Notes under the pieces: generated by a model
The model's input: the letters and a program-made list of their open reading frames with translations, nothing else
What the model was told of the DNA's origin: nothing
The model's database searches: none
Position numbers and translations under genes: made by a program
Source: Limosilactobacillus oris
GTDB taxonomy: Bacteria > Bacillota > Bacilli > Lactobacillales > Lactobacillaceae
Direction: 5' to 3'
Assembly: GCF_025311495.1 (NCBI RefSeq)
Contig: NZ_CP104398.1
Coordinates: 496,001 to 560,000, forward strand
Length of the DNA: 64,000 nt
Shown here: positions 1 through 64,000 of the stretch, piece after piece
Position numbering within the stretch: position 1 is the first letter of the stretch
How the letters are laid out: every line of letters starts with the position of its first letter

Positions 1-243
1 GATTCGTTCTTTCATCCAATCCACCTTTTGCTGCTGGTGGCGACTGCCCCAGATGTGAACCGTGATATAGCACGTCTCACCAGCAGACGTCTTCGTTATG
101 CTTGGTGTAGACTGCTGTTCTCCCACAATGACGAACGGGTACTTGGCGTTCTCGCTATCCAGCGGCAAATGGTCCCAGGTATCAAAGCCCCAGCCCTCGC
201 ACTTGTCAGCAATGTAGTTATATAGCTCATTTAAAGCGCTCAT
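1..243 (-). CDS. Phage tail-completion/DUF3168-like protein (partial)
   Basis: The reading frame starts at an ATG at 243 that overlaps the stop of the upstream gp10-like gene, and runs open off the left edge of the window. About 81 residues are visible, starting MSALNELYNYIADK and including YPFVIVGEQQ. The position directly after a gp10-type gene and the sequence style fit the small tail-completion proteins (gp17/DUF3168) that act at the head-tail joint. The family call is an inference from position and pattern; the C-terminus is missing. Confidence 0.6.
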   Translation of the reverse strand, partial: MSALNELYNYIADKCEGWGFDTWDHLPLDSENAKYPFVIVGEQQSTPSITKTSAGETCYITVHIWGSRHQQQKVDWMKERI

Positions 244-590
244 CTGAACACCTTCTTCAAATCGCTAGTAAAGATTGCTGACTGGGTAAGGAAAGCTGGA
301 CGAACTGTCGGACGTGGCGACATGAACCGCGTCCCATACTCCAGGTAAGGAGCGTAGGTGGTATGCGGGCCCACCGATGCAGTAAACCCAGCATTGAAAT
401 AATGCTCAGTGACACTACGCTTAGTCATCCCGGTTGGATGTTTATACGTAGCCTGCATATTCTTCCGCATCTTACTGGCCATTTGAGAACCGTTCTTCTT
501 CACGATTTCCATTACAGCAATCTTCATTTCGGGAGTCTCAGCTTTCAGCTTTGCTTCCAGCTGAGCCAGCCCCTTAAATTCGATGTTCAT
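240..590 (-). CDS. HK97 gp10-like tail-component protein
   Basis: A 116-residue protein starting MNIEFKGLAQLEAKL, typical of the HK97-gp10-like family that acts in head-tail joining or tail completion. The middle and end carry the usual basic stretch and a GPHTTYAPYLEYGT segment followed by PRPTVRPAF. I chose the ATG at 590; a GTG at 611 is in frame but lacks a good ribosome site. The start overlaps the end of the head-closure gene (595) only loosely, and its stop overlaps the next start, as expected in a phage morphogenesis operon. Confidence 0.75.
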   Translation of the reverse strand: MNIEFKGLAQLEAKLKAETPEMKIAVMEIVKKNGSQMASKMRKNMQATYKHPTGMTKRSVTEHYFNAGFTASVGPHTTYAPYLEYGTRFMSPRPTVRPAFLTQSAIFTSDLKKVFR

Positions 591-594
591 TCCA

Positions 595-879
595 CTAGCC
601 AATGTCCTCACCTACAATCATCGTGTTTCCCTTGAGCGGGCGTCGTCCAGTCGTCAATCGGTAATGCTTATCACCATCATCAATGGTTAAATAGCTAAAA
701 CCAACTTCGACTGGATGTAGGGCCCGCACTACTAACGCCCGCTGGTTAATGTTTCCCAGCACGTTAGCAGAACGATCAACCCCTACATCAGTGACGTTTG
801 CCATGTCCTCAGCTACTAGCTTGATGTCACCGCTGCGGTGGCCTTCCTGGTAGAACTTCACTACGCTATCCATTCGCAT
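595..879 (-). CDS. Head-closure (stopper) protein candidate
   Basis: A 94-residue product starting MRMDSVVKFYQEG. Homologues are not recognised with certainty. Its place between a head-tail connector and a gp10-like protein is where head-closure or stopper proteins of SPP1/HK97-type phages are encoded. The start at 879 overlaps the connector's end (866) by 14 bases. A longer frame extends to 1038, but that part is a shadow of the connector gene. Confidence 0.55.
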   Translation of the reverse strand: MRMDSVVKFYQEGHRSGDIKLVAEDMANVTDVGVDRSANVLGNINQRALVVRALHPVEVGFSYLTIDDGDKHYRLTTGRRPLKGNTMIVGEDIG

Positions 880-1246
880 GGCTATCACCTGCGTATGGAT
901 TGATGAACTGAACTTTGCCCAATGACTTGATTTCCCGTTTCTTTCGCCATTCAGCGATGTCATCAAGGAAACTGTCAAAATCCGTGTTGTCAAAGGTAAT
1001 GGATTCGCCTTCTTGAGAATACGAGGACATGCCTTCATTCTTCAAGCGGTTATACCGTTTCACACAGACTTCTAGGGGAATATAGCTCAATTCACTTGGA
1101 AATTTTTCTTCAGTAGTCAGACCTAGCTTGAACCGGGCCTGCGCAACTGTATTTTTGATAATCAATTCTAAAACACTGTCCATCTTATCGGTGGACAGCT
1201 GCAACATAGTCTTCAAATCTTCTTTATTAACAGGTTGGTCCTTCAC
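866..1246 (-). CDS. Head-tail connector protein (gp6-like)
   Basis: A 126-residue, mostly helical protein (MKDQPVNKEDLKTM...). The N-terminal helical pattern with QARFKLGL, followed by ELSYIPLEVCVKRYNRL, fits the Phage_connect_1/gp6-like adaptor family that docks onto the portal after packaging. It lies just after the capsid gene and its -1 frame extension and begins the connector gene series. The family call comes from the sequence pattern plus position. Confidence 0.65.
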   Translation of the reverse strand: MKDQPVNKEDLKTMLQLSTDKMDSVLELIIKNTVAQARFKLGLTTEEKFPSELSYIPLEVCVKRYNRLKNEGMSSYSQEGESITFDNTDFDSFLDDIAEWRKKREIKSLGKVQFINPYAGDSHANG

Positions 1247-1258
1247 TTTGGAACCCCC

Positions 1259-1399
1259 TTACTTTACTAGTGCCAATAATTCGTCCTTAGTGGCACTGGC
1301 AGTGTAGCTAATGCCGTGCTTATCAAGGTAAGCCTTAATTTCGGCTACGGTATTAGCAGACGTTGGCTTAACGTCGGTATCGTCCGCCGACGGGGTTAA
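1259..1399 (-). CDS. Start-less LEM/HeH-like domain, read as -1 frameshift extension of the capsid protein
   Basis: An open frame with no ATG, GTG, TTG or CTG lies in the -1 frame directly after the capsid gene. It codes for 46 residues: an LTPSADDTDVKPTSAN linker, then a compact helical unit containing TVAEIKAYLDKHGISY and ATKDELLALVK, the pattern of HeH/LEM or SAP-like nucleic-acid-binding domains. It is bounded upstream by an in-frame TGA just before the slippery site, so translation can only enter by frameshift. The fused product would be 335 residues. See the frameshift feature for the signal. Confidence 0.7.
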   Translation of the reverse strand, partial: LTPSADDTDVKPTSANTVAEIKAYLDKHGISYTASATKDELLALVK

Positions 1400-1405
1400 T
1401 TTCCC
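1372..1405 (-). promoter_or_regulatory. -1 programmed frameshift signal (slippery heptamer plus hairpin)
   Basis: On the minus strand, G GGA AAT at 1405-1399 matches the X XXY YYZ slippery heptamer in the capsid frame and ends right at the capsid stop codon TAA (1398-1396). After a 6-nt spacer comes a perfect 6-bp GC-rich stem: CGTCGG at 1392-1387 pairs with CCGACG at 1377-1372 around a 9-nt loop. Heptamer, spacer length and hairpin are all in the canonical arrangement. A -1 slip enters the open LEM/HeH-like frame. Confidence 0.75.
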
Positions 1406-2265
1406 TTGCCATCAATAGTTGCCAGCACAATACCGTCCAGGCGTTCTGGAAAGACCTTCATGGCATCCATGATTACTGATTGATAAGTCAGAGAATCATT
1501 AACATTGTTATGGGCAATCCCAATTAAACCAGTTTCATCCGTTGTAAAGCTGAATGCCTGGGCTAGATTTCCACCGACCTGAGCATAAGCAATATTCAAG
1601 TTATTAGCCGCAGTAGCAATAACCTTACCCTGCGGAACGGCACTGGAAACAATAACTGAATTGAAGTTGAAGAAGCCTTGTAAATAAGTCATTCCAAAGG
1701 CAGTCTGCAAGGTAACATCCGTATCACCAAGGTAATCGTAGAAGTCTACTGGGTTAACGAAGAGAACAGACTGAATGTCGTCATCTTCCCACTTCACAGC
1801 TAACTGCCCCATTACCTTAGCCACAGCGCCCTTAAACGAGGTTGCAGTAGTCGTAGTAACGCCAGAAGTATTAGCCAGGTAGCTAAACAAGCCATTCTTA
1901 ATATCCTTTTGAATATCCTTCAGCAGCTTGGCATCAGTATCATTAACTGCGGCTTGGAAGCCGGAGGACTGGATAGATTCCGCAGTAACCAGTTTCCGGT
2001 ACTTAGAATATTCAAGCGTTAATGTATCGGCCAGCTTACGGGTAACCTTGGAGAGCGGAATGACTTCCCCTTCACCAACCTTGCCATTGGCCTTAGTGAC
2101 TTCGGACTTGTAAATTTTAATTTGATTGCCGACAGGCATTGGCGTTAAGCGGGTAACGCCTAGAATTTCTTGTAACTTCTTAATGGACCCTGTGAACTGT
2201 TCCGTAAAGTCAATGGAAGCAGCAATCAAGTCATTTTGCATTGTAGTATTAGCTTCAGCAGCCAT
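1396..2265 (-). CDS. Major capsid protein
   Basis: A 289-residue protein (MAAEANTTMQNDL...), the expected size and position for an HK97-fold major capsid protein directly after the scaffold gene. The pattern of an N-terminal helical region, LTPMPVGNQIKIYKSEVT, GEVIPLSKV and FVNPVDFYDYL fits capsid proteins of Lactobacillus siphophages. A ribosome site (AGGAGG) precedes the ATG at 2265. The C-terminal codons contain the -1 slippery site, so a minor, longer capsid form of 335 residues is predicted. Confidence 0.85.
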   Translation of the reverse strand: MAAEANTTMQNDLIAASIDFTEQFTGSIKKLQEILGVTRLTPMPVGNQIKIYKSEVTKANGKVGEGEVIPLSKVTRKLADTLTLEYSKYRKLVTAESIQSSGFQAAVNDTDAKLLKDIQKDIKNGLFSYLANTSGVTTTTATSFKGAVAKVMGQLAVKWEDDDIQSVLFVNPVDFYDYLGDTDVTLQTAFGMTYLQGFFNFNSVIVSSAVPQGKVIATAANNLNIAYAQVGGNLAQAFSFTTDETGLIGIAHNNVNDSLTYQSVIMDAMKVFPERLDGIVLATIDGKGN

Positions 2266-2276
2266 AGTATAACCTC

Positions 2277-2900
2277 CTATTTATTAAATAAGTCGAGGTG
2301 CTTAGCGATAGACTTCTGACGCTCCAGCGGATCTTTAATTTTCATAATGTCAGCCTTAGTTACTGACTGTTGACCATTGACCCGTGGCGTCGTGCCTTTA
2401 AGCATCCCTTGTTTCGTCTTATCTTGAACATCAGCGATTAGATTCAGAATTGCCTTGGTGTTAGCGTAAGTCTGCTCATCATCCCCCGTGACCACCATTT
2501 CAACAATTTCATCAGACGGATTAAAACCACTATCTTGAAAGACAGCCATTGTTTCCTTAACGGCCTTATTGTGGTCAAGCTGGTTCTGCAACTCTTGAAT
2601 CCGTTTGTCCTTAGCCGCCAATTCGTCTCTCGACTTAGCATCATCAGATAGTTCTTTGACCGACTTCTTCTTGTCCATAGAGCCCTCAAGTTCCTTAATC
2701 CGGGCTTTCAGTCGGTCGTTTTCGTCCTTGTACTGATTTTTCTCGCTTTGTTCCTTACCAATCCGCTTCTTGAGCTTGCCTAGCAAGGCATCGCTGTCCA
2801 CCCCTTCAACCTTTGGCGCCTTAGGCTGTTCTTGAGTTTCCTGTTTGCCTTGTTTTTCGTTAGCCGGAGTAACGTTTTGGCTAGTAGTATCTTCATTCAT
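2277..2900 (-). CDS. Capsid scaffolding protein (DUF4355/GPO-like)
   Basis: A 207-residue, strongly charged protein. It has a Gln/Lys/Glu-rich N-terminus, a central coiled coil (about residues 50-120, with KNQYKDENDRLKARIKELEG) and a C-terminal basic segment that includes MKIKDPLERQKSIAKHL. This is the usual make-up of scaffolds that shape the procapsid and are then expelled. It sits immediately upstream of the capsid gene. The start at 2900 is preceded by AAAGGAG; the frame's GTG at 2918 lies before that site and is not used. Confidence 0.8.
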   Translation of the reverse strand: MNEDTTSQNVTPANEKQGKQETQEQPKAPKVEGVDSDALLGKLKKRIGKEQSEKNQYKDENDRLKARIKELEGSMDKKKSVKELSDDAKSRDELAAKDKRIQELQNQLDHNKAVKETMAVFQDSGFNPSDEIVEMVVTGDDEQTYANTKAILNLIADVQDKTKQGMLKGTTPRVNGQQSVTKADIMKIKDPLERQKSIAKHLDLFNK

Positions 2901-2992
2901 AGTAAAAACTCCTTTCACGCATTTACGGCCATGGGAGGCCCTCGGGCTTAGTTAACGTCCACACACACGGAACGGACAAAAGTTAATTAAGA

Positions 2993-3028
2993 AAAAAGAG
3001 AACCCTTGGTATAAAAGGATTCCCTTTG
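2993..3028 (-). terminator. Intrinsic terminator after the moron gene
   Basis: On the minus strand GAATCCTT and AAGGGTTC form an 8-bp stem (one G-U) around a short loop, followed by TCTTTTTT. It lies between the small gene at 3084-3374 and the scaffold gene, that is, inside the structural operon. It would end or attenuate the transcript carrying the gpF-ART and its small partner. Confidence 0.6.
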
Positions 3029-3083
3029 AAAAAATATTAACTGTGAAAATAAAAGCATCCACAAATTAATGCGAATGCCAAAC

Positions 3084-3374
3084 CTATAATTTGATTAAAT
3101 GCTTCTTGATTTCGTTTCTAAATAATTCTTTGTCTTCTGGCTTCAACTGCGGTGGAATGAGTTCTTCGATATTGTCAACGTAATCATAGCCATCTTTCGG
3201 ATTAAAGCCACGTTTCTTATGTTTGTCATCATAGCCTAACGGATAATCAGACCAATCAGACCAGAAATCATTAATAGGATTCCACTCTTTGTCTGAATAA
3301 TTCATAGAGGCATCGTTAAGTGCCCTTATTGAAAATTCATAATCTACGGAGGCTATTTTGTATTTTTTAGCCAT
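3084..3374 (-). CDS. Small acidic protein after the gpF-ART gene (moron, possible partner)
   Basis: A 96-residue protein (MAKKYKIASVDYEFS...), rich in Asp, Glu, Trp and Tyr, with FWSDWSDYPLGYDDKHKKRG in the centre. I do not recognise the family. Its ATG at 3374 has a good GGAGG site and overlaps the end of the gpF-ART gene by 22 bases. An intrinsic terminator follows. Base composition is more AT-rich than the surrounding head genes. The coupling to a putative toxin-like domain makes a regulator or immunity role conceivable, but that is inference only. Confidence 0.6.
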   Translation of the reverse strand: MAKKYKIASVDYEFSIRALNDASMNYSDKEWNPINDFWSDWSDYPLGYDDKHKKRGFNPKDGYDYVDNIEELIPPQLKPEDKELFRNEIKKHLIKL

Positions 3375-5023
3375 TCAATTGTACCTCCATTTAGGACATT
3401 AATAGTACCGCCTGCTTTGATTATATCATGGTGACTAAGAATGCCGATAATATCGTAATTGAAATCCATTACGTTATTTCTTTCTCGGATATTATCAATT
3501 TCCCTAATAATTTGTTTAGCATCATCAATATCTAAAACGGTTGCTCCTTTAGCAATTCCCCACTTGGTTACTTTCCCATTAGGGCGAGCGTGTATCTCCG
3601 CTTGTAACTCTAGTTCAGCAAAGTAATATCCACGGCCCTTTGAAGAGCTGTATCCACCCGAAATCATCAATGGCCTATGTTTTAAGTCATCAATGAACTC
3701 GTCAGCGCTTTTCCCCTGTGAGTCATGAACGCCACGATAGACAACCTGGTCACTAAATTTGTCAACTGGTTTCGGCAATGAGTCGTAACTATTTTCGACC
3801 ATCAAGTATTTAATAAACTTAGACTTAGCATCGTTATACTGATTCGAGGTATCGACAAATTTCCCTTGCTTCATCAAGTCGACTATATCGACACCTACTC
3901 GTTCTTTATAGGCTTTGACGGCTTGGTCATACCTATTTTGAATTATTCTTGGGTCTGTTGTTAATTCAAAGTCTGCTTTAGCTAAGTTAACACGTTTAAC
4001 TTCATTCTTCCCAAAACCAAGCTCATTCAGCTTCTTGTCCAACATCTTGTCAGAGTAGTAAGAGCCAATCGAACAGCGGCAGTTTGGATGGGTATCTTGC
4101 GGAATCTTCGGCACCTTTTTCAATGGGTAAATCCCTGGCCCCTCGCCGTTATCGACCCGTGCAAGACGAGCACAAACAGTGCAAGCGCTCGGTTCCGCAA
4201 ACCATTCTACCCACTTGAATCCGTTAGCCTCAATGGATTCACGCTGAACTTCATAAGCAACCCGTGCTGATTCAGTTCGAACTAGCCGTTCATTGGCATA
4301 GCGCTGATTCTCCATCGTGGAACGAACCGCTTTGCGTAACCGCTGGGCCATCTTTTGGTTAGATTCACCACTGATAAAGCCTGCGGATAATACAGCATCA
4401 AGATTGGCTTTCAAGACGTCCTGGTTCTTCCATAAGCGCTGGGACCAGTTACCACCTTGGACATTCTTCATAACCAACACCTGTGGTTGGAATGACGTCC
4501 AGGGCTTTGCATTGCCCAATTGTTCGCCCATGATTCCAGCTTGACGTTTGAATTCCTTACGGGCATCATCAGTCAACTTTAAGCCTAGTGAAGCGTTAAG
4601 CTCGCCGGTCAACTGTGTTAGTTCAAGGCCAACCTCAGACTTCAAGAATTCCAGGCGGTTGATCCGCATAGTGGCATTGTACAGCCGCATTCGGGCGTTC
4701 TCTTCGGACGTAAAGTCACCATAAGTAACGCGGTGGCCTTGCCCACGCAATTGATTAGCACGGCCAACCAGCTTCTGGGCATCCTGACTGGCTCGTTGAA
4801 TATCCAGATTGTCAACTTCCTTTTGCATTTCAGCATAAGGCTGACCGGACCGGGTTGATAACCATTGCAATTGATTATTGATGTCGTCATTGATTCGACG
4901 AATAGCAGCTTCATACTGACTACGGATCTGACCGATATAGCGTTCATCATCAGCCAACTGCTTCATTTGCCAGCGACGTTCTTGTTCCTCCCGGTCTCGC
5001 CAATAACTACTCTTCTTCGCCAT
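3353..5023 (-). CDS. gpF/SPP1 gp7-like minor head protein fused to a putative ADP-ribosyltransferase
   Basis: 556 residues. The N-terminal ~340 residues match the Mu gpF/SPP1 gp7 head-morphogenesis family: long helices, then EPSACTVCARL and TGHPNCR-like DTHPNCRCSIG near residue 330. After a linker, the last ~130 residues (from about 427) carry VVYRGVHD, GGYSSSKGRGYYFAE, DFNYDIIGI and TINVLNGGTIEW. This succession is known from the ADP-ribosyltransferases fused to phage head proteins in Firmicutes. Such proteins are packaged in the capsid and may enter the cell with the DNA. Start at 5023 (ATG) with GGTGAAG upstream, overlapping the portal end. Confidence 0.75.
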   Translation of the reverse strand: MAKKSSYWRDREEQERRWQMKQLADDERYIGQIRSQYEAAIRRINDDINNQLQWLSTRSGQPYAEMQKEVDNLDIQRASQDAQKLVGRANQLRGQGHRVTYGDFTSEENARMRLYNATMRINRLEFLKSEVGLELTQLTGELNASLGLKLTDDARKEFKRQAGIMGEQLGNAKPWTSFQPQVLVMKNVQGGNWSQRLWKNQDVLKANLDAVLSAGFISGESNQKMAQRLRKAVRSTMENQRYANERLVRTESARVAYEVQRESIEANGFKWVEWFAEPSACTVCARLARVDNGEGPGIYPLKKVPKIPQDTHPNCRCSIGSYYSDKMLDKKLNELGFGKNEVKRVNLAKADFELTTDPRIIQNRYDQAVKAYKERVGVDIVDLMKQGKFVDTSNQYNDAKSKFIKYLMVENSYDSLPKPVDKFSDQVVYRGVHDSQGKSADEFIDDLKHRPLMISGGYSSSKGRGYYFAELELQAEIHARPNGKVTKWGIAKGATVLDIDDAKQIIREIDNIRERNNVMDFNYDIIGILSHHDIIKAGGTINVLNGGTIEWLKNTK

Positions 5024-6407
5024 CAGCTTCACCGCCTAGTGATTCATCTTGGCCCTTCTGCTGGTCAGTAGCTGCAAACGGTAATCCGGGCATATTTTTC
5101 ACCTTTTCGGCTTGCTCCTCTTGCTTCCGCTTCAGTTCTTCCTTCGGGTCATCAACAATTGACAGAACAGACAATGCTGTTTCCTGTGAAGTAATGCCCG
5201 ATAGCTTCTGGGCGGTGTCAGCCTCCGATTCAACATTGGCTGGCATGTTCCGTGGGAAGTTGAAGTCGAGGTCGCTCCAGGCGTCTTCGGGAGCAACACG
5301 GCCAAGACTAAACAGGATCCGGTAGCACTGCCGTAATCCCTGACGAAACTTCCGTTCTTTATTCGCTGCCATGTTCTGCATGGGGAGCATCTTGTACTTT
5401 AAAGCTACACCAGAAGAATTACCGCTGAACTCTTTGTCGTTTAAGTTAACCACCTGACTAGTCTGATAAATCAGGTCCATTAAGCGGTTCAACATGTTCT
5501 CTTGCATGGTGTCACCATCAGGCTTACTGATGAAGTCAACTACTGCATCGGCCGCTTCAGCATCTGGCGAGTAGATCATGTGGTTCTGCATAATGTCAAC
5601 ATCAGGCTTACCATCGCCGTCCTTATCAAGGTTAAGCCCCAGCGCTTTCAAGTAAGCATTGTCAAAATACTCAACCTGATTGGCTTTCTGGCTCAGCACC
5701 TTATCTAACGACTGGCACAATGTCTTTACATTATCAAAGACGCCCTGACGCTCCACGTTGTCGAAGAATTCAACCGCCGGAACCATGCCATATGGGTTAG
5801 GTGTTTCTTCTCCCAGTTCATCACCAAAAGCAACGGTCTTAGTGGCGTAGTAGATATTACCAAGCCACTGTGACTTCCCCTTGCGGTCCTTAGCATAAGT
5901 GATAAAAGCTAATGGCCTCTGGGCAACGGTATCGTCATAAACCATAAAGGCCTTCTGCGGCGATACAACAGCAACCTTGGTCTCGGCATCTTCATCTTGA
6001 TAGAAGAATAGAAAAGACCGGCCATACAGATCAGCTTGTTTGCTAACCTCATTCAGTCGGTCTTGTAATGAATTGCTGTCGTTCCAATCCTGTAATGATT
6101 GGTTCTGTCCCTTATCCGGCAGGGTAATCTTTGGAGGATTACCCATGAAGTAGCCATTGAAAGTGTCCACAATATAATGGGGCATATTGACCACCAGTCG
6201 ATTGTCCGGGCCAAAAATCTTCTTAGCTGCGGACAGAATGTCGTGTTCCCCAACATACAAGGACCAATTTTCATGGTACTCCTTTGCCCAGTCCTCATTC
6301 TGACTAATCATTGACTGCAAATCTTCTTTAGTGATTTCCTGTTCCTTTGGATAAAGCAGCAAATGGTTATCGGTCACCTGAACATCGCTATTACTTGAAA
6401 TTGCCAT
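5007..6407 (-). CDS. Portal protein (SPP1 gp6-like)
   Basis: 466 residues. The portal is the dodecameric ring at one capsid vertex through which DNA is packaged and released. The N-terminus has the pattern ITKEDLQSMI ... YYVG-like LYVGEHDIL, with NRLVVNMPHYIVDTFNGYFMGNPP, a hallmark of SPP1-type portals. The C-terminus is acidic (EADGEEE). It sits between terL and the gpF gene as in most siphophages. The ATG at 6407 has an AGGTGAT site. Confidence 0.9.
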   Translation of the reverse strand: MAISSNSDVQVTDNHLLLYPKEQEITKEDLQSMISQNEDWAKEYHENWSLYVGEHDILSAAKKIFGPDNRLVVNMPHYIVDTFNGYFMGNPPKITLPDKGQNQSLQDWNDSNSLQDRLNEVSKQADLYGRSFLFFYQDEDAETKVAVVSPQKAFMVYDDTVAQRPLAFITYAKDRKGKSQWLGNIYYATKTVAFGDELGEETPNPYGMVPAVEFFDNVERQGVFDNVKTLCQSLDKVLSQKANQVEYFDNAYLKALGLNLDKDGDGKPDVDIMQNHMIYSPDAEAADAVVDFISKPDGDTMQENMLNRLMDLIYQTSQVVNLNDKEFSGNSSGVALKYKMLPMQNMAANKERKFRQGLRQCYRILFSLGRVAPEDAWSDLDFNFPRNMPANVESEADTAQKLSGITSQETALSVLSIVDDPKEELKRKQEEQAEKVKNMPGLPFAATDQQKGQDESLGGEADGEEE

Positions 6408-6419
6408 CTTATCACCTCA

Positions 6420-7685
6420 CTAAATGTAAATATTGGGAAGAACCGTTGCCTTTGGACTCGCCATACCATTGATTTCATTCAAGGCGTACCGAATGGCATC
6501 AATTTCGTGGTTGTAGGCGTCAACCGGCTCATTGGTGTATTCACCAGTCTGGCGGTCCTTCTTGTAGGTGTAGTTCTCCAGTTCCTCAATCGTCTTCACA
6601 CAGCGGTCATCAACAACTAGGTGGTACTGCTGCATGAAGCTAATGCCTTGAATAATACTGTCTTTTCCCTTCTTAGCAGGGCGGATCCGATAAATACCAT
6701 CCCGTTTGATTTCAGCAATCGACTTCGGTTCAGCTGCATCAGCCGTGATGACTTCCTTGCTGTAACCCATCTGCTTAATCATCCGGGATATATCAGAGTT
6801 CAGCATCCCATGCTTGGCGTACTCTTCCATCACATAAATAATGTGACGGTCCTCATCGACTTTAACGTGCATGAAAGCTGTCTCGTCATTGGTGTAACCG
6901 AAGTCCAAGCCGAAGTAAGACGGTAGGCTCGACAGCTCACGAATGCTTAGTCGGCGCTTCTCAAATTCAGGGAACACCAGCTTGTCCAGCGTAGCAAACT
7001 CGCCCAGCGTGTAGATCTTGTAGTAGGCTGGGTTGGTTTGCTTCAAGTTCTCAATTGTCTTAATGTTGTCCTCATCCAAGAAGTGGTTGTCCTTGTAAGT
7101 CGACTGGTGGATTGCTACCCGATTAGTATCAACCTCAACATCAGGATCAAACCACTGCTTGTAAGTCCAATTCAGCTTCGACACCGGGTTGAACATACAG
7201 AACAACTGCCGTTGCTTATGCTTTGGTTCACGTAGACGAAGAGTAAGCTGGGTAAAGTCATCCTGGTTGAACTCAGACGCTTCTTCCATGACCACATCAG
7301 ATAAGCCCTTAATGGACTTAATCTTTTCCGGGTCGTCCATCCCTTTAAACAAGAAAACCGCACCATTCGGTAAATTGATAGTACGGTTGGATTTATTGAC
7401 CCGGCACAGTGGTAGTAGCCGCCAAGTAGACAAGCAATCCAGCACATCGGTAAAGATTGAATCTTGAATAGTCCGGTCGACCTTCCGGAGCCACAGCACC
7501 TTGCGGGGATGTTTCCAGTGTTTCAGTGATTTAAGCACTACCTTCTGGACTACGCCATGTGACTTGCCAGAACTGGCACCTCCATACCAGACTTCGATGA
7601 AGTGATCGTAGTCAAATAAACTATCAAAAATCTGTTTGTTAAAAACATTGGCAGGCTTAGGGAAGTTCAAATTAATCGTCGGCAT
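6420..7685 (-). CDS. terL: Terminase large subunit
   Basis: 421 residues. ATPase and nuclease that pumps and cuts DNA during packaging. The Walker A motif GGASSGKS is at 35-42 and the Walker B region SDVVMEEASEF around 130-140. The C-terminal nuclease fold begins with LDFGYTND at about 261. It resembles the PBSX/SPP1 terminase type, pointing to headful (pac) packaging, although the packaging mode is not proven. It lies immediately upstream of the portal gene. Confidence 0.92.
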   Translation of the reverse strand: MPTINLNFPKPANVFNKQIFDSLFDYDHFIEVWYGGASSGKSHGVVQKVVLKSLKHWKHPRKVLWLRKVDRTIQDSIFTDVLDCLSTWRLLPLCRVNKSNRTINLPNGAVFLFKGMDDPEKIKSIKGLSDVVMEEASEFNQDDFTQLTLRLREPKHKQRQLFCMFNPVSKLNWTYKQWFDPDVEVDTNRVAIHQSTYKDNHFLDEDNIKTIENLKQTNPAYYKIYTLGEFATLDKLVFPEFEKRRLSIRELSSLPSYFGLDFGYTNDETAFMHVKVDEDRHIIYVMEEYAKHGMLNSDISRMIKQMGYSKEVITADAAEPKSIAEIKRDGIYRIRPAKKGKDSIIQGISFMQQYHLVVDDRCVKTIEELENYTYKKDRQTGEYTNEPVDAYNHEIDAIRYALNEINGMASPKATVLPNIYI

Positions 7686-7824
7686 AATCCATCACCAGGA
7701 ATATAATAAAGAATTCAACTATCAGTGCAGCGATAAAGCACCAGGTGTTGACTAACTCAGGTTTCAACCACAATGTTGCTACAAGCATAACCGGTATAAA
7801 TGCCATTGCACTAATCTTCATCAT
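7672..7824 (-). CDS. Small two-segment membrane protein
   Basis: 50 residues (MMKISAMAFIPVML...) with two hydrophobic segments, about 5-20 and 26-45, and the tail YADD. The ATG at 7824 overlaps the terS end and has GGAGTGGGG upstream; the stop overlaps the terL start. The coupling between terS and terL suggests a real gene. Function unknown. A longer frame to 7890 is a terS shadow. Confidence 0.55.
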   Translation of the reverse strand: MMKISAMAFIPVMLVATLWLKPELVNTWCFIAALIVEFFIIFLVMDYADD

Positions 7825-8248
7825 AATTCCCCACTCCAATATCAATATCCAGGTTACCGTTGACTTCCTTCTTGTCCGTCCAGGCTCCAAACCGTTTGCC
7901 GATTAGCTCCAATGCTTTCAGCTTATCAGCATTCCGGGTAGACGTTTCGATAACGTCCCCCTTGTTAGTAACGGTTTCTTCGGTAGTTTCGCCTCGCCCC
8001 ATTGCTGCCAGACGCTCCATGACTTCCTGCATGTCCATCGTTTTGGCGGATTGGATTTCAGCGTTACGGCGATCTAGCTCAGCTTTAATGACAGGTTTTG
8101 ACAAGTTTTCAGTAGCAATCCGGTTAGCTGTCTTCTCAGAATAGCCCGCCTTAATGGCTGCTTGAGTAGCATTACCGGAAATAATGTACTCATCGACAAA
8201 CCGTTGTTGTTTCAATGTTAACTTCTTAGTAATGCCACTCACCTCCAA
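7811..8248 (-). CDS. terS: Terminase small subunit
   Basis: 145 residues. DNA-recognition subunit of the terminase. The N-terminal HTH is clear: LTLKQQRFVDEYIISGNATQ followed by AAIKAGYSEKTA, the standard Terminase_2 signature; C-terminal residues form the oligomerisation and TerL contact region. The start is uncertain. TTG at 8248 opens the frame and GTG at 8242 touches the GGAGG box; there is no ATG before the HTH. It follows a terminator and precedes terL. Confidence 0.85.
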   Translation of the reverse strand: MEVSGITKKLTLKQQRFVDEYIISGNATQAAIKAGYSEKTANRIATENLSKPVIKAELDRRNAEIQSAKTMDMQEVMERLAAMGRGETTEETVTNKGDVIETSTRNADKLKALELIGKRFGAWTDKKEVNGNLDIDIGVGNYDED

Positions 8249-8251
8249 ACA

Positions 8252-8280
8252 AAAAAAGCCAGCGCTAGGCTGACTCTTCT
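8252..8280 (-). terminator. Intrinsic terminator after the moron gene
   Basis: On the minus strand AGTCAGC and GCTGGCT pair (one G-U) around a short loop and are followed by seven T. It separates the membrane moron gene from terS. Confidence 0.65.
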
Positions 8281-8873
8281 TTTAATTCCTCCATTTGGTA
8301 ATTAAAATAATCTCTTGCAACATTTACAAATTCGTTTAGCAATTGGCTATTAATACCAAGCTGATTATTCATGTCGCTTTCTAATGCTTTTATCATATCA
8401 AGAACTTCTTTTTCATGGTCGTCGTTTTTGCGGAAAAGATAAAGCCGGATCATTGTTACCTCTTCATTCAGTGAAGAAAGAAGTTCTCCTGCTTTATGTA
8501 AATTTTCACTAGATTCCCTAGACATACCATCCACTTCACTTGGGCTGAAATTTAATTTTTCAACTTTATTATTCATGCTTTTAATATTTTTGACTAAAAT
8601 GTTAAGCCGAAAACTATCGCTAACAAACTTAGCAATTAATTTTCTTGTTTCGTTTGCCCATTCCAATTTACTTTCATAAAAGAGTTTTTCATCTCTCTGC
8701 ATTTGCGCAATCTCCTTTTGAGCCTCGATTGCCTTTTTCCCGTTTCTGCTTTGAACAAAAGCTGTAATACTATATCCAATTAGAGCAACAACACCAGAAA
8801 CCAATGCAGCTATTAAACCACTATATATTGCGGTAGAAGTTGTTGCCGCATTTGTAGTTGTTAAAAGTATCAT
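8265..8873 (-). CDS. Membrane-anchored coiled-coil moron protein
   Basis: About 202 residues from the ATG at 8873 (an ATG at 8894 is also in frame). A hydrophobic N-terminus (IYSGLIAALVSGVVALIGYS) makes one membrane span. It is followed by a long charged helical region with QKEIAQMQRDEK. The family is not recognised. The gene is AT-rich relative to neighbours, is flanked by terminators on both sides and interrupts the arpU-terS order, so it behaves like a moron (extra cargo gene). Exclusion or sensing at the host membrane is possible but unproven. Confidence 0.7.
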   Translation of the reverse strand: MILLTTTNAATTSTAIYSGLIAALVSGVVALIGYSITAFVQSRNGKKAIEAQKEIAQMQRDEKLFYESKLEWANETRKLIAKFVSDSFRLNILVKNIKSMNNKVEKLNFSPSEVDGMSRESSENLHKAGELLSSLNEEVTMIRLYLFRKNDDHEKEVLDMIKALESDMNNQLGINSQLLNEFVNVARDYFNYQMEELKEESA

Positions 8874-8905
8874 AAAAATCACCCAACTAAACATAATACA
8901 AAAAG

Positions 8906-8933
8906 CCTAGCCAAATGACTAGACTTCTTTGGG
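8906..8933 (-). terminator. Intrinsic terminator before the moron gene
   Basis: Minus-strand AGTCTAG pairs with CTAGGCT (one G-U) and runs into TTTTT. It ends the arpU transcript just upstream of the moron gene. The sequence TAGTCA-17-TATTAT overlaps it and could be a weak moron promoter. Confidence 0.6.
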
Positions 8934-9027
8934 TGATTAGAATGGTAGTCGTTTACTTTTCGACAATACTATCCTAGCGCCATTATAGTCCCGTTCGTAT
9001 CCCGCTGGCGACCTGCTCACGACCCTT

Positions 9028-9492
9028 TCATGACCCGTTTTTCTCAAATACCAGCAAGTTGGGGATGATTTCACTGTCGACATTGTTCTCCCACGCCTTA
9101 CGTTCCAGACAGTCTGCAAACTCAAGACAGGCATACTTATCAGCGTTGGTATACGTTTCGTGACCATACCGGTTAACCAGAGGTCGCACATCATAAATAT
9201 CCCAGCCATCAATATAACGTTTCTTGAGAATGACTTGGCTCATTTGCCGACAACCAGAAATAGCATCATCAACTGTCCGCTTAGCCTTAGCATATTCGGC
9301 AAACATGACCATCATCTTTTCGGTCGAGTTGCCGAACCGTGAACCACGGATTCCAGTGATGTCCATCTGTGGTGACTTTAAGCCATACTCACCAGATCGC
9401 CGCTTAATCGTGGGATAATACTCATCTTCAGAGAAAAACTCACGAACCTTTTTGATAGTTGCTTTTTTATCTAACGTTGGCACTAAACCCAC
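9028..9492 (-). CDS. ArpU-family late transcription regulator
   Basis: 154 residues. ArpU-type proteins stand just before the packaging genes in many Gram-positive phages and are thought to switch on late transcription. The N-terminus LVPTLDKKATIKKVREFF and the sigma-like C-terminus with SQVILKKRYIDGWD fit the family. Start: GTG at 9492, ten bases after AAAGGAG; the GTG at 9501 sits too close to that site. The position between the accessory run and terS agrees. Confidence 0.8.
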   Translation of the reverse strand: MGLVPTLDKKATIKKVREFFSEDEYYPTIKRRSGEYGLKSPQMDITGIRGSRFGNSTEKMMVMFAEYAKAKRTVDDAISGCRQMSQVILKKRYIDGWDIYDVRPLVNRYGHETYTNADKYACLEFADCLERKAWENNVDSEIIPNLLVFEKNGS

Positions 9493-9508
9493 AATCAGCA
9501 CGCTCCTT

Positions 9509-9566
9509 TGGTATAATTAGTATGTTAGTTGTTAAGGCATGCTCTGTTATGGGGTGTGTCTTTTTT
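9509..9566 (+). ncRNA. Candidate plus-strand small RNA A (promoter + hairpin terminator)
   Basis: Within the gap between arpU and the next gene, the plus strand has an extended -10 box TGGTATAAT (9509-9517). About 19 nt later a 9-bp stem, 9536-9544 with 9552-9560, is closed by six T (9561-9566). Several pairs are G-U on the plus strand but would be C-A on the minus strand, so the hairpin suits a plus-strand RNA, opposite to the phage operon. It contains GTTAGTTG (9524-9531), shared with element B. Its existence as an RNA is inferred. Confidence 0.45.
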
Positions 9567-9570
9567 AGTT

Positions 9571-9705
9571 TCATACGACGAAAATAAAATGTAACAACCC
9601 AGACACCAATTCTGACACTAGCCACCAGCCGAACAGACCAATTAGAACTAGCAGCATCGCAATCCAGATGATAGTGATGCCAACAATCATGATTCGTTCA
9701 AACAT
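9571..9705 (-). CDS. Small membrane protein, 44 aa
   Basis: Starts MFERIMIVGITIIWIAMLLV and continues as an almost wholly hydrophobic chain with LIGLFGWWLV, probably one long or two short membrane spans. The ATG at 9705 has a perfect GGAGG site 6 bases away. Function unknown. Small membrane genes of this sort are common in phage early-to-middle regions. Confidence 0.55.
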   Translation of the reverse strand: MFERIMIVGITIIWIAMLLVLIGLFGWWLVSELVSGLLHFIFVV

Positions 9706-9733
9706 GATTCGCCTCCAAACTTAAATACCTTGG

Positions 9734-9895
9734 TTAAATTGGAACCGGGCCATAACGGTTATTGAGTGACCGCCGCTGTACTATCGCCACATCACCTGTC
9801 GTGCTCTGCTTGCAGTAGATGATGTCGTAGCAGTCACCCAAGTAGCAGACCGGTCGCTTGTTTTCCATAGCCTTAATGGCTTCTTCAATCGTCAT
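9734..9895 (-). CDS. Small phage protein, 53 aa
   Basis: From the ATG at 9895 (MTIEEAIKAMENKRPVCYLG), preceded by GTGAGG. A longer frame to 9970 exists, but its first 25 residues are a shadow of the membrane protein at 9907-10068. No family is recognised. Confidence 0.5.
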   Translation of the reverse strand: MTIEEAIKAMENKRPVCYLGDCYDIIYCKQSTTGDVAIVQRRSLNNRYGPVPI

Positions 9896-9906
9896 CTTGT
9901 CCAACC

Positions 9907-10068
9907 TCACGTAATCCAAATAATAGCAACTACCGCAATGGCGAACCCAAGAATCGTTAATAGCATCCATGCTGGTTGGTTAAGCAATCCGCTAAGTGCT
10001 ACCCCAGCAATGTCCATAACGACTGCAAATGTAAGCGAGGATTTTACCACCACTTCTTGTTTAGTCAT
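9907..10068 (-). CDS. Two-span small membrane protein, 53 aa
   Basis: MTKQEVVVKSSLTFAVVMDI... with hydrophobic segments at about 10-27 and 32-52. The ATG at 10068 overlaps the upstream gene's stop (GATGACTAA) and has GGAGGTAAC. It resembles the small membrane genes found in Lactobacillus phage early operons. Function unknown. Confidence 0.6.
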   Translation of the reverse strand: MTKQEVVVKSSLTFAVVMDIAGVALSGLLNQPAWMLLTILGFAIAVVAIIWIT

Positions 10069-10438
10069 CTTCGTTACCTCCTAAGGGACGGCCACACATG
10101 GGACAGTAATTAATAGCCGTTCGATAATGTTCGGCTGGATTTTTAATTACCCAACCTCCCGGCTCATAGTCATCTTCAATTAACTTATTTTTATACGTAA
10201 CGTTTAAACAATAGGGATGTTTTTTATTGCCTCTCAAGTTAATTCGTACCAATCTAACAGAATTGTCTTTCTCATAAATTAGCTGGTGCCCTGAATGACA
10301 GTACGGACAGTTCTTCTGCTTTTCAATTCTATTTTTTATTAATTTAGCTTTGCTATAGCCCGTTTGATCAGCATACTCATCAAAACGCCCTTGATCGTAT
10401 CCTCGATGATATGCTTCAAATTCTTTATCCTCATCCAT
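10061..10438 (-). CDS. Zinc-ribbon phage protein
   Basis: 125 residues. Two Cys pairs, CPYC near residue 45 and CPMC near 115, suggest a zinc ribbon split by an insert. The start at 10438 forms a TGATG overlap with the upstream stop. Function unknown; similar proteins occur among accessory genes of Lactobacillus phages. Confidence 0.55.
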   Translation of the reverse strand: MDEDKEFEAYHRGYDQGRFDEYADQTGYSKAKLIKNRIEKQKNCPYCHSGHQLIYEKDNSVRLVRINLRGNKKHPYCLNVTYKNKLIEDDYEPGGWVIKNPAEHYRTAINYCPMCGRPLGGNEDD

Positions 10439-10692
10439 CAGTCGCACCTCTCATACGTCCGGCGGAAGATGTCATCGGCAATGGCCCAATGTTCGCCATC
10501 AATACCTGTGGCAATCCAATCGCCTTTATGAATGGCCATCTTGCCTTCCTTCGTTGGAATAGTGTAGAGGGGAAAGTCAGCGTAGTAATGGCCTTCTGGA
10601 TTAGCTTCAATACCATACTCTTGCATCATTTCATCAGACCCATCGAACTGCTCGGCCTTGATGGTCGTCTTCTTTCTGTACTCGTGTAGCAT
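10438..10692 (-). CDS. PGDYG-like phage protein
   Basis: 84 residues. The C-terminal pattern HKGDWIATGIDGEHWAIADD followed by IFRRTYE matches the short PGDYG-type phage proteins, whose role is unknown. It is translationally coupled on both sides. Confidence 0.6.
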   Translation of the reverse strand: MLHEYRKKTTIKAEQFDGSDEMMQEYGIEANPEGHYYADFPLYTIPTKEGKMAIHKGDWIATGIDGEHWAIADDIFRRTYERCD

Positions 10693-11072
10693 TAGTCGTC
10701 CTCCAATTCATAATTGCCATAAATAAGTGCAAGCATGATTAATACCGGACCAAAGCGGTAATGCTTATCCATCCAATCGCCAAAATCCTTAGATGGCTTG
10801 AACTTCGACTTGTCGCCAATAGCGTTCATCTCGTAGTCTTCTCGATTGCATTCACCCAAAATTAATTTAAGTGAACCAAAGATTGTCCATCCGGCCGCTG
10901 CCGCTTCTTCGCCACCGAACATTTTAATGCGGTCATAAACCGCCTTGGGGAACTTCTGCTTGGGTAGAACGGGCTTGCCATCTTCAACCCGTACTTCGTA
11001 AATCTGCTTTAAGATTTGATCCATATTTTCAAGCTCGAAGAAGTAATTATCCATGTCTGCATTCTTACTCAT
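10692..11072 (-). CDS. Hypothetical phage protein, 126 aa
   Basis: Starts MSKNADMDNYFFELENMD. No family is recognised. It is mostly helical, with an acidic tail (GNYELEDD). Its stop touches the next start, so it belongs to the same operon. Confidence 0.5.
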   Translation of the reverse strand: MSKNADMDNYFFELENMDQILKQIYEVRVEDGKPVLPKQKFPKAVYDRIKMFGGEEAAAAGWTIFGSLKLILGECNREDYEMNAIGDKSKFKPSKDFGDWMDKHYRFGPVLIMLALIYGNYELEDD

Positions 11073-11566
11073 TAGTCGTCCTCCACTGGTTCAGCGTGCC
11101 GAATCAAATCCTGGAGCCAGCCGACGCCTTTGAACTGGTTCCGATTAGCGATGATGTCTAGTTCTTCTTGAGTGAACTCCTGCTTTAAATCTGGTCTTTC
11201 TGCACAAGCAAAGAATTTTGCTGTTTTGACGTCTTCTCTATCAGCAGCCAGATACTGGTATCCATTGTCGGAATTAAGACCCCGTAGACGGACACGATAC
11301 TTAGGCTTGTCTTCACGGTCTTCCAGTGGTGTAGATAGAAATTGATTAATCAGTGACGAAACGTATACACGTTCAGCATTATTAAAAGCACCAGCTGTAA
11401 CCTTTTCGTAATTGCTAATTTCAAACCATGTTTTTGCATTGTTTGGGATTAGTAACGAAATTATGCCACCAATCCAAACATGGATTTCACCATCCTCCCC
11501 GACTGTTACATCTTCGATTTCTAAAATAGATTTTAGTTTTTCGATTAGTTCTTCTGTTGTCATCAT
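11072..11566 (-). CDS. DUF1642-like phage protein
   Basis: 164 residues. The C-terminal half, RVRLRGLNSDNGYQYLA ... FTQEELDIIANRNQF, follows the pattern of the DUF1642 family in lactic-acid-bacteria phages (function unknown). Its acidic tail EDD resembles the previous gene's. Start MMTTEE with the ribosome site AGGAGGAAC. Confidence 0.55.
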   Translation of the reverse strand: MMTTEELIEKLKSILEIEDVTVGEDGEIHVWIGGIISLLIPNNAKTWFEISNYEKVTAGAFNNAERVYVSSLINQFLSTPLEDREDKPKYRVRLRGLNSDNGYQYLAADREDVKTAKFFACAERPDLKQEFTQEELDIIANRNQFKGVGWLQDLIRHAEPVEDD

Positions 11567-11575
11567 TGTTCCTCC

Positions 11576-11767
11576 TCAATCCACGTCATCAAAGACTTCC
11601 GTAATACTATCAATCGAAGCAATCGGGATAATGACCCGTCTGCCGTTCAAGTTAGTGCCAATGAGCACCACCGTCCCAGCATGATCCAGGGCCCGCCTGG
11701 CTTCCTGATACGTCGTTCTCAGCTTGTGGGTTGCCCCACCGATTGTCTGCACTCTAATCAATTTCAT
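11576..11767 (-). CDS. Small hypothetical phage protein, 63 aa
   Basis: Starts MKLIRVQTIGGATHKL. No family is seen. The overlap with the XRE gene's stop (11764) supports it as a real gene. Confidence 0.45.
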   Translation of the reverse strand: MKLIRVQTIGGATHKLRTTYQEARRALDHAGTVVLIGTNLNGRRVIIPIASIDSITEVFDDVD

Positions 11768-11973
11768 GGTTGTCCTTTCTCATCAGACCAGCCAACTAAG
11801 TAAGCAGGGCTGACGTGTAGTGCGGAGGCAAGCTGTTCCCATTTAGCCAGCTTGGGCTCACGCAAACCTAGTTCATACTTTGCTATTGCGTCACCCACAA
11901 GTCCTGCTCGTTCCCCTAGTTCCGCTTGTGTCATTCCAGCGGCTTTCCGGCACTCTCTAATTCGATTTTTCAT
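11764..11973 (-). CDS. XRE-family HTH protein
   Basis: 69 residues forming a single helix-turn-helix domain: NRIRECRKAAGMTQAELGER, then GDAIAKYELG. The protein is all DNA-binding domain with no partner region. It is expressed with the early operon; its operator is not known. Confidence 0.7.
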   Translation of the reverse strand: MKNRIRECRKAAGMTQAELGERAGLVGDAIAKYELGLREPKLAKWEQLASALHVSPAYLVGWSDEKGQP

Positions 11974-11979
11974 CGTCTT

Positions 11980-12201
11980 CTATCTTCCTTTCACTTTTCG
12001 CCATTGATCTTCCTGGTAATCAGCAACGGCAACTAAAATCTTTACCACCAGTGGATTGCGGTTGTACCGCACTTCAATCATCCCCAGCGTTTCGGTCAGC
12101 CATTTCCAGTAACGATCACTAGTCAAACCCTCCCGCTGTAACATGACGTTCGATGCCTTCATCCACTCTTGCAGGTCGTTAAAGAACGCTGCCCAATTCA
12201 T
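11980..12201 (-). CDS. Hypothetical phage protein, 73 aa
   Basis: Starts MNWAAFFNDLQEWMKAS and is helical with several Trp. No family is recognised. It overlaps the RusA gene end (12198), typical of an accessory replication-operon gene. Confidence 0.5.
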   Translation of the reverse strand: MNWAAFFNDLQEWMKASNVMLQREGLTSDRYWKWLTETLGMIEVRYNRNPLVVKILVAVADYQEDQWRKVKGR

Positions 12202-12593
12202 GATTCCACCTTCTCCAAACTGATGAACAAGCCCGGAATCTTAGCCCAGAACTTCTGAGCAATCAGGCTAACCACCAAACGATCATCTTCAAAGTAATTC
12301 AGCTTGTTCATTACGTCTTGCAAGAGTTTCACCAGGTTGTCGCAATCTGGCTTGGTTGTCTTAGGCTGTCCATCATGTGTACCAGTCACCAGTGGGAAGC
12401 AGAACTTCACCACCAGCTCCAACGGTCCTTTCATTGGCTTCTTAGGCGCATACTGTGCCAGATAGTCAGTTAAGTTAGCCCGAGCTTGCTTCAGCTCGGT
12501 CGGCTCATAGAAGACAGGCTTATCATGAACAACGTGGACTTGCTTTTCTTGGTGGGTCACCGTTGGGATTTTCATTGGGATAAAGAATTGCAT
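12198..12593 (-). CDS. rusA: RusA-family Holliday-junction resolvase
   Basis: 131 residues. RusA enzymes cut four-way DNA junctions. The conserved stretch TKPDCDNLVKLLQDVMNKLN and the following YFEDDRLV carry the acidic active-site residues. Start at 12593 (ATG with AGGAGAAC upstream); the frame begins earlier, but inside the neighbour. The gene sits with the phage replication genes. Confidence 0.8.
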   Translation of the reverse strand: MQFFIPMKIPTVTHQEKQVHVVHDKPVFYEPTELKQARANLTDYLAQYAPKKPMKGPLELVVKFCFPLVTGTHDGQPKTTKPDCDNLVKLLQDVMNKLNYFEDDRLVVSLIAQKFWAKIPGLFISLEKVES

Positions 12594-12607
12594 TATTGTT
12601 CTCCTCA

Positions 12608-13105
12608 TCACTTGACTTTTACTACATTGTGTTCATCGACAAACAAAATATTGTTTTGCTTAATACGTTGGTAAACTGCCGGTTGACTAATTTTTAGTTC
12701 TTTCGATAAGTCTTCTAATGTCACTGGCAAAGGCCAGTTAGCCTTTGTAAGTCGATTGTAAGCAACCCGTAGCTCTTGTTGGGTTCTGAGGCGCTTCCTA
12801 CGGTTAGCCTCTTGTACACTTTTTATCCATTTCTGATTAGGCTTTTCAGCCTGGTTTGTTTCATCTTCAGATGCCCCGTGCCATAAATGGGTTCCTCTAT
12901 CAAAAATAATCCAATGGTTCTTAGTAACTAAATCTAAAAGCACATCAGCAGCACTTGGCTGTTTCAATAACCACTGTGCAACTTCATTTTTTGACAACTC
13001 ATATTCTTGACCCGGCTGTTTCATATACAGAGGTGGCATTTGTCTAACCGCTTCAATGAAGCGTTGGCCCTTTCTCGTTTCGTTAAATGTTTTTCTTTTA
13101 AGCAT
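12608..13105 (-). CDS. HTH protein sharing a C-terminal module with the primase-helicase
   Basis: 165 residues. The last ~80 residues repeat the C-terminus of the protein at 13389-15644: KWIKSVQEANRRKR against KWKKSMQEANQSKN, then an HTH, ELKISQPAVYQRIKQ against NLGISRQAAYKRVKK. The N-terminal half is not recognised; it contains EVAQWLLKQPSAADVLLDLV. The ATG at 13105 has AGAGGTG. A shared DNA-binding module suggests joint action at the same site, perhaps the nearby repeat region. Confidence 0.6.
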   Translation of the reverse strand: MLKRKTFNETRKGQRFIEAVRQMPPLYMKQPGQEYELSKNEVAQWLLKQPSAADVLLDLVTKNHWIIFDRGTHLWHGASEDETNQAEKPNQKWIKSVQEANRRKRLRTQQELRVAYNRLTKANWPLPVTLEDLSKELKISQPAVYQRIKQNNILFVDEHNVVKVK

Positions 13106-13388
13106 TTCTGATACACCTCTTTTACTTACTTTTATTCAGTGACTGTAAACCACCCCTTTTAAACTTTTGGGTGCCGCCTGTAAACGGGGTTCGGGGGTCT
13201 CGATGTTTCAGTCATCCTCCCCCGTTTTGTCACCACGTGGACTTGAAAAGTCCGTGGTGACAAGGGGGTGGTGACAATCGCTGTCGTAGCAGTGGTTTCA
13301 AGGTTGTCACCGCCAAGTGACCGCCAAGTTGGCATTCACGTAAATTGTCACTGTCACCGCTAATAGGTGGTTTACTGGCTGTTTACAA
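13106..13388. other. Repeat-rich intergenic region; candidate phage replication origin
   Basis: 283 bp without a gene between the HTH gene and the primase-helicase. It holds at least five GTCAC/GTGAC words in both directions and a strong hairpin at 13228-13261 (GTCACCAC...GTGGTGAC outer arms, GGACTT...AAGTCC inner arms). A GTAAACCACC-type sequence near 13140 is repeated inverted near 13368. A repeat cluster beside the initiator-like primase gene fits an iteron origin, but this is inference. Confidence 0.45.
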
Positions 13389-15644
13389 TTACTTATTTTT
13401 AGTAACAATACCGTCAGTTGCTTCAAATAGCTCTGACTTCTTAACTCGTTTGTATGCTGCCTGTCGACTAATCCCTAGGTTAGCGGCCAGCTCCACAATT
13501 GAAATTGGCGCTCCATCGTTGTGAAAGTCCACCAATTGCTGATAGGCTTCTTCCAACTCACTTTGTGCCTTTTCATTCTTACTTTGGTTGGCCTCTTGCA
13601 TGCTCTTCTTCCACTTGGCATGATTTTCTGGATTCTCAATCGCCACCGTGTCCAACTTATGGTCCACCTCGTAAACCGGATATTTGAACCAGTAGCTGAT
13701 GGGACGGAATGACGGGAATTCCCGCAGGGTCCCCTCTAGCCGCCAAGCGGTATGCAGTGCTGCTTGTTCTTTGACTTGTTGCCGCTTCTTAGCAATCTGC
13801 TGTAAAAGAACTTGCTTATTCGGCAGGTCAACAAAGGCACTCATCAAGTGGTCGTCCATCTTGCGGACGTTCATCATGTCGGCTTCTGGCACCTGGTGAT
13901 AGGGATTGTACTTAGCGATTTCACCGGCAATGAAATGGCATTCCTCATCAATCACGTGGGTAGTCCGCAGGTTCTCATCAACCGGCAACGGCGTTGCTGT
14001 CAAGATGCTGTCGGGATCCCGTGAAAAGACCCCCGATCCACTTGACCGTTCCATTGACGACTTGCCACCCTGGGCACCCTTGCTGAAGTGGTGAGCGTAA
14101 ATGACGGAACTCCCCAGCTCGGTCGCAATCTTGTCGAACTGGTTGACGAATTTCGCCATATCAGAGGCGGAGTTTTCATCCCCCGTCAGGACCTTGTAAA
14201 TTGGATCAATGATAATCGCTGAGTAGTGACCATCTTGAGCACGTCGAATCAGCTTCGGGGTCAGTTTGTCCATCGGCGTTGTCTTCCCCCGCAGGTTCCA
14301 CATGTCGATGTTGTTGACGTTGCTATGGGTGATTCCCATCGCCCCATAGATGTCGACTAGCCGCTTCTTAGCGGAGTTCGGGTCGATTTCCAAGTTGACG
14401 TACAGCACCCGGCCTTGCTCACACTGAAAACCATTCCACTGAGTCCCTTCAGCAATCGCGATTGCTAACTGCATGAGTCCAAAGGACTTCCCGGCTTTAC
14501 TAGGGGCCGCGAATAACATCTTGTGACCTAGCCGCAGAATGCCGTGAATCAACTCCGGTGCCAGGTGAATTGGCTTATCGAACAAGTCGTTCAGATTCTC
14601 AATGTCTGGTAGATTGTCGTTTAGGTCTTCGATGTAGTCTTTCCAACTTGCCCAATCTGCTAAGCCGATGTTAGAATCAACTAAGAATTGTTTGTCCCCG
14701 TTGCGTTCAAAGCCCGGTAAGCGGCTAAGGCGTGACGGGTTTTTGTCTTGGGTATCAATTTCAATTCCATTTTGATTTAACACGGTATACAGGTACTGAA
14801 CCCGCTCTTGGTACTCATACTTGTTCTTAGCGTCAATCTTGACTAAGGCATGCAGGCTCTTCCCAGCCGAGTAGGTCAAGGTCGCGATTGGCAATTTGAG
14901 CTTGCGGAACAGTTCATTCTGTCGTTCTAGTTCCAAACTGTCACTTTCCACCAAGGCATATTCAAACTTAGCCACGTTGTTGTTCTTAATGCCATCCCCA
15001 TCGAGGGGGTTAATCCGCATCCAGGCCCCCGCCTGTGGGTTGGGGTCGCCAAACACCATCGATATATCACCCTTGCAGCTGTCCAGAGCTTTTAGTAAGT
15101 CCCCCGCAGTCCGGGTGTATACTCCATTCCCTGACGGTACCCATTTTGTGGTGCCGTCTTTTTCTTCCTTTGGATAAGCCTGTGTGACGTAATTGATATA
15201 GTCTTCCGGCTTATAAAGAGCTTGCACGAAACGCTTAATCTGGTCCACCGGATCCCAGTTCTTCGGCTCTTGTAGTTTAGTCCCCTTGATGTAGTCCGTA
15301 TCAATCAGCCGATAGCCTCGGTCCAGGTCGTCCACTTCTAAGGCGGAGTCCCAGTCTAGGACTTCATCATCGTGGCTTGCTGGTTGCCAGCCAGCATCTT
15401 TTGCCATCTGGGTAATGGTGGCCCCCGTGACGACACTGCCCGCTTCTTCCTTAAAAGTGCGCCACTTGCGCTCGCACTCACCAGCATGGTAGCGGGATCC
15501 GTCACGTTGCGACCACTGGTCCCAGTCCGATACAGAGTAGCCTTCGTGTTTGAGGGCCATCCCCACCTGGGCCCATTCCGTATAGGAGCAGGACGCCGGG
15601 TCGATGTAGTCCAGCAAGGGTCGTAAGTCGAATTGCTCGTCCAT
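13389..15644 (-). CDS. Phage primase-helicase (PriCT-2, primase-like and RepA-like AAA domains)
   Basis: 751 residues. An N-terminal PriCT-2-like region (about 8-70) includes TEWAQVGMALKHEGYSV and CERKWRTF. A primase-like middle (about 190-330) contains TYSAGKSLHALVKID. A RepA/AAA_25-type ATPase follows, with Walker A APSKAGKS at 380-387 and Walker B SAIIIDP near 475. A C-terminal HTH (about 715-745) is shared with the 13.1-kb gene. Such proteins prime and unwind phage DNA. The ATG at 15644 has AGAAGGTAA. Confidence 0.8.
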   Translation of the reverse strand: MDEQFDLRPLLDYIDPASCSYTEWAQVGMALKHEGYSVSDWDQWSQRDGSRYHAGECERKWRTFKEEAGSVVTGATITQMAKDAGWQPASHDDEVLDWDSALEVDDLDRGYRLIDTDYIKGTKLQEPKNWDPVDQIKRFVQALYKPEDYINYVTQAYPKEEKDGTTKWVPSGNGVYTRTAGDLLKALDSCKGDISMVFGDPNPQAGAWMRINPLDGDGIKNNNVAKFEYALVESDSLELERQNELFRKLKLPIATLTYSAGKSLHALVKIDAKNKYEYQERVQYLYTVLNQNGIEIDTQDKNPSRLSRLPGFERNGDKQFLVDSNIGLADWASWKDYIEDLNDNLPDIENLNDLFDKPIHLAPELIHGILRLGHKMLFAAPSKAGKSFGLMQLAIAIAEGTQWNGFQCEQGRVLYVNLEIDPNSAKKRLVDIYGAMGITHSNVNNIDMWNLRGKTTPMDKLTPKLIRRAQDGHYSAIIIDPIYKVLTGDENSASDMAKFVNQFDKIATELGSSVIYAHHFSKGAQGGKSSMERSSGSGVFSRDPDSILTATPLPVDENLRTTHVIDEECHFIAGEIAKYNPYHQVPEADMMNVRKMDDHLMSAFVDLPNKQVLLQQIAKKRQQVKEQAALHTAWRLEGTLREFPSFRPISYWFKYPVYEVDHKLDTVAIENPENHAKWKKSMQEANQSKNEKAQSELEEAYQQLVDFHNDGAPISIVELAANLGISRQAAYKRVKKSELFEATDGIVTKNK

Positions 15645-15680
15645 TGTTTACCTTCTTTCTGTTAAATTTTCAGCGCTGAA

Positions 15681-15725
15681 TGCCAAGTGAGGGACTCGGA
15701 CCCCCACCAGTCACCATGACTTGGC
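15681..15725 (-). other. tRNA-like minihelix in the helicase/primase junction
   Basis: On the minus strand a 7-bp arm GCCAAGT (15725-15719) pairs perfectly with ACTTGGC (15688-15682) plus one extra A. Inside is a five-pair stem (GGGGG with CCCTC, one G-U) with the seven-base loop TCCGAGT, close to the T-loop consensus. There is no D or anticodon arm, and only 13 nt join the two stems. It overlaps the helicase stop codon. It may be a tRNA-like fold or a plain regulatory hairpin. Confidence 0.35.
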
Positions 15726-17308
15726 TAGTTACTTGGTACAAAAGTTTGAACGTTAATGCTGTATGGCACTCGCCAATGATTAGCGGCAATCCGGCCAATC
15801 ATGCTTTTGGCCGCTTCAAAGGACCACATGCCGACATTCTGGAATCCGTATATTTCCAGGCGATGAATTTGCTTTGGCGTGGCGAACCCGTTTTGGCTAC
15901 GCTTAATCAAGCGGGTAATCATTACGGACGCCTTGCCCGCATTACCGATCGTTGTTGGATCAATCCCAAACCTTTCCAGAGTAGCGGACTGTTTATCACT
16001 CATCGGGCCCATTTCCCAGCCGAACGCTGGTTGGTAGTTTGCTAGGTCCAGGTCTTGAATCGACATTTCAAACTGCAAAGGGTCCACAAGTTTTCGCCGC
16101 TTGTGCCGTACTTCTTCGAGCCGCTTCTTCAAAGCGTCTTCCCGCTCTTGAACGACGTCTCGCTCCGCCTTCTCCTCGGCTTCTTGTAGGTCGGTCGCTT
16201 CTTCACTTTCAGCCTGCTGTTCGGTCATCTTCTTCACCACCTCATCGTTAGTGGTGATTAAGTTGGCCGGGTGACAGAGTTCGTGGCGCTCCGTGTTCCA
16301 AAGGAAGTCCAGCAGTAGCAGGCTTTCCTTGCCAGGAGCTAAGCGGGTCCCCCGCCCCACCATCTGAACATACAAGGACCGCACCTTAGTGGGCCGCAAG
16401 ACGACAATGCAGTCAACTTGTGGGCAGTCCCAGCCCTCAGTTAGCAGCATGGAATTACATAACACTTGGTAGCGGCCGCCAGCATAGTCAGCCAGGATCT
16501 GTTCCCGGTCTTCGGATTGGCCATCGACTTCCGCCGCCGTCATACCTCGTTCACGCAGTAGCTGGGTAAACTGCTTAGCCGTCCGCACCAGCGGCAGGAA
16601 CACCACTGTCTTACGGCTCTGGCACTGCTTAACCATCTCGTCAGCAATCTGTGCCAGGTATGGTTCCAAGGCATCCCCCAGCTGACCAGCGGAGTAGTCC
16701 CCTGCTGTTTGCTGGACGCTGGTGATGTCCAGGTTTAGCGGAATCGTCAGTGCTTCAATCTTGGACAAGTAGCCCTCATTGATGGCCTTGGGGAGCTTGT
16801 ATTCGTAAGCCAGGCTGTCGAAGTATTCTCCCAGGTTCTTCATGTCGCCCCGATCTGGTGTGGCCGTGACCCCGAGGACCTTGGCATTTTCAAAATGCTT
16901 TAAGACTTTTTGATAGCTATCGCTGATAGCATGATGGGCTTCGTCGACTACGATGGTATCGAAGTAACCTCGAGCGAACTTCGCCAGCCGCTTGTCACCT
17001 TGCATAGTTTGGACCGAGCCAACAACTACACGGGCCGAATTGCCAAGGCTGGTCTGACTTGCCATCTCAGTAGCGGTAGCCAACCCGCAGGCTTTATAGA
17101 GCTTGTCGGAGGCTTGCTCAAGCAACTCCTCCCGATGAGCCAGTACCAGGACCCGGTCACCATTAGCCACACAGTCCTGAATGACTTTGGCAAAGACAAT
17201 AGTCTTTCCAGTCCCGGTTGGCAGGACTAACAAGGTCTTACGGTTGCCCTGTTGCCATTCAGCTTCAATGGCCTGCCGGGCTTCTTCTTGATATGGACGC
17301 AGTTCCAT
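15725..17308 (-). CDS. SF2 DEAD/DEAH-box helicase
   Basis: 527 residues. It has ELRPYQEEARQAIE at the start, Walker A PTGTGKT at about 30-36, VVDEAHHAI (DEAH) near 120, and motif VI QMVGRGTRLAPGK near residue 300. These define a type-III-restriction-helicase-like superfamily-2 enzyme, standard in the replication operon of Lactobacillus and Lactococcus phages. The C-terminal ~130 residues are family-specific. The ATG at 17308 overlaps the DUF669 stop. Confidence 0.88.
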   Translation of the reverse strand: MELRPYQEEARQAIEAEWQQGNRKTLLVLPTGTGKTIVFAKVIQDCVANGDRVLVLAHREELLEQASDKLYKACGLATATEMASQTSLGNSARVVVGSVQTMQGDKRLAKFARGYFDTIVVDEAHHAISDSYQKVLKHFENAKVLGVTATPDRGDMKNLGEYFDSLAYEYKLPKAINEGYLSKIEALTIPLNLDITSVQQTAGDYSAGQLGDALEPYLAQIADEMVKQCQSRKTVVFLPLVRTAKQFTQLLRERGMTAAEVDGQSEDREQILADYAGGRYQVLCNSMLLTEGWDCPQVDCIVVLRPTKVRSLYVQMVGRGTRLAPGKESLLLLDFLWNTERHELCHPANLITTNDEVVKKMTEQQAESEEATDLQEAEEKAERDVVQEREDALKKRLEEVRHKRRKLVDPLQFEMSIQDLDLANYQPAFGWEMGPMSDKQSATLERFGIDPTTIGNAGKASVMITRLIKRSQNGFATPKQIHRLEIYGFQNVGMWSFEAAKSMIGRIAANHWRVPYSINVQTFVPSN

Positions 17309-17931
17309 TAGAAGGCCCCCGGTTGTCCACCATTAGCCCCCTGCTGGCCGTTGAACGGTTGCTGTGGTTGTTGGCCCGCCTGACCATTCATCGGCTGTTG
17401 GGGTTGCTGTGGCTGTTGTGGGAACGGCATTTGGGGTTGATTCATCTGCCCCTGGTTCATCTGCTGGTTAGCCACATTAGCGTTCACTGCCGGAGTTGGA
17501 TCCTGTGGCTTCAAGTAGCGGCCAATCTGGTTATTAGTCCGGTCGTCACCGTTCTGGTTGGTGTAGTGATGCTGGGTGATTTCAGCCTTACCTTTGGAGC
17601 CGATTACCGTACTCCAGTTTGGCGTGAAGGGTTGACCGGTAACAACTGGCTGACCAATGCCGGCAAAGAATTGAGTTAGCTTCCACAGCATTGACTTCAT
17701 CAGATACAGCCGCTCCTTGATATTGGCCGTACCCTTCTGCGATTCAACCTGGATAGTCAGTTCTGCATATGGGCAGCCATTCGGAATTTTCGTAGAGTTC
17801 CCGTCATAGACTTTCTTTTCCATCTTGGACACGGTGAAGTTATAGACCCCTTCGTCTAGTAAGATGTACTCGTCCTCTTGTGCGGTAAAACCCTCGCCCC
17901 ATTGTAAAAATTCGTTGTTTTGATTGTTCAT
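17308..17931 (-). CDS. DUF669 protein with low-complexity tail
   Basis: 207 residues. The N-terminal ~140 residues (EDEYILLDEGVYNFTVSKM) match DUF669, usually next to phage AAA ATPases and helicases. The rest is a Gln/Asn/Pro/Met-rich tail (many QPQQPQQ-like units), reminiscent of single-stranded-DNA-binding proteins. Role inferred: ssDNA-binding accessory. The repeated codons are compositional and do not form a CRISPR or microsatellite array. Confidence 0.8.
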   Translation of the reverse strand: MNNQNNEFLQWGEGFTAQEDEYILLDEGVYNFTVSKMEKKVYDGNSTKIPNGCPYAELTIQVESQKGTANIKERLYLMKSMLWKLTQFFAGIGQPVVTGQPFTPNWSTVIGSKGKAEITQHHYTNQNGDDRTNNQIGRYLKPQDPTPAVNANVANQQMNQGQMNQPQMPFPQQPQQPQQPMNGQAGQQPQQPFNGQQGANGGQPGAF

Positions 17932-17948
17932 AAGTAAATACCTCTTTC

Positions 17949-18908
17949 TTAATTGTTTTTAATCTGTGTGTTGTAAAAGTTGATTGCATCTGTCCAATGG
18001 TCATTGATATGCTGCCAGGTTGTCGCTGGTACTTGCGATATTGGCGTGCCTGGTGCGACGAACTTGCCTTGGTACAGAATTGCTTGTAAGTCGGCTAACT
18101 GAATCTGGCTGCCAATCATCTTGGTAAGAATATCAGCCGGGACCTCACCATTGTCAGGTTCAGTAGGCGGTTGCACGTTCAGTCCCATCACCTTTTCTAG
18201 CGGCCCCTTAATGGCGTCATAATTGAATGGCAACTGGTCATCTAACCCTAGTCGGTTCTTGGCGTCCCAGGCGGGCTTGTGGGTAGTGTACATAACCCGT
18301 TGGCCCCCTTGGGCTTTGCCATGACCATTAGAATCGGTAACGACTGTGGTCTTGTAATCGGCGAACAGCAGCAAGTCGGCCCACTCTTTTAGCAGAGCGG
18401 AATTCTTATCCCGGTCTAGCTTCAGTTCCCAGCGGTCATAGCGGCCAACCTCATCAGGCTGTTCTCGTTTGACCAACTTAGCGTGGGCAACAACAACCAC
18501 GTTGATCCCCGCCTGGGTAACTAGGTTCAGCCCGTTCAGCAACCGAATGATTTCATCAGTCCACGCAACGTACTTGGTTCCATACCCAGCGGCGTCCATG
18601 ATCTTCCAGTTGTGTTTTCTTAATAGCCATTCCTTTGCCATCAACTCGGACTTGTCCATCGTGTCCAGGACTAAGGTTTTTGCTGGCCGCTTGGTCGCCA
18701 CGAAATTGACTTCGTTTAGTAACTCGTCCCAGTCTTTGGGGTACGGCAGTCGCTTGGCATCAATGAAGCTCGTCCCCCTATCATCGGTGTCGATGAAGAG
18801 TGGGTCGGGAAACTGACTAGCAAAAGTGGTTTTTCCGATTCCCTCGGGTCCGTAAATGACGACTTTCTGCGGCCTAGCTTGGCGGGTGTTAGTGATTTCA
18901 AATTCCAT
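17949..18908 (-). CDS. Phage AAA-family ATPase (AAA_24)
   Basis: 319 residues. Walker A YGPEGIGKTT is at about 19-28 and the Walker-B-like TLVLDTMD near 80. It belongs to the phage nucleotide-binding AAA_24 group, commonly followed by DUF669, and probably acts in recombination or replication. Start at 18908: ATG with AGGTGGTG. The GTG-led frame at 18917 extends it by only three residues. Confidence 0.8.
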   Translation of the reverse strand: MEFEITNTRQARPQKVVIYGPEGIGKTTFASQFPDPLFIDTDDRGTSFIDAKRLPYPKDWDELLNEVNFVATKRPAKTLVLDTMDKSELMAKEWLLRKHNWKIMDAAGYGTKYVAWTDEIIRLLNGLNLVTQAGINVVVVAHAKLVKREQPDEVGRYDRWELKLDRDKNSALLKEWADLLLFADYKTTVVTDSNGHGKAQGGQRVMYTTHKPAWDAKNRLGLDDQLPFNYDAIKGPLEKVMGLNVQPPTEPDNGEVPADILTKMIGSQIQLADLQAILYQGKFVAPGTPISQVPATTWQHINDHWTDAINFYNTQIKNN

Positions 18909-19212
18909 AGGCACCACCTAGTTGACGATTGTCTCTTTCTTGTTTAGCTTTCAAAGTCACATCTTTTTCAAACATCCAATAACCCTTTTGACGGCTTTTA
19001 TTATCTGCGTAACAAGCAGAAGCTATTGCAGTAGCAGAAATTCCAGTTTGGCGTTCTGCTTCGGCAATTGATGCGAATCTATGCCATCGCTCTCCTTTTC
19101 TACTTTTAAACAAGACCGGAAAAGACCTCTTTGGATTGTTGTATAAAGCTTTGGAAAGATTAGGGTTGTGTCGTTTGTTAAATGCTGGAACATTGTTCTT
19201 TAATTTATCCAT
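18898..19212 (-). CDS. NUMOD-like stand-alone DNA-binding protein
   Basis: 104 residues. Basic N-terminus, then RFASIAEAERQTGISATAIA and KGYWMFEKD. This matches the NUMOD1/intron-encoded-nuclease-repeat HTH pattern normally found at the end of homing endonucleases, but no nuclease domain is present. It overlaps both neighbours and is AT-rich at the start. It is either a remnant of a homing enzyme or a recruited DNA-binding factor. Confidence 0.6.
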   Translation of the reverse strand: MDKLKNNVPAFNKRHNPNLSKALYNNPKRSFPVLFKSRKGERWHRFASIAEAERQTGISATAIASACYADNKSRQKGYWMFEKDVTLKAKQERDNRQLGGAYGI

Positions 19213-19706
19213 TATGAAATCACCGTCTTCCGATTTGGCACCAGCTTAGCCGCTGGCACTTCCTGTCCAGCTTTTAAAGCAGCGTACAGAGCTTTCTTGT
19301 CTGGTCGGCTAATGGTCTTAGTTTCCGTATGGACAAATGTCATTGGGAGCTTGTCAGGGTCACCGATTACCACTGACGCTTTGTAGTTACGTGGCTTTAA
19401 GATGTGGTTAGCCGTCCGGGCTTCCTTATAGCCAGCATCATCAATGGAATCCGTTAGATAAGTCATCAGGTTCTTGGACTGGTTTTCCAGGTACTTCTTT
19501 TTGTCTTGAAGCTCCTTGATCCGCTTGGCAATCCATTCCTCAGTAGCATTATTCTGGTCAATCCAAGTGGCAATGTTGTCCCACTTGACTTCACGGGTGT
19601 CTTGAATGGCGTCTAGCGAATCCGCCAGCACCGTTGGGTCTAGGTCGTCCCGGTCTTGCAGGGCCCGGAAAGAGTCGTTTAATTCAAATAGATTCACGGT
19701 TAACAA
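19212..19706 (-). CDS. Siphovirus Gp157 family protein
   Basis: 164 residues. The helical region around WIDQNNATEEWIAKRIKELQ and the C-terminal LKPRNYKASVVI...KALYAALKAG fit Gp157 (PF05565), linked in Streptococcus thermophilus to phage resistance and to replication modules. Exact role unknown. It overlaps the next gene's start by 23 bases. Confidence 0.8.
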   Translation of the reverse strand: MLTVNLFELNDSFRALQDRDDLDPTVLADSLDAIQDTREVKWDNIATWIDQNNATEEWIAKRIKELQDKKKYLENQSKNLMTYLTDSIDDAGYKEARTANHILKPRNYKASVVIGDPDKLPMTFVHTETKTISRPDKKALYAALKAGQEVPAAKLVPNRKTVIS

Positions 19707-19896
19707 CCTCCTTTAGCTCATCGGCTAAATCGTACTTAGTAATAATTTCATACAGTACCTTGGGCAACATCTCGGGAGTGCGTCCCAGAGCCGCCACAAT
19801 CATGCGGACTTGGGTGTCAACGTCCCCCCCTTGGTAACAGCGGAACTGCTCAGTGTTATCTTTGATGGTTGCAACAGAAAAATGTGCTTGTTTCAT
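19684..19896 (-). CDS. Hypothetical phage protein, 70 aa
   Basis: From the ATG at 19896 (MKQAHFSVATIKDN...) with GGAGG ten bases upstream. The frame extends further upstream (to 19956) but without a start signal. No family is recognised. Confidence 0.55.
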   Translation of the reverse strand: MKQAHFSVATIKDNTEQFRCYQGGDVDTQVRMIVAALGRTPEMLPKVLYEIITKYDLADELKEVVNRESI

Positions 19897-19915
19897 CCTG
19901 ATTAACCTCCGTTCG

Positions 19916-20002
19916 TGGTATAATTCAGGAAACGAATAGTTAGTTGAGAGAATCAATTCGTTTCCTGGGCGTCGATGTCATCACCATCGGCGTCTTTTTT
20001 TT
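19916..20002 (+). ncRNA. Candidate plus-strand small RNA B (extended -10 + two hairpins)
   Basis: On the plus strand TGGTATAAT (19916-19924) is an extended -10 box. Directly downstream is a 12-bp perfect stem (19926-19937 with 19956-19967) whose loop holds GTTAGTTG, then a second 10-bp stem (19968-19977 with 19985-19994, two G-U pairs) ended by eight T (19995-20002). This looks like a promoter, a stable hairpin and an intrinsic terminator for an RNA of about 75 nt. It runs against the phage operon and overlaps the 3' end of the 54-aa gene. Confidence 0.5.
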
Positions 20003-20145
20003 ACGTCCGTGTACATTGACTGCGGTGCGTACCGGAGCAGCAGTACCAGAAGCACCATTGCTAAGAACAGTCCTGCGTTAAACATTCCGTAGAAAAACGC
20101 AACAGTCATTGCAACGGACACGGTTGCTGTCAGTGCATGGCTCAT
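19981..20145 (-). CDS. Small membrane protein, 54 aa
   Basis: MSHALTATVSVAMTVAFFYG... with two hydrophobic stretches and a basic tail (KKRRRW). The ATG at 20145 overlaps the upstream gene's stop codon (20142-20144) in an ATGA arrangement, giving translational coupling. Function unknown. Confidence 0.55.
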   Translation of the reverse strand: MSHALTATVSVAMTVAFFYGMFNAGLFLAMVLLVLLLRYAPQSMYTDVKKRRRW

Positions 20146-20249
20146 CGGTCGTCATCTCCTTTCTTCTCAAAAAATAGGTTGTACAGTACCGCCCCCAGCA
20201 TAATGACTGTGATAATCAATGGTGCTAAGGCAAACGCTAAGCTGTCCAT
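20142..20249 (-). CDS. Small membrane protein, 35 aa
   Basis: MDSLAFALAPLIITVIMLGA..., one membrane span, then a charged tail (FEKKGDDDR). GGAGG lies eight bases before the ATG at 20249. It is followed by the 54-aa membrane gene in an overlapping pair. Function unknown. Confidence 0.5.
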   Translation of the reverse strand: MDSLAFALAPLIITVIMLGAVLYNLFFEKKGDDDR

Positions 20250-20261
20250 AATGCTCACCTC

Positions 20262-20582
20262 CTACGGCAACGGTTGGTTCCAGTCAATTTCGTCAACGTG
20301 TTTATTCAACCAATCTGAGGCTACTTGGTCGTTAATCCGAATGGGATGTCCTGATCCACAATTCAATCCATACACGCCTGGCATCTGTGGTAATAAGATT
20401 GTTCTTAACCAATTAGGTGACTTTTTAATTTTGTGTTTCTTTTGGAATTCTTCCAGACTAATCAGTTGCGGCAAGGCTGGCTTATCCTTAGCTGGTTCAT
20501 CAAAGTACGGTTTCAACATTTCAGCTGCGGCCTTGCGATCCTCAGGCGGTGCTTCCTTGATTAGCTCTAGTAATGCGCTCAT
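20262..20582 (-). CDS. DUF771-like phage protein
   Basis: 106 residues. The C-terminal half (SLEEFQKKHKIKKSPNWLRT ... DQVASDWLNKH) resembles DUF771/excisionase-like early proteins of lactic-acid-bacteria phages, probably a DNA-binding fold. Assignment from pattern and position only. Confidence 0.5.
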   Translation of the reverse strand: MSALLELIKEAPPEDRKAAAEMLKPYFDEPAKDKPALPQLISLEEFQKKHKIKKSPNWLRTILLPQMPGVYGLNCGSGHPIRINDQVASDWLNKHVDEIDWNQPLP

Positions 20583-20605
20583 TTGACCAGCTCCTTTTTC
20601 TGCTC

Positions 20606-21415
20606 TTACGCTGCCAAAAAATAATTGGTAAAGTATTGCTGGCCTTTCCCAGTAACTTTAGTAGTCTTGTTAACTCGGGTAGTGCCGTTGGCATCAATCG
20701 ATGTGCTTTCTTTAACCTTGAAAAGTCCCTTATTCATTGCCATTTGAGTCGGTGCATTGTAATCAGTTCCGCGACGTTTGATCAGGTAACCATTCTCCCG
20801 AAGCCATTGGAAGAAGTGATTCTGCCCCATCGTTACTTTCTGGCCTGCAACAGTGATGTAATCAACGCCATTGGCTTTTAAAATCTTAGCCATCTCGCCA
20901 ATCAGAATATTGGTCTTAGCAGTTGAAACTGCATCGGCAAATAATGCCTTGGGTTTCATTTCTTCGATTTGAATATCCTTTTGTTTAAGCTGGTCAGCAG
21001 CCTGTTGAAGCAAGTTTGCTAGGCCTTGAGCGTTATGAGTAACCTCAAATGCTTTTTGATCAGTCATGTAAGCACCATGCTTGCGGATAGTCGGTAGAAC
21101 CTCACTGGTTACCCAATGCTTGAACTCATGAGCTTGTGGTAACTCAGAGCTAAAAATAAGAGAGTAGACTCCAGATTCAGTGATTACTACTTTGTTGGTC
21201 CAATCATTTGGCGACCAAAGGGTGGCGCATGAATCGCCCGAATTCTTGCGGCTCAAGGATTTGCGGTCATCAGAATCAACGTGTTGGTTAATTGCACGGT
21301 TCAAATCTTTATACCCAAGAATCTCAGCTACGTCCTTGCCAACAAAACAGGGTTCACCATCAATGGTTACTGTCCGGACTTGTTTTCCTTTGAAATTGAA
21401 TAGTTGTGGTTGCAT
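20606..21415 (-). CDS. Phage antirepressor (Bro-N + KilAC)
   Basis: 269 residues. The N-terminal Bro domain shows FNFKGKQVRTVTIDGEPCFV, GKDVAEILGY and KVVITESGVYSLIFSSELPQ. The C-terminal KilAC (ANT) domain shows ILKANGVDYITVAGQKVTMG ... FFQWLRENGYL. Antirepressors of this type bind the phage repressor or DNA to favour lytic growth. It is downstream of the Cro-like gene in the minus operon and has an operator in its leader (21441-21453). Confidence 0.88.
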   Translation of the reverse strand: MQPQLFNFKGKQVRTVTIDGEPCFVGKDVAEILGYKDLNRAINQHVDSDDRKSLSRKNSGDSCATLWSPNDWTNKVVITESGVYSLIFSSELPQAHEFKHWVTSEVLPTIRKHGAYMTDQKAFEVTHNAQGLANLLQQAADQLKQKDIQIEEMKPKALFADAVSTAKTNILIGEMAKILKANGVDYITVAGQKVTMGQNHFFQWLRENGYLIKRRGTDYNAPTQMAMNKGLFKVKESTSIDANGTTRVNKTTKVTGKGQQYFTNYFLAA

Positions 21416-21440
21416 TTAATCGTCCTCCTTTTTATAGGTA

Positions 21441-21453
21441 TAACTTAAAGTTG
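21441..21453. promoter_or_regulatory. Operator-like site in the antirepressor leader
   Basis: TAACTTAAAGTTG matches the palindromes found in the lysogeny switch (21722-21794) with one change at the last base. It lies between the Cro-like gene and the antirepressor. Confidence 0.5.
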
Positions 21454-21454
21454 A

Positions 21455-21679
21455 CTAACGTGTAAAAGAAATGCCCTCTAAGGGGATGTTGTAGATACTT
21501 GCAAAGCCCTGCCCAAAAGCTGGCGGAGTTTCAGCTGGATGCTTTTCGTATTCCATAATACGCTGACGTGAAATTTTCATGCCAAAGTATTCACTTAGCT
21601 TGTCCGCAGCCTGAGCTTGAGTCATATTTGCATTTGCCCTAGCTGCCCTTAAAGAAATTCTCGTAGTGCCATTAATCAT
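21455..21679 (-). CDS. Cro-like XRE transcription factor
   Basis: 74 residues with one HTH, SLRAARANANMTQAQAADKL and SRQRIMEYEK. The first gene of the minus early operon, it diverges from the repressor; the usual role is to shut down the lysogenic promoter. The ATG at 21679 lies after AAGGAGGTG; the frame's earlier ATG at 21700 precedes that site. Confidence 0.75.
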   Translation of the reverse strand: MINGTTRISLRAARANANMTQAQAADKLSEYFGMKISRQRIMEYEKHPAETPPAFGQGFASIYNIPLEGISFTR

Positions 21680-21712
21680 TTCTTCACCTCCTTGTTTCAA
21701 TTTACGGTTATC

Positions 21713-21741
21713 ATATTAGTCTAACTTAAAGTTATAGTCAA
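21713..21741 (-). promoter_or_regulatory. Early (lytic) promoter with embedded operator
   Basis: TTGACT (21736-21741, minus strand), a 17-base spacer and TAATAT (21713-21718) form a strong promoter for the Cro-like gene. The spacer contains the perfect palindrome TAACTTTAAGTTA, so a bound repressor would block it. Confidence 0.75.
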
Positions 21742-21794
21742 TAACTTTTTAGAAATTAATATAACTTTTTGTGTTTATATCTAACTTAATGTTA
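21722..21794. promoter_or_regulatory. Repressor operator region
   Basis: Two complete palindromes, TAACTTAAAGTTA at 21722-21734 and TAACTTAATGTTA at 21782-21794, with two half-sites TAACTT at 21742-21747 and 21762-21767 between them, mostly spaced about 20 bases apart. A -10 box TATAAT at 21795-21800, next to the right operator, serves the repressor gene. This is a typical divergent lysogeny switch. Confidence 0.65.
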
Positions 21795-21824
21795 TATAAT
21801 AAGTGCTGTAAGGAGCTGATAAAC

Positions 21825-22178
21825 ATGAGTGATAGTACTATCGCTTCTCAAATAAAAAAGCTAAGAAAAAGCAGAGGCTGGACCCAGCCACAGTTAGCCG
21901 ATAAAATATCTGTTTCTAAACAAACAATTTCAAATTGGGAAACTGGGTTAAAGGTACCTCGCATGGGGGCTTTACAGAAGTTGGCTGATCTTTTTAATGT
22001 TCCTATTAGTGAAATTGTTAGTGATCAAATGGAGAATTCTTCAAATAAAGGTTCTCATACACCTAAAACTGCTGACCTGGCCGATAAAGAAACTATTTTC
22101 ACATATGAGGGTAAAGAAATACCACCCGAAGATCTTGAATACATGAAGCGAATCTTACTAGGTGGGCAACATAAGTAG
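21825..22178 (+). CDS. Phage repressor, XRE family (ImmR-like)
   Basis: 117 residues. An N-terminal HTH, IKKLRKSRGWTQPQLADKIS and VSKQTISNWETGL, is followed by a short acidic C-terminus without a LexA-type self-cleavage domain. With an ImmA-like peptidase next to it, this is the ImmR/ImmA arrangement known from ICEBs1 and related phages, where the peptidase inactivates the repressor. Start at 21825 with AAGGAG; the upstream frame has no ribosome site. Confidence 0.82.
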   Translation: MSDSTIASQIKKLRKSRGWTQPQLADKISVSKQTISNWETGLKVPRMGALQKLADLFNVPISEIVSDQMENSSNKGSHTPKTADLADKETIFTYEGKEIPPEDLEYMKRILLGGQHK

Positions 22179-22186
22179 GTGATTGG

Positions 22187-22627
22187 ATGGATAACGATGC
22201 AATAGCGTACTTAGAAAAGCGGGCTGTTGATTATCATATTGATGTAGATTGGACTGATGACCTTAATCCATTTACGCCACCAGCTTGTAGTGTGCTAACC
22301 CGTAAAATATTAATGAATCGAAACTGGCACAATCCTGTTTCGGTTGCTTTCCAACTGGCTCACGAAATGTCTCATATCATCAACGGCGATGATTCTGACT
22401 TTGTGTTCTACAACGCCTCCTTTACTGGAAAGCAATCCGTTGAGTACAAAGCAAATGTTGGGGCTGTTAAATTGCTAGTTCCCTACTACTATCAAGATGT
22501 CGAAAAAGAAAATGCTAATGTCTACGACTTTATTAATCAATTCGATGTTCCGTCATTCTTGGCTGGTGTAGTTCGTGAGCAAACCAAAGAATATTATGTA
22601 GGAAATTACTTTCTGTCCAAACACTGA
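22187..22627 (+). CDS. ImmA/IrrE-family metallopeptidase
   Basis: 146 residues. The HExxH zinc motif reads LAHEMSHIINGDD (about residues 62-74), the signature of IrrE/ImmA peptidases. It follows the repressor by nine bases and is probably co-expressed. By analogy with ICEBs1 ImmA it would cleave the repressor on a host signal such as DNA damage; this is an inference. Confidence 0.82.
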   Translation: MDNDAIAYLEKRAVDYHIDVDWTDDLNPFTPPACSVLTRKILMNRNWHNPVSVAFQLAHEMSHIINGDDSDFVFYNASFTGKQSVEYKANVGAVKLLVPYYYQDVEKENANVYDFINQFDVPSFLAGVVREQTKEYYVGNYFLSKH

Positions 22628-22664
22628 AGACGTTAAAAGCTGAAATTATTGGGAGGCCTTATAA

Positions 22665-23153
22665 ATGGCGAAGAAAATTAAAGATGAAAACGGAAATGTT
22701 TATGTACAGAAGAAACCATTTTACAAGCGTTTTTGGTTTTGGCTTTTAGTGGTGGTTCTGCTATTTATTGGTTTTGGAGTTGCAGGGAATGGCGGTTCTG
22801 ATAATTCGACTAATAATTCATCTTCATCAAGTACTAAGCCTAATGTACCAACGAGTTATATTTCAGCATTGCATAAAGCTAAAATTTACTCAGACACAAT
22901 GCACATGTCAAAACAAGGCATTTATGATCAGCTTACTTCTGACGCTGGTGAAAAGTTTAAGCCAGAGGCTGCACAATATGCTGTTGACCATTTAAAAGCA
23001 AATTGGAATAAAAATGCTTTAGAAAAAGCAAAATCGTATCAAAAAGAGCAAGATATGTCTCCGGAAGCTATTCGTGATCAGCTTACTTCAAGTGCTGGTG
23101 AGAAATTCACTCAAGAACAGGCTGACTATGCTGTAAACCATTTATCAGAATAA
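22665..23153 (+). CDS. Membrane-anchored Ltp-type superinfection-exclusion candidate
   Basis: 162 residues. A membrane span at about 25-42 and a Ser/Asn/Thr linker precede two Ltp (host cell surface-exposed lipoprotein) repeats: ALHKAKIYSDTMHMSKQGIY...KFKPEAAQYAVDHL, then ALEKAKSYQKEQDMSPEAI...KFTQEQADYAVNHL. In TP-J34 Ltp such repeats block DNA entry of related phages. Here the anchor is a plain membrane helix without a lipobox Cys. It sits in the lysogenic operon, where exclusion genes normally lie. Confidence 0.75.
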   Translation: MAKKIKDENGNVYVQKKPFYKRFWFWLLVVVLLFIGFGVAGNGGSDNSTNNSSSSSTKPNVPTSYISALHKAKIYSDTMHMSKQGIYDQLTSDAGEKFKPEAAQYAVDHLKANWNKNALEKAKSYQKEQDMSPEAIRDQLTSSAGEKFTQEQADYAVNHLSE

Positions 23154-23164
23154 CTTAGATAATT

Positions 23165-23242
23165 AAAAAAGCCCCCAGACAGCTGCAACTGTCCAGGGAC
23201 CAGGGTTGATATAACATTGGCGTGTGGTATCAACCCTTTCAT
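23165..23242 (+). terminator. Hairpins between the Ltp-type gene and integrase
   Basis: A C-rich imperfect hairpin around 23170-23205 is followed by a perfect GGGTTGATA...TATCAACCC stem (23206-23214 with 23228-23236) and a short CTTT run. It ends the repressor-Ltp transcript; the integrase starts 32 bases later from its own leader. Confidence 0.5.
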
Positions 23243-23273
23243 TATATCAAATTTAATAATGGAGGGACAATCT

Positions 23274-24365
23274 ATGGCTAACTACAAAAAGCGTGGTAAT
23301 GGTTGGCAAGCGAGAATTTCATGGTATAGCGGTGATGGCCAGCGCCATAATAAAAGCAAAGCCGGCTTCCCTACCAAGCTACTAGCCAAGCGGTGGGCTA
23401 CTGAGCAGGAAGCTAAACTTAATCAGGGCATAAACATTAGCAAGAAAATCACTCTAGTCGATTACTATGACCAATGGGTTAAGACCTATAAAGAGCCCAA
23501 AGTTGCACCAATCACAATGCACTTATATCAATTGACTGGTAACCGTCTTAAAACATATTTCCCAGGAGTTAAAATTAAAGACATTACCCGAGGCCAATAC
23601 CAGGAATTTATTAACTGGTATGGGAAAGACCATGCCCCACAATCCGTCAAGAAGTTAAACATGGCAGTTCGTGGCTGTGTTCAGTCTGCTATCCTTGACG
23701 ACTATCTAATCAAAGACTTTACCCAAGGAGTCACCCTTACCGCCAACGACAGCAAAAAGGTTAAAGTCGACTACCTGAACTTGGCAGAAATCAAACAGCT
23801 CATTGAAGCAACGCAAGCCGGTATCACTAGACACCGCTACACTAGCCGCTATATGATTCTGACCGCCATTTATACCGGAATGCGGCTATCAGAAATTCAG
23901 GCGTTAACCTGGAAAGACATCGACTTTATTCACCACACGATTAGTATTAATAAATCATGGAACGCAACTGACCGCAGTTTCAAACCTACTAAGAACAAAT
24001 CATCGGTCCGCACTATCAAGATTAACCACAAGCTAATTGCTTTATTGAAACAATTAGCAGTTGGTCGACAAAGCAACCTGGTCTTTATGAATCAGTATGG
24101 GACAGTTCCAACAAGCAATGCTGTCAATAAGACGCTCAGGAGCCTCCTGGAGGCCCTCAATATCCATCGGCGTAACTTTCACTTCCACAGTCTTAGACAT
24201 AGCCACGTGGCGCTCCTGCTGGCTAAGGGCGTAGATATTTATGCGATTAGCAAAAGACTGGGCCACAGTAACACAGCAACTACAAGCCAAATCTATGCCT
24301 ACTTAATTGACGAGTACAAAGACCAAACGGATAATCAAATTGTAACTATCCTGGATAACATTTGA
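23274..24365 (+). CDS. int: Tyrosine-type integrase
   Basis: 363 residues. An N-terminal arm-binding region (KKRGNGWQARISWYSGDGQR) and a central SAM-like core-binding domain precede the catalytic domain. The catalytic domain has TGMRLSEIQALTWKDID (first Arg), HSLRHSHVALLL (His-x-x-Arg) and TSQIYAYL with the nucleophile Tyr. Start at the ATG 23274 with GGAGGG at 23261-23266; the frame's earlier ATG at 23217 lacks a site. It sits at the prophage edge, as expected. Confidence 0.92.
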   Translation: MANYKKRGNGWQARISWYSGDGQRHNKSKAGFPTKLLAKRWATEQEAKLNQGINISKKITLVDYYDQWVKTYKEPKVAPITMHLYQLTGNRLKTYFPGVKIKDITRGQYQEFINWYGKDHAPQSVKKLNMAVRGCVQSAILDDYLIKDFTQGVTLTANDSKKVKVDYLNLAEIKQLIEATQAGITRHRYTSRYMILTAIYTGMRLSEIQALTWKDIDFIHHTISINKSWNATDRSFKPTKNKSSVRTIKINHKLIALLKQLAVGRQSNLVFMNQYGTVPTSNAVNKTLRSLLEALNIHRRNFHFHSLRHSHVALLLAKGVDIYAISKRLGHSNTATTSQIYAYLIDEYKDQTDNQIVTILDNI

Positions 24366-24678
24366 TTTTGGGGTACACTTGGGGTACAAAATGCCGTAAA
24401 CACTTGATATATCAACACCCCTTATGGTCACCCGTTCCATTTAAATGGAATTCTTTAAAATCATGCAAAACAGCCCCAATCCCTTCATCAGCAAGGAGTT
24501 GGGGCTGTTAGTTTATTTTGGAAAATCACTCAAAGCCTTTTCTAGCTCTGGCCTTCGTCATTGGCAATCGACCCGGTCAAGAAAAAGTAAAGAATTAGCC
24601 AAGATTAATTCTAAAATCTTGCGGATAATTATCAGCCTATATAAACTAAAATTAAGATTAGCTTTGAGGTGATTAATT
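24366..24678. other. Prophage right junction region (no gene)
   Basis: 313 bp without a credible gene. The tandem words GGGGTACACTT and GGGGTACAAAA follow the integrase stop, and TTGATATATCAA near 24403 is palindromic; these could be integrase arm or core sites. The attachment core cannot be located, because the other prophage end is outside the window. The 75-aa frame at 24445-24672 has no ribosome site and contains a hairpin. Confidence 0.5.
24469..24509 (+). terminator. Intrinsic-type hairpin near the prophage junction
   Basis: A perfect 11-bp arm pair, AACAGCCCCAA with TTGGGGCTGTT, around a 19-nt loop. It lies just past the integrase; which side of the attachment core it belongs to is not known. 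Confidence 0.55.
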
Positions 24679-24795
24679 ATGTTACCATTCTTTATCATTG
24701 TATTAATCCTAGCTGGAGCGTTGGTTGGTCAAATCCTTTGGGGCAACCAAAGCGAAGAACCAGTTGGTAAACACAGTGCCAAGCGAAAGGCTTAA
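24679..24795 (+). CDS. Small membrane protein, 38 aa
   Basis: MLPFFIIVLILAGALVGQIL... one N-terminal membrane span, then a charged tail ending SAKRKA. GAGGTG lies 10 bases before the ATG. It is followed by a strong bidirectional terminator. Function unknown. It is the first plausible host gene after the prophage. Confidence 0.55.
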   Translation: MLPFFIIVLILAGALVGQILWGNQSEEPVGKHSAKRKA

Positions 24796-24811
24796 TCTTT
24801 TTTCGTTCAAC

Positions 24812-24856
24812 AAAAGGCCGCCGCGATTCATCGTATTGATGAACCGCGGCGGCCTT
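24812..24856. terminator. Bidirectional intrinsic terminator
   Basis: AAAGGCCGCCGCG pairs with CGCGGCGGCCTTT around a loop at 24825-24842, with T-rich ends on both strands. It separates the 38-aa gene from the convergent three-gene operon. Confidence 0.8.
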
Positions 24857-24860
24857 TCTT

Positions 24861-25406
24861 TTATTGCTGGTCAAATTGTTGGTTAGCCGTCGTGACCATT
24901 TGCTGGTAAGCACTGGTAATTTCAGCGGGACTAATCTCAAAGTCAACTATCCCAAGCTTCAACAACAAGTGCCAAGCGTGACGAAGATCCTCCTGGTGGC
25001 GGCTGACATAGGCACCATTCAGTAAATTCTTAATCGCCAAATATTCGCGATTAAGGTCTGCTAACTGGTCTTTTTTGTCAGCACCGCTAATCCGTTGCCA
25101 CTGTTCAGCACTCAGGACAATCAGGTGCGTCCATTGCCGTTTTGCACTAAACAGCAAGAACAAGGCCACCACCTTTACATATTGCGCCACTAACTGCTGG
25201 TGGTTTGCTGGCTGATTCACGTGCAGAACATCGGCCCAACCAGCCAGACTTGCAAAGCGGCTCAGCTGGACATCCAGCTGGAGATAAATAGTCTGCTGCC
25301 GCGTTTCAGGACCAATCAGCAATTCATAGGCATCATCGGCCGCCAGCTCGAGGTCGATTGCCTCGTGCAACAGCTTGGTAATGTCTAACTGCTCATTTGC
25401 GGTCAC
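24861..25406 (-). CDS. Unknown protein C of the three-gene operon, 181 aa
   Basis: MTANEQLDITKLLHEAIDLE... mostly helical, acidic at the start. No family is recognised and no catalytic pattern is seen. The ATG at 25406 overlaps the preceding gene's end, so the three genes (24861-27298) are translated together. It is last in the operon and ends just before the terminator at 24812-24856. Confidence 0.6.
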   Translation of the reverse strand: MTANEQLDITKLLHEAIDLELAADDAYELLIGPETRQQTIYLQLDVQLSRFASLAGWADVLHVNQPANHQQLVAQYVKVVALFLLFSAKRQWTHLIVLSAEQWQRISGADKKDQLADLNREYLAIKNLLNGAYVSRHQEDLRHAWHLLLKLGIVDFEISPAEITSAYQQMVTTANQQFDQQ

Positions 25407-26415
25407 CTAGTTCACCCTCCTCTCGTTCTGCTTGCTCACTATCCGGTTGAAATACCTCGGTTGGCTTTTCAAAGGATTCCTCTTCATCCGCTGGCGCCAC
25501 TACCAGCTTATCGGACCGGACCGCCAATTCAGCCCGGTTATTCAAATACCACTGCCGAATCAAGTTATAGTGCAGCAAGGTATCAAAGAACGAAACCCGG
25601 GAGTCAGGATCTTTAACCGCAAAGAACCACTGCTGACTGTAATCGTCCGGATCAAAGGCAATGTCTAATTTAATTCCCTGGTCCAGCATCAACTCTGCCC
25701 CATTGTTACGCGGCAAGTTCATCAGCATATAATCATTTTCTGCCGTAGCCACGAACAGGCGGTCAATCACCGTTAAGTCAAGGTCTGACCGTGCAAGGGC
25801 AAAGCGTTCCGTATTATCAGTATTAAGGATTCCCAAATTAATGGTAAAGTCAAGGTCCGTCGCTAACTCCTGTGCAAAGGCAATCAGTGGTTTTACAGCA
25901 TCCCGCAGTTCTAAATCCGTATGCTTCTTGAGAGCCCGAACGATGAAGTAGTTTACCAGGGCCTGATTATTGAACTGGAAAAAGCGGTTCGCCAAATCAA
26001 GGTAAAAGAGCGGTTCTTGTTCCCCCTGCTCTGTAAAGGCCGCTTCCCCATCTTCACCAAGCTGGAACTTAAAGCTATCACTATCAGCAATCGGTTCGAT
26101 CCGCGCGATAAATTGGTGCCGTGAATTTTCGGAAATCTGGATTGCATCGATACCATGCTTTTCCAGCAGGCGTCCCATAAAAATAAGATAGTAATCGACT
26201 GCTTGGTAGTGCTGTGGAAAATCAACAAAGGCGTTCTGCAAGTCCAGTTCGGCCAACTGGGTCGTCGCCGCCAACATCTCCTGAGCATCATCGGTTTCCG
26301 CTAACTGGTCTAACAACTCGACATAGTGCCGACCAAGTTTAAGGACGTCCTTAAAAGAGGCGGAGAGAGCAGTCAACCGGGCCTGTGGTGAGCTAATCAT
26401 CTTATTATTGTTCAT
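25393..26415 (-). CDS. Unknown protein B of the three-gene operon, 340 aa
   Basis: Starts MNNNKMISSPQARLTAL and is rich in Asp, Glu and Leu. Regions such as LDLTVIDRLFVATAENDYML suggest an alpha/beta fold. The C-terminus is low-complexity acidic (ADEEESFEKPTEV). The family is not recognised. The start at 26415 is preceded by AGGTGAGTG and overlaps gene A's stop. Confidence 0.6.
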   Translation of the reverse strand: MNNNKMISSPQARLTALSASFKDVLKLGRHYVELLDQLAETDDAQEMLAATTQLAELDLQNAFVDFPQHYQAVDYYLIFMGRLLEKHGIDAIQISENSRHQFIARIEPIADSDSFKFQLGEDGEAAFTEQGEQEPLFYLDLANRFFQFNNQALVNYFIVRALKKHTDLELRDAVKPLIAFAQELATDLDFTINLGILNTDNTERFALARSDLDLTVIDRLFVATAENDYMLMNLPRNNGAELMLDQGIKLDIAFDPDDYSQQWFFAVKDPDSRVSFFDTLLHYNLIRQWYLNNRAELAVRSDKLVVAPADEEESFEKPTEVFQPDSEQAEREEGELGDRK

Positions 26416-27298
26416 CTTCACTCACCTGCTTTTCTTCGTGACGGTCACCGTCAAGGCTTGCCAAGTAATTGGCATAAAGGTTGCGGTTTGCCAACTCAAA
26501 GTCCTCGAAACTGCCAAAAGTATCCATAATACTCTTCTGTTCATAGCTCAGAATCGTGTTTTCCTTAGATAAGGAAAGGACTACCTGCTCGTTTTCCTTA
26601 ATCGTCTTGTTAGCAGTCCGGGCTTCCTGTTCTTCATCCTCGATTTTCTGCAACTGGTCGACTAATTCCTGACGGTTTTCCTTATTCTTACTGGATTCAA
26701 AAATCCCCGAGCGCGAGTTAATGTCCTCCAGCTGCTGTTCGACCTGCTGACGACGGTCTTCGCGTTCTCGTTGATGGTCAATTAAATCCTGTAAATGGTC
26801 ATTCTGCTTTGAAATCTCCGCAATCCGGTCACTGTTGAAACGCTTGTTTTCTCGCGCCAATTCAAAAGACTGGCGTAGCTTTTCGTACTCGGTCGGGTCA
26901 AAGGAGAAGCGGACGTTCAAGACATCCAATTCACCAAACTGCCGCCGGTCCCACCAGTTACCAAAGTAAATCCGGTAGTGGCCGGTCTGGTACTCTTCGT
27001 AATAGAAAAACGGGTACGCCTGTCCTAGGTACTTGATCAGCTTTTCGCTTAGATAATTGCTCAGCTGGTCAGCCAGGTCATCGACTAAGCTCATGACTCC
27101 CTGGTCGTTAGGCTGTTGTTCCCGGTGTTCAATTTCCTTTGCGTACCGTTGGTTATCCAACAATTGGTAAATTTGCCGGTCCTGATGAGCCGCGATGGCT
27201 TCGTTTAACTCTTGTAAGTACTTAATCTTAATCGCCACTTGGCGTTCGATCAAGCTCCCGATCTCCACTGCTCTGTTTCCGTGTTCTTCATTCGCCAT
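26405..27298 (-). CDS. Unknown coiled-coil protein A of the three-gene operon, 297 aa
   Basis: An N-terminal ~150 residues with AYPFFYYEEYQTGHYRIYFG and NWWDRRQFGELDVL precede a long coiled coil (about 150-260) of Gln/Glu/Arg heptads, which makes automated tools call such proteins SbcC-like. No Walker or nuclease motif is visible. As first gene of the operon it reads away from the IS30 element at 27404, which lies about 106 bp upstream of its start. Confidence 0.6.
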   Translation of the reverse strand: MANEEHGNRAVEIGSLIERQVAIKIKYLQELNEAIAAHQDRQIYQLLDNQRYAKEIEHREQQPNDQGVMSLVDDLADQLSNYLSEKLIKYLGQAYPFFYYEEYQTGHYRIYFGNWWDRRQFGELDVLNVRFSFDPTEYEKLRQSFELARENKRFNSDRIAEISKQNDHLQDLIDHQREREDRRQQVEQQLEDINSRSGIFESSKNKENRQELVDQLQKIEDEEQEARTANKTIKENEQVVLSLSKENTILSYEQKSIMDTFGSFEDFELANRNLYANYLASLDGDRHEEKQVSEDEQ

Positions 27299-27403
27299 AA
27301 AGCACTAACTCCTTGTCTACATAACTAATTTAATAGTAGCCGAAAGTAATTCCAAACGATTAAATTTTCTTCATTTTTATCAAAAACTTTATAATTCCCG
27401 AAA

Positions 27404-28467
27404 TGTCAATTTAAATTAGAAAAATGTTGAAAGCTGTTCATCTGTGACGTGACTTAGGAATACTTCAAGTGGTGTGCGGTAGTGAAGTGACTTCCGTGGA
27501 ATAGTATTTCGTTTGTGCATCAGCTGGGTGATTAGTTCATCTGGTAAATTACGGAAGTCTAATCGTTTACTGAGACCGTCACGACGTAAGATACCATTAT
27601 TGTTTTCATTCAGGCCGCGTTGATTGGGCGCTCCAACCTCCGCAAAATAAGTATGAAGGTCATGTTTATTGGCAATCTCACGCCAGCCCGCGAATTCCTT
27701 ACCATTATCAAAGGTAATCGACTTAACGAAATGACGAGGCATTTTAGAAAGCCATTTATCCAAGTGATAGTTAACTGCTTCATCAGTTTTACGATGAACG
27801 TTAAGCACAATCATCACCTTAGATTGACGTTCCACCAAGGTCATGACCGCACCACGATGAGCTTTTCCTTGAACAGTATCAGCTTCAAAGTGACCAAACT
27901 CGTGTTGGTAGTGAGGAAAATCATGGTATCGCTGGTAAATACTCCGACCGAGATGCCCCGCCTTACCACGTCGTTCGACATAGCCATTGGGGTGTCGCTT
28001 GCCTTTCATCGGTAATTGCTGGACGGCAAAATTGTACTGTCCACGAGCAAACATCCGATAAAGTGTCCGCATACTACAGCTAATTGTCCGTTCTGCTCGA
28101 CCAATGATCGTATCAGGTGTCCAGCCCGCTTTAACCTGCTCATTGATGTAGCTGATCTCATCCTTGGCTAGCTAAGCCTGCTTACGACCACAACGCTGCT
28201 TATTCCGCTGGTAAGCCTTAAGATACTGTGCAATGGTCTTACCGCTATCAAGAAATCGATAGACTCGGTAAATAGTTTCTTGGCTTCGTTTAAGCAGTTT
28301 AGCAGCTTGATAAGCCTTCGTACCTTGGTGCCAAAAATTAGCTATGAGGGTTAGTTCACGTGTGGTAAGATGTTTATAAGTCATTTGTGATGTTCCTTTA
28401 CTTTTGTTTGTGGTTATTCAAAAGTCTATCACAAATGGCTTTTTTATTTTTCTAACTTAATTTTACA
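27404..28467 (-). mobile_element. IS30-family insertion sequence
   Basis: About 1,064 bp with imperfect 22-bp terminal inverted repeats: left 27404-27425 (TGTCAATTTAAATTAG...) and right 28446-28467, 19 of 22 bases identical. It carries one IS30-type transposase gene (broken). It lies between the three-gene operon and a small gene. Confidence 0.85.
27416..28384 (-). pseudogene. IS30-family transposase with in-frame TAG
   Basis: The frame is continuous from the ATG at 28384 (MTYKHLTTRELTLIANFWHQ) to 27416 (322 codons), except for one TAG at 28172-28174 after ...RCGRKQA. The second half carries the DDE domain (FGHFEADTVQG, KSITFDNGKEFAGW, NENNNGILRRDGL). There is no frameshift; a single base change from a sense codon such as GAG would explain the stop. 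It is probably inactive unless read through. Confidence 0.85.
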
Positions 28468-28576
28468 AACGGCGATTAGTTAACAAAACGTAAACCTAAA
28501 ACCATTTTCACATATTTTACCCGTTTTTCAATAGGCGACCACGAAATCTTGGATGCAAGGCGCCCTTCCTGCCAAT

Positions 28577-28604
28577 TTGCTTTTATTAAGAACTGAACTA
28601 TAAT
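28577..28604 (+). promoter_or_regulatory. Promoter for the 41-aa gene
   Basis: TTGCTT (28577-28582), a 16-base spacer and TATAAT (28599-28604). A small GCGGG...CCCGC hairpin (28612-28627) lies in the leader before the gene at 28665. Confidence 0.6.
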
Positions 28605-28664
28605 TGAATAAGCGGGTATTATCCCGCACTTGATGGAGCGTTTCGAAAAGAGGCGAAGTTAACT

Positions 28665-28790
28665 ATGGCATTAAGTAAGCAAGAACGTAAGGAAATGGCA
28701 CGGAAGGCCATGGAAAAGCGTGGCAACAAGAAGCCTAATGGCTCTGGTTTTGCAAAACTTGACGAAGAAGCCAAGAAACTGAGTGACTAA
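28665..28790 (+). CDS. Small charged conserved-type protein, 41 aa
   Basis: MALSKQERKEMARKAMEKRG..., very basic N-terminus then an acidic end (DEEAKKLSD). GAGGCG precedes the ATG; it has its own promoter and terminator (28813-28850). Function unknown. The composition suggests a nucleic-acid- or ribosome-associated peptide, but this is only a guess. Confidence 0.55.
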   Translation: MALSKQERKEMARKAMEKRGNKKPNGSGFAKLDEEAKKLSD

Positions 28791-28812
28791 GCTTTTTGAA
28801 GCAATCCTAGAT

Positions 28813-28850
28813 AAAACGACTGGCAAGGTTAGTTTGTCAGTCGTTTTTCT
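28813..28850 (+). terminator. Intrinsic terminator
   Basis: AAACGACTG and TCAGTCGTTT form the stem, followed by a T run. It ends the 41-aa gene's transcript. Confidence 0.7.
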
Positions 28851-28865
28851 GTTTTAAAAACAAAA

Positions 28866-29033
28866 AGAGGCTGGAAATTAACTCAACCTCTTTAATATCT
28901 TAAAGTTAGTAATGCTTCAGCGTAGTAGCTGGCTGGCAGTTCAAACGCTGATAAATCAGCATTTGACCAACCTAGCCATCCTTGCGGAGGTGGTACGACG
29001 AACTAGACAAGCTAGTTCTGTCCCACTCTCTTT
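28866..29033 (-). repeat. Intergenic repeat, copy 1
   Basis: Downstream of gltX. It shares with 42464-42655 the blocks GAGGCTGG...ACTCAACCTC, CAGCG-AGTAGCTGGCTGGC, the hairpin AAACGCTGATAAATCAGC and the end ...CACTCTCTT. On the minus strand the copy-1 hairpin keeps pairing through a G-U where copy 2 has G-C, so the RNA sense is probably the minus strand. It may serve as the 3' end of the gltX transcript. Confidence 0.7.
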
Positions 29034-29044
29034 ATATTTATAGC

Positions 29045-30550
29045 TTAGGCTTCAACCGCCGCAATCATCCGGTCGAGCAATTCGACATCGGTCTTGCGGG
29101 AGTATATATCCATAATCTCATAAATCTGCGGAGCAGAAGTGGACCCGGTAAAGGCCAGGTTCAGTGGGAAGTACAGGTTCCGGCCCTTAACACCGGTTTC
29201 CTTACCAACTTCCTTGATAGCCTGGCTGTAATCCAAGTCGTCACCACCATTGACCAGCTTATCCTTCAGGCCGTTCAGTACGGCTAAAACGTCTTCCTTG
29301 GCGAAGTCTTCATTATCAACGATTTGGTCGTAGTTGAAGTGTTCGTCCAGGACATTGTAGTAACTCCAGGCGTATTCAATGACTTCGAGGAGCTTGTTAA
29401 CGTCGCGCTGGTGAACATGAATGGTCTTCTTGAGCAATTCCCGGAGTTCGTCTTCAGGAATTGATTGCAAGCGTTGTGCTTCTTCGGTTTCGCCTTCCTT
29501 AACCAGTTCCATCGTCCGGTCTGCCAGCTCGTCGACGTCCATCTGCTTGATGTATTGGGCGTTCATCCAGTCCAGCTTCTTTTGGTCAAAGTATGCTGGA
29601 GCCTTGGACATCCGCTCCGGATCATAAACCTTGATCAATTCATCCTTAGAGTAGATTTCCCGTTCGCCCTTTGGTGACCAGCCCAAGAAAGCAATGAAGT
29701 TAAAGATGGCTTCTGGCAGGTAACCGTGCTTCTTGTATTCGTTGATGAACTGTAAGGTATCCTTGTCCCGCTTACTGAGCTTCTTCCGTGTCTTAGGGTT
29801 GAAGATCAATGGGATGTGGCAGAAGACTGGGTGTTCCCAACCCAGTGCTTCGTAAATCGCCATCTGCTTTGGCGTGTTGGAGATGTGGTCAGCACCACGT
29901 AAGACATGGGTAATGTCCATCGTGTGGTCGTCAACAACTACGGCAAAGTTGTAGGTTGGCATCCCATCACTCTTTTCAATGATGAAGTCTCCACCAAGGT
30001 TGTCAGAGTTGAAGGAAACGTGACCCCGGGCGATGTCGTCCCATTGGTATTCGTGGTCCTTTGGGAAGTGGAAGCGGATTGTCGGCTTCAAGCCCTTCGC
30101 TTCGGCTGCCTTTTGTTCCTCTTCACTCCGGCCGTACCAGCGGCCATCATAGTGCGGCGCTTCCTTGTTAGCCCGTTGCCGTTCACGCATTTCCTGAAGT
30201 TCTTCTTCAGTCGTGTAGTCCTTGTAGGCAATCCCCTTGTCCAGCAATTCCTGGATGTACTTGTGGTAAATTCCCTGGGCGTTCCGTTCACTTTGCCGGT
30301 ATGGAGCATACTTTGGATTAGGCTTGTTTGGGCCCTCATCCCAGTCGATACCTAGCCAGTGCAGGTTTTCCCGCTGGCTGTCTTCACCAGACTGGACGTT
30401 CCGCTTAGTATCCGTATCTTCAATCCGCAGAACCATCGTTCCGTTAAAGTGACGTGCAAATAAGTAGTTAAATAATGCTGATTGGGCATTTCCAATATGC
30501 AGGAAGCCTGTTGGACTAGGTGCATACCGAACTCTGACCTTTTGATCCAT
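29045..30550 (-). CDS. gltX: Glutamyl-tRNA synthetase
   Basis: 501 residues. Class I enzyme charging tRNA-Glu; in lactobacilli it is normally non-discriminating and also charges tRNA-Gln for amidation. Motif HIGN lies in [20 protein letters not shown], and the KMSKS equivalent is KKLSKRD near residue 255. The C-terminal helical anticodon-binding domain is present. Length is normal. A promoter TTGACA-16-TAAAAT lies about 63 bp upstream. Confidence 0.97.
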
Positions 30551-30612
30551 TATTTCGATTCTCCTTTAGTAACTTGTTAGCAGCCATCATGACTGCCGGT
30601 GCAACAAATATA

Positions 30613-30640
30613 ATTTTATCTGAATGTCCTAATTTGTCAA
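30613..30640 (-). promoter_or_regulatory. gltX promoter
   Basis: Minus-strand TTGACA at 30635-30640, a 16-base spacer and TAAAAT at 30613-30618; the ATG of gltX is 63 bases downstream. A run of nine C lies upstream at 30664-30672. Confidence 0.7.
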
Positions 30641-30730
30641 TGCAAGAGCCAGCTGAACCGCATCCCCCCCCCGGATATTCATTCCCGGTCGCTGACTCCA
30701 TCACCGCCCGTCTGAGTGGAAAACCACCAA

Positions 30731-30772
30731 CTTAAAAAGAGGCTGACACTTCAGCCGAAGTCCCAACCTCCT
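30731..30772 (-). terminator. glnA terminator
   Basis: Minus-strand GAGGTTGGGACTTC pairs imperfectly with GAAGTGTCAGCCTC around GGCT and ends in TTTTT. Confidence 0.65.
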
Positions 30773-30777
30773 TAATA

Positions 30778-32121
30778 TTAGTACTTTTCCATGTAACGTT
30801 GCCGTTCCCAATCAGAAACGTGCTGGCGGTAGGCATCGTATTCGCGGGTCTTAGCTTCCATAAAGCTGTGGTAGATGTGGTCACCCATCGAACCCTTGAC
30901 AACTTCATCCTTAGCCAGCGACTTCAGGGCATTGTGCAAGGTGTCTGGCAGGTTGCGCACATCCTTTTCCACCCGTTCCTTACTGGTCATCTGGTAGATG
31001 TTTTCATCGACTTCGTGAATGGCTGGCAGTTCGTTCCGCAAGCCATCCAGCCCGGCTTCCAGCACGGCCGCAATTGCCAGGTAAGGGTTGGCAGACGGAT
31101 CAGCAGAACGCAATTCTACCCGCGTTCCCATTCCCCGGTCACTTGGGATCCGAATCAGTGGTGACCGGTTCGAAGTGGACCAGGCAACGTATACCGGTGC
31201 TTCAAAGCCTGGAACCAACCGCTTGTAGGAGTTGACGATTGGGTTGCAGACAGCGGTGTAGGCCCGGGCGTGCTTCATTAACCCGCCGAGGAAGTGGTAG
31301 GCCGTTTGGGATAACTGCCGTTCATCCTCCGGATCAAAGAAGGCGTTGTCACCGTTTTGCGTGAAGAGGGACATGTTGAGGTGCATCCCCGAACCGTTGA
31401 TTCCAGAAAGTGGCTTCGGCATGAAGGTCGCGTGCAGGCCATACTTCTTAGCAATCGTCTTTACAATCAGCTTAAAGGTCTGGATGTTGTCGGCAGCTTC
31501 GAGGGCATCGGAATACTTGAAGTCCACCTCATGCTGTCCGGGAGCAACTTCGTGGTGGGCCGCTTCCACATCAAAGCCCATCTTTTCCAGTGCTATAACG
31601 ATATCCCGACGGCAGTCTTCACCCCGGTCAGCCGGTTCCATATCAAAGTAGTTTTCCTGGTCGTTAACCGTCTGCGTAGGGTTTCCCTGCTCATCAGTCT
31701 TGAAAAGGAAGAATTCGGGTTCCGGTCCAATGTTGAAGTCCTTGAAGCCCATCTTTTGCATATCTTTAAGAACCCGCTTCAAGTTATTCCGGGGATCACC
31801 AGCAAACGGTTCACCATCAACCGTCTGCACACTGCAGATTACCCGGGCAACCTTCCCGTGCTCAGCCCCCCATGGGAAGACCAGCCAAGTTGACATATCT
31901 GGGTACAGGTACATATCACTTTCTTCAATCCGGACAAAGCCGTCAATTGAAGAACCGTCAAACATAATTTTATTATCCATCAACTTGTCAAGCTGACTGA
32001 CCGGTAAGTCAACGCTCTTAATCGTCCCCAGCATATCGGTAAACATTACCCGCAAGAAGCGAATGTTTTCGTCCTTGACCATCTTGCGAACTTCATCTTT
32101 TGATAATTCACGCTTTGCCAT
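30778..32121 (-). CDS. glnA: Glutamine synthetase type I
   Basis: 447 residues. It makes glutamine from glutamate, ammonia and ATP, the main nitrogen-assimilation step. Conserved blocks: [14 protein letters not shown] near 30, [10 protein letters not shown] near 55, [19 protein letters not shown] near 200, [12 protein letters not shown] near 245 and the substrate loop NRSPLIRIP near 320. Start at 32121 ([11 protein letters not shown]); the frame's earlier ATG at 32130 is less consistent with family length. No glnR gene lies next to it. It has a leader of about 126 nt. Confidence 0.96.
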
Positions 32122-32247
32122 ATCTTCCATTCCCTTTCAATCAATCTATGCTCTCTGCCATTCTTAACAATCTGAAGTCAGAGCTGGTTAGTGCGGTTCC
32201 CCCTAACGGATCTTCGCGAATAATTATAAGCAGCTCCACTTCAATAC
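32122..32247 (-). promoter_or_regulatory. Structured glnA leader
   Basis: About 126 nt between the predicted start site and the ATG. It contains GTTAG...CTAAC and CTCTG...CAGAG hairpins. No T-box, terminator or known riboswitch pattern was recognised, and no clear GlnR box (TGTNA-N7-TNACA) was seen. Confidence 0.4.
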
Positions 32248-32253
32248 GGTTAT

Positions 32254-32282
32254 TAGAATAACAACCCCAACCGGGCAAGTCA
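32254..32282 (-). promoter_or_regulatory. glnA promoter
   Basis: Minus-strand TTGACT at 32277-32282, a 17-base spacer and TATTCT at 32254-32259. Confidence 0.65.
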
Positions 32283-32332
32283 ATTTAATTCCAGAACTTT
32301 TAGCCAATTATAATCAAATTTGTTCGTCAGCT

Positions 32333-33262
32333 TTACTTTTTTAACCAATCATCGACGACCGACTTAATATCTTGAATCGTATCCTGCCCGCTAACCAGGT
32401 CAAACCAGTGTACCGGCATCCGGTTCCTAAACCAGGTGAGCTGTCGTTTCGCATAGTGGCGCGAGTCCAACTTGATTTTGGCAACCGCCTCATCCAGGCT
32501 GCACCGGCCCGCAAAGTAGTCAAAAAGTTCGTGGTAGCCAATTCCCTTTCCCGCTGGCAGCTGGGGGCCGCCTTGCTCATACAGCCAGCGTGTTTCCTCT
32601 ACCAGTCCATGGTGAACCATCTGATCCACCCGGGCGTTGATACGGTCATACAGGACCGGCCGGGCAGTATTAAGGCCAATCAGTAGGAAGTCCGCCTGCC
32701 GTTCTCCCTGTGGCTGCTCGGAAAAAGGCCGTCCCGTTTTTTCAATCACTTCCAGGGCCCGAACTAACCGCCGCTGGTTGCCAACCGGAATTTTCCTGCT
32801 AGCGGCCGGGTCAAGCTGCGCCAGCTGCTCCCACAGGTAAGCATTCCCCTTCTCCGCGGCAAGCCGTTCCCAGCGAGCCCGGATTGGCGATTCCTCACCT
32901 TCGCCCTCGTCCTGGTCATCCCCTAAGGCCAGGTTGTCAGTGAGGCTCTGAATATACAATCCCGTTCCCCCCGCGATAATTGGGAGGCGGTGGCGCTGAG
33001 TGATCTCCTCAATCCACCGACTGGCCTCCTGCTTAAAGCGGGCCGCCGAATACTGCTGGTCAACGTCGCAAATATCGATTAAGTGATGGGGAATCCCCGC
33101 CCTTTCCGCAGGCGTGACTTTTGCGGTCCCGATATCCAAGTGCCGGTAAACCTGCATAGAGTCGCCGGAAATCACCTCCCCGTCTTCCTGACGCGCTAAT
33201 TCGATTGAAAGTGCCGTTTTACCGACCGCGGTCGGACCAACGATTGCAATTACTTTATCCAT
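32333..33262 (-). CDS. miaA: tRNA dimethylallyltransferase
   Basis: 309 residues. Adds a dimethylallyl group to A37 of tRNAs reading UNN codons. P-loop IVGPTAVGKTALS at the N-terminus, GDSMQVYRHLDIGTAK near 35, PHHLIDICD near 65 and IAGGTGLYIQSL near 100 are all typical. Start at 33262 (ATG); the TTG two codons upstream is not needed, with AAGGAAG in the right place. It lies upstream of glnA, as often in Bacillota. Confidence 0.95.
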   Translation of the reverse strand: MDKVIAIVGPTAVGKTALSIELARQEDGEVISGDSMQVYRHLDIGTAKVTPAERAGIPHHLIDICDVDQQYSAARFKQEASRWIEEITQRHRLPIIAGGTGLYIQSLTDNLALGDDQDEGEGEESPIRARWERLAAEKGNAYLWEQLAQLDPAASRKIPVGNQRRLVRALEVIEKTGRPFSEQPQGERQADFLLIGLNTARPVLYDRINARVDQMVHHGLVEETRWLYEQGGPQLPAGKGIGYHELFDYFAGRCSLDEAVAKIKLDSRHYAKRQLTWFRNRMPVHWFDLVSGQDTIQDIKSVVDDWLKK

Positions 33263-33365
33263 AACCAACTTCCTTATAAACTCGTAAATTTTCTGATAAT
33301 GACTGGCAAAAACGGCCTTCTTCGCTCATAATAGTGGTAAGTTAACTAATAAGGAGGAATGCCTG

Positions 33366-33542
33366 ATGAAACAAGTTACCAAAGGATTTTTGATTGGTAC
33401 CGCCTCAACTCTTGCCGCAATCGCCAGCGGGGTGTTTGCTTTTCACAAGACCGTGATTAAGCCGGTCGAAGAAGAAGAAATTAAATTTGATGAGAACCGC
33501 CGGGCAGCTAACCGGAAAAACCGGTCCGCACACCAACTTTAA
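33366..33542 (+). CDS. DUF3042 family protein
   Basis: 58 residues. The pattern TKGFLIGTASTLAAIASGVFAF (N-terminal membrane helix), HKTVIKPVEEEE and a basic Arg/Asn-rich end matches DUF3042, a small conserved protein of lactobacilli of unknown function. AAGGAGG precedes the ATG. It is read divergently from miaA and ends at a bidirectional terminator. Confidence 0.8.
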   Translation: MKQVTKGFLIGTASTLAAIASGVFAFHKTVIKPVEEEEIKFDENRRAANRKNRSAHQL

Positions 33543-33562
33543 TTACCTTCACTATTATATAA

Positions 33563-33604
33563 AAAATGGCATGGTGACCAACTGCGATCACCATGCCATT
33601 TTTT
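33563..33604. terminator. Bidirectional intrinsic terminator
   Basis: AAAAATGGCATGGTGA and TCACCATGCCATTTTTT form a perfect long stem between the convergent DUF3042 gene and the rhodanese-like gene. Confidence 0.85.
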
Positions 33605-34017
33605 TAATACTTGGCTTTCTTTGTCTTGCCATCCCACTCCCGGTAGCCATCGCGAAGAATGTAAAGGTTGTGGTAGCCATGCTTACCCAGAAACGCTACC
33701 GCCTGCGTACTCAGCGTCATCGTTTCATCATAGAGGTAGATCGGCATATCCTTTCGCAATTCACCATACTGCTGCCGCAGGTAGATGTACGGCAGGTTGC
33801 GGGCGCCCAAGATGTGCCCAGCTTTAAAGTCATTTTCCTGGCGGAGGTCAATCACCTGGGCCTTCCGCATTCCCTTTCGGAAGTCCTCCTGGTCTAGAAC
33901 GGTTGCATAATGTTTCCGGCGCCAGTTTTGGAAGCCCCAGCTAAACAACCATACTAGGATGATTACCGCCACTAGGAGGTTAATCGTCAATAACGTTTTA
34001 CTAATTCCTAAAATCAC
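33604..34017 (-). CDS. Membrane-anchored rhodanese-like protein, catalytic Cys lost
   Basis: 137 residues. An N-terminal membrane span (about 8-28) is followed by a rhodanese domain: VIDLRQENDFKAGHILGARN, PIYLYDETMTLSTQAVAFL and LRDGYREWDG. At the active-site loop, where active enzymes have Cys (CxxGxR), this protein has YDETMTLS, so sulfur transfer is unlikely and a binding role is more probable. It is paired with glk, as for the YqhL-type proteins of Bacillota. Confidence 0.85.
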   Translation of the reverse strand: MILGISKTLLTINLLVAVIILVWLFSWGFQNWRRKHYATVLDQEDFRKGMRKAQVIDLRQENDFKAGHILGARNLPYIYLRQQYGELRKDMPIYLYDETMTLSTQAVAFLGKHGYHNLYILRDGYREWDGKTKKAKY

Positions 34018-34033
34018 TTTTCCCGCTCCTTAT

Positions 34034-35002
34034 TTAGGCTTCTGCAAATTGACGGGCCAGTGAAGCGGCACCGATTACCCCGGCGTCGTTTCCTAATTCA
34101 GCCAGCTTCAGAGTTGTGGAAGTCCGCACAGTCGGGAAGGCAAATTGTTCAAAGTTCTTTTGAACCCGCTTCAAGAGGAAGTCCCCCGCAGCGGAAACCC
34201 CACCACCGATAACCAGGAATTCTGGGTTCAGGGCATTGGATAAGTTTGCACAGGCTAATCCCAGGTAGAAGGCCACTTCGTCAACAACGGTGTTGGCGAG
34301 GTAGTCGTTTTGCTTGGCAAGGTCAAAGACAATCTTAGAGGTGATTTCATCGCCGTTGTCGATCATGGCCTTCAACCGGCTGTTCCCCTCGTATTCTTCT
34401 GCCTTGTCCTGGGCGATGTGAACAACCCCGGTAGCGGAAGCATACTGTTCCAGACAACCGTGGTTACCACAAGTACACAGGTATCCATTTGGCTTAACAA
34501 TCATGTGACCAACTTCACCACCAGCACCGACAATTCCGTGAACCAGCTTACCGTTGGAAATCAGGCCACCACCGACACCGGTCCCCAGAGTAATGAAGGC
34601 CACATCGTCACCTTCATTGCCGGCACCCTTCCAACGTTCACCCAGCGCAGCAACGTTGGCGTCGTTGTCCAGAGCAAACTTCATGCCGGTGCCCTCTTCA
34701 ATCTGTTCCTTAACGTGCTGAGTGGTCTTCCAGTTCAAATTGAAGGCCCCCACGACGGTACCTTCTTCCCGGTCAATGGTTCCAGGGGTCCCCATCCCGA
34801 TTCCGATGAACTGGTCCGGACTCATCTTGTAAAGGTCCAGGTGGTGGTTAATCGAATCAATGATATCAGGAACAATGTGGGAACCATCATCCAAAATGTT
34901 AGTCCGAATTGACCACTTCTGTTGAATTTCCCCATCCTGCGTCAGGATTGCAAACTTAATCGTGGTCCCACCAAGATCTACACCAAATAACTTTTTTGCC
35001 AT
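34034..35002 (-). CDS. glk: Glucokinase, ROK family
   Basis: 322 residues. It phosphorylates intracellular glucose. ATP site FGVDLGGTTIKFAIL at the N-terminus; zinc-binding CTCGNHGCLEQYASA near residue 180; GAGGEVGHM before it. Length and motifs match Bacillota glucokinases. It is co-directional with yqgQ and the rhomboid gene, the standard arrangement in this group. Confidence 0.95.
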   Translation of the reverse strand: MAKKLFGVDLGGTTIKFAILTQDGEIQQKWSIRTNILDDGSHIVPDIIDSINHHLDLYKMSPDQFIGIGMGTPGTIDREEGTVVGAFNLNWKTTQHVKEQIEEGTGMKFALDNDANVAALGERWKGAGNEGDDVAFITLGTGVGGGLISNGKLVHGIVGAGGEVGHMIVKPNGYLCTCGNHGCLEQYASATGVVHIAQDKAEEYEGNSRLKAMIDNGDEITSKIVFDLAKQNDYLANTVVDEVAFYLGLACANLSNALNPEFLVIGGGVSAAGDFLLKRVQKNFEQFAFPTVRTSTTLKLAELGNDAGVIGAASLARQFAEA

Positions 35003-35033
35003 GTTTTCTTCCTCCTCAAAACTTTCACTCTAT

Positions 35034-35273
35034 TTAATACAAACGGCCACTTTTTTCCCGGAACTGCTCCTCACGGTGTTCCTTTCGTAGGACAATCTTC
35101 GCTTTCATGTACACCTGCCGGTCAATTACCCCCGATTGGTAGAGGTTATCCAGCTCAATCGCCATCAGCTCGATGTCGTACAACCGTTTGCCCACATACA
35201 CAAAGACGTTAAACTCTTTTAATAACTGCTGGACATCGTATAGTGTCCGGTATTCACGCGGTAAACTTGCCAT
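35034..35273 (-). CDS. yqgQ: YqgQ family protein (DUF910)
   Basis: 79 residues. TLYDVQQLLKEFNVFVYVG and DIELMAIELDNLYQSG are the family signature; a small three-helix protein thought to bind single-stranded nucleic acid. It is conserved between the rhomboid gene and glk. Confidence 0.9.
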   Translation of the reverse strand: MASLPREYRTLYDVQQLLKEFNVFVYVGKRLYDIELMAIELDNLYQSGVIDRQVYMKAKIVLRKEHREEQFREKSGRLY

Positions 35274-35277
35274 TTAA

Positions 35278-35937
35278 TCAGCTCACTTTTATAAACAGGA
35301 CCAGGATACCAGCCACCAGGACCAGGGTAGCTAACGTCCGTTCGATGACGTTCACCCGTCCTAAGCGGGGTGCCCCGACCAGGTAGGCCAGTAGGAAACC
35401 ACCGATAAAGCCGCCGAGGTGCCCCGCAAGGTCGATCCCCGGTACCATCAAATCGGTCACGATATTCAGGACTACCAGAATCAAAAACTGCTGACTCAGC
35501 ATTCGCAACGCCTGATTTTCCCGGAAACTGGCCCCTAACATGATGAAGGCACCAAACAACCCGAAAATCCCGGTACTTGCACCGGCCGAAATCCCGGCTG
35601 GCAGCCAGTAGGCACTCATCAGGTTTCCGACCACTGCACTGCCCAGGTAAATTACCAGCAGCCGCCAATGACCAAAAAGCTGTTCAATGTACATTCCAAT
35701 AAAGTACAGGGTAATACTATTGATCAGCAGGTGCGCAAAACCGATGTGAACGAAGACGGGCGTAATCAACCGCCACCATTCACCGGCTTGCAGGGCGGCC
35801 GACTGTAAGGCACCAAACCGGAGCAGCACTGCCGGGTTTGTCGACCCACCGGCTAGGGTCATCAGCAGGTAGATAATTACCTGAATCGCAATCAGCGTGA
35901 CCGTAACCGGGTTGTCCTTCCACACACTATTCCTCAT
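35278..35937 (-). CDS. Rhomboid-family intramembrane serine protease
   Basis: 219 residues with about six membrane spans. The catalytic Ser lies in GASTGIFGLFGAF and the catalytic His in LAGHLGGFIGGFLLAYLVG. HLLINSITLYFIG is the conserved first-loop region. It matches the core of B. subtilis YqgP/GluP without its soluble N-terminal part. Start: ATG at 35937; the TTG just before touches the upstream stop. Confidence 0.9.
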   Translation of the reverse strand: MRNSVWKDNPVTVTLIAIQVIIYLLMTLAGGSTNPAVLLRFGALQSAALQAGEWWRLITPVFVHIGFAHLLINSITLYFIGMYIEQLFGHWRLLVIYLGSAVVGNLMSAYWLPAGISAGASTGIFGLFGAFIMLGASFRENQALRMLSQQFLILVVLNIVTDLMVPGIDLAGHLGGFIGGFLLAYLVGAPRLGRVNVIERTLATLVLVAGILVLFIKVS

Positions 35938-35940
35938 CAA

Positions 35941-36495
35941 CTAACGCTCCGCTAGCGTGAGAACCTGGTCAACCGGTTGGTCGTGCGCCTCACTCACCCA
36001 TTCATCAGCATCAGCCAGTTGAGTTGGCAAGGCCAGGGCAATGGTTTTCCCATGGTAATTAGTCAGGTAGCGGTCATAGTAGCCCCCACCAAACCCTAGC
36101 CGGCGGCCAGTCGCCGTAAAGGCTACTCCGGGAACGACCATCAGGTCAATTTCATCCGGTCCGAAAACACGGCCCTCCTTCGGCTCAAGAATACCAAAGC
36201 CGGATTCCTCAAAGGTCGAGTTTTCCTTTAGCTCAACAAACTCCATCTGCCGCTTGGGTAGGGTTCGGGGAACCACTACTGTCCGCCCCTCATGCCGGGC
36301 ATGAAGAATTAACGGGGCCGTGTCAATTTCAAACGATTGACTAAGGGTCAAGGCAATGACCTTGGCCCCCATCCATGCCGCCTGGTCATACAGTTCCGAT
36401 GCCAGCGCCTGTTCCTCTTTCAGACGGGTGTTAACATCCAACTGTTGAAGCCGGGCGATGTAAGCCTGACGTAGTTCTGACTTTGAAGACGTCAT
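35941..36495 (-). CDS. 5-formyltetrahydrofolate cyclo-ligase
   Basis: 184 residues. It converts 5-formyl-THF to 5,10-methenyl-THF using ATP. The C-terminal motif RLGFGGGYYDRYL is diagnostic; VVPRTLPKRQMEFVEL and DLMVVPGVAFTATG are conserved. It is immediately upstream of the rhomboid gene, as in many Bacillota (YqgN next to YqgP). Confidence 0.93.
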   Translation of the reverse strand: MTSSKSELRQAYIARLQQLDVNTRLKEEQALASELYDQAAWMGAKVIALTLSQSFEIDTAPLILHARHEGRTVVVPRTLPKRQMEFVELKENSTFEESGFGILEPKEGRVFGPDEIDLMVVPGVAFTATGRRLGFGGGYYDRYLTNYHGKTIALALPTQLADADEWVSEAHDQPVDQVLTLAER

Positions 36496-36611
36496 TATTC
36501 TACAATCTCCCCTTTATACTAAGATGATAAACGGTTTCAACAATTTATTATCACCGCTCGTTATCTTTTTTGCAAGCGTTTTTTCTAGTTCTCACTTAAT
36601 TTACAGCCGGG

Positions 36612-36941
36612 CTATTTTTGGTCTAGGCGGTCGTAGAGGGCCACTAGCTCTTCCGCCAGGTCAACATAGGTGATTGCCGTCATCAAATGGTCTTGGGCGT
36701 GAACAAGCAAGAGGGTCAGCTGGACAGTCTTTCCCTGGGCCTCAGCCGTCAACATGGTCGTCTGCACGTTATGGGCCGCAGTCAGTTTTTCCCGGGCTGC
36801 GGTGAGTTTTTCCTTTGCCAGGTCAAGGTCACCATTACGGGCTGCGGTGAGCGCTTGGTGCGCCAAGTCCTTGGCATCCCCCGCGCTGACCATCAGCTGC
36901 ATCGCCTGACCAATACTTTCGTTATCATTTTCTGCTGCCAT
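36612..36941 (-). CDS. Orphan PTS lactose/cellobiose-type IIA component
   Basis: 109 residues of three long helices. The phosphorylated His is in LLVHAQDHLMTAITYVDLA near residue 80. It matches the PTS IIA Lac family, which takes phosphate from HPr and passes it to IIB; no IIB or IIC gene lies nearby. Start at 36941 with GAGGAAG; the frame extends to 36977 without a good ribosome site. Confidence 0.82.
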   Translation of the reverse strand: MAAENDNESIGQAMQLMVSAGDAKDLAHQALTAARNGDLDLAKEKLTAAREKLTAAHNVQTTMLTAEAQGKTVQLTLLLVHAQDHLMTAITYVDLAEELVALYDRLDQK

Positions 36942-36975
36942 TCGTTCTTCCTCGCTTCTTATAGTCCCTTGTGAC

Positions 36976-37016
36976 AAAAAAATCCCGCTAATAGCACAGG
37001 CTATTGGCAGGATTAG
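36976..37016 (-). terminator. rpmG terminator
   Basis: Minus-strand ATCCTGCCAATAGC pairs with GCTATTAGCGGGAT (two weak pairs) and runs into T7. Confidence 0.7.
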
Positions 37017-37024
37017 TAAACTAA

Positions 37025-37174
37025 TTACTTAGTTTCACGGTGTAAGGTCACCTTTTGTTCCCGTGGGCAGTACTTGTTTAATTCAAGACGGTCGGGATTG
37101 TGACGACGGTTCTTACTCGTCAGGTAAGTCCGTTCGTGGCATGAAGTACATTCAAGTGTAATGTTGACACGCAT
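37025..37174 (-). CDS. rpmG: Ribosomal protein bL33
   Basis: 49 residues: [20 protein letters not shown]... and [16 protein letters not shown], the usual L33 size and ending. The first zinc pair is intact (CTSC), while the second keeps only one Cys (YCPRE). Start ATG at 37174 with AGGTTTC. Confidence 0.93.
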
Positions 37175-37323
37175 GAGTTGAAACCTCCAAACTTATTTTT
37201 AATCTTTAAATGGTTATTTATCGTAACCCTAACTCGTACAACTATATCATTTATTAGCAATTTTGGCTAGTGCTTTGTCAAAGTTTGTTAAGGAAAAAGC
37301 CTTGACAGGAATCTGAGTGACCA

Positions 37324-39411
37324 TTAATTGCTGCTATCATCGGCTTCGCTCGAATTCCGAACCGTCTTCCAGTAGGCCTGGAAAATCTGCTTAGCCATCG
37401 TGATGTTCGCTTCCCCGTTATCGTTGGTTGCTCCCGGAATTGCCAGGGCCACAACTACCTGTGGGTGGTTCGAAGGTGAGTAACCGGCGAAACTCAAAGT
37501 TGTAGTTTCGTGTCCATCTGAAACCGTCTGAGCAGTCCCGGTCTTCCCAGAGATTGACGGCTTAACACTAGCCAAGTTCTTGGCAGTCACGTAAGCGTTG
37601 GTCCCATGGGTAACCAGGTACAGCCCCTGGTGAACAACTTCAAAGTAGGACTTCGGTGCTGGAATCACTTGCTGGACCTGTGGCTGAGTCGTGTATTGAA
37701 CCGGCCCCAACTCACCATTGCTCTTGGTCCCCCGAATCTGCTTAACCACGTAAGGCCGCATCCGGTTCCCGCCATTAGCAATCGTTGACATGTACTGAGC
37801 CAGCTGGATAGTGGTGTACCCGTCATAGTTCCCGTAGGCCAAGTCCAACGCGGAAACGATGTGCTTTGCATCAGACGGCCCTTCGTAACCGGTCGTCTCA
37901 CCCGGAAGGTCGATCCCGGTCTTCTGCCCCAGACCAAACATATTAAAGAAGTAGCGTTCCTTTTGGAAGATACTTGGCTTCATGGTTACCTGCATGCCCG
38001 GCGTGTAGTCCATCTTTCCTTCCTTCATTGCAATCTGCATCATGTAGGAGTTCGACGAAACTTCCAGGGCGGTTGCGGCGTCTACCGCCATATTGGCCCC
38101 ACCATTATGGTTAAACCATGAACTCTTCTGCGTGCTGTTAACCCGGATTGGCTTATCAACCAGGGTGCTGTTTTCGGGGGTAATTACCCCACTCATTAAC
38201 CCGCCCATCACGGTCGCCGGCTTCACAACCGATCCCATCGTAATTGGCTGGTTAATCGCCCCGATTGGGTTGGTCGTCTGCTTTCCCGTCTTGGTATTCC
38301 GGCTGATTCCAGCCATTGCCAGGACGGCTCCCGTATTCGGGTCCATTACCACGGCATAGACACCAGAAGAATAGGCGTTCCCAGCGGCCGCATAGTTTTG
38401 TTCCAGAATCTGTTGAACCTGTTTCTGGAACTTGGAGTTAATGGTTAGGACCAAGTTATCCCCTTTCTTACCAGGGTATTTCAACTTTTCCTTCGTTACA
38501 CTATTACCGCTAGTCGTAACCTCGGTTTGAGACTTGGAACCAGCAAGCGTGGCCTGGAAGCCCTTTTCTAAGTAACTTTGACCAACGCTGTCGTTTCGAG
38601 AATAGCCTTGCGAAAGGAGTGAGTTGACCTCATCACTTGGCAACCCAGCCGTCGACATGCCACCGGTTAGAGCTTGAATTTCCTTTCCCTGAGGATAGTT
38701 CCGGGTCCAGGCCGTTCCAATCTTAACTCCCGGCATTTCACTCAGGTGTTCCCCAACCTCCGAAAGCTCCCGAGAAGTCACTCCGGTTTCCTTGATATAG
38801 GTCGTCGAAAGCGAGTAGGCGCCGCTCATCGCCGCGTAAATTCGCGCATTATTCTTCTGCTGGGCAGTCAGGCGCCAAGCAGACGGGTGCGCGCTCAGGT
38901 AATCGAGGGCTTTATTATACTGCGCATCGTCGGAATCAGTCTCAGAGGTCTTAACGTGCTTCAAGACTTCCTTTAAGCGGCTGCTATCGGCAAGGTAGTA
39001 GTCCTCCTGGTTCCGCTTGGTCAACCGCGAATCCTTATTAGAGACCGTCACGTACCGGCCCAGACGGTTGGCAATCTTGTAAAGGTCGTCTGTCGAAACG
39101 TTAGCGCCTTTAGTATAAGTGATTGCCTGGTGCGTCTGGTTACCCACCAGCACCTTTCCCTGGCTGTCATAGATCATCCCCCGCTGAACATTATTGGTCT
39201 GGATTGTAGTATCTGACCGTTTAACCTCAGCTTTGTAGGCGGTCCCGTTTAGCACCTGTAAGTAAAACAGGCGGCCAGCAAGGGCCAAAAGCAAAATCCC
39301 AACAACCCACAACAGGAAGTTCAGTCGAAAGGGAATAATCGACTGAGCGTTGCGGTTTTTACTATTACGGTGCGAACTAATTGCACTCTTCATTCGCTCA
39401 AAAATTTTCAC
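37324..39411 (-). CDS. pbpB: Class B penicillin-binding protein (PBP2B/FtsI type)
   Basis: 695 residues. One N-terminal membrane anchor (about 32-50), a dimerisation domain and the transpeptidase. The active-site Ser lies in MGSVVKPATVM (SxxK), the second motif is SSNSYM (SxN), and the third is SGKTGTAQTV (KTG). It cross-links septal or peripheral peptidoglycan. It is divergent from the YfhO-type gene and not in a dcw cluster, so it could be a second class B PBP. Confidence 0.9.
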   Translation of the reverse strand: MKIFERMKSAISSHRNSKNRNAQSIIPFRLNFLLWVVGILLLALAGRLFYLQVLNGTAYKAEVKRSDTTIQTNNVQRGMIYDSQGKVLVGNQTHQAITYTKGANVSTDDLYKIANRLGRYVTVSNKDSRLTKRNQEDYYLADSSRLKEVLKHVKTSETDSDDAQYNKALDYLSAHPSAWRLTAQQKNNARIYAAMSGAYSLSTTYIKETGVTSRELSEVGEHLSEMPGVKIGTAWTRNYPQGKEIQALTGGMSTAGLPSDEVNSLLSQGYSRNDSVGQSYLEKGFQATLAGSKSQTEVTTSGNSVTKEKLKYPGKKGDNLVLTINSKFQKQVQQILEQNYAAAGNAYSSGVYAVVMDPNTGAVLAMAGISRNTKTGKQTTNPIGAINQPITMGSVVKPATVMGGLMSGVITPENSTLVDKPIRVNSTQKSSWFNHNGGANMAVDAATALEVSSNSYMMQIAMKEGKMDYTPGMQVTMKPSIFQKERYFFNMFGLGQKTGIDLPGETTGYEGPSDAKHIVSALDLAYGNYDGYTTIQLAQYMSTIANGGNRMRPYVVKQIRGTKSNGELGPVQYTTQPQVQQVIPAPKSYFEVVHQGLYLVTHGTNAYVTAKNLASVKPSISGKTGTAQTVSDGHETTTLSFAGYSPSNHPQVVVALAIPGATNDNGEANITMAKQIFQAYWKTVRNSSEADDSSN

Positions 39412-39652
39412 CGGATCAACTTCTCCTTCATCATAGTGAATACTATTTTACCGTTGGCGAGGTCCTAATTTCAAGCAGTCGCTCTTCCTCATTAGGCCCA
39501 CCAGTCACTAACAAAAAAATAATACTCTTTATTTGTTCAAAAATGAACTCCTTCTGCACAGATTTACTTAATTTTAACTTCCTTGTCGAATTTAAATTAG
39601 CGATTCGTTATATAATAATCACTATGCAAAAAACAAAGGAGTTTTTTTAACA

Positions 39653-42289
39653 GTGTTAACAACTATTCGTTCTCATCAACGTTCATTTATTTTGGGAATT
39701 AGTTTTCTACTTCCCATCCTGCTGACGGGGAGTTACTTTGCTTACCGGCAAATGGCCCCCTTTGGCCCCAGCAGCTTGCTCACGGTGGACCTTGGTCAGC
39801 AGTACGTCGACTTCTTTGCCTACCTTCGAGCAAGCCTGCTCCACCACCCCAGCAGCTTTTTCTATTCCTTTGCGAAGGGATTGGGCGGTGAAATGTGGGG
39901 GACAGATGCATACTACCTTTTCAGCCCCCTTAACCTCCTATTAGTCTTTTTCCCTGGTCGTTTTCTTACTTCCGGGATTATGCTAATCCTTCTCTTACGG
40001 TACGGTTTAGCCGGGCTGAGCTTTGCCTGGCTCCTGGATAAAACGGGTTGGCAAAAGGGTCCCCGGATTTGGGCCTTTAGCACCGCCTACGCCCTCAACG
40101 GCTGGATGATTGCTAACCAGCTTAACATGATCTGGCTGGACGCCCTTGTGATCCTCCCCCTGATTATCTGGGGCCTGCTAAAACTCTTTTACCGCCGTCA
40201 AGCTGGAACTTACATCTTCTGGCTAGCGGTCATGATGGTTGATAATTACTACATGGCCTGGATGGTTTGCCTGTTTACCCTTCTTTTGGTCTGCTGGTTG
40301 ATGCCAGAAGCACGCACTTGGCACGCTCGCGGCCGCTTTATCCTCCGCTATGGTCTGAGTTCGTTGGCGGCTGCCGGTGTGGCGGCAGTCACCCTCTTTC
40401 CCACGATTTATGCCCTAATGCAGAGCAAGGGAACCTATACCGAGCAGACAATTCATAGCCGGTTTGAGTACTTTCCGTTTAAGATGCTGGCCAAACTGGT
40501 TCCCGGTTCGTTTAACTTTGACCAAATGCCCAGCGGCCAGCCAAATATCTACATCGGAATGCTTTTGATGATGGCGGCCTTCCTCTACTTTTTCAACCGG
40601 CAGGTAAAACTTAGCCGGCGGTTAGCAGCCTTAGGTGTAACTTTCTTCTTTATCTGTTCGTTTTGCTACGAACCCCTGGACCTCTTGTGGCACGCCGGCC
40701 AGTTTCCCGTCTGGTACCCCTACCGCTTTTCCTTTCTTTTTTGCTGTTGGTGCATCATCTTGGCTACCCAGACGCTCCGCCCAGCCTTTCGACCTCGCTA
40801 CTGGCAGCTGGCCCTCCTCCTGCTGGTAACGGGGGCAATTTTTGCCTACGTCAGCCAGCTCAAGCTCTCCTACCTTAGCAGCAGCCAGCGCTGGATTGGG
40901 CTTGGCTTCGCGGCCATCAGCCTGCTGTGCCTAGCTATTCCACGCAAAGATTCACCCCGCCTGTACGACCTCCTCCTGGTTTGCCTAGTCATTTGTGATG
41001 TCGCCACCAGCGCTTTTACAAGTTTCAATAACCTCGCCTACGTCTCCCAGGACGAGTTTGCCCAGTACACCACCCAGCTCGACCAGGCGGCCAAAAAGCT
41101 CCGCCAGGGTGACAAGGGACTCTACCGGGTTGCCAAGACTTTCACACGAACCAAGGATGACCCCTTCCAGGGCGACTTCAACTCCGGTGACCACTTTGGC
41201 TCTACCCTGGAGCCTGCCATCCCTAACTTCATGGGAGCTATTGGTCAGCCGGCCGGCGATGGTTTTGTGACCTACGCTAACGGAACCCAGGTCACCGACG
41301 CCTTATTCGGCTTCAAGTACACCCTTGCAAAGCAGAACCTGGCAACACCAACGCTGCCGCTCTCGGGCTACCGTCCTGACTGGCGGCAATTGCCAACTAC
41401 CGCTAAGACGGGCAACGTTATTATCCGGCGCAACCCGAATAGTCTCCCCTTTGCATTCGGGGCCAGCAGCGAGATCCTCCAGCTCCCGCATACGACCCTG
41501 GACCCGGTCAGCTACCAGTCGCAAATTATGCAGGCCCTGGCTGGACGGCCGATTAACAAGTCGCTCTTCCAAGTACAAAACTTTGACTCCGTCCAATTCA
41601 ACAATGTTCAGACCAGTCGGCAGATTACCGGCACCCTTTTCAAGAAGCAGGACTTCCTAAAGCCAGCCTCGATTCGGCTGACCTTCATCCCACCAACTAA
41701 TGATTCCTACTACCTTACCTTGGGGCCAAGTGTCAAAGACGATGCATCAATTTCCATCAATAACAAGGCCTTTGCCCAGTCCAGCAACTACCGGGACACC
41801 GTCGTCATCAACCTCGCCCACCAGCAAAAGGGTCAGCCAGTCACCATCACCTTCCGCTTGAAGAAGATGAACGTCTGGCTGCAAAACGTCAGTGTCTACC
41901 GTCTCAAACAACGCTCCTTTAATGCTAGTCTTCAGACCTTAAAACAATCTCCACTGAAGATCAGCCACCATTCCAGTAACAGTATCACGGGAACGGTGGA
42001 CCTCAAACGCCAGCAACGGGTCCTCATGACAACTATTCCGGCCGCTCGTGGCTGGCACGCCATCGTGGACGGTCGGCCAGCAGCTACCAAGACGGTTTTA
42101 GGAACTTTCATGGCGATTCCACTGGCACCGGGTCACCACCAGGTCAAGCTCTACTACCGACCACCATTTTTAATCCTTGGGCTGTTCACCAGTCTGCTGA
42201 CAATTAGCGGCACCTGGTTAGTTCTTCGCTACCAAGCCCGGCGGCGAACACGAGGACGTACTGGTACGGACAAACCAAGCACAAACTAG
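39653..42289 (+). CDS. yfhO: YfhO-family membrane protein
   Basis: 878 residues with about a dozen membrane spans, then a large extracytoplasmic region and one final C-terminal span. SYFAYRQMAPFGPSSLLTVD and GQQYVDFFAYLRAS are typical of YfhO proteins, GT-C-like membrane proteins implicated in glycosylating lipoteichoic acid or other surface polymers. The GTG start at 39653 lies 12 bases after AAAGGAG. A minimal upstream frame (39624-39650) contains that site. Confidence 0.9.
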   Translation: MLTTIRSHQRSFILGISFLLPILLTGSYFAYRQMAPFGPSSLLTVDLGQQYVDFFAYLRASLLHHPSSFFYSFAKGLGGEMWGTDAYYLFSPLNLLLVFFPGRFLTSGIMLILLLRYGLAGLSFAWLLDKTGWQKGPRIWAFSTAYALNGWMIANQLNMIWLDALVILPLIIWGLLKLFYRRQAGTYIFWLAVMMVDNYYMAWMVCLFTLLLVCWLMPEARTWHARGRFILRYGLSSLAAAGVAAVTLFPTIYALMQSKGTYTEQTIHSRFEYFPFKMLAKLVPGSFNFDQMPSGQPNIYIGMLLMMAAFLYFFNRQVKLSRRLAALGVTFFFICSFCYEPLDLLWHAGQFPVWYPYRFSFLFCCWCIILATQTLRPAFRPRYWQLALLLLVTGAIFAYVSQLKLSYLSSSQRWIGLGFAAISLLCLAIPRKDSPRLYDLLLVCLVICDVATSAFTSFNNLAYVSQDEFAQYTTQLDQAAKKLRQGDKGLYRVAKTFTRTKDDPFQGDFNSGDHFGSTLEPAIPNFMGAIGQPAGDGFVTYANGTQVTDALFGFKYTLAKQNLATPTLPLSGYRPDWRQLPTTAKTGNVIIRRNPNSLPFAFGASSEILQLPHTTLDPVSYQSQIMQALAGRPINKSLFQVQNFDSVQFNNVQTSRQITGTLFKKQDFLKPASIRLTFIPPTNDSYYLTLGPSVKDDASISINNKAFAQSSNYRDTVVINLAHQQKGQPVTITFRLKKMNVWLQNVSVYRLKQRSFNASLQTLKQSPLKISHHSSNSITGTVDLKRQQRVLMTTIPAARGWHAIVDGRPAATKTVLGTFMAIPLAPGHHQVKLYYRPPFLILGLFTSLLTISGTWLVLRYQARRRTRGRTGTDKPSTN

Positions 42290-42665
42290 GCGGCAGTTCG
42301 TTGCCCGCCAGAATTTATTTCACCATCTAGCTATTAAAATCGGCCGGCGACAAAATACTATTACTAAGCCCAAAAGCAAATAACGTGGTACGCAAATGAG
42401 GTCTAAAGCTCGGCAGAGCCAAACTTTAGACCTCATTTATACTCGCAGCACCTCGGAAAAAGTGAGGCTGGGAATTAACTCAACCTCTTAACTATTTTAT
42501 AGATTAATAATGCCTCAGCGCAGTAGCTGGCTGGCAGTTCAAACGCTGATAAATCAGCGTTTGACCAACCCCAAATAGGCTAGCTGCGCGTCGAAAGACA
42601 AATGCCCCAAATCAGCTTGCTGGTCGATTTGGGGCATTTTTTCTCACTCTCTTCTGTCTCGCACT
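42290..42665. other. Gene-free gap with terminators and repeat copy 2
   Basis: 376 bp. The first 100 bp hold nothing obvious. A 13-bp hairpin (ATGAGGTCTAAAG/CTTTAGACCTCAT) at 42389-42434 ends yfhO. Then comes the repeat copy at 42464-42655, with a second strong hairpin at 42599-42642 (AATGCCCCAAATC/GATTTGGGGCATT plus T run) that serves either strand. Confidence 0.75.
42464..42655 (-). repeat. Intergenic repeat, copy 2
   Basis: Second copy of the element found after gltX (28866-29033). It starts GAGGCTGGGAATTAACTCAA and contains the perfect AAACGCTGA-TAAA-TCAGCGTTT hairpin. A different inner segment, with an AATGCCCC...GGGGCATT stem, replaces the GAACTAG hairpin of copy 1. It lies just 3' of the minus-strand gene at 42666. 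Confidence 0.7.
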
Positions 42666-43046
42666 TTAATGTGCTGACGCCCCGGTAGAAGCATCTGGAT
42701 GCTCTTCTTGTTCCTTGCTAAGGCCGGCAATGTCCGGCTGGTCATCCCTATTTTCATGCTGAAAATGGAAAACAGGACCATCACTCCGGGTGTCATAGTC
42801 GACAGTGGTAATTAAATCCTTAAAGAACCACTCATCTAACTCGTCAATATGATAGTCAATGCCGTCCTTGTCAACTTCCAGGACTGGCTCTACCGGCTGA
42901 TCTTCGCGCGTAAAAGCTGGTGAAAAGCCATGGTGAACTTCCGTATAGCCGTAGGTTTTGCCATAGAACTTAATCCCGTTGCCGCTCACTAAACCCATCT
43001 CATCGCGGAACCAGCGGTCAACCCGGTCAGTAATAATTAGTTTCAT
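42666..43046 (-). CDS. HesB/YneR-family protein
   Basis: 126 residues. MKLIITDRVDRWFRDEMGLV, IKFYGKTYGYTEVHHGFSPA and TVDYDTRSDGPVFHF are the YneR-type HesB-superfamily pattern. It lacks the Cys ligands of A-type iron-sulfur carriers, so its function is unknown. The start at 43046 has AAAGGGGATG upstream; the frame's earlier ATG at 43124 is not supported. Confidence 0.8.
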   Translation of the reverse strand: MKLIITDRVDRWFRDEMGLVSGNGIKFYGKTYGYTEVHHGFSPAFTREDQPVEPVLEVDKDGIDYHIDELDEWFFKDLITTVDYDTRSDGPVFHFQHENRDDQPDIAGLSKEQEEHPDASTGASAH

Positions 43047-43163
43047 CCAAAACATCCCCTTTGCTGCCGATTTTGGCAGCCCTTTCATACTTACTACTTT
43101 ACCATGTTTCCACGTAAATCCCAATGATTTAGCCTGACAAATTGAATAATGCAGTTAAAAAAA

Positions 43164-43209
43164 GAGTGGGCCGGTGAACTAGCTTAGCTAATTCGTCGCC
43201 GCACTCCTT
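43164..43209 (+). repeat. Short relative of the intergenic repeat
   Basis: GAGTGGGCCGGTGAACTAGC... resembles the GAGTGGGACAGAACTAGC block on the minus strand of copy 1 (28985-29033). It is about 45 bp, in plus orientation, just 3' of greA. It is only a partial match. Confidence 0.45.
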
Positions 43210-43218
43210 AATTAATGA

Positions 43219-43695
43219 TTACTTAACATCGAGAATCTTAACCTTCATCGTCCCGCTTGGGATTTCAATTTCAACTTCTTCGCCAATCTTGTGCCCCAAC
43301 AAGCCCTTGGCCATTGGAGACTCATTTGAAATTTTGCCGCTCAGCGGGTCAGATTCGGATTCACCTACAATGCTGTAAGTTTCCGGTTCTTCATCCGGCA
43401 GTTCCTTAAAGGTAACACTCCGCCCCATGGAAACTTCATCCTTATCAACGTCTTCGTTGTCGATGATTTCAGCGTATTGCAGCATATTTTCAATCTGGGC
43501 AATCCGACTCTCGACCATCGCCTGTTCGTCCTTTGCAGATTCGTATTCCGAGTTTTCGGAAAGGTCCCCGTAACTGCGGGCAATCTTAATCCGCTTAATA
43601 ACTTCTGGACGCCGCTTCATTTTATATTCTTCAAGCTCGTCCTCCAACTTCTGCTTTCCTTCCAAGGTCATTGGGAAAGTCTTTTCTTCAGCCAT
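43219..43695 (-). CDS. greA: Transcription elongation factor GreA
   Basis: 158 residues. It stimulates transcript cleavage by stalled RNA polymerase. The N-terminal coiled coil ([20 protein letters not shown] ... [19 protein letters not shown]) carries the catalytic acidic tip, and the C-terminal FKBP-like domain has [20 protein letters not shown]. Normal length. Confidence 0.96.
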
Positions 43696-43764
43696 AACAC
43701 ACTCACTCCTTATTAATAATTCACGTCGTTACATTACCATTTATTATGGCGCTTGTAAACCGAC

Positions 43765-44415
43765 TTACAGGGTGTGACCCCGCTTGACTAAAATGTCGCG
43801 AACCTTCGTCGTCAGCAAGTCAATGGCGACGTGGTTTTCACCGCCCTCGGGGACGATAATATCCGCGTAGCGCTTCGTTGGCTCCACAAACTGGTGGAAC
43901 ATCGGCTTAACGGTAGCCAGGTACTGGTTGATTACGGAATCCAAGGACCGGCCCCGCTCATCCATATCCCGCTTAATGCGGCGAATGATTCGAATGTCAT
44001 CATCGGTATCAACGTAGACCTTAATGTCCATCAGGTCCCGGAGGCGCTCATCATCCAGAATCAAGATTCCTTCTAAAATGATAATCTCGGTTGGCTCCAC
44101 GTGGACCGTTTCCTGGGACCGGGTATAAGCCTTGTAATCATATACCGGCATCTCAATCGCCCGGTTATGACGGAGGTCACTTAACTGGCTGATCAGGAGG
44201 TCGGTATCAAAAGCCAGCGGGTGGTCATAATTAACCTGCTTCCGCTCCTCCATAGTCATGTCTGCCTGGTCGTTATAGTAGGTATCCTGGGTAATGATTT
44301 GGATATCCTGCCCCTTTAATTGATTATAGATGGCCTTGCTAACAGTCGTCTTTCCACTACCAGAGCCACCGGTTACCCCAATAATGATTGGCCGCCGTTT
44401 TTGTTCAGTACTCAT
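43765..44415 (-). CDS. udk: Uridine kinase
   Basis: 216 residues. Phosphorylates uridine and cytidine (pyrimidine salvage). P-loop [17 protein letters not shown] near residue 14; [13 protein letters not shown] and [14 protein letters not shown] are typical of the family. It lies between greA and the MltG-like gene, the conserved Lactobacillaceae neighbourhood. Confidence 0.96.
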
Positions 44416-44489
44416 TAATGCAGTCTGCTCCCTCTTTTAATTTAATCTGAAATAGTATACAGCACTATCGGTATTCGAGCAACTAGCAA

Positions 44490-44837
44490 TTAGCGTTTTG
44501 CCGCCCGACTGCTCTGGAGTTCAGCCGCAATTTGGGGAACCGACTGGGTCTGCGCCAGCCTAAACTTCCCAGCCTTGACTCCCTTCGTCTTATGCGTCTG
44601 CAGGTAGTAGCTGAACACGTACGCACTCCTCACCAGCTGTTTTTCTTTCAAGATCCTTGCCACCTCGTCATCAGTCGCTCCCCGGGGGATTGTCACCGTG
44701 ACCCGTTGCTGGCTAGCACTGCTCACGGGACGCAAGGCGTAGTTGAAATACTGGTGAATTGCCAAACCCGCGGCCACCAGCAGCACTATAATAACTAAGA
44801 CCAGGCGGTTTTGCTTTTTTAATTTCTGTTCTTCCAT
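44490..44837 (-). CDS. MltG-like protein without the catalytic domain
   Basis: 115 residues: one membrane span (about 12-32), then VTVTIPRGATDDEVARILKE and LVRSAYVFSYYLQTHKTKGV, which correspond to the N-terminal LysM-like subdomain of the endolytic transglycosylase MltG. The YceG catalytic domain with its essential Glu is missing. The sequence ends cleanly (QSSRAAKR) with no remnant after the stop. It occupies the usual mltG position beside udk and greA. Confidence 0.8.
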   Translation of the reverse strand: MEEQKLKKQNRLVLVIIVLLVAAGLAIHQYFNYALRPVSSASQQRVTVTIPRGATDDEVARILKEKQLVRSAYVFSYYLQTHKTKGVKAGKFRLAQTQSVPQIAAELQSSRAAKR

Positions 44838-44854
44838 AATTTTGCCCTTAGTGA

Positions 44855-44890
44855 AAAGGAGGCTGGGAAGAATCTCAGCCCCTTTCCGAT
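44855..44890 (-). terminator. Terminator after pheT
   Basis: Minus-strand AAAGGGGCTG pairs imperfectly with CAGCCTCCTTTT. A second hairpin (GGGGAG...CTCCCC) lies at 44931-44953. Confidence 0.5.
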
Positions 44891-44971
44891 AATGTTATAA
44901 CACAGTAACTGCTTAATAGTGGTGGACAAGGGGAGCCGCAGCGACTCCCCCTTCCAATCCCGTTAATAAAT

Positions 44972-47389
44972 TTACCGAATTTCTGCTGCCAGTTCATCCT
45001 CCAACGCCTGGGTAACCTTGGCAAAGGCCTTGTTGACCTGGTCTTCGGTCAGGGTATCATGGTCATCCTGGTAAGTCAGCGTGTAGGCCAGGGACTTCTT
45101 TCCCTTTGGCAGATGAAGGCCGCTGTATACGTCAAAGAGATGAACCTTCTTTAAGAAGGCGCCGGCCCGCTTTTCGATTACCGCAATCACGTCGGCATTC
45201 GTGACGTTGCGATCAACCAACAGGGCAATATCACGAGTAATTGCTGGGTACTTACTGATTGGGTGGTATTCATTAGCCACCTTATCAGCTGCCAGCAGTG
45301 CTTCCAAGTTCAGTTCAAAGACGTAAGTTGCAGGTACCTTGTAGTCCTTCGCCGTCCGCGGGTGAACTTGGCCCACAAAGCCCACTAATTGGTCATCGAC
45401 ATAAATATCGGCCGTCCGTCCCGGGTGCATCTCCGCCCGGGCCTGCGTTGCCCGGTAGGTGATTGTCTCGGCCAGGCCCAGATTATGCAAGTACCGTTCT
45501 ACGATTCCCTTAATTTGGAAGAAGTCCACCGGCTGATCCTGCTTATGCCAAGAATTGGCCAGCAGCTGACCGGTAATTGCACCAGCCAAGTGTTCCTGTT
45601 CTTCTGGGCGCTCGCCACCCTTCGGCAGGAAAACCCGTCCGACTTCGTAAAGGGCCACGTTGTTGACGTTTCGGGCCACGTTGTACGCCACGTCAATCAG
45701 CAGGCCGCTGATGAGGCTCATCCGGGTCGCAACGTGGTCGGAGCTCATCGGAAAGTCCAGCTTCATTGGCTCCGCGAGGGGGTCAATTTGGAACTGCTTA
45801 GCCTTATCCTCAGTCGTTAAGGAATAGCTGATTGCTTGCGTCAGGCCCATCCCCTCCATCTCATGTCGGCTCGCCCGCAGGAACTTTTGCCGTGGGGTAA
45901 GGCCCCCGTGGTTGCGAGTCATTACGGGCAAAGTAGCGGGAAGGTTATCATAGCCGTAAATCCGGGCAATTTCTTCGTACAGGTCCGCGGCCACAAAGAT
46001 GTCCCACCGCCGGGATGGAACGGTTACCGTCAGCTGGTCATCATCAACGACGTCAACCGGGAAGGCCAGCCGGTTAAAAATGTCGCTTACCTCGTCCTGG
46101 CTGAGTTCGGTCCCGAGCACGTGGTTGATTTTGGCAAGCGATAAGGTAATCTGCTTATCCTCCGCCGGTTTTTCACTGGCAGTGACAATTCCCGTGGTAA
46201 CCTGACCACCAGCTAATTCGCTGATGAGTTCCGCCGCTTCATCCAGCGCCGTTTCCACCGTAGCCGGGTTGATTCCCCGCTCAAAACGCATTGACGATTC
46301 ACTGTGAAGGTCTAACCGCCGAGCCTGCTTCCGCACCATAATTGGGTCAAAAATCGCTGCTTCCAAGGCAACCGTCTTTGTGCTGGCGGAAACCGCGGTC
46401 CCCTGACCACCCATTGTCCCGGCCAGGGCGACCGGCTGACCAGCGACCGTAACGACAATGTCGCTCTCTTTCAGGGTCTGTTCATCCCCATCGAGGGTGG
46501 TGAATTTCTCGTCAGCTTGGGCATGGCGAACGCCGAAGTCGTGACCTGGGAGCTGGTCATAGTCGTAACTGTGGAGTGGCTGGCCGTACTTGAGCAGTAC
46601 GTAGTTAGTGACGTCAACCACGTTGTTGACCGGCCGAACACCAGAATTCCAGAGCTTGATTTGCAACCAAAGCGGACTATCAGCTACCGTAACACCGTCA
46701 ACCACCCGCAACTTGTAGGCTGGTGCCAGCTTGGTATCCGTTACCTGGGCAGACAAGCGGTCGCTGGTTGCCTGGCTAGCCTCTTCCTTAACCGCGACTT
46801 TCTTAAAGTGGGACTTTAGGCCGTAGAAGGCGGCAATGTCGTTGACGTTCCCGTAGATACTCAGCATGTCACCCCGGTTAGGCGTAACATCAGTATCAAT
46901 GATCACATCATCCATCCCCAGGTATGGGAAGACCGACTCGCCCGGCTTGGCATCGTCCGGCAGGAGGTAAATGCCGTCATCGTAGTCCTTCGGTGCGATC
47001 TTATCACTAAAGCCCAGCTCCTGCAGGGCACACAGCATCCCGTTTGATTGTACACCGCGGATCTTGCCCCGCTTAATTTTGACGTTGTCACCAATCCGGG
47101 CACCGTGAAGGGCTACAATCACCTTTTCACCAGCCGCCACATTCGGCGCACCACAGACAATCTGAATTGGTTCGTCTTCACCAACGTCGACTTGGCAGAC
47201 GTGCAGGTGGTCCGAATCCGGGTGCGGTTCGCAAGTAATGACGTTCCCGACCACAATTTTCTTCAGGCCGTCGCTCAGGGAATAAACATCGTTAATATCG
47301 ACCGATGTCCGGGCAATCTTTTCGGCTAGTTCATGGGGCTCAACGTCAATATCTAAGTATTCTTTCAGCCATTGGTATGATACTTTCAT
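44972..47389 (-). CDS. pheT: Phenylalanyl-tRNA synthetase, beta subunit
   Basis: 805 residues. It builds the alpha2-beta2 enzyme that charges tRNA-Phe. An N-terminal EMAP/OB-type tRNA-binding part (VGNVITCEPHPDSDHLHVCQ), B3/B4 editing region (GMLCALQELGF), B5 domain and C-terminal ferredoxin-like anticodon-binding domain (YPAITRDIALLVD near residue 715) are in order. Starts six bases after pheS. Confidence 0.96.
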   Translation of the reverse strand: MKVSYQWLKEYLDIDVEPHELAEKIARTSVDINDVYSLSDGLKKIVVGNVITCEPHPDSDHLHVCQVDVGEDEPIQIVCGAPNVAAGEKVIVALHGARIGDNVKIKRGKIRGVQSNGMLCALQELGFSDKIAPKDYDDGIYLLPDDAKPGESVFPYLGMDDVIIDTDVTPNRGDMLSIYGNVNDIAAFYGLKSHFKKVAVKEEASQATSDRLSAQVTDTKLAPAYKLRVVDGVTVADSPLWLQIKLWNSGVRPVNNVVDVTNYVLLKYGQPLHSYDYDQLPGHDFGVRHAQADEKFTTLDGDEQTLKESDIVVTVAGQPVALAGTMGGQGTAVSASTKTVALEAAIFDPIMVRKQARRLDLHSESSMRFERGINPATVETALDEAAELISELAGGQVTTGIVTASEKPAEDKQITLSLAKINHVLGTELSQDEVSDIFNRLAFPVDVVDDDQLTVTVPSRRWDIFVAADLYEEIARIYGYDNLPATLPVMTRNHGGLTPRQKFLRASRHEMEGMGLTQAISYSLTTEDKAKQFQIDPLAEPMKLDFPMSSDHVATRMSLISGLLIDVAYNVARNVNNVALYEVGRVFLPKGGERPEEQEHLAGAITGQLLANSWHKQDQPVDFFQIKGIVERYLHNLGLAETITYRATQARAEMHPGRTADIYVDDQLVGFVGQVHPRTAKDYKVPATYVFELNLEALLAADKVANEYHPISKYPAITRDIALLVDRNVTNADVIAVIEKRAGAFLKKVHLFDVYSGLHLPKGKKSLAYTLTYQDDHDTLTEDQVNKAFAKVTQALEDELAAEIR

Positions 47390-47394
47390 TTAAC

Positions 47395-48441
47395 TTATCC
47401 TTTCTCGTCGAACTGGTTCAGGAAGCGCACGTCATTTTGGTAGAAGTTCCGGATATCGTCGACCCCGTACTTCAACATTGCAAACCGGTCTGGGCCTAGT
47501 CCAAAGGCAAACCCGCCGTAAACTTCTGGGTCCACGCCCGACATCTTGAGAACGTTCGGGTGAACCATTCCGGCACCCAGCACTTCAATCCAGCCGGTGT
47601 GCTTACAGATCGCGCAACCCTTCCCCAGGCAGTTGAAACAGGTAATATCCGCTTCCACAGATGGTTCGGTGAAGGGGAAGTAACTCGGCCGCAAACGAAC
47701 CTTGAGCTTGTCACCGAAGAGCGACTGGGCAACTACTTCCAGGGTTCCCTTCAGGTCAGCCATGGTGATGTGCTTGCCGACAACCATCCCTTCAATCTGG
47801 TTGAACTGGTGACTGTGGGTCGCGTCATCCGTATCCCGCCGGTAAACCTTCCCGGGGGAAATCATCTTCAACGGCCCCCGGCTAAAGTCGTGCTTTTCCA
47901 GCATCCGGGCCTGCATTGGCGAAGTCTGCGTCCGCATCAAGACCGTGGGGGTAACGTAGAAAGTATCCTGCATATCCCGGGCCGGGTGGTCCTTCGGCAG
48001 GTTCAGCTTTTCGAAGTTATAAACTTCCTGCTCGACTTCATCCCCGACGGCCACTTCATAACCCATGGAAACGAAGAGGTCGACCACCTGATCAATGATC
48101 TGCTGGATAACGTGAGACTGGCCCTGGGCAACCGGCGTCCCAGGAAGGGTCACGTCTACCGTTTCCGCCGCCAGTTCAGCATCCAGGGCAGCCTGTTCCA
48201 GCTCGGTCCGCCGTTCCTCGATAGCCGTGGTCAACTCGTCACGAACCTTGTTGGCAAACTGACCAACCACCGGCCGTTCCTCGGCACTGAGGTCACGCAT
48301 TCCCCGCAGAACACTCGTGATTGGCCCCTTCTTCCCCAGCATTTTGACCCGAATTTCGTTAATCTTCTTCAGGTCCTTAGAATTCTTAATTTCTGCCAGC
48401 CCTTCGTCGCGAAGTTCCGTCAGTCGATCTTTTAATCCCAT
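47395..48441 (-). CDS. pheS: Phenylalanyl-tRNA synthetase, alpha subunit
   Basis: 348 residues. Catalytic subunit. Motif 2 is [20 protein letters not shown] and motif 3 [19 protein letters not shown]; an N-terminal coiled coil binds tRNA. I moved the start from 48495 to the ATG at 48441, which has AAAGGAGCT; the upstream part is T-box leader. Confidence 0.95.
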
Positions 48442-48461
48442 TTTTTCAGCTCCTTTGAAAT

Positions 48462-48690
48462 AAAAAAGCTTCGTCCCCAAATAGGGACGAAGCATCGCGG
48501 TACCACCCTAGTTTACCGGCGCAGTGCCGGTACACTTAGTCGATCAATAACGGTGATCAGCCGGAATACCATTACGTACCAGCTCAGAAAATGAAATTCA
48601 CCAGTTGGCACCGGTCGTCACTTGCAGAATGAGGTGACGACTCTCTGCCGGGCCTGAACTAGCTACTAGTTTTCGTCAACGCTTTTAACA
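48462..48690 (-). promoter_or_regulatory. T-box leader of pheST
   Basis: The T-box AGGGTGGTACCGCG is at 48509-48496 and is followed by a terminator (GCTTCGTCCC...GGGACGAAGC plus T run, 48462-48493). Upstream, Stem I carries an AG-bulge-like GAGTCGTCACC and a candidate specifier TTC (Phe) at 48595-48593. Uncharged tRNA-Phe would stabilise the antiterminator and allow pheST expression. Confidence 0.9.
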
Positions 48691-48696
48691 TTTAAC

Positions 48697-48725
48697 ATTG
48701 TAAACACTCCGCTAAGTCAGGTCAA
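48697..48725 (-). promoter_or_regulatory. pheST promoter
   Basis: Minus-strand TTGACC at 48720-48725, a 17-base spacer and TACAAT at 48697-48702, just upstream of the T-box leader. Confidence 0.65.
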
Positions 48726-48732
48726 GCCTAAA

Positions 48733-49071
48733 TTAGCACCACTTGTCGCTCCACTTGTGGACGGCTTCCATTACTGGTGCCAACTCACGGCCTCGTTCGG
48801 TCAGTGAGTAATCGACCCGGCTAGAACCAGGATAAGTATTCCGTACAACGATCTGCTCATCTTCCAGTTCTTTGAGCCGTTCACACAGTACCCGGTCGCT
48901 GCACTTGGTGATAGCGCCTGCAATGTCTTTGAACCGCAGTGTCGGCTGTTCCAGCAGGACCTCAATAATCAAGCCATTCCACTTCTTCCCCAGCATCATA
49001 AAGGTTTGGGTAAATTTCGGACAGAGTTTACAGCCTCCTTCTTCTCGTTTCTTTGCTACCATTTCAGTCAT
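48733..49071 (-). CDS. HxlR-family transcriptional regulator
   Basis: 112 residues. A winged helix with CKLCPKFTQTFMMLGKKWN, LRFKDIAGAITKCSDRVL and DYSLTERGRELAPV, typical of MarR/HxlR sensors of redox or electrophile stress. Cys residues near the N-terminus (CKLC) could be the sensor. GGGAGGAG precedes the ATG. It is next to an HD hydrolase gene. Confidence 0.88.
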   Translation of the reverse strand: MTEMVAKKREEGGCKLCPKFTQTFMMLGKKWNGLIIEVLLEQPTLRFKDIAGAITKCSDRVLCERLKELEDEQIVVRNTYPGSSRVDYSLTERGRELAPVMEAVHKWSDKWC

Positions 49072-49085
49072 AGTATTACTCCTCC

Positions 49086-49592
49086 CTACCAGATAGTACG
49101 CATCCGCCGTTTCTTAATCTTGCGCCGCAGCTTCGCTCGCAGTGGGCTAAAGAATTCGTGCTCCGCTTCGAAATCGTCGACTAAGGAAACAATCAGGCTC
49201 TCCGGATAACGCGGCGTCGCCATCGTTGCTCCGAACATATGCTTTAAGATAATATCCTTTTCCTTTTTATTCAATGGGGTAATCTTCTCCGCGTTGCGCA
49301 GGGCCACACGGGGATGGATGAAGGCGTGCGTTCCCAGGTCAAACTTGGTCGTCCGCCAGTCATAGTAGAACAGGTCATGCAGCAGGCCTGCCCGGGCCGT
49401 ACTCCGGTAATCCAGGTGCAGACGCTTCGCAATTCGGTAACTATCGTAAGACACCGCGATTGAATGCTGGAGACGGTTAGAATGATGGTGCTGAGTATAG
49501 TCCGCTAACTTCTGTACAGCCGGTTGGGCTAATAAATCATTGACAATCGCCATGTACTCACGATCTTGACGCCATTCATTCTTTGTTTTCAT
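49086..49592 (-). CDS. HD-domain hydrolase
   Basis: 168 residues. The metal-binding motif is made of HSIAVSYDSY, LLHDLFYYD (HD) and THAFIHP. Related HD proteins in this neighbourhood are small phosphohydrolases of unknown substrate. The end is very basic (KLRRKIKKRRMRTIW), possibly for nucleic-acid contact. The gap to the HxlR gene is 14 bases. Confidence 0.8.
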   Translation of the reverse strand: MKTKNEWRQDREYMAIVNDLLAQPAVQKLADYTQHHHSNRLQHSIAVSYDSYRIAKRLHLDYRSTARAGLLHDLFYYDWRTTKFDLGTHAFIHPRVALRNAEKITPLNKKEKDIILKHMFGATMATPRYPESLIVSLVDDFEAEHEFFSPLRAKLRRKIKKRRMRTIW

Positions 49593-49661
49593 GTAATACC
49601 CCTTCCTAATTGTTTTAGATTATCATACTGAAAAATGACCAGGATTTAAATTAATTTGCTC

Positions 49662-50435
49662 CTAGTCCAGTTCCCGGTTCAGTTGGAACATCAGGATTCC
49701 CGCGGAAACCGCCACGTTTAAGGACTCAGCGTCTCCCCGCATGGGGATATAAAGGTTGGCCGTCGTCTCTTTCAATAGGTCAGCTGCCATCCCCTGGCCT
49801 TCATTGCCCATAATCAAGGCAAAGGTCTGTCCAGGATGAACATCCCGGAAATTTTTTGCTGCCGGATTAAGCTGGGTACCATAGACGGGAGCGCCGAGCT
49901 GCTTAAAGTCCTGAATCCACTTGTGGAGATCGCCTTCGAGCAGGGTCAAATGAAACTGACTCCCCTGCATGGAACGCACAACCTTGGGACCAAAAAGGTC
50001 AGCCGACCGGTCGCCAACAACCACGCCTGTAAACCCTGCCGCGTCCGCGGTTCGAACCATTGTACCGACGTTGCCCGGATCTTGGACCCGGTCCAAGAGG
50101 AGCCAGGCCCCCTGAATATTCGCTGGTACCCGGTGCGCGTCTGGCAGGTCAACGACCGCAGCAATTCCCTGGGGAGTTACCGTGTCCGTAACGTGCTGCA
50201 TAATCTCTGGAGTCACCACATAGGCTTCCGCAGTGCGAGCAACTAAGTCCTGGTGAGCCGCAAGCTGGTCAGCCGTCCCAATCAGCTGCCGGAGTTGGTT
50301 GCCAGCCTTGACGGCCTCGTTAACCAGGTGCCAGCCATCCAGCAGATATTCTCCACTCTGCCGACGAAACTTCTTTGTTTGCAGCTTCTTCCAATTTTTG
50401 ACGTGTTGGTTGTGAACAGATGTTAATTCTTCCAT
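49662..50435 (-). CDS. SpoU/TrmH-family RNA 2'-O-methyltransferase
   Basis: 257 residues. An N-terminal L30e-like RNA-binding part (RRQSGEYLLDGWHLVNEA) and a C-terminal knotted SPOUT domain: RVQDPGNVGTMVRTADAAG, FALIMGNEGQGM and IPMRGDAESLNVAVSAGIL. It is the YsgA/RlmB-like type found before acyP; the RNA target is not known. Confidence 0.9.
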   Translation of the reverse strand: MEELTSVHNQHVKNWKKLQTKKFRRQSGEYLLDGWHLVNEAVKAGNQLRQLIGTADQLAAHQDLVARTAEAYVVTPEIMQHVTDTVTPQGIAAVVDLPDAHRVPANIQGAWLLLDRVQDPGNVGTMVRTADAAGFTGVVVGDRSADLFGPKVVRSMQGSQFHLTLLEGDLHKWIQDFKQLGAPVYGTQLNPAAKNFRDVHPGQTFALIMGNEGQGMAADLLKETTANLYIPMRGDAESLNVAVSAGILMFQLNRELD

Positions 50436-50538
50436 TAAAAACTACCTTTCTCTTATTTTTAATTATACCATGAAACAATGGTGTACAATACAGACAACCC
50501 ATTCGGCAGTTACTAAGTTTTTGTTAAGGAGTTTGCCA

Positions 50539-50814
50539 ATGATCAACTATCAGCTTACCGTCAGCGGCCAGGTTCAGGGAGTCGGTTTTCGGTGGGGCTG
50601 CTACCGCCTCGCCCAGCAGTACGGCGTCAGTGGCTTTGTCAAGAACCTTCCATCCGGCCAGGTCTATCTGGAAGTTCAGGGGTTGCCAGACGCGGTGACC
50701 AACTTTATCGCCCGCGTTGAAAGCGGGCCCACCCCTTATGCCCACGTCAATCAAGTTAGCAAGCACCGCCTCCCCTGCCAGGATTACGGGGGCCAGTTTA
50801 CAATCCGTCGCTAA
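50539..50814 (+). CDS. acyP: Acylphosphatase
   Basis: 91 residues. It hydrolyses acyl phosphates. Signature QGVGFRWGCYRLAQQYGVSG with the catalytic Arg, and GFVKNLPSGQVYLEVQG. Start at 50539 with AAGGAGTTT; the upstream extension to 50470 lies in the promoter region. Confidence 0.93.
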   Translation: MINYQLTVSGQVQGVGFRWGCYRLAQQYGVSGFVKNLPSGQVYLEVQGLPDAVTNFIARVESGPTPYAHVNQVSKHRLPCQDYGGQFTIRR

Positions 50815-50905
50815 TTCGCCTCACCAGCTGGCTTTTAATGCCGCTTTAAGTTAAGATATGTACTGTTACCCAAATTAAGAAATTGCAAGGAGTTATTATT
50901 AACGC

Positions 50906-51850
50906 ATGAAACACAAGAAACTAACACTTGCCGGTCTGCTGTCCGTCTTATTGCTGACCCTGAGCGGCTGTGTACGAACGACCAAGAGCGGGAAGCCCTA
51001 TGGTTTTGTCTACGACTACATGGCAAAGCCAATGCAGCACCTGATGGAATGGCTAGCTGCCCACCTCGGCAACAACTACGGTTGGGCAATCATCGTTATC
51101 GTAGTCGTGGTTCGGTCCATCTTGCTACCGGTAATGTTCTCACAAATGAAGAAGTCCACGATTACCCAGGAGAAGATGGCTAAGGTCCAGCCACTGATCA
51201 AGGAACTGAGTGAAAAGCAAAAGGCCGCCAAAACTCCAGAGGAACAAGCGGCGGTAAGCCAGCAGATGATGGCCCTCTACCGGGATAACAACATCAGCAT
51301 TACCGGGGGGATTGGCTGTCTGCCACTGTTAATTCAGTTGCCAGTCTTTGCCGCCCTTTACGCTGCCATCCGCTACTCACCAGACCTTTACCACGCTGAA
51401 TTCTTCGGCATCGCCCTGGGGAAGCCAAGCATCATCCTGGCGGTCCTTTCCTTTATCGCCTACGCTGCCCAAAGCTACCTGGGGCTCATCGGGGTTCCAG
51501 AAGAACAGAAGAAGCAGATGAAGATGGCCATCTGGATGAGTCCATTTATGACCTTCTTTATCTCCCTGACTTCCTCCGCTGGGCTGGGACTGTACTTCTT
51601 TATCGGGGGACTCTTCGCCATCTTGCAAACCCTGATGGTCAACGCCTACCGGCCACGCATCCGGAAGCGGATCGAAGAAGAAAGCAAGAACCACCCAATT
51701 AAAATGCCTGCGGCACCACAGACGCCTGCCAACGCAACCGCTAGTGCGATTGACCAGCTGAAACAGCCGGGACAAACAACAACCGAGGCTAACAAGGCAG
51801 CTAAGCGGAACCGGCAACGGAACGCGGGTAAACAGCACCATCACAAGTAA
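50906..51850 (+). CDS. yidC: Membrane protein insertase YidC (lipoprotein type)
   Basis: 314 residues. Lipoprotein signal peptide with lipobox LSGC (Cys near 23), then the hydrophilic-groove insertase core: WAIIVIVVVVRSILLPVMFS with the conserved Arg, FAALYAAIRYSPDL and TLMVNAYRPRI. The C-terminus is very basic (KRNRQRNAGKQHHHK), suggesting ribosome contact. Gram-positive YidC1/2 type. It follows acyP, as in many lactobacilli. Confidence 0.95.
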   Translation: MKHKKLTLAGLLSVLLLTLSGCVRTTKSGKPYGFVYDYMAKPMQHLMEWLAAHLGNNYGWAIIVIVVVVRSILLPVMFSQMKKSTITQEKMAKVQPLIKELSEKQKAAKTPEEQAAVSQQMMALYRDNNISITGGIGCLPLLIQLPVFAALYAAIRYSPDLYHAEFFGIALGKPSIILAVLSFIAYAAQSYLGLIGVPEEQKKQMKMAIWMSPFMTFFISLTSSAGLGLYFFIGGLFAILQTLMVNAYRPRIRKRIEEESKNHPIKMPAAPQTPANATASAIDQLKQPGQTTTEANKAAKRNRQRNAGKQHHHK

Positions 51851-51909
51851 ATATTAGATAGTGGCTGGGAGATTATTCCTGGCCCCTTTTATTTTAAGGA
51901 GGATTCACC

Positions 51910-52320
51910 ATGATTAAGCCAGTCAACAGGGACGTAAATATCCTGCGCCAAGTCAGCCAGCTGGCGAGCAAGGACGATTTACCAGTCGCACAGGACCTCA
52001 GAGACACCCTCACGGCCAATGCCGACCGCTGTGTCGGGATGGCCGCTAATATGATTGGGGTAACAAAACGCATCATTATTGCCAGTCTCGGGCCGCTCCA
52101 AGTGGTAATGTTCAATCCGCAAATAGTTGCCAAGAGTGGGCCTTACCAGGTCCAAGAAGGCTGTCTCTCACTCTCCGGACAACGTTCCACAACCCGGTTT
52201 CAAAAAATTAGGGTTCGCTTCACCAACGAGCAGTGGGAACAGCAGGAGTTAACCCTCACCGCCTTCCCGGCCGAAATTATCCAGCACGAACTTGACCACT
52301 GCAACGGTATTTTAATCTAA
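51910..52320 (+). CDS. def: Peptide deformylase-like protein
   Basis: 136 residues. Motif 2 EGCLSL (metal Cys) and motif 3 HELDHCNGIL (HExxH) are intact. Motif 1, normally GxGLAAxQ with an active-site Gln, reads GMAANMIG here, so the Gln is replaced by Met. It is the short deformylase form of lactobacilli, probably active but altered. AAGGAGG precedes the ATG. Confidence 0.85.
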   Translation: MIKPVNRDVNILRQVSQLASKDDLPVAQDLRDTLTANADRCVGMAANMIGVTKRIIIASLGPLQVVMFNPQIVAKSGPYQVQEGCLSLSGQRSTTRFQKIRVRFTNEQWEQQELTLTAFPAEIIQHELDHCNGILI

Positions 52321-52348
52321 CCTGTCTACGTGGCTAACCACCACAAAC

Positions 52349-52395
52349 GAAAACGTCCCAAACCAGCTTTTAATAGCCGGTTTGGGACGTTTTCC
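52349..52395. terminator. Bidirectional intrinsic terminator
   Basis: AAAACGTCCCAAACC and GGTTTGGGACGTTTT form a perfect 15-bp stem between the convergent def and sensor-kinase genes. Confidence 0.85.
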
Positions 52396-53870
52396 TATTC
52401 TGATTTATTTTCCTGATCTTCAATAATGGGCAGGACGACCTTGAAGAGGGAACCTGCGCCAAGGGAACTTTCCAGACTGATACTGCCATGGTAACCCTCG
52501 ACCAGTCGTTGGGCAATCGAAAGTCCTAGTCCATTCCCGCCTTTCTTGCGACTCCGGGCCTTATCTACCCGGTAAAAGCGGTCAAAGACCCGTTGGGCAT
52601 CTTCCGGCGGAATCCCTTCACCGAAGTCTTGAACCCCGATTTCCACGGTGTTCATCCCCCGGGAAAGGGTCAGGTGGATCTCCTTGCGCTCTCCTGAATA
52701 CTTCACGGCGTTATCGCAGAGGATTACCAAGACCTGTTCCAAGTGGTCGCGGTAAATGTTCACGCTGATTTTCTCATCCACGTCATCATCGAGGGTAAAG
52801 GTAAAGTCCGGGTAGAGCATCTTGAAGTTATTAAAGACCTGATGAACCACGTCGTTTACCACCGTCCGCTGGTCCCGGAAGTTGATTTCGACCTGTTCCG
52901 CCCGGCTGAGGTCCAGCATTTCTTGGACCAGGTTCTTCATCCGTTTTGTTTCCACCAGTGAAGCAGCCAGGGAGTCGTCAAGGACTTGCGGATCATCCTT
53001 GCCCCACCGCTGCAACATTTCCAAGTGACCTTGGATAATTGCGACCGGGGTCCGCAGTTCATGACTGACGTCGCTGACAAACTGGCTTTGCTGGTCCAGG
53101 TAGCGCTGCATCCGGTCCAGCATCTCGTTGAACATCTCAATCAACTCGGCTAGTTCATCATTCCGGTTGACCTTGGGAACCCGGATGTCCTTGGTGGGGT
53201 CCTTGCTGATGGCCTTAACGGTGTCATGGATCCCACTGAGCGGCTGTAAGAAAAAGGACGACAGGAAGTAGCCGAGCAGGCCACTTGCTAAGACCACCAG
53301 GCACAGGGCCAACCCACAGACAAGCCGTAACTGACGGTAGCTCTGGACATACGCGTTCAGGTTATTTTCTACTTGGAGGTAGCCGATTACCTGCCGGCTC
53401 TTTTGCGAATAAATCGGCATGTGCCCCACCAGGATTTGGTGACGGGCGCCCTTATAGATTCGAACTTGCCGGTCATTTACCAGTGACGGGCGGACATCGG
53501 AGCGGCCCGTCGACAGCAGCTTTTTGCCCTGGGGATTATAGATGTTGACAATCAGGTGCCCATCGCTCAGCTCTTTGATTAGCGGTCGCTTGTAGTCGGC
53601 CCCCTGGACGATCGAATGGTCCTTATCCGGATCAATCACACTGGCGATACTCTGCCTTGTCAGTGGCCGGTCATTTTTGGCTAGTTGCTGGCTGATGTTG
53701 GTCATCCCCTGGTTGAGCAGTGACCGTTCTTGACGAAAAAGACTTTGGGTAAAGGTCATAAAGAGTGCCATCGTGACCACGATAAAAATCAGCAGTGAAC
53801 CGACGGCGGTCCCAAAAGCCCACTTTAAGCGCAACGAAATAAATTGTTTGCTTTTCGCCTTATTCTCCAT
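52395..53870 (-). CDS. Sensor histidine kinase (ArlS/CsrS-like)
   Basis: 491 residues. Two membrane spans (about 16-38 and 182-204) flank an extracytoplasmic sensor region. Then come HAMP (about 205-260), HisKA with the phosphorylated His in VSDVSHELRTPVAII near 270, and an ATPase with NAVKYSGERKEIHL and GGNGLGLSIAQRL. It pairs with the upstream OmpR-type regulator; together they resemble ArlRS/CsrRS. Confidence 0.92.
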   Translation of the reverse strand: MENKAKSKQFISLRLKWAFGTAVGSLLIFIVVTMALFMTFTQSLFRQERSLLNQGMTNISQQLAKNDRPLTRQSIASVIDPDKDHSIVQGADYKRPLIKELSDGHLIVNIYNPQGKKLLSTGRSDVRPSLVNDRQVRIYKGARHQILVGHMPIYSQKSRQVIGYLQVENNLNAYVQSYRQLRLVCGLALCLVVLASGLLGYFLSSFFLQPLSGIHDTVKAISKDPTKDIRVPKVNRNDELAELIEMFNEMLDRMQRYLDQQSQFVSDVSHELRTPVAIIQGHLEMLQRWGKDDPQVLDDSLAASLVETKRMKNLVQEMLDLSRAEQVEINFRDQRTVVNDVVHQVFNNFKMLYPDFTFTLDDDVDEKISVNIYRDHLEQVLVILCDNAVKYSGERKEIHLTLSRGMNTVEIGVQDFGEGIPPEDAQRVFDRFYRVDKARSRKKGGNGLGLSIAQRLVEGYHGSISLESSLGAGSLFKVVLPIIEDQENKSE

Positions 53871-53885
53871 AAATCATCACGGACC

Positions 53886-54572
53886 TTACGAACGAATAAC
53901 GTAGCCGGTTCCCCGGACGGTTTGAATATAGCTCTTCTCACCCGAGCGGTCGATCTTGTTTCGCAGGTAGCGGATGTAGACGTCAACGACGTTCGTTTCC
54001 ACCTTTGAATCATAACCCCAGACCTTGCTGAGCAACTCCTTCCGGGACATGACCACATTGATGTTTTCCATCAGGATCAGCAGGAGCTCGTATTCCCGCT
54101 TGGTCAGGTTGATTACTTCATCCCCCCGTCGAACGACCCGGTTTTCCTTTTCAATTGTCAGGTCCTTGTAGTTAACCGTCGTCTGGTGTTCTTTATTATT
54201 GCCATCCTCAATACTGATTCGCCGCAGGAGGGCCCGGACACGGGCCAGCAGCTCTTCAATGGCAAACGGCTTTACGATGTAGTCATCGGCCCCGTGGTCC
54301 AACCCAGAAACCCGGTCAATGACGGAGTCCCGGGCCGTCATGATGATGATTGGGGTGTCCTTTAGCTCCCGAACCCGCCGGGCAACCTCAATCCCGTTTA
54401 ATTCTGGCAGCATCAGGTCAAGCAAGATTACATCAAAATCCTGGTTTAAGGCAGCGTCCAGGCCGGCCCGTCCATCCAGTTCAACGTCCGTCTCGTAACC
54501 CTCATGCTTTAATTCCAGGTTAACAAAGTTTGCTAAATTTTCTTCATCTTCAATAATTAAAATTCGACTCAT
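53886..54572 (-). CDS. OmpR-family response regulator (ArlR/CsrR-like)
   Basis: 228 residues. Receiver domain with [20 protein letters not shown], phospho-Asp in [14 protein letters not shown] near 52 and the conserved Lys in [13 protein letters not shown]-terminal winged helix with [20 protein letters not shown] and [13 protein letters not shown]. Start at 54572 with AGGTGAA; it is transcribed with the kinase 15 bases downstream. Confidence 0.93.
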
Positions 54573-54708
54573 TAATTTCACCTACTATATCTAATCATGG
54601 TATTTAGTACTTCTTCTCATTAAATTAACAGAATAATTTTATCACAATTCTTTAATAAACCATAGTAGGAGCGCTGGTAAAATCAGAAGAACTTTGACAA
54701 AATAAAAA

Positions 54709-54748
54709 AAGACGATCCCAGGTCCGGCGCCTAAGGAATCGTCTTTCA
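54709..54748 (-). terminator. rpmF terminator
   Basis: Minus-strand AAAGACGATTCC pairs with GGATCGTCTTT and is followed by seven T. Confidence 0.8.
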
Positions 54749-54752
54749 GTCA

Positions 54753-54932
54753 TTAGTTGTTAGTGTTAACAACTTGCTTGCCGTCGTAGTAGCCACAGTT
54801 AGGGCATACCATGTGGGACTTACGCAGTTCACCACAGTTTGGGCAAGGAGTCAAGCCAGGGACATTCAACTTAATGTGGCCCCGACGCATCCGCTTCTTA
54901 GCCTTTGAAGTCTTCCGTGCTGGAACAGCCAT
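54753..54932 (-). CDS. rpmF: Ribosomal protein bL32
   Basis: 59 residues. [19 protein letters not shown] and two zinc knuckles CPNCG...CPNCG. Start at 54932, not the upstream ATG at 54941, because AGGAGGTGT fits 54932. It follows yceD, the usual pair. Confidence 0.96.
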
Positions 54933-54983
54933 GTTTGACACCTCCTAGAAATAAATTATCCACAAATGGTTTTTAACCGCCCG

Positions 54984-55538
54984 CTACTTTTTTTCATCCT
55001 GATCAGGAAATAGTTTTTGCAACTTCGCGAGGCGTGGATCAACTTTTTGATTCTGCCGCTTTTCAGCCTCATAGTCATCTTCAGAGATGACCGACCAGCC
55101 CTTGCCGTTTGGCATCGGCTTGCCGGCCTTTTCATCGGCAGAAAGCACCCGTAATGGTACCTGCTCAACAATGTTTTCCGCTAAGGCCGTATCGAAATCA
55201 ATCAGTTCCCGATCCTGGAGTAGGAAAACAACCTCGTCGTCTTCGTACCGGGAAAAGTGACTGCAATCATCAATATAGGTTTCAGAAAAATCAAAGTCCA
55301 GCGGCAACTGAACGGGAGTCAACGAACGACTGGACGGAACCGTCAACGTCGTCTTTACATTGGCGCTAATGGTGGCGTCCCCATCGTCATAAGTCACGTA
55401 TCCGTCCACCTTCACCGGGGCGACCCCGAGGATGATGTCTGGAAATAACTTCGTCAATGATGCGTTCAGGTCAAAAGTACTCTGAATATGAAGTGGTTCA
55501 TTTTGATAACGATGTAACTCAGCTAACGACCATTTCAT
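54984..55538 (-). CDS. yceD: YceD family protein (DUF177)
   Basis: 184 residues, acidic. The conserved C-terminal region with DPRLAKLQKLF and the YVTYDDGDATISANVKTTL domain match YceD/DUF177, whose gene is almost always paired with rpmF. It is a large-ribosomal-subunit (23S rRNA) assembly factor in plants and bacteria. Confidence 0.88.
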   Translation of the reverse strand: MKWSLAELHRYQNEPLHIQSTFDLNASLTKLFPDIILGVAPVKVDGYVTYDDGDATISANVKTTLTVPSSRSLTPVQLPLDFDFSETYIDDCSHFSRYEDDEVVFLLQDRELIDFDTALAENIVEQVPLRVLSADEKAGKPMPNGKGWSVISEDDYEAEKRQNQKVDPRLAKLQKLFPDQDEKK

Positions 55539-55651
55539 CGTACTAACCTCCTAATGCAACATGTGCAATTATACTAGTCTACCTGGTCAGTTGTCAACGT
55601 TTTTTCCTTGACAGTCTTCCCAGCTAGCTACTCTCTTGATTTTACCATACT

Positions 55652-56785
55652 TCACCGCCAGATAACGGGAGCGTGTTTCAAGTCCTGCTCGACCGGGGTA
55701 AAGGTTTGGTACAGTTTGCCGGCCCGGTAATCAACGTTATACAAACGGTCGCGCATCTGCTGGCTAACCTTGGTAAACAGTGGGATTGCGACCTGCTTTT
55801 TAACCTGGTGGAGGTACTCCTGCCCCCGCTGGTTGAAGCCCAAGATGTGGATGTAGGGGTGGGCGGCGTGCCGGGCCAGCTCCTCTTCCGTCAGCTGCAG
55901 GGTTGTATACAGGCAGAGGCGGATTAGGTGGGCATACGTATACCGCTTCGTCTTAATGGCGTGGATAAACTGGTTAAAGCCTAGTGACTGCTGGGCCGCA
56001 GTCTTCAACCGAAACTCCAGCCCCTCTGCCATCTGGTAGGTTTGGCGGAGGCTTTCAAGTGGCGCCTGAATTAACTGGTTGCGTAACAGTGGGTACAGGT
56101 CCTCCCAATCTGGTACGCTGCTCAGCTGCCGCAAAGCCGCGCCCGTTTCTCCTGGGACCGCTTCTGCAAAGCTAGCGTGCTGGTCAACCGCTTCGCGAAT
56201 CGCGCTCGCACTGGCGATCCGCCCGGTAATGACCTGGTCATGGTAGTTGCTTCCGACCCGCTGAATCGGCACTAGCCGCATTTGGTAATGGTGATCCAAA
56301 ACCGCCTTGTTGTAGGCAAAGGCAAGGATATCATTCGGCGCTTTCAGGCTAACACCGGTTTGTTGGGCAAGCTGGTCATTGAACTGGGTAGCGTAGGTCG
56401 CATTGTACTGTTTGAGCGCCGCCTGGTCAAAATCAGCGGCCAGGCGAACGAACTTCTTAAAATCCCACTGGGGATGTTCCGCGCCAAAAGCCACCGTCGG
56501 CACCTGAAGTTGGTCCAGGAGCGCCAAGGCGCCCGCCGCAAACCGGTGGGCCGGCTGGCAAGCAAAGTAAAGCGGCAGCTCGACGACGAGGTCCACCCCA
56601 TTCGCCAATGCGGTCCGGGTTCGTTCCCACTTATCAACGATTGTAGGTTCGCCCCGCTGGGTAAAGTTACCGCTCATCACGGCAACGGCCACGTCAGCGC
56701 CAGTCTGCTTTTTGGCCTGCTGGACATAGTAGGCGTGCCCATTGTGAAAGGGATTAAACTCAACTACCATTCCCACTGCCTGCAT
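55652..56785 (-). CDS. tmcAL: tRNA(Met) cytidine acetate ligase
   Basis: 377 residues. It activates acetate with ATP and forms N4-acetylcytidine at the wobble base of elongator tRNA-Met. N-terminal nucleotidyltransferase motif VVEFNPFHNGHAYYVQQA, SGNFTQRGEPTIVDKWERT and GVDLVVELPLYFACQPAHRF are characteristic. Start at 56785 with AGTAGGTG. Confidence 0.92.
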   Translation of the reverse strand: MQAVGMVVEFNPFHNGHAYYVQQAKKQTGADVAVAVMSGNFTQRGEPTIVDKWERTRTALANGVDLVVELPLYFACQPAHRFAAGALALLDQLQVPTVAFGAEHPQWDFKKFVRLAADFDQAALKQYNATYATQFNDQLAQQTGVSLKAPNDILAFAYNKAVLDHHYQMRLVPIQRVGSNYHDQVITGRIASASAIREAVDQHASFAEAVPGETGAALRQLSSVPDWEDLYPLLRNQLIQAPLESLRQTYQMAEGLEFRLKTAAQQSLGFNQFIHAIKTKRYTYAHLIRLCLYTTLQLTEEELARHAAHPYIHILGFNQRGQEYLHQVKKQVAIPLFTKVSQQMRDRLYNVDYRAGKLYQTFTPVEQDLKHAPVIWR

Positions 56786-56793
56786 TTCATCAC

Positions 56794-57534
56794 CTACTTT
56801 TGACATTCGAAGAACCACCGGGTCGTTTCAGGAGTAACCTCCTGACGACCAAAGTCAGCTGTCACTTTTACCCGTTGAAAGCCCGCCTGCTGGAGTGCCG
56901 CCTGCAACTCTTCCAGGGGATAACTCCGCTCAAAGTGGGTCTCACCAACCCGGTGGTAGTTACCATCCGGCAGCTGGTTGAAAAAGGCCAACTCATGGAT
57001 GACCCCGTGTTTCACGTCGTCATCGGCAAAGCTGCGCCAAATAAACGCCCGCTGCTGGTCTTCATCCTCGTAATTATACATATAGCCGGGATAGACAACA
57101 TCGGTCTGGTAGAGGCTGATCATGTCAAAGAGGAACCGGCCTCCGGCAGCCAAATGGGCAGAGACCTGGCTGAAGGTTTCCTGGACATCCGCCAGATCAT
57201 CAAGGTAGCAGAGCGAGTCCGCATAGCAGGTCACTGCGTCAAACTGGGGGAAGCCAGCCAAGTCACGCATGTCGGCTTGAACTAACTGGAGATCAACGCC
57301 GGTTTCGGCAGCGTGCTTGCCCGCCAGGCTAAGCATTTCTGGAGAAAAATCAGCGACGGTTAGGTCCAACCCCGCCGTTGCTAGTAAACAAGCTAACCGA
57401 CCCGCCCCACCGGCAAGGTCTAAGACGGTCTTGCTAGTGGAAGGGAGCCGGTTAAGGGTATAATCCTGCCATTGCTCGTACAGCTGGGCATCAAACAGCT
57501 CATCGTACAGCTGGGCAAAGCTCTGGTAAATCAT
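56794..57534 (-). CDS. SAM-dependent methyltransferase
   Basis: 246 residues. Class I fold with motif I VLDLAGGAGRLACLLATAG and FDAVTCYADSLCYLDDLADV. It is the YqeM-like gene that follows rsfS in Bacillota; substrate unknown. The ATG at 57534 forms a TAATG overlap with the rsfS stop. Confidence 0.88.
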   Translation of the reverse strand: MIYQSFAQLYDELFDAQLYEQWQDYTLNRLPSTSKTVLDLAGGAGRLACLLATAGLDLTVADFSPEMLSLAGKHAAETGVDLQLVQADMRDLAGFPQFDAVTCYADSLCYLDDLADVQETFSQVSAHLAAGGRFLFDMISLYQTDVVYPGYMYNYEDEDQQRAFIWRSFADDDVKHGVIHELAFFNQLPDGNYHRVGETHFERSYPLEELQAALQQAGFQRVKVTADFGRQEVTPETTRWFFECQK

Positions 57535-57890
57535 TAGTCGCTTACCCACTCGCTCAGGTTAACCAGCGGTGCCTGCGACCAGAGCTTTTCAAGATTGTAG
57601 AATTGACGGGTCTCCTCCCGGAAAACGTGGACAACCACATCGCCCAGGTCGATCAGAACCCACTTAGCATGGTTCTTTCCTTCAACACTGCCAATCGTGA
57701 CCCCGGTTTCGTGGGCCTTTTCGATTACCGCGTTGGCAATCGCCTGTACTTGACGGTCAGAACCACCAGTCATGATGACAAAGTAGTCCGCCATCGGACT
57801 GATTTCGTCGACCTTGAGGGCGGTAATATCTTCCGCCCGGCGGCCATCCGCCGCTTTAACGACCATTTCCAATACTTGTTTGCTATCCAT
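57534..57890 (-). CDS. rsfS: Ribosomal silencing factor RsfS
   Basis: 118 residues. DITALKVDEISPMADYFVIM, TGGSDRQVQAIANAV and WVLIDLGDVVVHVFREETRQ are the RsfS (Iojap) signature; it binds bL14 and stops subunit joining in starvation. Immediately downstream of yqeK. Confidence 0.95.
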   Translation of the reverse strand: MDSKQVLEMVVKAADGRRAEDITALKVDEISPMADYFVIMTGGSDRQVQAIANAVIEKAHETGVTIGSVEGKNHAKWVLIDLGDVVVHVFREETRQFYNLEKLWSQAPLVNLSEWVSD

Positions 57891-58505
57891 TTATTCAATC
57901 TCCTTTCGGTAAGCCGGTACCCAGGCATTGTATGTCTCCAGAGTCGTTGGGTAAACCGGACTATTGCGTTTCACCAGGTACTCCAGCGTTTGCTTCGTTT
58001 GGTAGGCTACTCCTGCTCCCAGGTCCTTAGCGGTAATTTCCCGGGCCCGGTAGACCTCTGGGAAATCCCGACCGGGTTCAATATAGTCCGCCATGTAAAC
58101 TACCTGTTCTAGCGGACTCATTACCGCAGCGCCGGTAGTATGGTGACGAACGGCATTCAGGATATCCTCATCCCAAATCCCCAGCTCGTCCTTGATTAGT
58201 TCAGCACCAACTACCCCATGCCAAATTGCATTGCCATAGTTCAGCAGGTCGGGATTGAGCCCCTTACGGTGGATTTCGTCAATAAAATCCTGGTCAGGAC
58301 GCTGCTTGGCGTAGTCGTGACAGAGGCCGGCAATACTAGTCTTCTCGACGTCAACCCCGTTGGCCCGAGCTAACTCAATTGCAGTCTGCTCCACCCGCAG
58401 GACGTGCTCAAAACGCTTGTCCCGCAATGCCGCACGCAAACGTTCTATCAGTTGATCACGGCTAAGGGGAATATAGTTATGGGTATAGGTTAATTTTTCA
58501 GTCAT
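57891..58505 (-). CDS. yqeK: YqeK-type diadenosine tetraphosphatase (HD domain)
   Basis: 204 residues. HD motif: FEHVLRVEQTAIELA, GLCHDYAKQRPDQDF and WHGVVGAELIKDELG. It matches bacterial YqeK, a symmetrical Ap4A hydrolase. The start at 58505 overlaps nadD's stop by eight bases; the longer frame to 58613 is a shadow of nadD. Confidence 0.92.
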   Translation of the reverse strand: MTEKLTYTHNYIPLSRDQLIERLRAALRDKRFEHVLRVEQTAIELARANGVDVEKTSIAGLCHDYAKQRPDQDFIDEIHRKGLNPDLLNYGNAIWHGVVGAELIKDELGIWDEDILNAVRHHTTGAAVMSPLEQVVYMADYIEPGRDFPEVYRAREITAKDLGAGVAYQTKQTLEYLVKRNSPVYPTTLETYNAWVPAYRKEIE

Positions 58506-59142
58506 TATATAAATGATGCTCCTTAATAAAAGCGGCCACTGACCGCGGTAGCAGATAATTGACCGACTGGCCCTGCCGGATCCGGGTCCGGATATCGCTC
58601 GAACTAATATCAATTGCGGGAATATCCACCCAGATCACCGGATACTTCGTCTCATTCTGTGCGTGGGGCCGTCGAACCCCGACAAAGTGAAAGCGGGGCA
58701 GCTTGACCAGGTCCTCAATCCGGTACCACTTATCCAGGTAGTCAACCATATCACCGCCGATAATAAAGTAGTAATCGGTATTAGGATGGCGCTCAAGCAA
58801 GGCCTTCATCGTATCATAAGTATAGCTGACGCCGCCCCGCTTCAGCTCCGCATCCTCAATCCCCAACATGGGGTTACCCTCAATGGCCAGTCCTAACATT
58901 TGCCGGCGCAAGTCAGCGCTGACGGCGGACTTATGGTCGACGTGCGGCGGGATTGCGTCAGGCATCAGCAGGACCTTATTTAGACATAGGGCGTGCCCCA
59001 CCTGGTCTGCTACTATCAGGTGGGCATTGTGCACCGGATTAAAGGTCCCACCGTAAATACCAACCCGCTGGTGGCGGGAACTTGTTTGCGGCTGGTACTG
59101 AACGGCCGGCTGGGTTTTCGCGTAAACTTGACACCCCTGCAT
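58498..59142 (-). CDS. nadD: Nicotinate-nucleotide adenylyltransferase
   Basis: 214 residues. It joins NaMN and ATP to NaAD in NAD synthesis. GIYGGTFNPVHNAHLIVADQ, IIGGDMVDYLDKWYRIEDL and ISSSDIRTRI are diagnostic. The N-terminal ~25 residues before GIYGG are longer than usual. It lies between yhbY and yqeK as normal. Confidence 0.95.
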   Translation of the reverse strand: MQGCQVYAKTQPAVQYQPQTSSRHQRVGIYGGTFNPVHNAHLIVADQVGHALCLNKVLLMPDAIPPHVDHKSAVSADLRRQMLGLAIEGNPMLGIEDAELKRGGVSYTYDTMKALLERHPNTDYYFIIGGDMVDYLDKWYRIEDLVKLPRFHFVGVRRPHAQNETKYPVIWVDIPAIDISSSDIRTRIRQGQSVNYLLPRSVAAFIKEHHLYND

Positions 59143-59157
59143 AATCCAACCGCCTCG

Positions 59158-59469
59158 TTAAATTCGGGCAACTTGGTCTGACAGCTGGCGCAGGTTTTCC
59201 TTTGAAGAAACCTTAAAGAGCACCAACACCCGACCAATCGTCTGCACCACTTGGATGTCGGTCTGGTCCTCAATAAAGGTCTTGACCTCATCAGTAGTCA
59301 CATCCGCGTTTTGCAAAATATTGACCTTGATCAGCTCGCGCCGGTCCAAGGCCCCGTCTAACTGGGCCAGCCAGTTATCACTAAGGCCTTCCTTCCCGAC
59401 CGCGAAAAGCGGCTGCAGGTGGTTGGCCTGCGCCCGTAAGAAACGCTTTTGTTTTCCTCGTAATTGCAT
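59158..59469 (-). CDS. yhbY: RNA-binding protein YhbY (CRM domain)
   Basis: 103 residues. LRGKQKRFLRAQANHLQPLF and VGKEGLSDNW with ELIKVNIL make the CRM domain, which acts in large-subunit ribosome assembly. It lies between yqeH and nadD, as in Bacillus. Confidence 0.94.
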   Translation of the reverse strand: MQLRGKQKRFLRAQANHLQPLFAVGKEGLSDNWLAQLDGALDRRELIKVNILQNADVTTDEVKTFIEDQTDIQVVQTIGRVLVLFKVSSKENLRQLSDQVARI

Positions 59470-59481
59470 GTGTTCACCTCA

Positions 59482-60600
59482 TTAAATCATTGCTTTGCGC
59501 ACTAATGCCGCGACACCCTTTGGTACCCAGGCCGCGACCGTCACTCCGGCTGGAACAGTAACCCAGCCAAGGCCTTCAAAGACGACGTCACTCTTCTCGT
59601 TAACGTGGAATTCCTCACGAACCAGCGGTGGAAAGTCGTTTAGCTCCTCCGCTGTCGGCGGGGTCAGCAAGCCGCCCCGGTGCTTTTCGTAAAAGCTGTC
59701 GGCATTGCTTAACTTGGTCCGGTGAAGCGTCAGATTATTGTCAAAGTAAGTAACAAAGCCGGAATGAGGACCCGTTTCAAAGTCAAAGCGTGCTACCCCG
59801 CCGATAAAGATGGTCTGCCCGGGATTCAGCTGGTAGGTCCGGGGCTTGATTTCCTTTTGCGGTGCCACGATCTTGAGGTCCTTTGCAGAAAGGACGTGGG
59901 CCATCTGGTGGGGATGGATAATTCCCGGCGTGTCGACCAGTTTATGACCGTCGTCCAGCGGAATTTCAATTTCATCGAGAGTCGTCCCGGGAAAACGGGA
60001 AGTTGTAATCAGGTCCTGAACGCCAGTCCGCTGCTTGATAATCTGGTTGATCAGGGTCGACTTGCCCACGTTGGTGACCCCAACCACGTAGACATCCCGG
60101 TCGTGGCGGTACTTTTCAATCGTCGCTAGCAGCTCATCAATCTCGTGGTTCTTCTTGGCGGAAACGAGCACCGTGTCAACCGGCCGGATACCAGCCTGGT
60201 TGGCCTGCTGCCGGATCCAATCACAGAGTTTCGGCCGACGCAGGGAACGGGGCAGGAGGTCCTCCTTGTTGCCCACTAGCAGAACCGGGTTGTCACCAAC
60301 AAAGCGGTGGAGGCCCGGGATCAGGCTGCCGTTAAAGTCAAAGATATCCACCACGTAGACAATCAGGGCATTGGCGTCCCGAATCTGACCGAGCAAGCGC
60401 AAAAAGTCATCATCGGTCAGTGATACCGGGGCAATTTCGTTATAGTGGCGGAGGCGGAAGCAGCGCTGGCAGTACAACTCGTCATTGGCCAACCCTCTTT
60501 TGACCGCTGAGGCCGGCGTATAGCCGAGCGCCGCGGGATCCGTCGACTGGATTACTGCCCCACAGCCAATGCAACGTAATTCTTCATTTTGCTCAGTCAT
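59482..60600 (-). CDS. yqeH: Ribosome biogenesis GTPase YqeH
   Basis: 372 residues. A circularly permuted GTPase: zinc finger CIGCGAV...YCQRCFRL, G4 (NKED) before G1 (GVTNVGKSTLINQI) and G3 (DTPGI). It helps 30S assembly. It overlaps yqeG's 3' end by eight bases. Confidence 0.95.
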   Translation of the reverse strand: MTEQNEELRCIGCGAVIQSTDPAALGYTPASAVKRGLANDELYCQRCFRLRHYNEIAPVSLTDDDFLRLLGQIRDANALIVYVVDIFDFNGSLIPGLHRFVGDNPVLLVGNKEDLLPRSLRRPKLCDWIRQQANQAGIRPVDTVLVSAKKNHEIDELLATIEKYRHDRDVYVVGVTNVGKSTLINQIIKQRTGVQDLITTSRFPGTTLDEIEIPLDDGHKLVDTPGIIHPHQMAHVLSAKDLKIVAPQKEIKPRTYQLNPGQTIFIGGVARFDFETGPHSGFVTYFDNNLTLHRTKLSNADSFYEKHRGGLLTPPTAEELNDFPPLVREEFHVNEKSDVVFEGLGWVTVPAGVTVAAWVPKGVAALVRKAMI

Positions 60601-61123
60601 TCAAATCCTCCTGCCATTGTAGTTGCGGATACTTTTTCCTTAATTCACGCCAAACAATTCGTTCAAAGAAGCGGTTGATTCGGGTGTCCCACTTATCCGT
60701 ATTCAGGAGGGGCTTGACCAAAATACTCCGTACCTCGGCCTCGTTTGCCGCGACCATGTCGGTCATCAACTGGTCCCCGACCATCACCACTTCACTTTTC
60801 TTTAGGCCCAGTTTCGTTCGCGCCCGGTTAATGCCAAAGCTCAGCGGCTTCAGTGACCGGGAAACGAAAGGCAGATCGAGGTTCGCCGTAGCCTTGGCAA
60901 CCCGGTCCTTGCTATTATTTGAAATTACGATTAACGGAATCCCGGCTTCCTGCAGCGTGGTCATCCACTCCCGCAGCTCTGGCGTACCATCAGGGTTATT
61001 CCACGCAATCAGCGTATTATCCAGGTCACTAAACACCGCCCGGATTCCCCGCTCCTTCAGCTGGGCGGGAGAAACCGCGTAAATACTGTTGACCATCCAG
61101 GTAGGTTTAAATTTATCTAGCAA
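60593..61123 (-). CDS. yqeG: HAD-superfamily phosphatase YqeG
   Basis: 176 residues. HAD subfamily IIIA: DxD motif in AVFSDLDNTLIAWNNPDG, IVISNNSKDRVAK and VMVGDQLMTDMVAANEAEV. It opens the yqeG-yqeH-yhbY-nadD-yqeK-rsfS cluster. Confidence 0.93.
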   Translation of the reverse strand: MLDKFKPTWMVNSIYAVSPAQLKERGIRAVFSDLDNTLIAWNNPDGTPELREWMTTLQEAGIPLIVISNNSKDRVAKATANLDLPFVSRSLKPLSFGINRARTKLGLKKSEVVMVGDQLMTDMVAANEAEVRSILVKPLLNTDKWDTRINRFFERIVWRELRKKYPQLQWQEDLND

Positions 61124-61212
61124 TATCGCACCTCATAAACTTTTGTCATAATTAAATCAATTATAGCGATTATAAAATCGGGTTTCAATCAATCCCCACC
61201 AGGGGCGGGATA

Positions 61213-61248
61213 AAAAAAGCCACCCACCACTGAAAGATGGATGACTTC
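61213..61248 (-). terminator. rplT terminator
   Basis: Minus-strand AGTCATCCATC pairs with GGTGGGTGGCT (three G-U) and runs into TTTTTTT, ending the infC-rpmI-rplT operon. Confidence 0.75.
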
Positions 61249-61258
61249 TTAATTTAAC

Positions 61259-61612
61259 TTAGTTTAATGCTTGCTTAGCTTGGTCAGCGATGGCAGCGAA
61301 GGCCTTTGGATCGTTAACCGCCAAGTCAGCCAGCATCTTCCGGTTGATGTCGATGTTAGCCAGCTTCAAGCCGTGCATCAACTTGCTGTAACTGATGTTG
61401 TTCATCCGGGCAGCAGCGTTGATCCGGGCAATCCAGAGTTCACGGAACTTACGCTTGTTGACCTTCCGATCACGGAAAGCGTAAACGTAACTCTTCATTA
61501 CTTGGTCCTTAGCAGTCTTGAATAAACGAGACTTAGCACCACGGTATCCTTTTGCTAACTTCATAACGCGCTTCCGACGAGCACGCGTAACAGTTCCACC
61601 TTTAACTCGCAT
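61259..61612 (-). CDS. rplT: Ribosomal protein bL20
   Basis: 117 residues. [20 protein letters not shown] and [20 protein letters not shown] are typical. Binds 23S rRNA and feeds back on its own operon through the leader. Normal length. Confidence 0.97.
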
Positions 61613-61655
61613 GTTGAAATCCTCCTACGTATTTTAATTCTCATTCGAATGAAGT

Positions 61656-61853
61656 TTACTTAAATGGTAATAACTTCTTGTAACGCTTTACGTTGGACTT
61701 GTCCATCATGCTCAAGCCACGTAATTGACGACGTTGCTTCTTAGTCTTACCGTGAAAACGGTGGCTCGTAAATGAGTTACCACTCTTAAATCCACCATTT
61801 GCAGTACGCTTGAAACGCTTAGCAGCAGCGCGGTTAGTCTTCATCTTTGGCAT
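61656..61853 (-). CDS. rpmI: Ribosomal protein bL35
   Basis: 65 residues. [20 protein letters not shown] and [16 protein letters not shown]; normal. Between infC and rplT. Confidence 0.97.
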
Positions 61854-61879
61854 CAGATATTCCCTACTTTCCTAAAATA

Positions 61880-62404
61880 CTATTTCTTTGCTTTATCAGC
61901 AGCTGGAGCCAGAGTTAAGAAAATACTCCGCCCCTCCATCTTTGGACGTTGGACAACAGTAGCAATGTCTGAAGTTTCTTCAGCCATCCGTTCAATCATG
62001 TCACGACCGATATCCTTGTGCGTGATGGCACGACCCCGGAAACGGAGTGAAACCCGGACCTTGTCACCCTTCTCAATGAACTTGCGAACCCGCTTCAGCT
62101 TAACGTTGAAGTCGTTCGTGTCGATTGAGGGGCTCAGGCGAATTTCCTTGACCGTCACTGTCTTCTGTTTCTTCCGAGCTTCCCGCTCTTTCTTTTGCAT
62201 CTCAAAACGGTACTTACCGTAATCCATGATGCGGGCAACAGCTGGACGAGCCTTTGGTGCAACCAGCACCAAATCAAGGTTGGCATCTTCTGCTAATTGC
62301 AGCGCTTCACGCTTTGACTTGATCCCTAATTGTTCGCCATCCTGGCCGATCAGCCGCACTTCGCGTGCACGAATACCGTTATTGACAATCATATCTTGTG
62401 CTAT
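61880..62404 (-). CDS. infC: Translation initiation factor IF-3 (ATA start)
   Basis: 174 residues. [40 protein letters not shown] and [15 protein letters not shown] are conserved. GGAGG (62418-62414) sits nine bases before an ATA codon at 62404-62402, but 21 bases before the first ATG (62392). An ATA start therefore fits spacing best and gives the normal length; rare start codons of infC are known to serve IF3 autoregulation. Confidence 0.93.
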
Positions 62405-62442
62405 GGCAACGCACCTCCAATTTTATTAGCGAAAGATCAAGC

Positions 62443-62573
62443 AAAAAAGCGGAGTGCCAAACGCACCCCGCTCAATAGGAACAGACCTTCCTCGTCTGCT
62501 CAATTTCATCTCGTCAGCCCGGCAATCCTAATCACCAAGGCGAGAAGCGGGTGCTTCTGCTTTTTCTTTCAAC
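62443..62573 (-). promoter_or_regulatory. L20-type leader with attenuator, infC operon
   Basis: The leader starts about 62573 and holds GAAGC...GCTTC near 62543-62558, an AGCAGACGAGG...CCT region and a terminator AGCGGGGTGC/GCACTCCGCT with T6 (62443-62473). This is the layout of the L20 leader (bL20-controlled attenuation) in Bacillota. Confidence 0.8.
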
Positions 62574-62580
62574 GTTTATT

Positions 62581-62609
62581 AGAATACCGAATCTCCAGAT
62601 AATTGTCAA
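62581..62609 (-). promoter_or_regulatory. infC operon promoter
   Basis: Minus-strand TTGACA at 62604-62609, a 17-base spacer and TATTCT at 62581-62586. Confidence 0.75.
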
Positions 62610-62614
62610 GGACA

Positions 62615-63556
62615 TTATCCCTTAGAACGCAAATTATCTCCCGTCATCGGCAATTCCCGGGACAGGAACTTGACCCGTTCCATGATTCGCTGGGCCTTCA
62701 AGGGTTCATGGTCACCCTGGGTGTCAATCGCCAAGTGGTTCTTTTCCAGTTCATCCATGGAGAAGTTAGAACTAAAGAAGGTCGGGAGCTCTTCCTGCAT
62801 CCGGTACTCCAGGATAATTCCCAAGACGTCGTCACGAACCCACTTGCTCATCGCGTCGGCACCGATGTCGTCCAGCATCAGGACCGGTGCTTTCTTGACT
62901 GCTTCCAGCTTCTCGCTGGTATTGTTCTTCTTAATCGAGTTGCGCATCTCAACGGCAAAACTCGGGAAGTGCAGCATCGTCGTCGCCACACCCTTTTGCT
63001 TTGCCAGCTCGTTGGCGATTGCTCCTAGGAGGTAGGTCTTGCCAACTCCAAAATTCCCATAAAGGTAAAGCCCGGGCATGAAGTGGTCCGCGGAATAGTG
63101 GTCGGTAAAGTTGATGGCCGCTTTTAGGGCTGCCATCCGGGTCGCGGTCTGGTGCTGCTCGTCAATGTAGAAGTTATCCAATGAAGCGTTCTGGATAAAC
63201 TTTGGCATGTTGATTGAGCGGACGAGCCGCTGAATGTGCCGCTGCCGTTCCTTTTCCAGCAGTTGCTGGGTGGGCACATAGGTGACATCTATTTGCCCGG
63301 AGTTCAGCACTAGCTGCGGCGAATAGCCTGGAGCCACCGTGGTTTCTCCCTTCTTCGCCAGCTGTTTTTCATGGTAAAACTCATACAGCTTGGATTGCCC
63401 GCTTTGGACCATCTCCCGGGAAATCCGCTCCTGATTGTCCTGCAAAAAGGCCTGGACATCCGGATCGGCTAGTACTCGCTTCATCAGCTGGTCGACACTG
63501 GCAGTCACGTTTTGATTTTTCATTAGCCCTTGGAGGGTTTCATTTAACGACTTCAT
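62615..63556 (-). CDS. dnaI: Primosomal protein DnaI
   Basis: 313 residues. Loads the replicative helicase. N-terminal helical domain, then AAA+ core with Walker A YGNFGVGKTYLLGAIA near residue 165 and Walker B PVLMLDDIGADAM near 230. Start ATG at 63556 with GGTGGTG; the frame's GTG at 63568 is closer to dnaB. thrS, often between dnaI and infC, is absent. Confidence 0.94.
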   Translation of the reverse strand: MKSLNETLQGLMKNQNVTASVDQLMKRVLADPDVQAFLQDNQERISREMVQSGQSKLYEFYHEKQLAKKGETTVAPGYSPQLVLNSGQIDVTYVPTQQLLEKERQRHIQRLVRSINMPKFIQNASLDNFYIDEQHQTATRMAALKAAINFTDHYSADHFMPGLYLYGNFGVGKTYLLGAIANELAKQKGVATTMLHFPSFAVEMRNSIKKNNTSEKLEAVKKAPVLMLDDIGADAMSKWVRDDVLGIILEYRMQEELPTFFSSNFSMDELEKNHLAIDTQGDHEPLKAQRIMERVKFLSRELPMTGDNLRSKG

Positions 63557-63570
63557 TGCTTTCACCACCC

Positions 63571-64000
63571 CTATTTCTGCTTTCGTTTAGCCAGCAGGGC
63601 CTGAACCTCTTGAACCTCTGCCTGCGACGCTTTCTTGGTGCGCTCCGCCTGACTAGTCTTGGTCCATTCCGGCATCTGCTCTTCAATCTGTGGCCGGCCC
63701 CGGTAATTTTTCCGCTGGCGGGGCCGCCCCTTTGACTGACCAGCCGCCCGTTGCTGGTTAAAGTTCTTGAGCTGGAGTAAGGCACTGGCCCCATCATGGA
63801 CCCCCGCTTTGACCCAACTATTGGCAATCGCGTCAACAAAGTTAGCCTTCAAAAGGTCATTATCCAATTCAGCAATCACGTACCAGGAAAGGACGTTGAT
63901 GACTTCCGGGCTAAGTTTGACGTCCGCCAACAGGTGGGTCAGGATATGCCGCTCGCTGGCGGTTACAAAGCCCCCGGTCTGTTCTTTAAGCCCCTGGAGG
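63571..64000 (-). CDS. dnaB: Replication initiation/membrane attachment protein DnaB (partial)
   Basis: Open at the right edge; about 143 C-terminal residues are visible. VINVLSWYVIAELDNDLLKA and NFVDAIANSWVKAGVHDG are the DnaB/DnaD-type domain, followed by a basic, low-complexity region (RPRQRKNYRGRP). It precedes dnaI, as in Bacillus. Confidence 0.9.
   Translation of the reverse strand, partial: LQGLKEQTGGFVTASERHILTHLLADVKLSPEVINVLSWYVIAELDNDLLKANFVDAIANSWVKAGVHDGASALLQLKNFNQQRAAGQSKGRPRQRKNYRGRPQIEEQMPEWTKTSQAERTKKASQAEVQEVQALLAKRKQK

Follow-up and report, generated by a model that had tools for sequence, protein, structure and literature searches.

The end of the major capsid protein gene at this locus raises the question of whether a reading frame that overlaps the capsid stop codon is translated as part of the capsid protein, by which means, and what the added domain might do. 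The capsid gene occupies positions 1396..2265 on the minus strand of the window (the whole 64,000-nucleotide stretch of DNA analysed), and encodes a short form of 289 aa with a predicted HK97-type fold (PHROG phrog_544, major head protein, E 9.8e-56). It lies between a scaffolding protein gene upstream (2277..2918, minus strand; Pfam DUF4355, capsid assembly scaffolding protein Gp46, E 1.2e-7) and a head-tail connector gene downstream (866..1246, minus strand; Pfam Phage_connect_1, E 1.2e-20). The model of a capsid relative, L015 (58% identical), matches PDB capsids of the HK97 fold, including HK97 itself (Foldseek, best E 2.4e-8; the model is of moderate confidence, with a mean pLDDT of 65). 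By its family match and the modelled fold of this relative, the window protein is an HK97-fold major capsid protein. The genomes that it matches bear the names of Limosilactobacillus and Lactobacillus, and the host is probably a Limosilactobacillus or a near relative. Outside the window, the tail assembly chaperone gene of this prophage (L148 ~6865, genome G000:C1 ~494865) contains A AAA AAC and continues open in -1, which is the well-known gpG/gpGT arrangement.

The capsid gene ends, on the minus strand, in GGC AAG GGA AAT TAA CCC CGTCGG CGGACGATA CCGACG. The slippery heptamer G GGA AAT (GGGAAAT, 1405-1399, minus strand) stands in the 0 frame as X XXY YYZ, directly before the 0-frame stop TAA (1398-1396, minus strand), which the -1 extension overlaps. 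The 6-nt spacer TAACCC (1393..1398, minus strand), recurrent in most relatives, leads from the heptamer to a hairpin (1372..1392, minus strand) with a 9-nt loop and a 6-bp stem with zero mismatches, in which 1392-1387 pair with 1377-1372. Reading the minus strand shows that the first-pass annotation had placed heptamer, stop, spacer and hairpin correctly. Taken alone, the window hairpin exceeds its dinucleotide shuffles by a modest margin only (p 0.04), marginally beyond chance; its significance rests on the relatives. Plain minimum-free-energy folding of the 48 nt after the stop was uninformative, as alternative pairings mask the local stem; stems were detected instead by a local stem search against shuffles.

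The -1 frame extension (1259..1399, minus strand) consists of 46 codons and a stop, and is closed upstream by a TGA, after which it reads WQGK-LTPSADDTDVKPTSANTVAEIKAYLDKHGISYTASATKDELLALVK-stop, with TAA at 1261-1259. The window -1 frame contains no ATG, GTG or TTG, either ahead of the domain's first helix or inside it. A capsid protein continued into this frame would have 289+46 = 335 residues, and the trans-frame junction peptide GNLTPSADDTDVKPTSANTVAEIK (alternative GKLTPSADDTDVKPTSANTVAEIK) would be diagnostic of this form. The domain core (KPTSANTV...LLALVK; 1262..1369, minus strand) matches Pfam Ish1 with E 1.4e-7 and 32.2 bits, above the cut-off of 26.6, and Pfam HeH (PF12949) with E 9.8e-7 and 28.8 bits, 0.1 bit short of the curated cut-off of 28.9. 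Its AlphaFold2 model (mean pLDDT 83.8) has helices at H19-29 and H39-45 with an extended stretch between them, and on this model the domain fits a HeH/SAP-like fold of helix, extended stretch and helix. Searched against PDB folds, the HeH model has no significant match, the best being T4 endonuclease VII (E 0.53). The window extension has no Ig-like character, as judged from the two-helix model and the lack of an Ig match in Pfam. Differences in the HeH frame fall mostly at third codon positions, with a pooled pN/pS of 0.26 over 128 domain pairs, and by this comparison of sequences the domain is under purifying selection. The first-pass annotation had described a start-less 46-codon frame behind a TGA, which our reading of the frame bears out, and had assigned to it a helical LEM/HeH-like unit, in agreement with the profile matches and the model; its arithmetic for the 335-residue form is also correct.

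Among relatives of the window capsid, HeH is kept in the -1 frame in L001 (96% identical), L002-L008, L010-L014, L021 and L025, where GGGAAAT, AAAAAAT or GTCAAAA/ATCAAAA precedes TAA and a hairpin begins 6 bases past the heptamer in each. The 6-nt spacer holds in most relatives, even where the heptamer is set back by one codon, as in L033 (A AAA AAA) and L034 (C CCA AAA), in which GCG TAA forms the six bases. Within the same capsid family 100% of the stem cells are paired and 2/6 pairs are changed on both sides (covariation), and pairing falls to 32-40% in a control in which the partner strand is slid. The domain is fused in frame to the capsid in L015, L016, L026 and L030. L142 and L015, sister capsids that are 76% identical, differ in mode: L142 would slip by -1, and L015 has the fusion in frame. 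In L032 an Ig-like domain takes the place of HeH in the -1 frame, and in L035 HeH lies in +1. The capsid genes of L017-L020, L022 and L024 end in GGTAAG, without slippery site, good stem or extension, which means that the HeH domain is dispensable. Three others (L009, L023 and L029) retain the slippery site, the spacer and a 7-bp hairpin after loss of the HeH domain, their -1 frame stopping after ~16 codons. In this comparison of capsid loci, of the kind suggested as a check on the initial proposal, relatives conserve the type of heptamer, its fixed distance to a covarying hairpin, and the -1 frame.

A wider survey classified 94 loci by the position of HeH relative to the upstream long frame: 48 in -1, 28 in +1, 8 in frame and 10 not classified. 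An in-frame/-1 double assignment of L165 is an artefact of overlapping frames, and L036-L040, degenerate or partial copies, were left out. The survey contains 58 distinct junctions on ~10 capsid groups. A slippery triplet (AAA/GGG/TTT) stands in register at 35/35 distinct -1 junctions, with motifs that include GGGAAAA/T/C, CCCAAAA, AAAAAAT, NTCAAAA and similar, and a CCC codon occurs in the last six codons at 0/35 of the -1 and 21/22 of the +1 junctions. The split of slippery site and CCC by frame class gives a Fisher p of 1e-14, uncorrected for relatedness, which is only a guide because the junctions are not independent in descent. A local stem (p<=0.05 against shuffles) was detected at 24/38 -1 junctions and 7/22 +1 junctions; the -1 junctions of L093, L117 and L122 lack a clear hairpin. 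An own start codon in the extension frame is absent at nearly all -1 loci surveyed. Whole genomes of the same family hold further cases, where the commonest site is C CCA AAA GCG TAG/TAA.

These comparative data strongly support the original suggestion that a -1 frameshift adds a HeH/LEM-like domain to the capsid protein, and from the sequences we consider it very probable that ribosomes undergo a programmed -1 frameshift where the capsid gene ends. Weighing against it are the relatives whose capsid has no extension, those that have lost the domain behind a retained slippery site and hairpin, the -1 junctions lacking a clear hairpin, and the marginal significance of the window hairpin by itself. 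The elements of a -1 signal are found together: an X XXY YYZ motif in the 0 frame, a structure ~5-9 nt downstream with compensatory changes, and a downstream frame that is conserved as protein without a start of its own. Most ribosomes would terminate at TAA and yield the 289-residue protein, while the hairpin and the stop codon beside the slippery site would pause a minority, which could shift back by a single base at GGGAAAT and translate 46 further codons. The product would be the 335-residue protein, with HeH attached at its C-terminus through a flexible linker, and this long form would co-assemble into the shell and show the domain on a minority of the subunits. We infer the slippage at the window site, its efficiency and the incorporation into virions; to judge from known extensions at the C-terminus of capsid proteins, the domain would probably be displayed on the outer surface of the capsid.

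The HeH frame could instead be a separate small gene, re-initiated after the capsid stop, as might be thought of A118, where the frame bears the annotation ORF7 and the stop is overlapped by an ATG (TAATGG), and of the HeH-Ig-LysM gene that stands alone elsewhere (L181, L183) and has a Shine-Dalgarno sequence and an ATG of its own. We regard this as very unlikely at the window, where neither ATG, GTG nor TTG precedes the domain, as in nearly all -1 relatives; re-initiation would also leave the slippery motif and the hairpin unexplained, and the same domain occurs fused in frame to capsids. These in-frame fusions (L015, L030, L161) could in turn suggest that a sequencing error or a recent indel has split a capsid-HeH fusion in the window. 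The arrangement, however, recurs in independent genomes, from the 96% identical L001 to dozens of more distant loci, where slippery sites are conserved and the -1 frame is under selection, which leaves an error or indel a nearly negligible probability. Finally, the long form could be made by slippage of RNA polymerase and not of the ribosome, which is conceivable at the runs of seven A in a few relatives (L033, L142). Most sites, however, are short, as is GGGAAAT, on which a polymerase would not slip efficiently, and a hairpin at a constant distance of 6 nt suits a ribosomal signal, so that polymerase slippage appears extremely unlikely and ribosomal frameshifting is the reading that we retain.

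The frameshift signal and its domain are found behind unrelated capsids. Comparison by blastp places the upstream proteins in ~10 capsid groups (Phage_capsid, Phage_cap_E, Phage_capsid_4, PHROG 544 and unassigned), and within one capsid family all three modes occur: in frame in L161/L163/L175, +1 in L157/L188 and -1 in L190. The window and phage phiPYB5, whose capsid belongs to a different blastp group, have a DNA similarity of 72% that starts at the first base of the heptamer, and such an onset on unrelated capsids is the pattern expected of a transferable cassette. The cassette apparently moves between unrelated capsids, and the -1, +1 and in-frame modes appear to be interchangeable. The genome with L001 has another viral contig, on which the cassette lies behind a truncated portal protein with a capsid-like end (L059, upstream of 3001), probably a deletion or a chimera.

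Among PHROGs, Arc-like repressors and endonuclease VII are relatives of the HeH domain, and nearly the same domain (22-25/35 residues identical) ends the ribosomal proteins S16 (bS16; L173, L177, L179) and L20 (bL20; L178, L180, L182) in several Lactobacillaceae genera. Full-length S16-HeH matches were found in 26/301 genomes searched; the ribosomal proteins of this host, whose L20 gene lies at 61289-61609 of the window, have no HeH extension. In L181, L183 and L184, a stand-alone gene with a Shine-Dalgarno sequence encodes 235 aa, in which HeH is combined with an Ig-like stretch and ends LysM-like. For the role of the domain, the first-pass annotation had proposed binding to DNA or to the host surface as possibilities; the most likely role would be weak binding to nucleic acid or another polyanion. 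The PHROG relatives and the domain ends of S16 and L20 favour binding of the nucleic-acid type, a preference that we hold tentatively and at less than even probability. The phage-like gene that joins HeH to Ig and LysM speaks for an adhesive role: the domain might be a module for adhesion to the host surface, like Ig-like capsid decorations, and not a nucleic-acid binder, and it does take the place of the Ig-like domain of A2 and L032. Since the other proteins with this domain, namely Arc-like repressors, endonuclease VII, S16 and L20, act on nucleic acids, we consider adhesion somewhat unlikely. A further reading, which we judge improbable as a whole, combines two propositions: that HeH travels together with slippery site and hairpin as a mobile recoding cassette, passed by Firmicutes phages between unrelated capsids, and that the domain, shared with host S16 and L20, engages from the capsid the same ligand, for example structured or ribosomal nucleic acid. 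If true, the displayed capsid HeH and the S16/L20 domains would imply one common ligand.

Capsid extension through frameshifting is usually discussed for Ig-like domains, and HeH would be a second, unrelated domain delivered likewise, on ~10 capsid sequence groups and in -1, +1 or in frame. This breadth and the three modes suggest selection for the domain on part of the shell, and not recombination accidents. The extension has been overlooked in many annotated phage genomes, and harmless Lactobacillaceae prophages make the role of minority capsid forms testable.

Frameshifting at the ends of capsid genes is known from several phages. It occurs in -1 and gives Ig-like capsid extensions in T3 and A2, is reported in -1 for the Listeria phages A118 and A500 and in +1 for PSA, and in PSA the +1 slip is accompanied by a reported pseudoknot (PMC5009743). 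A literature search for HeH with capsid and frameshift found nothing among the open-access papers covered, and the Listeria experiments are known to us through the review PMC5009743. In A2 orf5, as in the window, a -1 slip just before the stop (C CCA AAA) provides a minority capsid extension, although the A2 extension is Ig-like, not HeH, and its capsid is unrelated. The contrast with A2 drawn in the first-pass annotation thus holds for the domain and fails for the layout, which is the same. PSA shares with the window a HeH-like C-terminal tail on part of its capsid protein (judged by eye, without a profile search); unlike the window it slips +1 at CCC, and the similarity of the capsids is weak and insignificant. 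The Lactobacillus fermentum phages phiPYB5, LF1 and LFP01 have nearly the same cassette of heptamer, hairpin and HeH, with the frameshift unannotated, on a capsid of another family (~375 aa, with a maturation protease).

In A118 and A500 (cps), G GGA AAC stands directly before TAA and the -1 frame encodes a HeH/LEM domain (RefSeq annotation), just as the window has a -1 HeH right behind the capsid gene and GGGAAAY before TAA. A hairpin 6 nt downstream is likewise seen at the near-identical site of L051. At L051 (1205-2010), the capsid of Listeria phage LP-LmcIH1-9 is annotated as two separate frames, perhaps because the gene is broken or was wrongly sequenced or assembled. The A118/A500 capsid differs from that of the window in being unrelated by blastp, in its longer hairpin and in its host genus, and A118 also has an ATG overlapping the stop. 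The novelty first claimed for the window is thus less than suggested, as A118/A500 and PSA already add a HeH-like domain by frameshifting. What appears to be new here, and broader than the sources describe, is the breadth of the cassette, its apparent mobility, the seemingly interchangeable modes and the occurrence of HeH on S16 and L20. The window case itself is not a new kind of system, and is closest to A118/A500, because these share with it the combination of G GGA AAC TAA and a HeH/LEM domain.
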